Part shown: piece by piece, positions 1-33,780 of the stretch
Layout: the number at the start of each line of letters is the position of its first letter
How positions within the stretch are numbered: position 1 is the stretch's first letter
Origin: a virus
IMG/VR virus record: IMGVR_UViG_3300030098_004662
Span: 1-33,780 of that record
Direction: 5' to 3' (one strand)
Length of the DNA stretch: 33,780 nucleotides
The notes under the pieces: generated by a model
Database searches by the model: none
What the model was told of the DNA's origin: nothing
The model's input: the letters and a program-made list of their open reading frames with translations, nothing else
Position numbers and translations under genes: made by a program

Positions 1-144
1 AAGAGACTTATTACGGAAGCTAACCGTCCTCCGCACCTTAGGGTTGACTCAGTTATTGATGATCTGCGCGATCAGTTGGTCCTGCTCCTCGATAACTTTC
101 GCGAAGAAATTGGAGCCAAGAACCTTTCGAAAAAGAACGTATAG
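1..144 (+). CDS. C-terminal fragment of a helical protein, possible i-spanin (Rz-like)
   Basis: The first frame is open from the window edge to a TAG at 142-144 and gives 47 residues of helical, charged sequence, ending in NLSKKNV. Codon pattern in this stretch is coding-like, with many purine-N-pyrimidine codons. It overlaps in another frame the next gene (44-331), which carries a hydrophobic, cysteine-containing N-terminal part. That geometry, together with the position at the end of the late strand, is what Rz/Rz1 spanin pairs show. The N-terminal membrane segment expected of an i-spanin would lie outside the window, so the identity is inference. It could also be the tail of any other helical late protein. 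Confidence 0.4.
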   Translation, partial: KRLITEANRPPHLRVDSVIDDLRDQLVLLLDNFREEIGAKNLSKKNV

Positions 145-331
145 GTTCTGCGATCCCAAAGAAGTAAATGATCCTGTTGGTAAATTGTGTTATAGGTATT
201 GTTCGCGCTCGCTACTTTGGAAAAAATGTAGAGAGACAACATTGATAGTAGAGGATTTATCAGACAAGGATACATTTGAAAAGTTTAGGATTGCAGGGTT
301 TAATGTTTTGGATCTAGGAAGGAGAATGTAA
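44..331 (+). CDS. Small cysteine-rich exported protein, possible o-spanin (Rz1-like)
   Basis: The frame is open back to the window edge. TTG at 44 and ATG at 59 are the candidate starts inside the window, neither with a convincing ribosome binding site. The N-terminal part has a hydrophobic run (LLMICAISWSC) followed by a basic stretch. The C-terminal two thirds carry several cysteines (FCDP, KLCYRYC, KKC) and end in FNVLDLGRRM. The overlap with the upstream frame (to 144) resembles Rz1 starting inside Rz. No canonical lipobox is visible, so the lipoprotein role is unproven. The stop at 329-331 overlaps the stop of the convergent nuclease gene by 18 bases, marking the junction of the rightward and leftward blocks. 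Confidence 0.45.
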   Translation: MTQLLMICAISWSCSSITFAKKLEPRTFRKRTYRFCDPKEVNDPVGKLCYRYCSRSLLWKKCRETTLIVEDLSDKDTFEKFRIAGFNVLDLGRRM

Positions 332-628
332 GGAGCGAATTTCCGCTAAGATTTCATCAAAGTTTTCTGGATACATAAAGGCAGCATAGCCACCAGATTG
401 CGCTACCAATCTGATGACATGCTGTTGAAGCGCTGGGGCTTTAGATGCCTGTTGCTTACTGCGCTTTAATTCGATGGCAACAAACCTACCATTGACGCAT
501 CCGAGGATATCGGGTATTCCAATGGTAGCCATTTGTTGTGTCTTGATCCACCACGAACGTGGTATTTTTTTAAGGACGGGAAATATTCTTTCCTTGAATA
601 AAGTTTCAGGTTTCTTAGGCAAGTTCAA
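314..628 (-). CDS. VRR-NUC domain nuclease
   Basis: This 104-residue protein matches the small stand-alone VRR-NUC nucleases of phages, members of the PD-(D/E)XK fold. The core is visible as GIPDILG (catalytic Asp of the GxPD motif) followed by VAIELKR (the E-x-K element), then a helix rich in Lys and Gln (QQASKAPALQQ). VRR-NUC proteins cut branched DNA such as Holliday junctions. In this context it probably resolves replication or recombination intermediates or debranches DNA before packaging, a role filled by gp3 in T7. There is no ATG: TTG at 628 or, better spaced from the AAAAAGGA inside the polymerase end, TTG at 622 is the start. It overlaps the polymerase stop and is the last gene of the leftward block. 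Confidence 0.85.
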   Translation of the reverse strand: MNLPKKPETLFKERIFPVLKKIPRSWWIKTQQMATIGIPDILGCVNGRFVAIELKRSKQQASKAPALQQHVIRLVAQSGGYAAFMYPENFDEILAEIRSLHSPS

Positions 629-2417
629 ATCCTTTTTTATCTATACTAGCAAAGGATCTATCGGATATCTCTACACCACAAGTTAACTTTAAATTATTTT
701 TTGATCGGTAGACATCTTCCATGATGCGTTTGATCTTCGGTACTAGGTGCATCTCACTATCATGTATCTCAAGAAGAAGCTCGTCATGGATCTGAACTAA
801 CATGCTACTCTTAGTCGCTTGCAATAGCTTGTGTATCCTTACCATGGCCACCTTGATTATGTCGGCACATCCTCCCTGGATTAGGTGGTTAGGCATGATG
901 AACAACCCTTTGTCGGGGGACTTGTGGCATTTACGCCCGAACCAATTTTGAATGTATCCCCTACTGGACGCAGTATCACGCACTCTTTCCAGGAACTTGA
1001 CGACCAGTGGCAGCTCATCGAAGTACCGACGCTTCCATTGCTTTGCTTCTTCCATGGGTACGTTAAGATTGGTTGCAAGCGTAGTGGTTCCGCCTCCATA
1101 GAGGAGCATGAAGTTAATCATCTTAGCTATTTTCCTGGTAATCCCAGGCACGTTAAGTAAGAGTGCGGTAGCTTGATGGACATCAAGACCTGCGTTTATC
1201 TTATCAATCAGCTTGCGTTCCCCTGCATAGTCAAGCATCAATCGATACTCTTGCTGGTCATAATCAATCATAATGAATTTGTGATTGGCCCTCGGCACGA
1301 AACATCTACGAATGTAGTACTTGAGTTCGCTCTCTTCTTTGGGAAGATTTTGCAGGTTAGGCCCTGAATAGGAGAAGCGTCCGGTCTCAGTTCCGGCTTG
1401 AAGTATGTTTGCCCGAATGACACCGCGACAATCAGCAAGATGAATAAAAGAACTATAGTAAGTATCAATGAGCTTCTCGTTCTCACGTATCCTCCTTAGA
1501 ATTTTTACGATCGGGCTATTCTTTTTTGCCAATGCTTCTTTAGAAAAGCTAGGCCGTCCGGTCCCTGTTTGTGGGATCGACTCACCCAACTTGGTGAACG
1601 CTTCGACTAGACATTTAGGGCCGCGCTTATACACAACACCACTAACATCAAAGAAATCAAGTTGTGCTTTCTTTAACTCTTCTTCTCTGTACTTAAGAGA
1701 CTCACGGACGTAAGCCATGTCAAGCTGTACACCACGTTGTTCCATGTGGAAACAAACTTTCGTTAACTGGATTTCATTCTCAATTAACTTAGGGTTGATG
1801 TCTTCTTTCTTAAACGCATTAACTTGGTAGACACCGAGGTCACGTACCAAACGCCCATCTCTTTCGCCGTACTCTACCATCATGCCAAACGGGATCTTGG
1901 AGTAGTGCTTCTTCTTAATCTTCTTTAACTTCCCGGGAATCTGGATGATATCGTATAACTTATTCCTAGTTATGTACTCATCAAGTTCTATCTTCCCTAT
2001 ATCATAACCATGCATTCGCCTAGCACATGCATCTAATGTATAGGTCCGGTAGTTATTCTTTAGTATTCTGGCCATGGCATAGGTACAGTGTACCCTGCCC
2101 TTTATCTCAATGCCTTCCAAAGCAAGCTTGGCCATGTCAAACTTAGCGTTATGTGCAAACCAAGTTGACTTCTCATTATTAAAAATCATTTGCATCTGAG
2201 GAATTAATTCTCTAGGTAAACTATGGCTTGGGTAATCCCCTAAGTGGTCGGGCTCACTTAAAAAATTAAAGTAATAAGTTTTATTCTCATCAGCGATTAT
2301 GATAGAATACAACCTATCCTGCCGACCGACACCAAAGGTCTCAGTGTCAAAGCCATAGTCACCTTGTTGAGAAAGCTTGCGGATTGCCTCTCCAAAGTTC
2401 TCACGGGTGACTATCAT
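615..2417 (-). CDS. DNA polymerase, family A, with 3'-5' exonuclease domain
   Basis: This 600-residue replicative polymerase has an N-terminal DnaQ-like proofreading domain. Exo I is D24-x-E26 in FDTETFG, Exo II has D94 in HNAKFDM, and Exo III is Y183 and D187 in YGERDGR. The polymerase domain shows TGRFSYSGPNLQNLP near 345-359, motif A DYDQQEYR with D385, motif B (R428, K432, F436, Y440) and motif C HDE at 544-546. The position equivalent to E. coli Pol I 762 and T7 Tyr526 is Phe. It is shorter than T7 gp5 (704 residues). A ribosome binding site AGGAG lies 7 bases before the ATG. It follows the RHH-like gene closely and overlaps the nuclease gene. Confidence 0.97.
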   Translation of the reverse strand: MIVTRENFGEAIRKLSQQGDYGFDTETFGVGRQDRLYSIIIADENKTYYFNFLSEPDHLGDYPSHSLPRELIPQMQMIFNNEKSTWFAHNAKFDMAKLALEGIEIKGRVHCTYAMARILKNNYRTYTLDACARRMHGYDIGKIELDEYITRNKLYDIIQIPGKLKKIKKKHYSKIPFGMMVEYGERDGRLVRDLGVYQVNAFKKEDINPKLIENEIQLTKVCFHMEQRGVQLDMAYVRESLKYREEELKKAQLDFFDVSGVVYKRGPKCLVEAFTKLGESIPQTGTGRPSFSKEALAKKNSPIVKILRRIRENEKLIDTYYSSFIHLADCRGVIRANILQAGTETGRFSYSGPNLQNLPKEESELKYYIRRCFVPRANHKFIMIDYDQQEYRLMLDYAGERKLIDKINAGLDVHQATALLLNVPGITRKIAKMINFMLLYGGGTTTLATNLNVPMEEAKQWKRRYFDELPLVVKFLERVRDTASSRGYIQNWFGRKCHKSPDKGLFIMPNHLIQGGCADIIKVAMVRIHKLLQATKSSMLVQIHDELLLEIHDSEMHLVPKIKRIMEDVYRSKNNLKLTCGVEISDRSFASIDKKGFELA

Positions 2418-2427
2418 CTCTCATCTC

Positions 2428-2625
2428 CTAAGAGGCCTTCTTTCTTGCGGCCACTTTCTTTTTACGTTCGTCATAAGTTTTCTTTTCTTTCTGTAGTAGA
2501 TGCTCAAGGTACACAGAGATGGCTACACCTCTTTCCTTAGCTTGACCCACTACAAATTTCTTTATGCCTGGACTTATCCCCCGACAATAAAAAATCTCTT
2601 TCTTCACAACCTTTTTCTTTTTCAT
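2428..2625 (-). CDS. Small basic protein, ribbon-helix-helix-like
   Basis: The chosen ATG at 2625 has an excellent ribosome binding site (AGGAG, 5 bases upstream), giving 65 residues. A longer frame to 2661 exists but would run into a hairpin terminator. The protein starts with KKKKVVKK, continues with a segment RGISPGIKKFVV, a helix, and AISVYLEHLL, and ends in a lysine-rich tail. The short strand plus two helices, with an 'isvyle.ll' second helix, is the pattern of Arc/CopG ribbon-helix-helix DNA-binding proteins. This fold call is by eye. It could act as a small transcription regulator or a nucleic-acid accessory factor. The gene lies between the ssDNA-binding-like gene and the polymerase. 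Confidence 0.7.
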   Translation of the reverse strand: MKKKKVVKKEIFYCRGISPGIKKFVVGQAKERGVAISVYLEHLLQKEKKTYDERKKKVAARKKAS

Positions 2626-2637
2626 GATCACTCCTGT

Positions 2638-2657
2638 AAAAGGGGACCGGAGTCCCC
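2638..2657 (-). terminator. Intrinsic terminator or attenuator before the RHH-like gene and polymerase
   Basis: Read on the minus strand, GGGGAC, loop TCCG, GTCCCC is followed directly by TTTTAC. The six-base GC stem, tetraloop and short U tract are those of a factor-independent terminator. It sits after the stop of the 227-residue gene and just before the AGGAG of the RHH-like gene, so it could reduce transcription of the polymerase and nuclease relative to upstream genes. Confidence 0.65.
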
Positions 2658-2669
2658 ACAATCTAGAAT

Positions 2670-3353
2670 CTAGAATCTATCTTCTTCTACTGCGTAATCC
2701 ACTTTCCTTTTACCACTTAAGACAGCTTGATTAAAGACAAAAGCTTTAGCCATCTCCTCTTGTGTAGTCTTACGTGACTTAGTGACATCATACACATGAT
2801 ACGCACCCTTATCCCCTGATACTTTCTTGGTGGTTAGCTTCCAAGAGACAGCACAAGGAGGTTGCTTTACCACAGAGTTGCGATAAAACTGAGTGACAAT
2901 CTTCTGGCCTGCTTTCCTTGATGTTCTTTTAAAGCTTATGACATATGGTATATCGTCGAGTCCATCCTGAGGTATCAAGACAAACACCTGGATAACTAAA
3001 TCTCTTTCAACCTTCACACCATTGACCATCTCTTCGTGCGGTAGCTTCTGAGTGTAAGGAACTATGCTATGGAACTCTCCATTGTGCATCTCTTTATATA
3101 TCGTCTCACTGTGAAACGGGATTATTTCCAGTGAATCATCGGGACCACATAGAACTTCTTCAGTTAGGGAGTCGACGAGTTCACCTGCTTTTGCTTTCTG
3201 TTCTTCTACCAAGTCGGACATCTTTTGCATCATAAGGATACGAGGCATTAACAAATCATCCTTGTTAATCTCTACTCCCCAATCTGCACTACTAGGAACA
3301 ATTGGGTGGGTACTTTTCTCTTGGGCTACGGGTTTCATTTGATTCTTTTTCAT
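2670..3353 (-). CDS. Conserved phage replication-region protein, candidate ssDNA-binding protein
   Basis: I chose ATG 3353 because AAAGGA lies 6 bases upstream. An in-frame ATG at 3380 has no ribosome binding site. The product is about 227 residues. Near the N terminus it has WGVEINKDDLLMPRILMMQ, then KAGELVDSLTEEVL and a predicted beta-rich middle (LEIIPFHSE, LVIQVFVLIP, YVISFKRTS), ending in an acidic, aromatic tail (YAVEEDRF). The pattern 'MPR..LMQ..S..V.EGKAKAG...DS.T' recurs in phage replication clusters in my recollection. Acidic C-terminal tails are typical of phage ssDNA-binding proteins such as T7 gp2.5. Function is inferred from this tail and the location beside helicase and polymerase. 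No diagnostic motif proves it. Confidence 0.75.
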   Translation of the reverse strand: MKKNQMKPVAQEKSTHPIVPSSADWGVEINKDDLLMPRILMMQKMSDLVEEQKAKAGELVDSLTEEVLCGPDDSLEIIPFHSETIYKEMHNGEFHSIVPYTQKLPHEEMVNGVKVERDLVIQVFVLIPQDGLDDIPYVISFKRTSRKAGQKIVTQFYRNSVVKQPPCAVSWKLTTKKVSGDKGAYHVYDVTKSRKTTQEEMAKAFVFNQAVLSGKRKVDYAVEEDRF

Positions 3354-3459
3354 CTCTATTCCTTTGTTTATGTAAGTCATACATCAGACTTATCCATTCA
3401 ATATTTTCATCTATCCATTTTTCCAGGTCTTCAGTTCTTTCTAATTTGTAAGTACTCAT
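3292..3459 (-). CDS. Possible 55-residue overlapping gene
   Basis: An ATG at 3459, inside the 3' end of the 139-residue gene, opens a frame of 55 codons that ends at 3292 inside the 5' end of the ssDNA-binding-like gene. The product begins MSTYKLERTEDLEKWIDENIEWIS and continues as a charged helical protein. The middle (about residues 10-35) fills the otherwise empty gap 3354-3430 and reads like real protein. The ribosome binding site is weak (GGGGAG about 11 bases upstream). The C-terminal third overlaps the next gene and is less convincing. Function unknown. Confidence 0.4.
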   Translation of the reverse strand: MSTYKLERTEDLEKWIDENIEWISLMYDLHKQRNRDEKESNETRSPREKYPPNCS

Positions 3460-3850
3460 CTAGTGTGGGCTCCCCTACCCCTGGTAGTTCAAACAAGGGA
3501 TCGTTCTCAGCTTCCTGCCGATACCAAGAATTTAAACTCATGGAGTTTACCGTGAGGTACTTAGAAGAAATGTTCTCACCCTTACTTAAGAAGTAGTTAA
3601 TCATTTCCTTCCGTGCCTCGGGGTCCTTAGGTACATTTACTTTTAACTTCTCAACTTTAGTAATACTACAAAGCCCATCGACACTATAGCTTTTTCTATC
3701 TAGCTTATTAAGCGCATCCATTAAAGCACCCTTCGCTTTCTTGTGGATGGCATCGAACTCATTAGAAGTTTTCTTGGCTGCCTCGTAATCCTCTCGACTT
3801 TTAACAACTTCTCTACACAATTCATCTAGCTGCTCTACTGTAATGCTCAT
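3431..3850 (-). CDS. Hypothetical protein in replication operon
   Basis: This is a 139-residue protein of unrecognised function. The N-terminal 60 residues are charged and probably coiled (LCREVVKSREDYEAAKK). A beta-like middle follows (YSVDGLCSITKVEKLKV), then a helical segment containing NYFLSKG and NSWYRQEAE, and a Pro/Gly-rich end (LPGVGEPTLDEYL). The ATG has a strong AAGGAG 6 bases upstream. Its start overlaps the stop of the upstream 107-residue gene by four bases (ATGA), so the two are translationally coupled. Because it lies between the helicase and the ssDNA-binding candidate, a replication or recombination accessory role is possible but not shown. Confidence 0.8.
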   Translation of the reverse strand: MSITVEQLDELCREVVKSREDYEAAKKTSNEFDAIHKKAKGALMDALNKLDRKSYSVDGLCSITKVEKLKVNVPKDPEARKEMINYFLSKGENISSKYLTVNSMSLNSWYRQEAENDPLFELPGVGEPTLDEYLQIRKN

Positions 3851-4170
3851 ACTTTCTCCTTATCTTTAACGTATTTCTTTAACTGAAGTTCGGCCAACCT
3901 CTCGTTAAAGTGTTTATAAAAGAGCGCCCGTCTATATGGACGCTCGTCAATCTCATGTGTGGTGTGGATATCTACACTGCCCATACTCTGAAGAACTTGG
4001 AGAGTATCGTAGTCAAAATACTTTCCTTTCCATTCATCAGCTTGAACTTCATAGTTCCCATCTGCGTGTCTGACTATCTTAATGACATCCCTCTTCCCTA
4101 TTAACACCTCCTCTTTTAAAAGTTGTCTTAAATATTCTGCTTCTTTTTTCTTATCACCAAATGTTTTCAT
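3847..4170 (-). CDS. Hypothetical protein, 107 residues
   Basis: A small charged protein with no recognised domain. It starts MKTFGDKKKEAEYLRQLL, has a short beta-like stretch (VIKIVRHADGNYEVQADEW) and ends in a helical lysine-rich segment (LAELQLKKYVKDKEKV). The start overlaps the helicase stop by four bases (ATGA at 4167-4170) and its stop overlaps the next gene in the same way, so it is translated by coupling. Its own ribosome binding site is poor. It could be an accessory subunit of the helicase it is coupled to, but that is only positional inference. Confidence 0.75.
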   Translation of the reverse strand: MKTFGDKKKEAEYLRQLLKEEVLIGKRDVIKIVRHADGNYEVQADEWKGKYFDYDTLQVLQSMGSVDIHTTHEIDERPYRRALFYKHFNERLAELQLKKYVKDKEKV

Positions 4171-5597
4171 AGCATATCCAGGATAACTTTACTTACTTCT
4201 TGCTTGCTTTCAAGAGCTTGCATAACAAGCTCATCAATCGTATCTTCCATGACCAGGTTGATCTTAGTTATAGATTCGTGAGCTTCTGAGCCTGCTCTGT
4301 AGTTTCGCGCTTCGGATTGGAGTTCGTTTCCGAGATTGAAATCCCTTCCGTAGACAATTGAGTAAGCCGCTGATGTAAGGTTGATACCTGCTCCTCCAGT
4401 TTTTCGATTGCTAATAATAACTCGGACTCGTTTGTCTGTGTTGAACCTTGTGATTGCATTTTCTTTTTCCTCGTTTGTTTGTTGGCCGGTAAGTAATACA
4501 TACTCGACTCCAATTCCATCTAACATATCTGCAAGCATGGTATAGCTAGCAATAAAAGATGTCCATATAATTAACTTGTGATCAGGTGTAATCTGTTGAA
4601 CTAATTCCCTAGTCATGTCAAGCTTAGGATTATGAATGAAGGGAACTTCGTTACCATCTTCTGTCTTAATAAACCCACAACAAATTTGCTGGAGGCGTAT
4701 CGCTTTAGTAGTTGCTTGCATAGCTACACTAGCATGGGTTGTATCCTTCTTTAAGTCATGGACAAACGTGATCAGCTCCTTCTTCATGTCTTCATACGCA
4801 GCTTTCTGCTCCCCTGCCATTGGGATACGGATGTTCTTAACTATGAAGGGAGGTAAGTCCAAGCAATCTTTCTTAAGCACACGACTAGCTTTGCGGTACA
4901 CTTTATAGGTTAGCTCCTCAAACTTATTCTGAATGGGTATAAATTTGGGGAAATAGTTATGCTTGCTAGACCATTGAGCATTCTCATCATAGAAATACTC
5001 AGCTCTGTAAGCAAAGAAGTTCTTGCCAAACGTGGACCCAAGGTCCAGTACCTTGTACTGTTGATACAAGTCCATCGGACTATTAAGTATTGGAGTACCT
5101 GTCAGTATGTACCGATGCTTCAAGCTTTCCATGCTGGCCAGCTCATACATGTACTTACCACGTTTGCTTGCATGATTCTTAATGAGGTGGGACTCATCAC
5201 ATACTAAAATTTGGGGAGACCACATGCCAAGAAGCTTACGTACCTTAGCGTTTAGTATCGCCTCGTAATTCAGAATAAGAATACCTGAACCTCCCTTCAC
5301 GACATCTTCAATCAACTTGATTCTCTTTTGTCCAGGCTTTGAAGCCACATGAATTTGGGTGGGTGGTATGTAAGAGTGCATAAGGATTTCATTCCGCCAG
5401 TTCTCAAGCGTAACGATTGGAGAAAAGATTACTGTACGTTGCAGCTCTTTGTACTGTTCACATTTATCACGCAGGATAAGGACCATGCCTCCAGTCTTAC
5501 CCGTACCCATTTCCCACAGCAAAGCTAGGTCATCATGCTTGCGGCTCAACTCGACCGCCTCTACCTGGTGCTTGAAAGGTTTAAGTTTATATTGCAT
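4167..5597 (-). CDS. SNF2-family DEAD/DEAH helicase
   Basis: This 476-residue superfamily 2 ATPase shows the full SNF2-like motif series. There is a Q-like motif KPFKHQVEAV at 6-15, Walker A EMGTGKT at 29-35, motif II DESH at 134-137, and motif III LTGTP at 165-169. The C-terminal domain has LTGQQTNEEK, SNRKTGGAGINL and motif VI QSEARNYRAGS from 427, with R431 and R434 as arginine fingers. Phage members of this group sit in replication modules beside a primase and polymerase. They are thought to remodel forks or protein-DNA complexes, or to unwind DNA. The ATG overlaps the end of the primase-helicase gene by one base, and GGGAG lies 5 bases upstream. Confidence 0.95.
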   Translation of the reverse strand: MQYKLKPFKHQVEAVELSRKHDDLALLWEMGTGKTGGMVLILRDKCEQYKELQRTVIFSPIVTLENWRNEILMHSYIPPTQIHVASKPGQKRIKLIEDVVKGGSGILILNYEAILNAKVRKLLGMWSPQILVCDESHLIKNHASKRGKYMYELASMESLKHRYILTGTPILNSPMDLYQQYKVLDLGSTFGKNFFAYRAEYFYDENAQWSSKHNYFPKFIPIQNKFEELTYKVYRKASRVLKKDCLDLPPFIVKNIRIPMAGEQKAAYEDMKKELITFVHDLKKDTTHASVAMQATTKAIRLQQICCGFIKTEDGNEVPFIHNPKLDMTRELVQQITPDHKLIIWTSFIASYTMLADMLDGIGVEYVLLTGQQTNEEKENAITRFNTDKRVRVIISNRKTGGAGINLTSAAYSIVYGRDFNLGNELQSEARNYRAGSEAHESITKINLVMEDTIDELVMQALESKQEVSKVILDML

Positions 5598-7981
5598 TAG
5601 AACTCCCTTTGTCCTCTAAGCTTTAAGCCAAAGACGCATGTCTGCTTGACGTTATCCACTACCTTACGTTGATAAGTCTTGTACCTGTATAGCCTACGCA
5701 GGTTACGTGCAAAGGAACTCAAGTTGACAGGCTTTTGTTGAGTGCTATCCATCTCGAATACATAGGAGCGATACAATTCTTTTAGTGTCGTGTAGTCTTT
5801 ACTTTCATCCTCTTCTACTAGGAAGTCATTGGCCCACACCTTGAGGGGATCGGACATGTAAGCATAGGAATGTATCTCCTCATCTACTGCCTTGGATGGT
5901 GTGAAGTGGTACTCATTTTGTACCAAGCGGAGGTATCCTTCTACTGCCCAATTAAAAATTCCAGGTAGTTCGTCCCTTAGTTTCTCCCTTATCCTTCTAT
6001 CAATACGCTGGCCCTCGAACGTGGCATTGAATGGGACAATGAGAATCTTTCGAAACATCCCTTTAGTTGTATCTGTATTAGTCGGGAGTTCATTAGCGGC
6101 CATGATAAATTTGGTGTTGTTCTTCACGGTCGCAGGGTTTTTATAGAGCTGCTTAATAGTCATGGTCCCACCTGTTACCAGGTTTTTGAAGACAGATGAA
6201 TCTCTTAGCCCACCCTTTGGTGTCTCTTCTGTTACATTGAACATCTTCCCATGCAAATCATACCGTGCAGTCTCACGGTCCAGGTAGTTAAGAGGTACAC
6301 TACTAAAGTTTTCCTTACCTGCTAACCACTTCATGACATCTAAGAAGACAGACTTCCCATTGCTACCCTCACCAAGGAGGAAGAGGGCACGTTCCCCTAG
6401 CTCAGCGTCCGCATTCGACAAGGCATAGCCCATAAATTCCTGTAGCACAGAGATGATAGACTCGTCGGCCATCGTTACTTCACGCATGAACAACTTGAAC
6501 CGAGGACAATCTGCATCGGGATCATATTTAAATGGCAGCAAGTAAGTCATCCCTAGATCTTCTGAGTGAGGGTACAATTTGTAGGGGTCCATCGGATGGG
6601 TGTCATCCTTAAGAGATGCTGAACCTGGTAGCCTCATGATACCGTTCTCGAAATTCACATAGCCAAAGGGGTTCAAGAACTCTTTGCCTTCAACAACATG
6701 GTTAGCTAGTATCTTCTCTACAAACTCAGCTCTTTCTGTAGCTGTGGGCTTAAAATCTACATGAGTTTCGCAGAACTCTTTCAACCTATTAAGGTGCATG
6801 ATACCCCACCGTTTCTTATCCCAAACATAGACCTCCCGATACTCAGCTAATGAAACATATGGGTGCAGTTGGTAGTAATATTTATATAGGTCATCGTAGT
6901 CAGGCTTCCCCTGAACTGGGGGATCTTTCTTTAGATTGAGTACACGAAAGCCAATGTCTTTAGTCCTTATAAAGTTCGGACCCTTGATACTAATAGGTGA
7001 CTTAACTTTGTGTTGATGTGGACAACCTGCACACTTGCTCCAAAGATAATTGAAATGTTCACATGTCACGGGGCCGGACGCTTCCAAGGCTTGGTCAATC
7101 TTGTCATCGGTTTCTTCTGGCACATACCCTTGGTATCCCTTGCTATATTCGTGGGCCATCTTCCTGTCGGTCCGACCTAACACAGAGAGAGCTGCGTACC
7201 ACACGGGCTCAGGTACATCGTCTGGATTGTCCTTCATGAGTTGGAACACCTGACATTGAGACACCCCTTCGGGATCTACCTTAAGGTGACTCATCATCTT
7301 TGGGTCGAGGGCTTTGATAGTCTTGCGCTTGCTATCACTTGCGCTCTCACCCTTAGCTTCCTCAGTTTCTAAAGGCTCCAAGAAATTCTTAATGGGTTCG
7401 ATGTTACCTTGAATCAACTTAGCATCGACGTATGGTTTGCCTGGTTTACCGTTGGCCGTGCCTGGTAGGCGCAGCAACCTACCCGTTGACCATACCGCTG
7501 GGTCGGCATGTCCAGGAAGCGAGGCTCTTTGCATGGCCTCATCAATCTTAGCGCAACATTCCTTATACTCTTTCCTTCTTAACTTAAAGTATCCACCATC
7601 TGTTATAGGTTCAGTGATTCCAATGACTAGCTGCAAGCCATGACCCGACATGACTATGCCCGTAGTATCATAGCTCAAACCGAGGGCATTAAGTACCACA
7701 TCTATATAGTCATCGGTTCGGCTCACATCGATGTCATCTATATCAAAGGGGATAACCCATTGCTCTTTAAGCTTGCGCCCGCTTTCTTCTAGGCAGTCGG
7801 CCGCTGTATAATAAAGGTTAACTCTGTCCATCGGGGTGATTAAGGATAGGTATTTGTCTAAGTCTTTGAAGAGTTCTCTAACCGATGGCGCTCTCCACCC
7901 ACGACCGAAAAACTCTTCTCTCTTTTGACGCTTGCCGTGTTGGTTCTCGTATTCACGCAAGCCTAAAATTTGAATAGGCAT
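5597..7981 (-). CDS. AEP primase-polymerase fused to SF3 (D5/P4-type) helicase
   Basis: A 794-residue multidomain replication protein. The N-terminal archaeo-eukaryotic primase fold is indicated by FDIDDID (D80, D82), SGHG at 112-115 and HADPAVWSTGRLLRLPG with H158 and D160. A Cys/His cluster at 307-324 (C307, H309, C317, C320, H322/H324) probably binds zinc. The C-terminal superfamily 3 helicase has Walker A GEGSNGKS at 537-544, an acidic NVTEET region near 582-587, sensor AANELP at 628-633, and a winged-helix-like end. This architecture is that of P4 alpha and D5-like proteins, which recognise an origin, unwind it and lay primers. The start is fixed by GGAG 5 bases before the ATG. A hairpin terminator lies just upstream. 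Confidence 0.94.
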   Translation of the reverse strand: MPIQILGLREYENQHGKRQKREEFFGRGWRAPSVRELFKDLDKYLSLITPMDRVNLYYTAADCLEESGRKLKEQWVIPFDIDDIDVSRTDDYIDVVLNALGLSYDTTGIVMSGHGLQLVIGITEPITDGGYFKLRRKEYKECCAKIDEAMQRASLPGHADPAVWSTGRLLRLPGTANGKPGKPYVDAKLIQGNIEPIKNFLEPLETEEAKGESASDSKRKTIKALDPKMMSHLKVDPEGVSQCQVFQLMKDNPDDVPEPVWYAALSVLGRTDRKMAHEYSKGYQGYVPEETDDKIDQALEASGPVTCEHFNYLWSKCAGCPHQHKVKSPISIKGPNFIRTKDIGFRVLNLKKDPPVQGKPDYDDLYKYYYQLHPYVSLAEYREVYVWDKKRWGIMHLNRLKEFCETHVDFKPTATERAEFVEKILANHVVEGKEFLNPFGYVNFENGIMRLPGSASLKDDTHPMDPYKLYPHSEDLGMTYLLPFKYDPDADCPRFKLFMREVTMADESIISVLQEFMGYALSNADAELGERALFLLGEGSNGKSVFLDVMKWLAGKENFSSVPLNYLDRETARYDLHGKMFNVTEETPKGGLRDSSVFKNLVTGGTMTIKQLYKNPATVKNNTKFIMAANELPTNTDTTKGMFRKILIVPFNATFEGQRIDRRIREKLRDELPGIFNWAVEGYLRLVQNEYHFTPSKAVDEEIHSYAYMSDPLKVWANDFLVEEDESKDYTTLKELYRSYVFEMDSTQQKPVNLSSFARNLRRLYRYKTYQRKVVDNVKQTCVFGLKLRGQREF

Positions 7982-7993
7982 TTTTACTCCATT

Positions 7994-8033
7994 AAAAAAG
8001 TGACGGGGTCAATGCTTACGCATCTACCCCATC
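7994..8033 (-). terminator. Strong intrinsic terminator/attenuator before the primase-helicase gene
   Basis: On the minus strand a stem of 14 positions with one mismatch and two wobble pairs (5' arm 8033-8020, 3' arm 8015-8002) is closed by a GTAA loop, which fits the GNRA type. It is followed by AC and six Ts. It lies between the 75-residue early gene and the primase-helicase, 8-10 bases before that gene's ribosome binding site. It should stop or attenuate transcription unless antiterminated. Confidence 0.8.
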
Positions 8034-8057
8034 TAGTCAACAAAATTTATTTATAGA

Positions 8058-8285
8058 TTAGCTGCGTTGATTGCGAGTGCTTTCAATCAGCTCACTCATT
8101 GACTCGGTTACGGTAAAGTAAGAGTCCTGAATGGCCATAGCCAAGACCTCATGGTAAGCCTCCATGATGTGGCTTCGATCGACCTTGCCAGGTGTTGACG
8201 CTGCCAGTTCAATGACATGTCTTAATGGATACTCTTCAATTAGCTTGTCACTTTTAAATGATGAGGGTAAACTTTTTGTGTTCAT
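8058..8285 (-). CDS. Hypothetical early protein, 75 residues
   Basis: The ATG at 8285 is preferred to an upstream in-frame start at 8345 because GGAG lies 5 bases before it and because the longer version would read through an 11-base inverted repeat. The product begins MNTKSLPSSFKSDKLIEEY and is mostly helical and acidic (RSHIMEAYHEVLAMAIQDS, SMSELIESTRNQRS). No family recognised. It is the last gene before the terminator at 7994-8033 and belongs to the first genes read from the leftward promoter, so a host-takeover or regulatory role is conceivable but unsupported. Confidence 0.65.
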   Translation of the reverse strand: MNTKSLPSSFKSDKLIEEYPLRHVIELAASTPGKVDRSHIMEAYHEVLAMAIQDSYFTVTESMSELIESTRNQRS

Positions 8286-8317
8286 ACAATCTCCGATTTT
8301 TGTATTGACATTATTAT

Positions 8318-8345
8318 GTGTGGATAGGCGGCCACCTATCCACAC
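8318..8345. promoter_or_regulatory. Perfect 11-bp inverted repeat containing two DnaA-box-like 9-mers
   Basis: GTGTGGATAGG, spacer CGGCCA, CCTATCCACAC. Each arm holds a 9-mer (CTATCCACA and its complement) that matches the E. coli DnaA box TTATCCACA at 8 of 9 positions. There is no U tract on either side, so it is a poor terminator. It lies between two early genes. Confidence 0.6.
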
Positions 8346-8351
8346 TATCTA

Positions 8352-8615
8352 TTAGTATATTCTACGCCATGAAGTATGGTCCTCATTCTTTCGAACCACC
8401 TCCACTATATCATTATTAAAATGACATTCATCAGCTAGCGGATAGTAAAACCTGGTATGGAAACGAGTGTCTTTATTGAACAGCTCGACGTACCCGTTTG
8501 CTCTCTTAGTTACCTCAAAAAAATGTTGAGATCCCGTGTTGCGGTTGGTCATGATCCAGAATGTTCCAAGGTTAAGGGCTCTACGAAAACCACTAACGCT
8601 TTCAATTGGTTTCAT
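8352..8615 (-). CDS. Hypothetical early protein, 87 residues
   Basis: An unrecognised small protein with an aromatic, beta-like middle: FWIMTNRNTGSQHFFEVTKR, then YVELFNKDTRFHTRFYYPL, ending in HTSWRRIY. The ATG has AGGAGG 4 bases upstream, located inside the end of the upstream gene, and overlaps that gene's stop by four bases (ATGA), so the two are coupled. It is one of three short genes between the leftward promoter and the primase. The composition differs from replication enzymes and fits a small early effector. No function can be assigned. Confidence 0.7.
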   Translation of the reverse strand: MKPIESVSGFRRALNLGTFWIMTNRNTGSQHFFEVTKRANGYVELFNKDTRFHTRFYYPLADECHFNNDIVEVVRKNEDHTSWRRIY

Positions 8616-8935
8616 ATAGCCTCCTCACTCGCAGTAAAATAGTTCTTAACTAAGTAATCCTTAAGGGTACGTGCTGCATATATCTTCTTCTCATTTACAT
8701 GCCAATCATGGGGGTCTCTTCTTTTTAGTCCATCGGTCCAATCCCCCACATCAGACAGGCCATCATTAGTTACCATTGCCACCGTGTAGAAATAAGAATC
8801 GGGTTGACCGTGAACAACAAAAGCAACATCCCCTTGATCTTCAATCGCCAATATCTGGAGGTTGTGGCGTTGTATCTCATCCATAAAACTTAAGATGGAT
8901 TCAATCGATGTACCTCTCAGGTGTACTCCATTCAT
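8612..8935 (-). CDS. Hypothetical early protein, 107 residues
   Basis: First gene of the leftward block. ATG 8935 is chosen because AAGGAG lies 8 bases before it. A start at 8968 would sit in the operator-like leader. The product begins MNGVHLRGTSIESILSFMDE. It has an alternating beta pattern (LQILAIEDQGDVAFVVHGQ, YFYTVAMVTND) and an acidic, aromatic second half (GDWTDGLKRRDPHDWHV). No family recognised. Being promoter-proximal, it should be among the first proteins made after infection. The stop overlaps the next gene's start. Confidence 0.7.
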   Translation of the reverse strand: MNGVHLRGTSIESILSFMDEIQRHNLQILAIEDQGDVAFVVHGQPDSYFYTVAMVTNDGLSDVGDWTDGLKRRDPHDWHVNEKKIYAARTLKDYLVKNYFTASEEAI

Positions 8936-8948
8936 AAAACAATCTCCT

Positions 8949-8983
8949 TTGCAAGTGCTTGCAATCACTCGATAAATGCAAGC
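8949..8983. promoter_or_regulatory. Operator-like TGCAAG repeats in the early leader
   Basis: A perfect inverted repeat TTGCAAG-TG-CTTGCAA (8949-8964) is followed by a third copy of the half site (TGCAAG at 8978-8983). These lie between the predicted transcription start near 8997 and the first gene of the leftward block, where a repressor could block early transcription or an RNA hairpin could affect translation. Confidence 0.5.
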
Positions 8984-9003
8984 GACATTTAGTGTTGAGT
9001 AAA

Positions 9004-9033
9004 ATTGTAAGAGGATAAAAAGAAAACTGTCAA
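9004..9033 (-). promoter_or_regulatory. Sigma-70 promoter for the leftward early/replication operon
   Basis: On the minus strand TTGACA (9033-9028) and TACAAT (9009-9004) are separated by 18 bases. The -35 is consensus and the -10 matches five of six. The predicted start near 8997 leaves a leader of about 60 bases to the ATG at 8935. It is the best host-type promoter in the window and faces the replication genes. Confidence 0.8.
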
Positions 9034-9422
9034 CAATTATTTTTATTTATCTCACCAAGAATTAAAAGATGTTCGCGCTCTCTACATTATTATTTTATTT
9101 TATTTCCTGAATTGCCTGGAAAATTTTGGATGTGAATTTCCTAAACAAAATTTATTTAGTAAATAGATTTTATTTATAAACAAAAATTGTTTAGCTCAAT
9201 AGATTCTATTGATGTCAGGTACAGGTAGACAAGACCTAGACTAAATTAAACGGTGTTCTTCCCGGGAATGAATGCATCGCACAACAATAAGAATCATTCA
9301 TAAACAGAATCTAACTACCAATAAAATTAATAGAGCGAGTATGATCAATGGATTTTATTTTGTCAATGGGAAATGTTTATCAATAGGAATTGTTTGTAAA
9401 CAAATTTTATGGCCAGGCCAGG
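9034..9422. other. AT-rich non-coding region with dyads and iteron-like repeats, candidate origin/control region
   Basis: No convincing gene is present. The heptamer TAAACAA or its complement occurs at 9142-9148, 9177-9183, 9187-9193 and 9397-9403, with near copies around 9301, 9374 and 9390. Two form a dyad TAAACAA-AAA-TTGTTTA (9177-9193), and another dyad CAATAGA-T-TCTATTG spans 9197-9211. Three imperfect copies of a 17-18 base unit beginning (A/G)TCAAT(G/A)G start at 9344, 9362 and 9379. A short GGCCA tandem lies at 9411-9423. AT-rich iterons next to the replication operon fit an origin or operator cluster. Function not proven. Confidence 0.5.
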
Positions 9423-9450
9423 CAAAAAGAAAGCCCCATGATAGGGGCTT
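9423..9450 (-). terminator. Intrinsic terminator of the small leftward operon
   Basis: Minus-strand AAGCCCC, six-base loop TATCAT, GGGGCTT, then TCTTTTT. A seven-base stem and U tract 20 bases after the stop of the 74-residue gene. It isolates this operon from the control region to its left. Confidence 0.85.
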
Positions 9451-9469
9451 GAATGAAGGAAGGAAAGTT

Positions 9470-9694
9470 TTATTGATCGTGATTAAGAGACAGCATGATC
9501 TTTAGGTGGGCGTTTATTTGGGCAGCATCCTCATGCAATGTGGACAGAGTACCTTCGTAGTACTCAGATTGACGGGCAGTTTCTACCAGAAACTCGTCAA
9601 GTTCTTCTTCGGATAATTCATTGATGTGCCGACTAAAAGAGTTGATGTCTTCGATTAATCTTTCGTACGTTGATACCAGGTCCGATAGGTTCAT
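9470..9694 (-). CDS. Hypothetical acidic helical protein, 74 residues
   Basis: ATG 9694 is chosen for its GGAG 5 bases upstream. A longer frame to 9721 has no such signal and enters a hairpin. The product begins MNLSDLVSTYERLIED and is almost wholly helical and acidic (INELSEEELDEFLVETARQ), ending in IMLSLNHDQ. It has no cysteine and no membrane segment. It is the second gene of a two-gene leftward operon that has its own terminator. No family recognised. Small acidic helical early proteins of phages often bind host enzymes, but nothing here shows a target. Confidence 0.65.
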   Translation of the reverse strand: MNLSDLVSTYERLIEDINSFSRHINELSEEELDEFLVETARQSEYYEGTLSTLHEDAAQINAHLKIMLSLNHDQ

Positions 9695-9703
9695 AGATTC
9701 TCC

Positions 9704-9732
9704 AATAAAAGAATGGCCCAAAGTAGGGCCAT
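9704..9732 (-). terminator. Hairpin with U-rich tail between two small genes
   Basis: Minus-strand ATGGCCC, loop TACTTT, GGGCCAT, followed by TCTTTTATT. The seven-base stem and U-rich tail fit a terminator or attenuator that would lower expression of the 74-residue gene relative to the 132-residue gene. The downstream ribosome binding site follows at once. Confidence 0.55.
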
Positions 9733-9770
9733 GTAGGTTATAGATGTTAGGATAAATAGTTTTGAGTGAC

Positions 9771-10169
9771 TCACTTTTTCCACCATGGTTTGCTCAAGTG
9801 TTCGACTCGTTTAGTTAATGCGGCTATTTCTGCCTCCAAATCGGTGGCATAATTTCTTAGTTCTCTCAGCTCTTTTTGGGTCTCAGTTTCCCCAGTAAAA
9901 ACTTCTTCAAGACTTTCATTGATTCCATTTACCAAATCATTTTCTGTTTTCTTTGATGTAAGAAGTGACTTGTCCAGTACCTCTTTTAGTTCATCGAGTA
10001 GTCCCAACTCAATGCGCTGTGCTTTTAGTTTCTTGACGTTTTCTGCCTTCTCAAAACCGGATGTGTTCTTGATTCTCCAAGACAACATGTTGTCCACTTC
10101 ATACTTTTGATAGGACGCAATTGATTTACATACTAGGTTTAAGTGATCATTGCTCAATCTTTTCTTCAT
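9771..10169 (-). CDS. Hypothetical coiled-coil protein, 132 residues
   Basis: The ATG has CGGAG 6 bases upstream. The N-terminal third is mixed (MKKRLSNDHLNLVCKSIASY, then VDNMLSWRIKN). From about residue 40 on the sequence is strongly charged and helical, with a C-terminal heptad-like stretch (TQKELRELRNYATDLEAEIAALTKRVEHL) that should form a coiled coil, ending in KPWWKK. It is the first gene of the small leftward operon and lies directly downstream of a candidate promoter with overlapping palindromes, which suggests tight regulation. It could itself be a regulator or a host-interaction protein. No DNA-binding motif is evident. Confidence 0.7.
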   Translation of the reverse strand: MKKRLSNDHLNLVCKSIASYQKYEVDNMLSWRIKNTSGFEKAENVKKLKAQRIELGLLDELKEVLDKSLLTSKKTENDLVNGINESLEEVFTGETETQKELRELRNYATDLEAEIAALTKRVEHLSKPWWKK

Positions 10170-10540
10170 TTTGTTCTCCGAGTTATTGCGAGTTTATTAA
10201 AAAGTTTATGACATGCCATTGTCCACCTGTCCATGAGCAAATCACTAATTGTAAAGTTTACACAGTAGACACTGTCATCCTGTCCGGTCGATTTTAGTAG
10301 ACTGTCTTTTATATAGATAAATTTTCCTTGGGTGTCCGACCTAGATGCCTATAAACATTGGGTGTTTAGGGGATTATGGACAAGAGGACAAGTAGTTTCT
10401 TCTTCTTAAAATAATTAGAGTATAACACAGAGCAGTATAATATAATAAATTAATATAGTAAATAAAAAATATATAGAAGTTTATAAGTGGGTGTCTGCCT
10501 GTCCACCCTGTCCATTCAATAAATTTAATTGGCACAAACA
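10170..10540. repeat. Divergent intergenic region with clustered TGTCC motifs
   Basis: No supported gene. TGTCC or its complement GGACA occurs about nine times between 10220 and 10516. Two doublets are near copies of each other (TGTCCACCTGTCCAT at 10220-10234 and the same with one extra C near 10500). One inverted doublet (TGGACA, AGGACA) lies at 10377-10390. A dyad TAAACA-TTGGG-TGTTTA spans 10352-10368. The stretch 10400-10480 is very AT-rich. This looks like a multi-site protein-binding region: origin, regulator array or packaging signal. Confidence 0.5.
10248..10278 (-). promoter_or_regulatory. Candidate promoter with two overlapping palindromes
   Basis: Minus-strand ATGACA (10278-10273) and TACAAT (10253-10248) are separated by 19 bases. 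The perfect dyad TGTAAA-G-TTTACA (10250-10262) covers the -10, and ACAGT-AGAC-ACTGT (10262-10275) covers the spacer and part of the -35. It would drive the 132- and 74-residue genes and looks repressible. The long spacer lowers certainty. Confidence 0.5.
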
Positions 10541-10825
10541 AGATTCATTGATACCCTTGGTGCAGAGGGTAGACAACACATGAACAGCGCAACATTTTAA
10601 TGTAAGAAACATCGACCCCCTTGGTCAATTGATCCGGTGGGGCATCTATATATGTCAAAAAGTTTGGCCATTATTCCCTGGACCTTTGGCTCAGGGCTCA
10701 AGAATCGGAGGGGGGTACACCCAAAGTTGGCGCAAGGATACTAACGTAGTATCGCCGCGCACACTGGGACAAGAATCTGAAAGTAGTATGCTGCACGGCA
10801 GGGTAGACAGCGCTATCTATTGCGG
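10541..10825. other. GC-richer non-coding stretch with hairpins upstream of the packaging genes
   Basis: No convincing gene. Inverted repeats include TACCCT/AGGGTA (10552-10571), CTTTGG/CCAAAG (10684-10689 with 10721-10726) and a perfect GATACTA-ACG-TAGTATC (10737-10753). Composition is less AT-rich than the bordering 10400-10540 region. Its place just before the terminase genes makes a pac or cos site, or a structured RNA, the leading ideas. Confidence 0.4.
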
Positions 10826-10831
10826 TACAAT
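10804..10831 (+). promoter_or_regulatory. Candidate sigma-70 promoter for the packaging genes
   Basis: TAGACA (10804-10809) and TACAAT (10826-10831) are separated by 16 bases, each five of six matches. The predicted start falls at or within a base or two of the ATG at 10837, so the message would be nearly leaderless. Confidence 0.55.
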
Positions 10832-10836
10832 AAATT

Positions 10837-11163
10837 ATGCACCAGAACTGTAAACTCTGTGGAAGACCTGTATTGAAATCTAAAGAGCTATGTCGTGAAT
10901 GTTTCGATGAAACCTTGGCACAGATGCAAGCGTATGCAAAAAAATTGGAATTGCAAGAACGGGCGCGAAAGGTTAAATTGGAAGAAGAGAAAGTTGAATC
11001 GATTCATGAGGCTGGGTCCAGCTTCGTTGACGTACATAAATACGAAGAAGTTCCAAGAACATGTTTAAAGTGTGACAGAGACTTTTTGGCAAAAGGGAAA
11101 TTCAACCGAATATGCGAGAGATGTACGCCAAAAACTTTTAGGCAACCTTGGGAGCATGGGTAA
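10837..11163 (+). CDS. Double zinc-finger (CxxC) protein upstream of terminase
   Basis: A 108-residue protein with two four-cysteine zinc-binding units: C5, C8, C19, C22 at the N terminus and C76, C79, C93, C96 near the C terminus. They are joined by a charged helical or coiled linker (about 27-58). The second unit, CLKCDRDFLAKGKFNRICERC, is a zinc-ribbon pattern I associate with small phage proteins near terminase genes. It is the first gene of the rightward block and a stop codon immediately precedes its ATG, so no longer start is possible. There is no ribosome binding site, which agrees with a leaderless message. The stop overlaps the ATG of the small terminase (TAATG). It may assist DNA recognition in packaging or late transcription. 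This is inference. Confidence 0.8.
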   Translation: MHQNCKLCGRPVLKSKELCRECFDETLAQMQAYAKKLELQERARKVKLEEEKVESIHEAGSSFVDVHKYEEVPRTCLKCDRDFLAKGKFNRICERCTPKTFRQPWEHG

Positions 11164-11771
11164 TGGAAGATGACAGAAGCGTATATAAACTAGTTAATGG
11201 GGCCTTACAAGTTAGGGACATAGAGACTGGTGAACTTACAGGGGAATCTGGAAAGTGGGTGCGCCCTGTAGCAGTTAAGGAATACAGCGTTGCGTTGGGG
11301 GAACACGTATGCGACCTGGTAAGACGAGGCGACACATACAACGTCATTACCACAAAAATGAACCTAGGCAGTCCCCAAACCATTTACAGATGGAGAAACA
11401 AGCATCCAGATTTTGACGAGCAATTAAAAGCCGCTAGACGCGATAGGGCCGATTACTACCATGACCAAGTTATGGAAGTTGCACAGAGGGCTAACATAGA
11501 CAAAGATGAAGTATCCGCTTTGAAGCTTAAAACAGATTTATATAAGTGGGGAGCAGAGAAAGCAAATCCCCAGGAATATGGAGCGCAGACCAAAATTACT
11601 GGCGACACTAACGCGCCACTACAAATCGTTGTAGATACTGGGATTAAGCGAGAGGAAGATAATGATGTCATCGAAGGCGAACTTGCTGACTCTAAACCTG
11701 AAGAGATAGATGCTAGTACAAGTAGTAGTGATAATGATGAAAAAGAGAGAGGGGCTAGCGCAGATATATGA
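11163..11771 (+). CDS. Terminase small subunit
   Basis: A protein of 202 residues, taken from ATG 11163, which overlaps the stop of the zinc-finger gene and has GGGAG upstream. A TTG at 11148 is less likely. Residues about 43-84 form a helix-turn-helix unit: a helix with HVCDLVRRGDTYN, then KMNLGSPQTIYRWRNKHPDF. It is followed by an amphipathic helix (DEQLKAARRDRADYYHDQV), the SALKLKTDLYKWGAEKANP segment typical of phage small terminases, and an acidic disordered tail. It would recognise the packaging site and load the large subunit. Location immediately before the large terminase supports the call. Confidence 0.88.
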   Translation: MEDDRSVYKLVNGALQVRDIETGELTGESGKWVRPVAVKEYSVALGEHVCDLVRRGDTYNVITTKMNLGSPQTIYRWRNKHPDFDEQLKAARRDRADYYHDQVMEVAQRANIDKDEVSALKLKTDLYKWGAEKANPQEYGAQTKITGDTNAPLQIVVDTGIKREEDNDVIEGELADSKPEEIDASTSSSDNDEKERGASADI

Positions 11772-11925
11772 GCTACTCTTTCTCCCTGCTGACGGTGACT
11801 ATCCCGAATATCTACATATCGAAGATGAGGAGGGTCATCATGTCTTGGCAATTCACAGTCACTATACCAAAAGAGGTGTCCTTGTTTTTAAAGAAGTTAC
11901 CGTGCAGAATGGGGATACATATTAA
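11737..11925 (+). CDS. Small hypothetical protein overlapping the small terminase end
   Basis: From ATG 11737 (or 11734) this frame gives about 62 residues: MKKREGLAQIYELLFLP, a beta-like acidic stretch (YPEYLHIEDEEGHHVLAIH), and GVLVFKEVTVQNGDTY. Codons in the stretch 11770-11925 show the purine-N-pyrimidine bias of real genes in this window. There is no clear ribosome binding site, so translation might be coupled to the small terminase. It overlaps in another frame the 54-residue candidate that has a much better start signal. Function unknown. Confidence 0.4.
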   Translation: MKKREGLAQIYELLFLPADGDYPEYLHIEDEEGHHVLAIHSHYTKRGVLVFKEVTVQNGDTY

Positions 11926-12004
11926 AAGGTTGGATAAAACGGGGTCATTTCATTTGCCGCTTCGGTTTTCCTGCGCTTGCAAAAAGAAAATGGAGTGGAA
12001 ATGA
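11840..12004 (+). CDS. Small hypothetical protein coupled to large terminase
   Basis: ATG 11840 is preceded by GAGGAGGG 6 bases upstream, one of the best ribosome binding sites in the window. The 54-residue product begins MSWQFTVTIPKEVSLFLKKL and ends SCACKKKMEWK. Its stop overlaps the large terminase ATG (ATGA at 12001-12004). Against it, codon bias up to 11925 favours the overlapping frame. Both may be used, or the short frame may serve mainly to bring ribosomes to the terminase start. No family recognised. Confidence 0.5.
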   Translation: MSWQFTVTIPKEVSLFLKKLPCRMGIHIKRLDKTGSFHLPLRFSCACKKKMEWK

Positions 12005-13302
12005 CAAAGGTTCAAAAAGTATCGACTGGATACGTCCCTCGACCACTGCAAGCAGAAATTCACAAGAGCTTGCGCAGGTTTAACGTCTTAGTTTTACACC
12101 GGAGGTTTGGTAAGACCGTACTCTCCATCAATGAAATGAACGACCGCGCTTTACGAAACACAAGAAAAAATCCACAATATGCTTATATCGCTCCTACTTA
12201 CGGCCAGGCTAAAAGGGTTGCTTGGGAGTATATCAAAGATTTCACACGCAAGATTCCTGGGGCGAAAGCAAACGAAGCTGATTTAAGAGTAGATATTCCA
12301 CGACCGAACAGAGAAGACAAAATAAGAATTATGTTACTGGGAGCAGAGAATCCTGGTAGTATCCGGGGGATTTATCTTGATGGCGTTGTACTCGACGAAT
12401 ACGCGGAAATGGACCCTACCATTTGGAGCCAAGTCATTAGACCTGCACTGTCTGACCGTGAGGGCTGGGCGATTTTTATCGGGACACCTAAAGGCCAAAA
12501 TCATTTTTACAGTCTTTATAGTCAAGCGCAATCGTATGAGGATTGGTACGTCCGTTTGTTTAGAGCTTCAGAGACAGGGGTTATTGCCCAGAGTGAACTT
12601 GAAGCTGCACAGCGTGAAATGAGCGAAGAAGAATATGAACAAGAATTCGAATGCAGTTTTACAGCCGCCCTTGTTGGATCGTATTATGGTAAGCTACTAG
12701 ACAAGGCGGAAAAAGATGCACGAATATGTAATGTACCTTATGATCCTAATGTGCCTGTGGACACTTTTTGGGATCTTGGTATAGGCGATACCACAGCGAT
12801 ATGGTTCTGTCAGACAGTAGGGCAAGAATTTAGACTTATCGATTACCTGGAAGAAGGTGGTCAAGGGTTGGATTTCTTTGTACGCGAACTTAAGAAGAAG
12901 CCATACATTTATAGAGAACACACTCTCCCTCACGATGCGAGAGCGAGAGAACTGGGTACTGGCAAGAGTCGGGAAGAAACGCTTCGTGGCCTTGGGCTCA
13001 GGCAGTTATACATATTACCTAGGTGGAGCGTGGATGATGGAATCCACGCTGTAAGGATGTTGCTTCCTAAGTGCTGGTTTGATAAAGTTAAATGTGAGCG
13101 CGGCATCTTGGCATTAAGGAATTATCAGCGTAAATGGGACTCCAAGAATCAAATATTTTTGGCCAAGCCTAAACATGATTGGGCATCTCATGGTTCGGAT
13201 GCTTTCAGGTATTTGGCCATGGGATCGAAGTCTGAAGTCCAGAGAACGGATGCCAAAAAGTTACCTAGACAAGTGTTAGAGGAATACGACTACTTTACAT
13301 AG
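12001..13302 (+). CDS. Terminase large subunit (packaging ATPase-nuclease)
   Basis: Counted from ATG 12001 (GGAG 5 bases upstream; a TTG at 11977 would lengthen it by eight residues), the protein has 433 residues. The ATPase domain shows Walker A HRRFGKT at 33-39, a Walker B GVVLDE with D132 and E133, and a coupling-type motif FIGTPKG at 159-165. The RNase H-like nuclease domain has acidic residues at D258 (FWDLG), D312 (HDARA) and D400 (HGSDAFRY). The enzyme translocates DNA into the prohead through the portal and cuts the concatemer. Motif order and length fit Terminase_6-like phage proteins. The portal follows one gene downstream. Confidence 0.96.
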   Translation: MTKVQKVSTGYVPRPLQAEIHKSLRRFNVLVLHRRFGKTVLSINEMNDRALRNTRKNPQYAYIAPTYGQAKRVAWEYIKDFTRKIPGAKANEADLRVDIPRPNREDKIRIMLLGAENPGSIRGIYLDGVVLDEYAEMDPTIWSQVIRPALSDREGWAIFIGTPKGQNHFYSLYSQAQSYEDWYVRLFRASETGVIAQSELEAAQREMSEEEYEQEFECSFTAALVGSYYGKLLDKAEKDARICNVPYDPNVPVDTFWDLGIGDTTAIWFCQTVGQEFRLIDYLEEGGQGLDFFVRELKKKPYIYREHTLPHDARARELGTGKSREETLRGLGLRQLYILPRWSVDDGIHAVRMLLPKCWFDKVKCERGILALRNYQRKWDSKNQIFLAKPKHDWASHGSDAFRYLAMGSKSEVQRTDAKKLPRQVLEEYDYFT

Positions 13303-13310
13303 GATTTGTT

Positions 13311-13790
13311 ATGGCAATGGGAAAAGCAAGAACAGTAAGCCAAGAAAGGCGTGGTGGGCATTTAAAAAAATATAGGACAGGAAAATCTTACTGGTATGGG
13401 ATTGATAAAGGTGATTGGGAAAGTCTTTTAACTAAAGGCGCATCCCTTGCAACTCTTCAGACAACCGATCTTTCTGAAATGAATCCTGATGTAAGTGAAA
13501 TAGGCGAGCTTCAGACAAAGGTTAAACATACTCCCCATTACAGTGGGTGGGGTCCATGGAAAAGGCACATTGGAGATACAACAGAATATGTCGGATTAGG
13601 AAAAGAAGTTACTGAACAACAAACAGGACGGGATCTTTTTAATACGGCTAAACAAGCTAAAAGCCATGTTGACAGAGTTCTTGGGATATTTGCAAAAAGA
13701 AAACAAGAAGCTTCATTAAGACAAAGAGCACCTGGAAGGGCCGCTACTATGCTTACAACAAGAAATAAAACACAGCTAACAGGATATTAA
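13311..13790 (+). CDS. Hypothetical virion-associated protein between terminase and portal
   Basis: A 159-residue protein with AGGA 6 bases before its ATG. The N terminus is basic and Gly-rich (MGKARTVSQERRGGHLKKY), the middle is polar (GWGPWKRHIGDTTEYVGLG), followed by a helix with KSHVDRVLGIFAKRKQ. The C terminus, APGRAATMLTTRNKTQLTGY, resembles a short 'GRxSTxLT...KxxLG' end that I recall from podovirus structural proteins. That recollection is not a verified match. Position between terminase and portal suggests a minor head or internal protein. Function unknown. Confidence 0.75.
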   Translation: MAMGKARTVSQERRGGHLKKYRTGKSYWYGIDKGDWESLLTKGASLATLQTTDLSEMNPDVSEIGELQTKVKHTPHYSGWGPWKRHIGDTTEYVGLGKEVTEQQTGRDLFNTAKQAKSHVDRVLGIFAKRKQEASLRQRAPGRAATMLTTRNKTQLTGY

Positions 13791-13791
13791 A

Positions 13792-15399
13792 ATGGCGGCA
13801 GAGCAGATAATAAGAAGATTCGAGCAACTTAAAAGTAATAGGCTTAATTGGGAAGATCACTGGCAAGAGCTTGCGGACTACGTTCTTCCTCGTAAAGATG
13901 ATATATATAGAACCAGGACTTATGGAGAAAAGAAATACAATAAGATTTTCGACTCAACTGGTATTCATGCTAACGAACTTCTTGCATCAGCTTTGCATGG
14001 AATGCTCACAAATCCTAGCACTCAGTGGTTTGAACTTACAACTGGTAATGAGTTATTGGATCAGGATGATGACATTCGTCTTTGGCTTCAGACGGCCGTT
14101 AGGCAAATGCATAAGGTACTTAATAACAGTAATTTCCAAACAGAGATTCACGAAGTCTATTTAGATTTAGGATCGTTTGGTACTTCTTGTATGAGAATGG
14201 AAGAAGATGAAGAGGATGTTATTCGGTTTCAGTCACGCCCTATATACGAGGCTTACATAGATCAAAATAACAAAGGGTCTATTGATACTGTTTATAGAAG
14301 TTTCTTTTGGACCGCTAGGCAAATTCAGCAAGAGTTTGGTGACGACATATTAACCGATAATATGAAGCAACAGATTAAAGGAAAGCCTAATGATAGGAAT
14401 GACCAGTATGAAGTTATTCATGCAGTTGAACCTATTGATACTGATTACGATGGGCCTAAGCTTAAAGGTAAAGGTTTTCTGTATAGGTCGATATATGTTT
14501 TAAGGGAAACTAAAGACATACTATCTTATTCTGGGTTCAAGGAATTTCCTTATTTAATTCCTCGTTGGACCAAGATAGCAGGAGAAGTTTATGGTAGAAG
14601 CCCTGCCATGAAAGCTCTTGCAGATATTAAGATGATCAATCAAGTAATGAAAACAACTATTCGTTCGGCTCAAAAGACCGTTGATCCTCCTTTGATGATG
14701 CCTGATGACGGAATACTCCTCCCGATTAAAACCGCACCAGGTGGGATAAATTATTACAGAGCTGGATCAGCAGACAAGATTGAGCCATTGCAGACGGGGA
14801 GTCGTGTGGACTTTGGATTCCAGATGATGGAACAGATCCGTATGAGAATAAGGGAAGCGTTCTTTATAGATCAACTTCAACTGGGGTCCGGTCCACAGAT
14901 GACCGCTACAGAAGTTTCACAGCGTACTGAAGAAAAGCTTAGGTTACTTGGGCCGATACTTGGGAGACAGCAATTTGAATTGCTAAGACCTCTCATTGAT
15001 AGGCAGTTTAATATTATGATGAGAAAGAATCTCTTTCCTCCTGCCCCACCTGCGCTTTCCGATGCAATCCTTCAGGTTCAATATTCCTCTCAAATTGCGA
15101 AAGCACAGCGTTCCGCCGATGCTCAAAGCTTTTTAAGAGTCTTTAATATTGTAGGTCCGTTAATGCAAGCTAAACCTGAAATGCTTGACAATGTAAATGG
15201 GGACCAGTTATTAAGATATGTTTCTAGAGCTTATGGGTTGCCCGAAGAAGTCTTAAATCCTCTTGACGAAGTAATTGGTCAAAGGCAAGCTAGGGAACAG
15301 CAAGCAGCCATGGCAGAGCAAATGGCTCAAGAGCAGCATCAAGCTGAAGTCACTAATAAGATGGCTCCGGCGGTGCAAGCGTTTGCCCCTGAAGCATAG
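13792..15399 (+). CDS. Portal (head-tail connector), T7 gp8 family
   Basis: The 535 residues almost equal T7 gp8 (536). The N terminus has the family pattern IIRRFEQLKSNRLNWEDHWQE then LADYVLPRKD, followed by FDSTGIHANELLASALHGML, an LGSFGTSCMRMEED segment, YGRSPAMKALADIKMIN, PPLMMPDDG, and MTATEVSQRTEEKLRLLGPILGR with ELLRPLIDR, all hallmarks of the phage head-tail connector family. The end is Gln/Ala-rich. Twelve copies would form the ring through which DNA enters and leaves. The ATG is two bases after the previous stop. Confidence 0.97.
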   Translation: MAAEQIIRRFEQLKSNRLNWEDHWQELADYVLPRKDDIYRTRTYGEKKYNKIFDSTGIHANELLASALHGMLTNPSTQWFELTTGNELLDQDDDIRLWLQTAVRQMHKVLNNSNFQTEIHEVYLDLGSFGTSCMRMEEDEEDVIRFQSRPIYEAYIDQNNKGSIDTVYRSFFWTARQIQQEFGDDILTDNMKQQIKGKPNDRNDQYEVIHAVEPIDTDYDGPKLKGKGFLYRSIYVLRETKDILSYSGFKEFPYLIPRWTKIAGEVYGRSPAMKALADIKMINQVMKTTIRSAQKTVDPPLMMPDDGILLPIKTAPGGINYYRAGSADKIEPLQTGSRVDFGFQMMEQIRMRIREAFFIDQLQLGSGPQMTATEVSQRTEEKLRLLGPILGRQQFELLRPLIDRQFNIMMRKNLFPPAPPALSDAILQVQYSSQIAKAQRSADAQSFLRVFNIVGPLMQAKPEMLDNVNGDQLLRYVSRAYGLPEEVLNPLDEVIGQRQAREQQAAMAEQMAQEQHQAEVTNKMAPAVQAFAPEA

Positions 15400-15407
15400 G
15401 AGGACTT

Positions 15408-15677
15408 TTGGCTAAGAAAGAAGCTAAGCAAGTCGATATAGTAATCGACTATAAAACAGTATTCGATTCTGAAGCAGGTCAAAGGGTACTTTACGATTTA
15501 ATGAGAAACAATTACCTGCTGTCCACAACTTACACATCAAACATTAATGAGATGGCGTTACGAGAAGGATCAAGAAATTCTATCCTTCGAATTATGTCAA
15601 TATTAAAAATAGATGTTAACAAAATGAATGAATTAATTCAGAAAGGACTAGAGAGGGAAAATGAGTACACTGACTGA
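15408..15677 (+). CDS. Bbp19-like small structural-region protein
   Basis: An 89-residue protein resembling the Bbp19 family found between portal and scaffold in BPP-1-like phages: YKTVFDSEAGQRVLYDLMRNN then MALREGSRNSILRIMSILKI. The start is TTG 15408, supported by a perfect AGGAGG four bases upstream. No nearby ATG serves. The 3' end overlaps the scaffold gene by 17 bases. Family members have no firm function. A role in head assembly is inferred from position. Confidence 0.8.
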   Translation: MAKKEAKQVDIVIDYKTVFDSEAGQRVLYDLMRNNYLLSTTYTSNINEMALREGSRNSILRIMSILKIDVNKMNELIQKGLERENEYTD

Positions 15678-16485
15678 AACAGCTGAAGCGGTTCAAGAAC
15701 CAGTACAACAATCTGAACCTGCTCAAGAGCAAGCACCTGCAACAAATGATTGGCGGTCTTCATTACCGGAAGACATTAGGGAAGATCCATCTTTACAACC
15801 GTTACAAGATGTCAATGCTTTGGCAAAGAGCTATGTCCATTCTCAAAAGATGTTGGGGGCAGACAAAGTGGTAGTTCCTGGCAAGTATGCGACACCTGAT
15901 GAATGGAGAAGTTTTTATCATAAAGTTGGGTTACCTCAAGAGGTTAATGATTATGAAGTTACCTCCGCGAATACGGACGTTGATGAGGAATTTTTTAAGG
16001 ATTATAAAGAAGCTTCCCACAAAGCTGGTGTACTGCCTAGCCAAGCTCAGGAAATGTTTAACTGGTATTTGGATAAAGCGAATGCAGAAGTTCAGAGGCA
16101 GGAAGTAGAAGAGGAGCAATCAATAGAAAATTCTCTTAAAACTCTCCAAACTGACTGGGGCAATGCTTATGAAGTTAAGTTAAATGCTGCTAGAAATGCC
16201 GTAAATCATTTTGGAGATGACGGGCTTAAGGATTATTTAGATTCTTCGGGGCTAGGTAATAACCCCAATCTAATAAAAGTTTTCTCTAAAATTGGAGAAA
16301 CTCTGTCAGACGATAGCTTTAAAGGGGATTCAAATCCAGGCAATTATGGCCGCACTCCAGAACAAGCTCAAGCCGAAATCAATGAGATTATGGCCGATCC
16401 TAAACATCCTTATTTTGATAAGCAGCATCCTAATCACAAAAAAGCCTTAGAAGATATGCAGAGATTGTTTACATATAAAGGATAG
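15661..16485 (+). CDS. Scaffolding (capsid assembly) protein
   Basis: A 274-residue acidic, Gln/Glu-rich protein lying immediately before the major capsid gene, as in T7 (gp9) and BPP-1-like phages. The first 30 residues are low complexity (EAVQEPVQQSEPAQEQAPA). Then come WRSSLPEDIREDPSL, a conserved-looking AKSYVHSQKMLGADKVVVPG with an EWRSFYHKVGLPQ segment typical of phage scaffolds, long helices, and a C-terminal end with HPYFDKQHPNHKKALEDMQ, a pattern common in such proteins. The C terminus probably binds capsid subunits. GAGAGGG precedes the ATG. Confidence 0.87.
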   Translation: MSTLTETAEAVQEPVQQSEPAQEQAPATNDWRSSLPEDIREDPSLQPLQDVNALAKSYVHSQKMLGADKVVVPGKYATPDEWRSFYHKVGLPQEVNDYEVTSANTDVDEEFFKDYKEASHKAGVLPSQAQEMFNWYLDKANAEVQRQEVEEEQSIENSLKTLQTDWGNAYEVKLNAARNAVNHFGDDGLKDYLDSSGLGNNPNLIKVFSKIGETLSDDSFKGDSNPGNYGRTPEQAQAEINEIMADPKHPYFDKQHPNHKKALEDMQRLFTYKG

Positions 16486-16536
16486 CGCATTAAAATTTAC
16501 TTTGGGATGGTGTAAGCTATAGGTATGGGGTAGTCG

Positions 16537-16565
16537 TTAAGATCCTAGTAGAAGATGCCTATAAT
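16537..16565 (+). promoter_or_regulatory. Candidate promoter for the capsid gene
   Basis: TTAAGA (16537-16542) and a consensus TATAAT (16560-16565) are 17 bases apart in the 148-base gap between scaffold and capsid genes. A separate capsid promoter would help provide high levels of the most abundant virion protein. The -35 is weak (four of six). Confidence 0.5.
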
Positions 16566-16633
16566 TGGATCTCATATTCGTGGGGCAATCCGATAGATCA
16601 AACCGAATAACTAAAATTAAAAGGGAGTAAATC

Positions 16634-17581
16634 ATGAGTAGTGAAATAACTACAGCGTTTGTGAAACAGTTTTCATCAAATGTTTTTCACCTCTCCCAGC
16701 AAAAAGGTTCTCGATTAGCGGCTGCCTGTCGAAATGAATCACAAACTGGGAAGAGTGCTTTTTACGATAGAATTGGTGCAGCTACTGCGCAAAAAAGAAC
16801 ATCGCGTCACGCGGATACTCCACAAATGGACACTCCGCACAGTAGAAGACGTGTTACTCTAGTTGACTATGAGTACGCGGATCTTATCGACGATGCTGAT
16901 AAACTCAGAATGTTGATTGATCCAACGTCTGATTATGCGCAAGCAGCTATGTGGGCATTGGGTAGAGCTAAAGATGATGTTATTATCGAACAAGCTCTAG
17001 GCACAGCTTACGGCGGAGAAGAAGGTGCAACGTCTGTAACACTTGGTCTTGCTAATAAGATCGGTGCTTTCGATGGTACTGATACAGATGGTGTTAACAT
17101 GAACGTAGCAACTCTAAGACTAGCTAAAGAAAAGCTAGATGCTGCTGATGTTGACGAATCAATTCCGAGATTCCTTGCTCTAGGATCTTCTCAGCTTATG
17201 AGTCTTCTAAGTGAAACGTCTGTTACAAGTTCAGACTTCAACACTGTTAAAGCTCTTGTTCAAGGTGAAATTGATACCTTCTTAGGATTCAAGTTTATCA
17301 GAACAGAAAGACTTAAAACTGTGTCAGGCGCGAGTGGTGACTGGGATAAAAACACAGGTAAGTTTGTTTCAGGTGAAGGCGAAAGTTTTGTTGACGGTGC
17401 TAGAAGATGTTTTGCTTGGGCACAAGACGGGCTATTGCTTGCAACTGCTAAAGATGTTCAGGGCAAGATTTCTGAAAGAGCTGACAAATCCTACAGTACA
17501 CAAGTTTATGCTTGTATGGGGATTGGGGCAACCAGAATGGAAGAGGACAAAGTAGTAGAAATTTTATGTGCGGAAGCATAA
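16634..17581 (+). CDS. Major capsid protein
   Basis: A 315-residue protein with GGGAG 6 bases before the ATG. It has the features of the BPP-1-like capsid family: an N-terminal FVKQFSSNVFHLSQQKGSRL, AFYDRIGAATAQKRTSRH, RRRVTLVDYEYADLIDDADK with IDPTSDYAQAAMWALGRAKDD, and a C-terminal IRTERLKTV then ARRCFAWAQDGLLLA with ISERADKSYSTQVYACMGIGATR. The protein should have the HK97-type fold of tailed-phage capsids. Neighbours are a scaffold upstream and a small beta-rich head protein downstream. A candidate promoter of its own lies upstream. Confidence 0.94.
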   Translation: MSSEITTAFVKQFSSNVFHLSQQKGSRLAAACRNESQTGKSAFYDRIGAATAQKRTSRHADTPQMDTPHSRRRVTLVDYEYADLIDDADKLRMLIDPTSDYAQAAMWALGRAKDDVIIEQALGTAYGGEEGATSVTLGLANKIGAFDGTDTDGVNMNVATLRLAKEKLDAADVDESIPRFLALGSSQLMSLLSETSVTSSDFNTVKALVQGEIDTFLGFKFIRTERLKTVSGASGDWDKNTGKFVSGEGESFVDGARRCFAWAQDGLLLATAKDVQGKISERADKSYSTQVYACMGIGATRMEEDKVVEILCAEA

Positions 17582-17591
17582 GGGGTAATTT

Positions 17592-18047
17592 ATGGCAACT
17601 TTATATGGTGTAAATCGTACCCTACTTAATAACGTGCCTGAGCAAAAGATTCCTGCTGGGGAACAATCAGGTCGTTTAAGAGTAGCTTACGATAGTTATA
17701 CAACTGCTGGGGCAATTGGGACTGACGTTATTCATTTAATGAAAATTCCTAAGGGTGCTAGGATTCTTGATGTTAGAGTAAAGCACGGTGCTCACAGCAA
17801 TAGTGGGACTCTTGATATCGGTTGGCTTGCTTCAGATGATGCTGTTGAATCAGCAGATGATGACGGCTTTTTCAATGAACTAGCTGTTAACGCTGCTGGG
17901 TCTAACGGTATGGAAATTTCAACTGTTAACCCTGTGGGGATTAACAAAAAGTTTGATGCTGAAGTCCAGGTAACTGTTAAGAAAGGCGCAACAAACACAA
18001 GTGCCGCTGCTGAAATCGCTTTAGCAATTTTTTATGTAATAGATTAA
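17592..18047 (+). CDS. Head decoration/cement-like structural protein
   Basis: A 151-residue beta-rich protein directly after the capsid gene, with AGGGG before its ATG. It begins MATLYGVNRTLLNNVPEQKI, includes RLRVAYDSYTTAGAIGTDVIHLMKIPKGARILDVRVKHG and ends IALAIFYVID. There is no signal peptide. In BPP-1-like and related podoviruses this position holds a capsid cement protein, and the sequence type (IPKGARI, then a run ending LDIGW) recurs after capsid genes in many phages. A strong terminator follows at once, so capsid and this protein form a highly expressed pair. The decoration role is by position and composition. Confidence 0.72.
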   Translation: MATLYGVNRTLLNNVPEQKIPAGEQSGRLRVAYDSYTTAGAIGTDVIHLMKIPKGARILDVRVKHGAHSNSGTLDIGWLASDDAVESADDDGFFNELAVNAAGSNGMEISTVNPVGINKKFDAEVQVTVKKGATNTSAAAEIALAIFYVID

Positions 18048-18051
18048 TGAT

Positions 18052-18074
18052 AGGGGCTTCGGCCCCTTTCTTTT
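18052..18074 (+). terminator. Intrinsic terminator after the capsid pair
   Basis: AGGGGC, TTCG tetraloop, GCCCCT, then TTCTTTT. A textbook hairpin with a U tract directly after the stop of the head protein gene. It separates the abundant capsid message from the tail genes, which need read-through or antitermination. Confidence 0.92.
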
Positions 18075-18086
18075 AGGAGTCGCGTC

Positions 18087-18656
18087 GTGCCGCTAACAAC
18101 AACAGAAGTTACGATTTGTAACTCTGCTCTTATTAAGTTAGGCGCAGAGAGAATCAACTCCTTAGACGAAACAAACAAACGAGCAAGACTTTGTAACGAA
18201 CAATACTCTAAGTTACGTGACGAAGTTCTTCGTTCACATCCCTGGAACTTTGCAATCAAAAGGGTCGCTCTTTCATCTACAGGTGAAGAACCTTTATTTG
18301 ATTATGACTACGAGTTTACTGTTCCAACAGATGTTTTAAGAGTCTTATCACTCCACGATAAAACAATTAGGTGGAGGCTAGAAGCAGGAAGGAAATTGCT
18401 TGCAGATTCTTCCGAAGTAAAAATTGAATACATTGCCCAAATTACAGCGGCGGCGGAATTTGATACATACTTTGCGGAGGCATTAGCTTTGAGGCTTGCT
18501 TCTGATTTAGCTTATCCTTTGGTGCAAAGTTTGAATTTACAGAACTCTATGCTTCAACGGTATGAACTTCACATGAAGAATGCCAGAAGTCTAGACGCTC
18601 AAGAAGGCACCCCAAATGATTTAATAGACGACTCATGGGTAGAGATTAGACTATGA
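18087..18656 (+). CDS. Tail adaptor protein (tail tubular protein A-like)
   Basis: A 189-residue protein close in size to T7 gp11 (196). The start is GTG 18087 with AGGAG 7 bases upstream. The N-terminal pattern EVTICNSALIKLGAERINSLDE, then LCNEQYSKLRDEVLRSHPWNFAIKR, is characteristic of podovirus adaptor proteins that ring the portal and hold the nozzle. A beta portion (EFTVPTDVLRVLSL) and a helical end follow. The stop overlaps the nozzle gene start by four bases (ATGA), so the two partners are translationally coupled. Confidence 0.92.
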   Translation: MPLTTTEVTICNSALIKLGAERINSLDETNKRARLCNEQYSKLRDEVLRSHPWNFAIKRVALSSTGEEPLFDYDYEFTVPTDVLRVLSLHDKTIRWRLEAGRKLLADSSEVKIEYIAQITAAAEFDTYFAEALALRLASDLAYPLVQSLNLQNSMLQRYELHMKNARSLDAQEGTPNDLIDDSWVEIRL

Positions 18657-21600
18657 AGTATCGGGTAATACAAAATGCTTTTATAAGTGGGGAACTCAGT
18701 TCTAAACTTGATGCCCGTACTGATATAAAAGAATATAAAACAGGGGTGGCTCAACTAGAAAACTTCTTTGTCAGAAGACAGGGGGGAGTTTCACGCCGTC
18801 CTGGTTTTAAACACGTAGCGGATTTTAGTTCGATAACCTCGACAGCAAAATTAAAATTACTTCCTTTTATTTACAGTAAAAACGAAGCCTATGTAGTTGC
18901 AATCGAAGTTGTTTCAGTTGATAGCATTAAAATAAAAATCTATAACAATGCTGGGACTAAAGTATATGATACCGCTACAACAATAGGTGCTGCAAGCGGC
19001 GCAAACGCTGCACGAGGTTTGCCTAATTTAGATGAGGCAGCTTACGGGTTTAATGGAATTCAGTCTGCTGACGTAATGTTTTTAACTCATGCCGAAGGAG
19101 TTATGAAACCTTTGGTAATTGCTCGAACTGCATCGGATACGTTTACAGTTACTTCTTACCTAACCTATTATTTTAGTTCTACTCAAGAGTGTTTGGCACA
19201 TCCATTTCAAGATACGAATGTTAACCCAGATTTTAGAATTCTTTGGGCCGGAAACGAAGATGCGTCTTATGGTGAAGACATTACCTTTGATATGTACGAC
19301 ACAACTGGCGGCTCGACTGCTACAGATAGGCAGCCTTTCTTTAGGGCAAACCCAAGGGCAGGTCATCATGGCACTCTTGTAAGGGTAAATTCTGCAACGA
19401 AATCTTTTATTGCCCAAATAAAAACGGGGACGGATGGAATCCCTGCGGTTGATGGTCTTACGATTGCCTCTCATGAATCAGGTAATGTTCTTAGGCTATC
19501 AGGTACATGTAATTTTCAAGTTAATGATGTTGTTACTTTTACAGGGACTTCATCTCAGATACCTACAAATATAACTGCAAGCCAAGAATATTATGTTAAA
19601 ACGGTTTCAGGTACTGACATTACTATCTCTGAGACTAGGCAAGGAACAACTGTGGTACCTTCAGGGAATACAGGGGCAACTTGCAATATAATCAAAACCA
19701 GTTTGGTAAACGCAGATTTAATCGTAGATACTGACTCAGGAATTTCTCCTGCTTCAGTAGATAATTGGGCCATAGGAAGCTGGGGTAATTATCAAGGTTA
19801 TCCTAGAACTGTTACAGCTTTTGAACAAAGATTAATCTGGGGTGGATCTATTCAACAACCCGATACAGTTTGGGGGAGTCTGTTAGGCAATATGTTCCAT
19901 ATGATGGAAGAAAGGCTTGATCAAGACAAGAATGATACTGCAGATGCTTCGGGAATGAACTTCTTTGCCGCAAGCGTACAGGCTACAGATCCTTTTCAAT
20001 TTACTTTAGCAGCTCAGGAAGTAAACGCGATACAATGGATGTCATCGCAAAGAGGTATTGAAGTAGGGACACTCGGCGCTGAATATATAATTTCAGGCGG
20101 CGACAATGCTATTAGTAGTTCAAACGTGCAAGTCCAAGTCCAGACAAACCACGGAGGGTCGTCTGTTCGTCCTGTAAGGGTTGCTAGAGGTACTTTGTTT
20201 GTTTCTAGAGATGGGCAGTTAGTTAGGGAGTTTAAATATAATAATGATGAAGGTTCATATATTACTCAAAACTTTTCAATAACTTCAGATGAAATTATTC
20301 ACCATTTATTTACGGATACTGCTTCTTATGCTGGCACTAAAATTTTGGACATGGCTTATCAAAACTCCAGAGGAATCCTCTGGTTTGTCACCAGTAACAA
20401 TGCCCTCGTCGGAGTCACGCTTGATGCAGATACAGGAACAATAGCGTGGCACAGACACACTCTTGGAGGCACGGATGCCGCCGTTCAAGGTTTATGTGTT
20501 ATCCCTAATAGTGATGGTACATTTGATGATCTTTATATTTCTATTAAACGAACTATAGACGGTGGGAATAAGTGGTACTTAGAAAAGATTGGTGACGACT
20601 TTGAACACACGCTATTAAAAAATGTTAGTACCAGTGATGATGATCAACCTTATTTTTCTGATTCAAGTTTAAGAATTAAGCTTGCGGATCAGACATCTTC
20701 GATTACTCATTCGGGGGTAAGCACTGGATCGGATACAATTACTTTTGGTTCTAATCACAATCTGGGAACGGGAACTAAATTTAGGTTCAGTGCAGTTGGT
20801 GGTACGCTTAGTTGGCAACTTCAAACTAGTAATGCTTTCACTGCAAATGCCTCTAATGAGCAGTTAACATTTGTTCAAGATCATGGCTTGGCAGTAAATG
20901 ATTTGTTAAGGTTTTCAACTTCAAATACATTGCCAGCAGGTCTTTCAACGGGTACAGATTATCAAGTAAATTCGGTAGTTAGTTCTAAAATTATAACAGT
21001 GAAGGCATCAGGTGGATCAGCTATTAATATCACTGATACGGGAACAGGTATTCATAGGCTTATCAAGCGCGCTGATGTTGCTACCTCCATTGATTATTAT
21101 TGTGTGCGCCATAGTGCTACTGCGATTAAAATAGCTATAAACGCTGAAGATGCTTTTAATAATAACTATGTGGATCTTATTACAACAGGATCAGGAACAC
21201 ATACTATTGCGCCTTCAGAGGGTTGGCTTATTGGCGGCTTAGCACATTTAGAGGGTGAAGAAGTTGAGGTGCTTGCTGATGGCTTTCATGAGCAAGATGG
21301 GTTTATTCCTAGTCCATTGCAATTTATAAATAGTGCTATAAGTGATAATAGTGGGTTGCAGATTGCACTGCCTGACCATAATTTATTCCCTGGTACGAAG
21401 GTGCAATTGGCATCTTCAACAGGCACGTTGCCTACAGGGTTGTCGGCAGATACAGATTATTATGTGAACTGGGTAAGTTGGGATGCTATAAGATTGTCTA
21501 CTACAGAAGCAGGTGCGCTTGCAGGGACAGGGCTTATTGCTCACAATGCAGGGGCTTCTAGTACCACTTATACAGTTTACCCTATGTCTAGCCCTATGAG

Positions 21601-22024
21601 AGTTAAAGATGGGATGGTAGGCATTAGACCTACTTACTCAGCAGGAGGGGCAATTACGGGTGCAATTACAGAAGCAATTGTAGGAATTAAATATATATCT
21701 AAATTAAAAACTATGAAGCTAGATGCTGGCCAAGAATTTGGGACTTCTCAAGGGAGTTTGAAAAGGAACGAGGCAGTTATTCTTAAGTTCCACAAAACGT
21801 ATGGTGGAAAGTTTGGGACTGCTAGTGACGAATCAAATTTAGAAGAAATTGTTTTTAGGGAAGCAGGTCATGGTATGGGGTCGGCATTAACTTTATTTAC
21901 TGGGGATAAATATTTAGATTTCCCTGGTACAGCAGAAAGGTTCTTTCAGGTCGTTGTTCACCAGGATAAACCTTTGCCTATGTCTCTTCTTGGTATTATT
22001 CATAGAGGGGTGACGTATGATTAA
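18653..22024 (+). CDS. Tail nozzle protein (tail tubular protein B-like) with inserted beta repeats
   Basis: 1123 residues, against 794 in T7 gp12. The N terminus (NAFISGELSSKLDARTDIKEY, then LENFFVRRQGGVSRRPG) and the middle (YPRTVTAFEQRLIWGGS, then QWMSSQRGIEVGTLGAEYII, FVSRDGQLVREF) are those of podovirus nozzle proteins, whose beta-propeller platform forms the distal tail tube. The extra length comes from about four copies of a 70-80 residue beta module (consensus around H.L..GT...F, LP.GLS..T.YYV, G.GTH.I) near residues 268-345, 694-720 plus 808-852, 737-803 and 901-975. The third appears inserted into the second. These modules likely decorate the nozzle and may touch fibres or the cell surface. 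Confidence 0.93.
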   Translation: MKYRVIQNAFISGELSSKLDARTDIKEYKTGVAQLENFFVRRQGGVSRRPGFKHVADFSSITSTAKLKLLPFIYSKNEAYVVAIEVVSVDSIKIKIYNNAGTKVYDTATTIGAASGANAARGLPNLDEAAYGFNGIQSADVMFLTHAEGVMKPLVIARTASDTFTVTSYLTYYFSSTQECLAHPFQDTNVNPDFRILWAGNEDASYGEDITFDMYDTTGGSTATDRQPFFRANPRAGHHGTLVRVNSATKSFIAQIKTGTDGIPAVDGLTIASHESGNVLRLSGTCNFQVNDVVTFTGTSSQIPTNITASQEYYVKTVSGTDITISETRQGTTVVPSGNTGATCNIIKTSLVNADLIVDTDSGISPASVDNWAIGSWGNYQGYPRTVTAFEQRLIWGGSIQQPDTVWGSLLGNMFHMMEERLDQDKNDTADASGMNFFAASVQATDPFQFTLAAQEVNAIQWMSSQRGIEVGTLGAEYIISGGDNAISSSNVQVQVQTNHGGSSVRPVRVARGTLFVSRDGQLVREFKYNNDEGSYITQNFSITSDEIIHHLFTDTASYAGTKILDMAYQNSRGILWFVTSNNALVGVTLDADTGTIAWHRHTLGGTDAAVQGLCVIPNSDGTFDDLYISIKRTIDGGNKWYLEKIGDDFEHTLLKNVSTSDDDQPYFSDSSLRIKLADQTSSITHSGVSTGSDTITFGSNHNLGTGTKFRFSAVGGTLSWQLQTSNAFTANASNEQLTFVQDHGLAVNDLLRFSTSNTLPAGLSTGTDYQVNSVVSSKIITVKASGGSAINITDTGTGIHRLIKRADVATSIDYYCVRHSATAIKIAINAEDAFNNNYVDLITTGSGTHTIAPSEGWLIGGLAHLEGEEVEVLADGFHEQDGFIPSPLQFINSAISDNSGLQIALPDHNLFPGTKVQLASSTGTLPTGLSADTDYYVNWVSWDAIRLSTTEAGALAGTGLIAHNAGASSTTYTVYPMSSPMRVKDGMVGIRPTYSAGGAITGAITEAIVGIKYISKLKTMKLDAGQEFGTSQGSLKRNEAVILKFHKTYGGKFGTASDESNLEEIVFREAGHGMGSALTLFTGDKYLDFPGTAERFFQVVVHQDKPLPMSLLGIIHRGVTYD

Positions 22025-22036
22025 AGGGGGTTTGTA

Positions 22037-22648
22037 ATGTGGGTATGGGCAGCAGTTGCGGCAGCAGCTTCAGTTTATGGGGCCGTTAAAGGTTCACAAG
22101 CAGAGTACGCAGCAGGACAAGCTAAGTCTGAAGCGGCTATGCGAAACGCTGAGTATTTACGAGAACAAGCAGATTTTGCTAGGCAATTAGGTGCGACTAG
22201 GCAGCTTCAGTACCAAGATAAAGCAAATCGGTTTCGGTCTCAGCAGCAAGGGTTGTTTGCTAAAGCAGGGGTTGATTTAACAGGGTCTGCCTTGCAAGTA
22301 ATAGGGCAAACAAGCGCGAATATGGAAAGAGATTTAGCTCAGATTAAGTGGACAACTGAAAACGAAGCTAGGTTTGCTGATTTAAAAGCTAGTAATTATG
22401 AGAGGGCTGCCGCAGACGCAGTGAAAGCAGGTGCACAAGGGGCTAATCTTGCTTTAGTTAAAGGTTTAGGTGGGGTTGCTACGAGTATGGCAATGATTGG
22501 AAAAGGCGGAGGCACTACAGGTTCAAGTATATTGACTGGAATGGGTCAAGCAGCCCAAGGTGTAGGGACTATGTTTAGTAATTTTGGGTCTCAAGTTTCT
22601 TCAGATTGGAGTAGATTCAGCAGAATGGGTACAGGATACAGGGGTTAA
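22037..22648 (+). CDS. Internal virion protein, T7 gp14-like
   Basis: 203 residues, close to T7 gp14 (196). The N terminus is a hydrophobic, Ala-rich segment (VWAAVAAAASVYGAVKG), followed by a long charged helix, then RSQQQGLFAKAGVDLTGSALQV, a pattern common to small ejection proteins. A Gly-rich C-terminal half (GGVATSMAMIGKGGG) follows. GGGGG lies upstream of the ATG. It is the first of three internal proteins after the nozzle, in the same order as T7 gp14-15-16. On infection such a protein would insert in the outer membrane as part of the DNA ejection channel. Confidence 0.85.
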   Translation: MWVWAAVAAAASVYGAVKGSQAEYAAGQAKSEAAMRNAEYLREQADFARQLGATRQLQYQDKANRFRSQQQGLFAKAGVDLTGSALQVIGQTSANMERDLAQIKWTTENEARFADLKASNYERAAADAVKAGAQGANLALVKGLGGVATSMAMIGKGGGTTGSSILTGMGQAAQGVGTMFSNFGSQVSSDWSRFSRMGTGYRG

Positions 22649-22651
22649 ATT

Positions 22652-24940
22652 ATGCCAAAAATACCTACATTAGAAAGACAATCCCCTGGAGCTAGACCTA
22701 TTTTAATGGACGTAGACCGAGGGGGGTCCGGTCGGGCGGCAAGAGCCGAGGGAGATGTTGCGCAAGCACTTGGTAAAACAGTTGTTAAGATTGCGGAGTT
22801 ATTTGGTAAAGAAGATCAAGATGCTAAGAAAAATAGAATTAATTCTGCTACAAATGCAGGGTATACTCACATTCAAAACATTGCTTATGAAACACAGACT
22901 AGGGAAAGTAGTGGGAGAGGGACTTATCAATACTATGATAAAGGAACTTCTGATGAGAGCATAAATAAAATTTTAGACGAACATACATTTCAGGACGACG
23001 ACGAAAGGAAGGAAGCTTTTAATAGTATAGTTGCCGTAAGGAATAGTGTTCGTGGCAAAACGATTATGCCTTTGGCTGTTCAAAACGCGATTATTCTTAG
23101 AACAAATCAAATGGAAAAAAAGGCAAATGCCTTAACAGAAAAGATTCCTGAGTTTGGGATATATGCTAATCCTTTGTATTTACCTAAGCTTGAAAACGGG
23201 GAATATAAAATCCCTAATTTATCTGACCAGTTACAGAAAATTATTGATTTTGGTAGGGGTGCTCCTGACGGGAAGGGTGGATTTAAACCTAACTATCTTA
23301 CTGAGCTTGAATTTCAAGAGTCTAAAGATCAGCCGTTTTTTTCTTTTTTAGATTTTGATAAGGTAGAGGAAAAAGGCAAAGTTAGGTATAAAGTTTCTTT
23401 TAGTGGTGACTATGCCAACATGACTCCCCAACAAATGGATAGGATGAAACGTGCTCTTAGCCACAAAATTTTAGATAAGTTATATAATCATGCGGAAAGT
23501 TTTATTAGTCAGGCAGAAACTCAGGAAGAATTAGAGAAGTTCGATAAAAAAGTTAAGATCCCAGGGATCGATGAGGAAACAAACCAACAGGCATGGCAAG
23601 AAGTTAAGATAAAAAATCCTATTACAAATAAAACCGAAACCTTGACGACTATAGGTTATTTGGAGCAATTACTTTCCGCAAACAGAAAACAACTTGAAGT
23701 AAAAATTAAAGGCGAAAAAACTATATATGATAATTTAAGCACTAAAATATTTGCCTTGCGTGAGAAATATAATAGCCGAATGGATAAGATCCTTAAAGGA
23801 AAACCAGGGGAAAAATTAAAACGGGCCAACACTTTTTATGGTGAGTTGTTTCAAAAGCAGGATCGGCTAGAAGCCTTGGATGCGCAGATTAAAACAAAGG
23901 GCCGTGCTGCTGGGTTTGAAACAACAAGAGATGATAAAGGCGCAACAATAGATGAGTTAAGTAAATGGCGTAAAGAAGCATTGACAATAAAAAACGAAAT
24001 ACACGGTATGGTTAGAAATTTTAACGGGAAACATTCGGATGTGGTAAATTTTCGTACAGCAGAAGGCGTGTACACTGCATTTAAAAAAACCTATGCGGAT
24101 AAATATGTAAATATTCTTATGCGTGAAGTAGATGATTTGTATGAGACATTTGGAGGCAACGTAAAACCAAATGAGTTACAGCGATTCGATCGAAAGTTTA
24201 ACGAATACGTGTCCTCGTTACCAATAGCGCATAGGAAATCAATTGTAGCTTACAAAAGAACAATGGAAAAGGGGAACTTGCCTCCTGGTTATAGGACTAA
24301 AGCGACCGCAGCTTTAGAACATTTATGGACTAATAGATTTAGGCGACCCCTAAAAGTTCTTCGTGATGAAGCAGGACCGGATGTTGTGTTGTTTGGTAAG
24401 ATGAAAATGGAATTTTGGAGAGTTGCTAAAGAAGGGGTTAAGAAAAATAATGCTTGGGTGGTTAGACCTAATTACCAATCAGAACCTCAAGACGTAATGA
24501 AACATTTAAAAACTACGATATCAAATAGAGAAGGGGACACCCCAAGTTATATAGATAAAGAATTACAAAACGAACAGGAATTAGCTGTAATTAAAGTAAA
24601 GAACAGATACCCTGAATTAATTAAAAAAGATGGGTTTCCTGGGTTATATGAAGCTTTGCAAGCTTATGATAGCAATGATCCACGAGAGTTTAAAAAAGCA
24701 TCTAGGAAACTCCGATCAAATATTATGGCTTTTCGAAGATTGTATCCGCCTAAAGGTCAGAAACAGCAGCTTAGATATCGGGGCGAAATAAAGTACGATC
24801 AAAAATTTCTAGGTAGAATGAGAAAAATGAATCGAAAAAGAAAACAGTTCGGGACTTTTAATTGGAAAGTATTTGTTGAATCTGTAAACAATATGATGAT
24901 AGGTATTACTGTTCTTGGTAAAGCTCAAGCAAGGGATTAA
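22652..24940 (+). CDS. Internal virion protein, T7 gp15-like
   Basis: 762 residues against 747 in T7 gp15, in the matching position. The N terminus (ERQSPGARPILMDVDRGG, then ARAEGDVAQALGKTVVKIAE) resembles ejection proteins, with a short Arg/Gly segment before a helical start. The rest is charged and helical, without membrane segments, and includes several predicted long helices (for example 330-470) as expected for the tubular periplasmic part of the ejectosome. The C terminus is strongly basic (LGRMRKMNRKRKQFG), which would suit contact with packaged DNA. Overall sequence identity to T7 is not evident. The call rests on order, size and composition. Confidence 0.78.
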   Translation: MPKIPTLERQSPGARPILMDVDRGGSGRAARAEGDVAQALGKTVVKIAELFGKEDQDAKKNRINSATNAGYTHIQNIAYETQTRESSGRGTYQYYDKGTSDESINKILDEHTFQDDDERKEAFNSIVAVRNSVRGKTIMPLAVQNAIILRTNQMEKKANALTEKIPEFGIYANPLYLPKLENGEYKIPNLSDQLQKIIDFGRGAPDGKGGFKPNYLTELEFQESKDQPFFSFLDFDKVEEKGKVRYKVSFSGDYANMTPQQMDRMKRALSHKILDKLYNHAESFISQAETQEELEKFDKKVKIPGIDEETNQQAWQEVKIKNPITNKTETLTTIGYLEQLLSANRKQLEVKIKGEKTIYDNLSTKIFALREKYNSRMDKILKGKPGEKLKRANTFYGELFQKQDRLEALDAQIKTKGRAAGFETTRDDKGATIDELSKWRKEALTIKNEIHGMVRNFNGKHSDVVNFRTAEGVYTAFKKTYADKYVNILMREVDDLYETFGGNVKPNELQRFDRKFNEYVSSLPIAHRKSIVAYKRTMEKGNLPPGYRTKATAALEHLWTNRFRRPLKVLRDEAGPDVVLFGKMKMEFWRVAKEGVKKNNAWVVRPNYQSEPQDVMKHLKTTISNREGDTPSYIDKELQNEQELAVIKVKNRYPELIKKDGFPGLYEALQAYDSNDPREFKKASRKLRSNIMAFRRLYPPKGQKQQLRYRGEIKYDQKFLGRMRKMNRKRKQFGTFNWKVFVESVNNMMIGITVLGKAQARD

Positions 24941-24942
24941 TT

Positions 24943-27900
24943 ATGGTTATGGAAGTGGACACAATACCTTTTAGACCTACAGAAGAGGAAGAAAGAGAAG
25001 AACCTTTTTTTCTTTTTGGTCAAGAAGCTATTGATGATGACGAAGAACAACAAATAGAAATCCCGTATAGATCAGAAACCCCTATTACTCCTGCCCAAGA
25101 AAAATTGGATGACAATGCACTAATGAGATATATCGGGGACATAGATCCAATAGAATTTGACGAGCAAGATAGAAACGAGTTGTCTTCTCGAACTAAGCAA
25201 GCATTGCAATGGATTGAAAAAGGTCTTGGTGAAAGAGGTACAAAGCTTTCAGGTGTAATAAAAAACGCCTTACACAATGTTCCTCATGAAGATTTTGAAA
25301 CTATGGAGACTATGCTGGAGTCAGCATATAACATAACAGAATTTTTCCAAGAGCTTCCTGAATCGACAGCTGACGTAGCTTTTAGAATTGGTGATGATCT
25401 TGTCAATGCTTACAGTGCGGTTGTATTTCATGCTTCTGGTTTGGGGTTTATGTATGAAGAACAGTCTAACCTTGACGATTTAATTCCTGATTCAGAAAAC
25501 CCTATTACTAAAATTTATAAAGAGATGGGGGAGTGGTACGGTAATTACGTATTAGCAGGGAAAGTTTTTGGTGCCAGTGACAAGTTAATTAATTTAAAAG
25601 ACCTTGCGATTCTTTCGCCAATAGCAACCTATTTGTCTACTGATGCATCTGAAGAAGATATGTTTAGTATGTATAATGCCCACCCAGTTTTAGGGAAATA
25701 TGCTACTGAATGGAGAGAATTAGGTGCTGATGGGGGTGGGGTAATTAGCCCTGCGGTTGTTCGAAAATTTAAACAGACAATGGTCGAAGAACTTTTAGGC
25801 TTAGGATTGCTTGCAGGTGGAGGTCTTGCGTTTAAGACTGGCGCGGTTGCAACAGGAGCAGCTAAAAAGAATGTTGAGAAGCTCGTCGATTTTACTGTAG
25901 AAAGATTTAAAATTATGGACGCAAAGGCGATGTTGGATGACATCAAATATAAAGCGCACCAAATGCAGGATGCTGACAATCAATTAGCTTATGCCCTTGA
26001 TGAGGAAGGGGCGTTATTTGCTGGCCATGAAAAAAGAGTTCAATTAATAAGCACAGGCAATTTTGAATTAGCTGATGATTTCCCCCAATTAGAAGTTGGC
26101 AAGGGAATAGATGATCCTATCGAACAACAAGCAGCAAAAGATATTTTAGATAATCCAGAAAATGGACAGCTTAGAGAAGCGGTTGGCAAATTAAATAATC
26201 CTGAAGCAACTAATAAAGACCAACTTCGACAAGAAATGGCAGACGCAATTAATTCTCTTGATCTTATGGTAGCTCCTGGATTAAAGACAGATCCTAAATC
26301 TTTTAATGTCCAACCAGTACCCCAAAAATTTGTGGAAGATACTATCAATTATGAGACTTATCTTCAGATGAGAAGGAATATAATTGAACAAGGGGTTAAA
26401 AAAAGCGAGTTCCATTTAAAGCCTAAAGGAAAAAGTGACCCTGCTAAACCTGAACCAGATCATGAAAATGTAACTTTTTCCGATAAACCTTTGCAGCGGT
26501 ACGAATCTAAGCGAACAGATAATTACATGACTGTTACCAATAAAGGGCTTATTGTAAAAGCTAGGGAATTTAGGGATGTAAAAGATTTTAAAAAAGCTGT
26601 TAGTGAAGGAACTTTTTCTCCAATTATTGATAGTCAATACAGCACTATCTTTGAAAAGAGTGTGGAGAATGAGCGGAGAGGTAGAGTTAGTTTAGATGTA
26701 GTCAGGCATTTTGCAGACACTATCGGTTTGAATAAAGACGAAGTATTTAAATTACTAAGAGATCGTCCTCAAGGTCAAGCTCTTACTAACGAAGAAGTTT
26801 TTGTTTCGGAAAGAATTATTGTTGGCCACATAAAAGATTTAGACCAGCAAATAAAATCTCTAATGAAACGTGATCCTGAAACAGGGATGCAGAGTGCGCG
26901 GATTGCTGATGCAGAAATCTTAGAAGTTATGGATCAGATTGATGACTTGTACGAAAATATTATCCCTAGTTTTTTGGCAGGAGTAAGCGAGTCTGCCCGT
27001 GCTATGCGAACTTTTGCTTTAGTTAAAGGCCCTCAAATGAGGAGAAACGCGCGCCATATGTCTATGCGGTTGCAAGCGTTGGGTGGGTCTGAAAGTGCTA
27101 GGACGAGGTTGGCTGTATTTAGCCAATTAGTTGATAATGGCGATCTTGCTGTTGCCCATAAAGTTGCAAGGAATGGGTATGGGAATCTTTTAGACAGGTT
27201 GTTTAATGTTGGCATCCAACTTAGAGCAAACAATTTAGTTTCTTCAACGTATTCTTTAAGTAAAAACTTTCTTTCTGGTGTAGCCATGACGGCTAAATAT
27301 GTTACTGACCAAGCTGTAGAACCGTTAATAACTTTATTTAGTAAAAATAATTATGAGCTTCCTCCAGGGGCAGCGTTTGGGAGAGCTTCACTTTATGATT
27401 ATGTTGGGCTTATTAAAGGGTTTACTCACGCAATGTCTGAAGCTACTTCGATGTTTGGGACTCATGCGAAACATTTGTTTAATATTAAAGAAGGGCCTAA
27501 ATCTTTCTTTGATCCTCAATTTACTAGGCTTGGTCCTGAATCAACGATGTTTAATCGGATGTCTCCAGATAGGGTGGCAGAAAAAAACGTAAGTAAGTCA
27601 TTTCAACAAAACGCTAATACAGGCATGGCTGAAAACATGGTCCGGTTTATTGAGCTTATGGCGGAAGTTGCTTCAATAAAGTATGCAGGGTTTAAAGCTC
27701 AGATGATGAACGACGAAGTATTTAAAACTTTTGTAAGTACGTTACATTACCACTTGCTTGCAGGAAGAGAAGCCGGAAGAAGAGTGGGGTTTAATAAAAA
27801 AATAAAAAATCCACAAGCTTTAGATTGGGCAGCCGAATACAAAAACATTTTAGATAATCCTGATTCAGACGCAGCCGTAGAAATGATGCGTGAATCTATG

Positions 27901-29748
27901 AACAGGGGGAGAGAGGTTACATTTACTCTCCCTATTATTGCGGAAACTGCGCCTACATTACACAAGTTATATACTGCACTTATTCGAAGTGAAGGATCTC
28001 CAGCTTTAAGAAAACTTCAGACATTAATTATTCCCTTTGCTACCCCTTCTTTTAATATGGCAAGGGCTGCGGTTTCTTCAAATTTATTTACTGGTAGGAT
28101 TTGGAGGGTAGCTAACAGCAAAGGATTATGGCCAGAAAGCAAGTTAATTCTAGATCAGAATACAACTGACCATATGTTAGCTCAAGAAATTTCAGGAAGC
28201 TTTTGGATAGGGTCATTAATATATTGGGCTGGTGGTAACAAGTTAGTCACTGGTTCTCCTGAAGATGATCCGGCTCAAGAAAAATTAAGGCGTGAAGCTG
28301 GACTTTTACAACCTCATGAAAGCTTGGGGATTGCTCAAAAAGAGGACGGGGTTGTTAAATGGTATGATATAAGCCAAGTAGATATGATTGGAAGGCAAAT
28401 TATTTTGGCTAAAAATCTAAGCAACGCTTTTCAAAGGATGACTTACGATGAAGTAAGCCAGTCAATGACTTATTTGGCTAAAGCTATAGGTCGGTATGTT
28501 ACCCCCGAACTTTTCTTTGATATGTTTTCAGCAGGGAAAGCAATTACAGAGGCGATTAGTGCAGAACTTCCAGGCAATAATCCTAAAGGTGAAGGCAACC
28601 AAAAATTAAAAAAATGGCTTGCAGGTGCGATGGCTCAAACATCAGTACCTTTTTATAGTTTTTGGAAAGAGCAACGGAAAGCAAATAATTTAGACGTATT
28701 GCAGATGGGTGGTGGGGCTAAAGTTGAGAACATAGAAGAGTATCAGTACCATCAAAAATATTCAGATGATGATTTACCGGAAATCTCACAAATTGAAAAA
28801 GGCGTGGGCATTATGGAAATGTTTGCTAACCAATTAAATGAGGTGCTTGGCAAACCAGAGGAAGTTCCTTCTAAACCCAACATATTTGGGGACGCGATTC
28901 TAATGCCCTATCATTCTGCCGCTTTAGAAATTACTTTTGAGATGCCCGATATTGTTTCTGCTTTGTTAGAAGGTCTTGAAATAAGTGCAAGCCGAATAAA
29001 CATGGGTAAATTTGTTCCTGCTATTGAGGGAGACATTACCAATATATGGAAGACAGGACAGTATAGAGTTGGATATGACGAACAATGGCTAGGAGAAGGT
29101 GGTCTTGGTAGTGCAGTTATGGATGTTGATCGTAGAGTTGATTTAGATACTCTTGCTGAAAATATTGTCAAAACAACTGAACGATTGCACCCTAAACTTA
29201 TTAATAAAAATAATCGTACCAAAAAAATAATGCAGGCGCGTGTGTATTTGGAATTAGAAGCTTTAAGGGCTGCGGATACTAGGCTTACGGGGGAAGCTTC
29301 TACAATTAGTTCGTTAACAATTTCAGATAGGCTGCCTATTAGAGGGTTTGAATATGCCAACGAAAGGGACACTATTACTTTGCACCCCAGAGATTATGCG
29401 GAACTAGTTAAAACAATGAATAGACCAGGATTAACTTTTAATACATTTTCTGATGAACTAATAGAAGCTATAGGCCGCAACGATTTTAATGTTTATGCAG
29501 AAAAAGGTACGTATTTAAATGCATTACACGATATGATTACTTCTGATTATTATGGGTCTTTAGGATTTGAGAGAAATCTTAGTCCTAAAACTTTATTTGA
29601 AAGGTTGCGGAAAGTTCAACGTGATTATTTAAAAATGGGAAGGGAAGCGTTTGTTAGAGATAAAGCAGATATTTTTAATGAGATGCAAGAGACTTTAGAT
29701 TTGGAAAGAGTATATGAGAACACTGAAGTGAATAGGAACATGAGGTAG
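24943..29748 (+). CDS. Large internal virion (ejection) protein, T7 gp16-like position
   Basis: This is the largest complete gene, 1601 residues (T7 gp16 has 1318). The N terminus is very acidic (EEEEREEPFF and DDDEEQQ). A hydrophobic Gly/Ala-rich stretch at about 282-306 (LLGLGLLAGGGLAFKTGAVA) could cross a membrane, and another weakly hydrophobic part lies near SFWIGSLIYWAGG. I do not see the E-S...GxxQ pattern of a lytic transglycosylase that T7 gp16 carries at its N terminus. The rest is long-helical. It should form the inner-membrane end of the DNA ejection channel. ATG 24943 is followed by a second ATG at 24949. Either may serve. Confidence 0.78.
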   Translation: MVMEVDTIPFRPTEEEEREEPFFLFGQEAIDDDEEQQIEIPYRSETPITPAQEKLDDNALMRYIGDIDPIEFDEQDRNELSSRTKQALQWIEKGLGERGTKLSGVIKNALHNVPHEDFETMETMLESAYNITEFFQELPESTADVAFRIGDDLVNAYSAVVFHASGLGFMYEEQSNLDDLIPDSENPITKIYKEMGEWYGNYVLAGKVFGASDKLINLKDLAILSPIATYLSTDASEEDMFSMYNAHPVLGKYATEWRELGADGGGVISPAVVRKFKQTMVEELLGLGLLAGGGLAFKTGAVATGAAKKNVEKLVDFTVERFKIMDAKAMLDDIKYKAHQMQDADNQLAYALDEEGALFAGHEKRVQLISTGNFELADDFPQLEVGKGIDDPIEQQAAKDILDNPENGQLREAVGKLNNPEATNKDQLRQEMADAINSLDLMVAPGLKTDPKSFNVQPVPQKFVEDTINYETYLQMRRNIIEQGVKKSEFHLKPKGKSDPAKPEPDHENVTFSDKPLQRYESKRTDNYMTVTNKGLIVKAREFRDVKDFKKAVSEGTFSPIIDSQYSTIFEKSVENERRGRVSLDVVRHFADTIGLNKDEVFKLLRDRPQGQALTNEEVFVSERIIVGHIKDLDQQIKSLMKRDPETGMQSARIADAEILEVMDQIDDLYENIIPSFLAGVSESARAMRTFALVKGPQMRRNARHMSMRLQALGGSESARTRLAVFSQLVDNGDLAVAHKVARNGYGNLLDRLFNVGIQLRANNLVSSTYSLSKNFLSGVAMTAKYVTDQAVEPLITLFSKNNYELPPGAAFGRASLYDYVGLIKGFTHAMSEATSMFGTHAKHLFNIKEGPKSFFDPQFTRLGPESTMFNRMSPDRVAEKNVSKSFQQNANTGMAENMVRFIELMAEVASIKYAGFKAQMMNDEVFKTFVSTLHYHLLAGREAGRRVGFNKKIKNPQALDWAAEYKNILDNPDSDAAVEMMRESMNRGREVTFTLPIIAETAPTLHKLYTALIRSEGSPALRKLQTLIIPFATPSFNMARAAVSSNLFTGRIWRVANSKGLWPESKLILDQNTTDHMLAQEISGSFWIGSLIYWAGGNKLVTGSPEDDPAQEKLRREAGLLQPHESLGIAQKEDGVVKWYDISQVDMIGRQIILAKNLSNAFQRMTYDEVSQSMTYLAKAIGRYVTPELFFDMFSAGKAITEAISAELPGNNPKGEGNQKLKKWLAGAMAQTSVPFYSFWKEQRKANNLDVLQMGGGAKVENIEEYQYHQKYSDDDLPEISQIEKGVGIMEMFANQLNEVLGKPEEVPSKPNIFGDAILMPYHSAALEITFEMPDIVSALLEGLEISASRINMGKFVPAIEGDITNIWKTGQYRVGYDEQWLGEGGLGSAVMDVDRRVDLDTLAENIVKTTERLHPKLINKNNRTKKIMQARVYLELEALRAADTRLTGEASTISSLTISDRLPIRGFEYANERDTITLHPRDYAELVKTMNRPGLTFNTFSDELIEAIGRNDFNVYAEKGTYLNALHDMITSDYYGSLGFERNLSPKTLFERLRKVQRDYLKMGREAFVRDKADIFNEMQETLDLERVYENTEVNRNMR

Positions 29749-29751
29749 AAT

Positions 29752-32700
29752 ATGACGATATCATCAGACGTAGTTAAAAACACTTATGCAGGTAATGGCG
29801 CGACTAAAGATTTTGCCATTACGTTTACTTATTTTGATAACTCTGAACTCCTGGTGTATCTAAGAACAGATTCTACTGGAGCTGAAGTGTTAAAAACTCT
29901 CACTACCCATTATACGATTAGTGGTAGTCCAGGTAGCTCCCCAATTATTTCAATGGGTACTGCTCCTGCAAGTGGTGAGACTCTCCTTATAAAAAGAAAT
30001 GTACCGTTTACCCAGCTAACAGATTATACCGCTGGGGATGCGTTTCCTGCTGAAAGCCATGAAGCTGCTTTGGATAAATTAGCGGCATTATGCCAGCAAC
30101 TCAAGGAAACTTTGAGTCGAACATGGACGTTCCCTAATACTTATACAACCTTGAGTGATGTCCAGATGCCTGTCCCTGCTAATGATGGGATTATTAAGTG
30201 GAATGCAGATGCCACAGCTTTGGTAATGGACACTGACCTTGTTAACTCCACCTATAAATTGTATGCAACCAATACTTCAGATACTACGGCAGGGTTTTTA
30301 AACGACAAACTATCAGTTGGCACTGGTCTTTCTAAATCAGCTTCTACAACTGGCAACCAACAAGTCACTTTATCTGTAGATCTTAAGGATGAGGATGATA
30401 TGTCATCCGATTCTGCAAGTCACGCAGCCTCTCAACAATCTATTAAAGCTTACGTTGATGCGGTTACAGCTTCACTTGATGCCCAGGATTTAGATGTTAC
30501 TAGTGATAGCGGCACTATTGACGTTGATATAAGTAGTGAAACCCTGACCATTGCAGGTGGAGAAGGGATAGATACTTCTGCTACAGGCACGACTGTCACT
30601 ATTGCAGCAGAGGATGCCACTGATTCTAATAAAGGTGTGGCAAGTTTTAGCACAGATAATTTTGCTGTATCCAGTGGGGCAGTCACTATTAAAACTGGTG
30701 GTGTTGATAACGATGAACTTGCAGGAAGTATTGCTGCTTCCAAACTCGCTGGCAGTATCCCTGATTCTAAATTAAATACTATTTCAACAGCAGGTAAGGT
30801 TGATATTGGAGCACTAGAAATAGATGGTGCTACGGAAATGGGCGCAGCGATTGTCGATTCGGATTTACTTATTATTGATGACGGTGCTAATGGTACTGAA
30901 AAGAGTATGCTTGCTTCTAGGATCCCCACGTATGTTTTTAGTAAGACATCGGGAGATGTTTCGATTGGATCGGATGGAACAGCTGCCATTGGTTCAGGTG
31001 TTATTGTAGACGCTGATGTAAAATCAGACGCTGCGATTGCTCAGTCTAAACTTAATCTGAGTATTACTAATTCAGAAGTAAATGCTTCTGCTGCTATAGC
31101 GGATACAAAATTGGCCACAATATCTACTGCCAATAAAGTAGACATTGGGGCATTAGATATAGACGGTGCCACAGAATTGGGTGGGGCTATAGAAGACGCT
31201 GACAAACTTATTATAGATGATGGCGGCGGAGGCACCGAGAAAAGTTTGCTTGCATCAAGAATTCCTACCTATACTTTTAGCAAAGTTACAGGGGATGTTA
31301 CGATTGGTTCCGATGGAACTTCAGATGTTGGTGCAGGTGTGGCATTAGCAAATCCAAGTGTTACTGATTATATGGAGCTTGATCACCAAGGGTCAGATGC
31401 AGCGGCTCCTGGTGGCAATGATGTCAGGTTGTATGCAAAGAGTGGAAAAGTTTACACACGTAGTGCTACAGGCATCACGGAACTTGGAGCAGGCGGTGGT
31501 GTAGGAAGTATTGATACCCTCTTTACCATTCAAGCTAAAAGTGCTGATGCCGATAATTCGGGTGAAGGTAACGATGCGGTTTTTCTTGGTGGGGGAACCT
31601 TATCCAATGGTGATGTTACTAGGCACACTACTGCTGCGGATTTAATTGGTTCAGAAAAAGTATTTAAATACGATACAACTGGAAACTCTATTCGGAACTA
31701 TTGGTATCACGAAGAAACAATCAACTCTGGTTATGCCGGAAAGAACATGGTCCTCCAATTACAGTACTATACTCGTAACGGTGGGGATGGGGAAAGCTTT
31801 CGGTTCGTTGCCAGAGATGGGACTAAGCCTATTCTATCGGTAACGGCAGATGGCACTAACACTATTACAGGTACGGTAGATGCGAATTGTGGGACAGCGG
31901 CAGAAGTTGGCGATAGGATTATATTTAAAGATTCCAGCAATAATATTTATTATAGATACATTACAGCTATTGTAAAAAACTCTGGTACAGATGGGAAAAC
32001 CCTAAACGATAACATGACCTATACTTATTCGGGGTCAGACATTACTGCAACTGGAAAGGTTGTTACTGGGGTTATGACTGATGAGTTAGATTACCTACCT
32101 GCCAATGATACTACTGGTAACGAAGCAAAAACCTATAGAAAACAAATGTCTTTTTCTGCTAACTGTACCACCCTTCAGTTTGGTTTCCATTGCCTAGATA
32201 CTGACACTGATGTTGAACTCTACTACGATGACATCGCTTTATCTGCCAACCAATTTTTGCAGACTAGTAGTCAGGGGATGAGTGAGTGTTATATCCAAAA
32301 CGATATAGCAAATTTTTGGGATGGGACTGGAACCCAATATACTTTTGATGCTTCTCTGTTAGATCCACAAAATTCAGCTACCCCGACTTTGGCTAATAGT
32401 AAGCTTGTAACTGTAGCAGATCAATCATCTGGGGGGACGACTAGAACGGTTATAAAAGCTAAACAAAACATTATTTTAGATGTAAGCGCGTTTAGTGAAC
32501 TTACTGCTGATTATGTTTTTGGTATTTATGACTCCTCAGATTCGCGAATTCTAGGGAATCAGCACAACTCTAGTGGGGCTATGAATATTGCATCTATAAA
32601 CATAGCTTTAGATAAAGATGATTACATCTATTTTGCAGTAGAAGCTCATACACGAGATGGGGGGATGGTAATCACTGCTACCCCTCAAGTGAACGATGTG

Positions 32701-33780
32701 GTGCTGCTCAATTCCCAAGATGAGATCTTTACGGACTGGGTGGACTATTCCAGTGAGTTAAGCGCAACAGGTCCGGCTAACGCTACCAACACAGGGACGA
32801 CAGGAACCTATGGTGGGAGTGTAATTAACAAAGCGTTTTGGCGTAGGGTAGGCGGCGAAATGGAAGTTAACTATAGCTTTCAACAGGCTTCGGCCGGTGG
32901 AGCGTCCACAGGAAAAATTTGTATTCCTTTGCCAAGCGGATATTCTATAGACATGAGTAAGTTGGATACTAGTGGGGGTGGTACTAATTATTCTCACGCT
33001 CAGGTAGGCACGGGGGTGTGGTCTAACAATGCCGATGGAGTTAGTGGGGCTACAGGTCCATTGATATTTGCGGTTAACTCCGCTTTAGCTACAGGTGTTT
33101 TCTGGGCTAACTTCAATTTAAGCTCTGATGTGGCAGCCTCGATGGCTTGGGGTGAAGGAGCCAATGGGAATACTTTTAACAATTGCCTTGTTTTAAAAGG
33201 AAGTTTTAAAGTTCCCATCGCAGGTTGGACCTCCACTTTCAATCCAGTCCTATCGATGCCGTTGGTGGATATAGGCGCTGATATGGAACAGTATAGCGTA
33301 TCAGGTTGGGATGGTTCTAATCAGTACGGTCTTTACACGGCTGAAACTGACTCGTGGAATACTTTAGATAAATTAGCTTCGGTGGATAAAGGAACTTCTA
33401 GTGGAAATATTTTTGCTATTACTGCTTTACAACGAATAAAGATAGAATTTTCTTTTTGGTATGCAGGTAATGGTCATGCCGCTTATACCGGAGCATTAGC
33501 AGGAAACCCTAGTTCAATCCCTGCAAAAACAGTCAGTATGACGGATGCCTCCGTTTCTCAATACATGGTTGCCGCTCAATACCCAAGTTCTGGGGAGCCT
33601 CAAAACTGTAGTGGTTCTGTAATTTTAGAGCCAGGCCAAGTTTTACAACCTAGAACATCTCACACTGGCGCACCTTACACCGAGCCTGCAAATGGTGGCT
33701 TTAGTTGTACTGTTACTAGAGATCGAAGCCACACTAATATGGCCCACATTATTAAGCCTGCGGTTTGCATTGTAAAAAAT
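29752..33780 (+). CDS. Tail fibre protein, T7 gp17-like N terminus (3' end outside window)
   Basis: From ATG 29752, three bases after the previous stop, the frame is open for 1343 codons to the window edge. Residues 1-125 match the T7 gp17 N-terminal tail-attachment domain: KNTYAGNGATKDFAITFTYF, LLIKRNVPFTQLTDY, then AFPAESHEAALDKLAALCQQ. Next comes a repetitive Ser/Thr/Asp/Gly-rich shaft in which a unit starting KVDIGAL at residues 349 and 462 is repeated with a 113-residue period. After about residue 590 the sequence is beta-rich with several possible carbohydrate-binding-like modules. The receptor-binding tip may extend beyond the edge. Cysteines are few. Confidence 0.92.
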   Translation, partial: MTISSDVVKNTYAGNGATKDFAITFTYFDNSELLVYLRTDSTGAEVLKTLTTHYTISGSPGSSPIISMGTAPASGETLLIKRNVPFTQLTDYTAGDAFPAESHEAALDKLAALCQQLKETLSRTWTFPNTYTTLSDVQMPVPANDGIIKWNADATALVMDTDLVNSTYKLYATNTSDTTAGFLNDKLSVGTGLSKSASTTGNQQVTLSVDLKDEDDMSSDSASHAASQQSIKAYVDAVTASLDAQDLDVTSDSGTIDVDISSETLTIAGGEGIDTSATGTTVTIAAEDATDSNKGVASFSTDNFAVSSGAVTIKTGGVDNDELAGSIAASKLAGSIPDSKLNTISTAGKVDIGALEIDGATEMGAAIVDSDLLIIDDGANGTEKSMLASRIPTYVFSKTSGDVSIGSDGTAAIGSGVIVDADVKSDAAIAQSKLNLSITNSEVNASAAIADTKLATISTANKVDIGALDIDGATELGGAIEDADKLIIDDGGGGTEKSLLASRIPTYTFSKVTGDVTIGSDGTSDVGAGVALANPSVTDYMELDHQGSDAAAPGGNDVRLYAKSGKVYTRSATGITELGAGGGVGSIDTLFTIQAKSADADNSGEGNDAVFLGGGTLSNGDVTRHTTAADLIGSEKVFKYDTTGNSIRNYWYHEETINSGYAGKNMVLQLQYYTRNGGDGESFRFVARDGTKPILSVTADGTNTITGTVDANCGTAAEVGDRIIFKDSSNNIYYRYITAIVKNSGTDGKTLNDNMTYTYSGSDITATGKVVTGVMTDELDYLPANDTTGNEAKTYRKQMSFSANCTTLQFGFHCLDTDTDVELYYDDIALSANQFLQTSSQGMSECYIQNDIANFWDGTGTQYTFDASLLDPQNSATPTLANSKLVTVADQSSGGTTRTVIKAKQNIILDVSAFSELTADYVFGIYDSSDSRILGNQHNSSGAMNIASINIALDKDDYIYFAVEAHTRDGGMVITATPQVNDVVLLNSQDEIFTDWVDYSSELSATGPANATNTGTTGTYGGSVINKAFWRRVGGEMEVNYSFQQASAGGASTGKICIPLPSGYSIDMSKLDTSGGGTNYSHAQVGTGVWSNNADGVSGATGPLIFAVNSALATGVFWANFNLSSDVAASMAWGEGANGNTFNNCLVLKGSFKVPIAGWTSTFNPVLSMPLVDIGADMEQYSVSGWDGSNQYGLYTAETDSWNTLDKLASVDKGTSSGNIFAITALQRIKIEFSFWYAGNGHAAYTGALAGNPSSIPAKTVSMTDASVSQYMVAAQYPSSGEPQNCSGSVILEPGQVLQPRTSHTGAPYTEPANGGFSCTVTRDRSHTNMAHIIKPAVCIVKN
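30688..31357 (+). repeat. Tandem 113-codon repeat in the tail-fibre shaft
   Basis: Two adjacent copies share KVDIGAL(E/D)IDGATE(M/L)G, LIIDDG, GTEKS(M/L)LASRIPTY, FSK, then GDV(S/T)IGSDGT, with KVDIGAL at 30796 and 31135. They are preceded by degenerate 'SKL' segments. Silent differences are many, so the duplication is old rather than recent. Such units are typical of trimeric beta-helical fibre shafts. Confidence 0.75.

Follow-up and report, generated by a model that had tools for sequence, protein, structure and literature searches.

A T7 gp12-like nozzle gene and its neighbours

The analysed stretch of DNA (here called the window) comprises the 33,780 bases of an IMG/VR virus record. Its genes follow the podophage order of terminase, portal, capsid, adaptor, nozzle, gp14-like protein and gp17-like fibre. 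The product of ORF 18653-22024 is a T7 gp12-like tail nozzle by sequence profile and fold. It matched phrog_376 at 1.5e-107 with the sequence profile and the Carin-1 tail nozzle (PDB 8ck1) at 3.3e-32 by single sequence and 4.5e-192 by family profile. The core of the AF2 model aligned to the Carin-1 nozzle with a Z score of 36.3 over 629 residues and to T7 gp12 with a Z score of 27.4; the fibre-dock segment of this model is of low confidence. These profile matches and fold comparisons confirm the assignment as a T7 gp12-like nozzle, which an earlier inspection of the letters (the sequence-only reading) had proposed. The coordinates of the nozzle gene, its parts and two neighbouring tail genes are given in Table 1.

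Table 1. Position of the nozzle gene, its modules and two further tail genes in the window
Feature	Position	Strand	Residues	Basis and remarks
Adaptor-type tail protein (tail tubular protein A-like)	18087..18656	+		phrog_394 4.1e-57; phrog_9239 'tail tubular protein' 2.3e-21; directly 5' of nozzle gene
Tail nozzle protein (T7 gp12-like, tail tubular protein B), 1123 aa	18653..22024	+		phrog_376, PDB 8ck1, predicted fold
Module 1, T7-tip-equivalent segment	19445..19702	+	265-350	HMM 278-341, 31.9 bits, i-E 4.7e-12
Module 2, first half	20699..20818	+	683-722	HMM profile 3-35 at 685-719, 14.4 bits, 1.3e-6
Module 3, complete, inside module 2	20822..21076	+	724-808	HMM profile 2-79 at 726-804, 65.9 bits, 1.2e-22; AF2
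Module 2, second half	21077..21223	+	809-857	HMM profile 41-78 at 811-852, 14.2 bits, 1.6e-6
Conserved GLxHLEG element of nozzle core	21239..21292	+	about 863-880	directly after nested pair
Module 4	21323..21592	+	891-980	HMM 900-972, 50.6 bits, 7e-18
Tail fibre gene, T7 gp17-like N-terminal anchor	29752..33780	+		phrog_1640 9.8e-32 (residues 1-130); truncated by window end

The tail fibre gene also matched PF03906 with an E-value of 0.0014, under Pfam's curated cut-off. In T7, the fibre dock of gp12 is the partner site of the gp17-type fibre anchor found here. Two large ORFs after the gp14-like gene (22652-24940 and 24943-29748) had no PHROG match and no Pfam match over the curated cut-off; by their position they may encode internal virion proteins.

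Insert-free relatives of the nozzle are about 670 aa long and the full-length relatives found range from 666 to 1282 aa; compared with the plain relatives, the window nozzle is about 450 aa longer. An alignment of 86 nozzle sequences showed residues 681-858 and 881-1000 to be nearly empty in the relatives and the flanking core to be filled. The GLxHLEG element was aligned in 0.92 of the relatives, with H865 to G868 nearly invariant. The longest relative (L048, 1282 aa) carries several hundred additional residues early in the chain without a module match.

Four related modules in two segments of the nozzle

The sequence-only reading had placed about four copies of a module between 19454 and 21577, which corresponds to residues 268-975 of the ORF. 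We searched the protein with a module HMM (profile length 83) made from 62 modules of other phage proteins, leaving out this protein and its close relatives. The search detected four related modules and thus bears out an enlargement of the nozzle by about this number of copies. The E-values in Table 1 are those of a one-sequence search; across all window ORFs both halves of module 2 reach about 2e-4. The signature motifs quoted for the copies (H.L..GT, LP.GLS..T.YYV and G.GTH.I) hold in part: module 1 is divergent and lacks them, and module 4 lacks G.GTH.I. Pairwise identities among the four modules are 15-29%, so the copies would be old or separately acquired. The flanking halves of module 2 share 23% identity with module 3. 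Module 3 did not arise as a recent copy of module 2.

The propeller was located through WD40 proteins, whose alignment to the nozzle model covers about residues 48-652. In T7 gp12, blade 3 of the propeller harbours the tip as an insertion, and the C-terminal platform is connected to the propeller through the fibre dock, which lies at the outer surface (PMC6702177). Mapped by homology and order along the chain, module 1 would belong to the T7-tip segment and modules 2-4 to that of the fibre dock; the inserts are confined to these two segments. In the Carin-1 nozzle (8ck1), the position before HLEG carries a separate insert of about 85 aa, in which no similarity to the modules was detected. Another relative (L009) has a lectin-like Laminin_G_3 domain at this position (residues 664-794, 3.7e-6, at Pfam's cut-off score).

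Module 2 is split around module 3

The two halves of module 2 flank the complete module 3 and complement each other to about 5 profile positions. The inner copy had been placed at 737-803; it is indeed complete, but its bounds are about 724-808 instead. Excision of 87 residues (cuts near 719-727 and 806-814, the best score over all cut pairs scanned) joined the halves to one continuous match over profile positions 3-78 with 47.7 bits. By themselves the halves scored 22 and 20. In 2000 trials, joining one half to shuffled or unrelated sequence never gave more than 33.0 bits; the maximum for unrelated pairs was 5.5.

A contig of another metagenome (L001), whose nozzle is 74% identical, has the halves in the identical order. 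The halves of the two proteins share 90% and 71% identity, with dN/dS of about 0.14 and 0.17. This identical layout speaks against misassembly of the nested block, which we therefore rejected. The complementary HMM halves and the splice test uphold the claim that a complete copy 3 interrupts copy 2, and we consider the nested architecture of the window nozzle very probable on this sequence evidence.

The same order (N-N-C-C) could also arise from two half-module duplications. The block would then be a linear array, with duplicated or truncated half modules on both sides of module 3, and these halves would be remnants without a joint fold. We regard this as very improbable: the halves fit each other to about 5 profile positions, are conserved in L001, evolve under constraint and are not specially similar to module 3. 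A linear array would agree with our failure to find an un-nested ancestor, as searches for un-nested relatives of module 2 yielded only L001 once more and a fragment that stops short of the module. In bacterial and archaeal genomes, scanning detected distant nozzles, none of which was flagged as nested.

Predicted fold of the modules

AF2 prediction of residues 676-858, supplied with an alignment of 41 un-nested homologues across module 3, gave pLDDT values above 90 for module 3 and of 40-66 for the halves of module 2. Full-length prediction with 42 relatives produced a good core; the modules, outer halves included, were mostly under pLDDT 50, and nesting could therefore not be judged from that model. 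When un-nested homologues were added for the outer module, 1 of 120 aligned across the split and most others aligned to module 3, so that a fair alignment for module 2 was not obtainable. The sequence-only reading had proposed structure prediction as a check of its claim. The check speaks for the autonomous folding of module 3, which the model supports as a barrel of its own, and did not show a joint barrel of the copy 2 halves. That AF2 does not pack these halves together would also suit a linear array. As AF2 does not settle the outer halves, nesting in the window nozzle rests on sequence, from which we infer that the halves of module 2 fold jointly.

Structural comparison of the module 3 model revealed similarity to the FCCH domain of the Uba6 E1 enzyme (Z 9.3, rmsd 2.1, 76 residues), to the endosialidase barrel (Z 7.6) and to the insertion barrel of the LKA1 tailspike (4ru4; Z 7.2). 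At the sequence level, Pfam E1_FCCH (PF16190) gave zero matches for the window modules, Pfam End_beta_barrel (PF12195) scored module 3 at 18.8 bits, below its gathering cut-off of 35, and none of the solved structures matched the module profile with a convincing E-value.

Nesting in other marine nozzles

A rule-based scan for nesting covered 3,587 distinct ORFs of the fetched loci. Sampling was biased, as one scan used a nested query, and we therefore claim no frequency. Nested modules were found in many related marine nozzles, with FCCH-type modules inside FCCH-type modules at two further cut points. For these nozzles the word 'unusual', used in the sequence-only reading, is too strong, given the many nested marine relatives and a precedent in RNA polymerase (PMC11515920).

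In one nozzle (L172, residues 243-402) the outer FCCH-type module matches profile positions 2-48 and 50-76 around an inner match of 3-78. At the same site, with similar flanks, the L040 nozzle has a single uninterrupted module. The outer C-terminal half of L172 is 70% identical to the L040 module, the inner copy 47%; the outer N-terminal half is no closer to L040 than the inner copy (53% vs 60%). A second arrangement is found in the nozzles of L027, L029 and L120-L155, with outer profile positions 2-60 and 62-79 around an inner match of 1-77 and the cut near 57-61. This pair lies directly before HLEG, at about residues 520-860 (varying by locus), and three other loci (L157, L160, L163) have an uninterrupted FCCH-type module at its site. 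Such un-nested counterparts at the same site speak against a linear array. Module 2 of the window is cut near profile positions 36-40 and belongs to the LP.GLS-type branch. The three different cut points argue for at least three nesting events, and nesting would thus have arisen more than once. As two of the three nested arrangements have un-nested counterparts, these nozzles provide a tractable natural series in which to study the origin of insertional domains and the reasons why some loops accept them.

We also observed an apparent nested FCCH-type pair in non-nozzle proteins (L168, L169 and L170; ORF of about 2144 aa); the L168 N-terminus has a weak T4 gp9/10-like match, under Pfam's cut-off. 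In the L158 nozzle (residues 741-912) an FCCH-type module is followed by another inserted domain and a partial FCCH end, which may represent an interrupted module.

Module number and position differ widely among the relatives, and the nested state at the HLEG site showed six gains or losses on the nozzle tree (quick method, some long branches; one class of nesting). Both would fit neutral accretion of an easily inserted barrel cassette whose nested copy has no function. We consider this improbable: the genome is small, the inserts are confined to outward segments, and comparison of the window with L001 shows purifying selection on the modules, with dN/dS values of 0.08-0.35 where measurable and the highest (0.35) in the inner module, values that are rough because synonymous divergence is saturated in places.

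Synonymous codon differences to L001 amount to 35% in the nested block and 50% in the rest of the gene (Fisher p 0.002, in one sequence pair and run after the low value had been noticed). The best low-divergence block is 611-846, which lay above all of 60 permutations. The lower synonymous divergence of the nested block (20699-21223) hints at its movement by recombination.

A putative contact surface on the nozzle

We propose that the gene product forms a hexamer, the tail nozzle of a marine podophage, and that small six-stranded beta-barrels of the E1-FCCH/endosialidase-barrel fold were grafted into two of its outward-facing segments, one barrel in the T7-tip-equivalent segment and three in the fibre-dock segment, which connects propeller and platform. 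One barrel of the latter segment would have taken up another in a loop that reads GTLP.GLS in relatives, which would result in a two-barrel branch. The barrel ends presumably lie close together, so that a loop could accept a barrel without breaking the host fold and a barrel could also enter its own homologue. The modules would then make up a lateral surface, which would either touch glycans or proteins on the host or help to seat the gp17-like fibre. As a whole, this reading of a barrel-grafted nozzle with a nested barrel and a host- or fibre-contacting surface seems reasonably likely.

A contact role is supported by two systems. In KP34gp57 the barrel insertion domain completes the capsule-polysaccharide pocket and mutations there lower the activity (PMC10653864), and in a Vibrio phage a host receptor is bound by the tail tubular proteins (PMC7241545). 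The dN/dS of the inner module, the highest measurable, is a further lead from one sequence pair. The fold also serves non-glycan uses, as in E1 enzymes and the P22 coat I-domain. The modules probably have some role in host or fibre contact; direct host binding, taken by itself, comes somewhat short of an even chance. The gp17-like anchor in this phage would also suit fibre docking, and since in T7 the fibre dock occupies the stretch from propeller to platform (PMC6702177), the fibre-dock modules might seat or space the fibre, or stiffen the nozzle, without touching the host. This is rather unlikely, as many nozzle relatives have no insert there, L009 has a lectin-type domain at the same site and module 1 belongs to the tip segment, at a distance from the fibre dock. 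The 'adhesive surface' on the nozzle suggested by the sequence-only reading is thus reasonable as a putative feature, with fibre docking as a serious alternative.

More speculatively, recursive self-insertion of barrels at several cut points could be a recurrent way of podophage nozzle growth, with the block recombining between phages and the newest inner copy acting as a fast-evolving host-contacting unit. The nozzle architecture raises the question of whether the nozzle, beyond the fibre alone, helps to decide the host of a short-tailed phage.

Comparison with known systems

The window protein shares its core fold with the nozzles of T7 (gp12) and Carin-1, and with them the gene order of portal, capsid, adaptor, nozzle and gp14-like internal protein. 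The fold of the inner module is that of the E1 FCCH domain (PF16190), and the FCCH-type modules of pelagiphage-like nozzles occupy the same insertion segment. In contrast to FCCH-type modules, those of the window belong to the LP.GLS-type branch, have a longer loop at the module 2 cut and stay below the Pfam model. The endosialidase barrel (PF12195), LKA1 gp49 and KP34gp57 likewise have the barrel as an insertion domain of phage host-contact proteins; unlike in tailspike depolymerases, the window barrel lies in a nozzle, is nested, has no catalytic domain and scores under the PF12195 cut-off.

We found no report of nested modules in phage nozzles in the literature searched, in which subscription journals are poorly covered, so this is weak evidence of absence. 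A domain within its own homologue is already known: the HABAS domains of the cyanobacterial RNA polymerase beta-prime subunit (Si3) are recursively inserted into homologous domains (PMC11515920). In the window nozzle, likewise, complementary sequence halves of one module surround a complete homologous module. Proteins usually gain domains end to end, and here a tail-channel protein appears to gain barrels inside barrels. The HABAS domains belong to an unrelated protein, a cellular enzyme, whereas the protein described here is a viral tail protein with cuts at three loops across its relatives.
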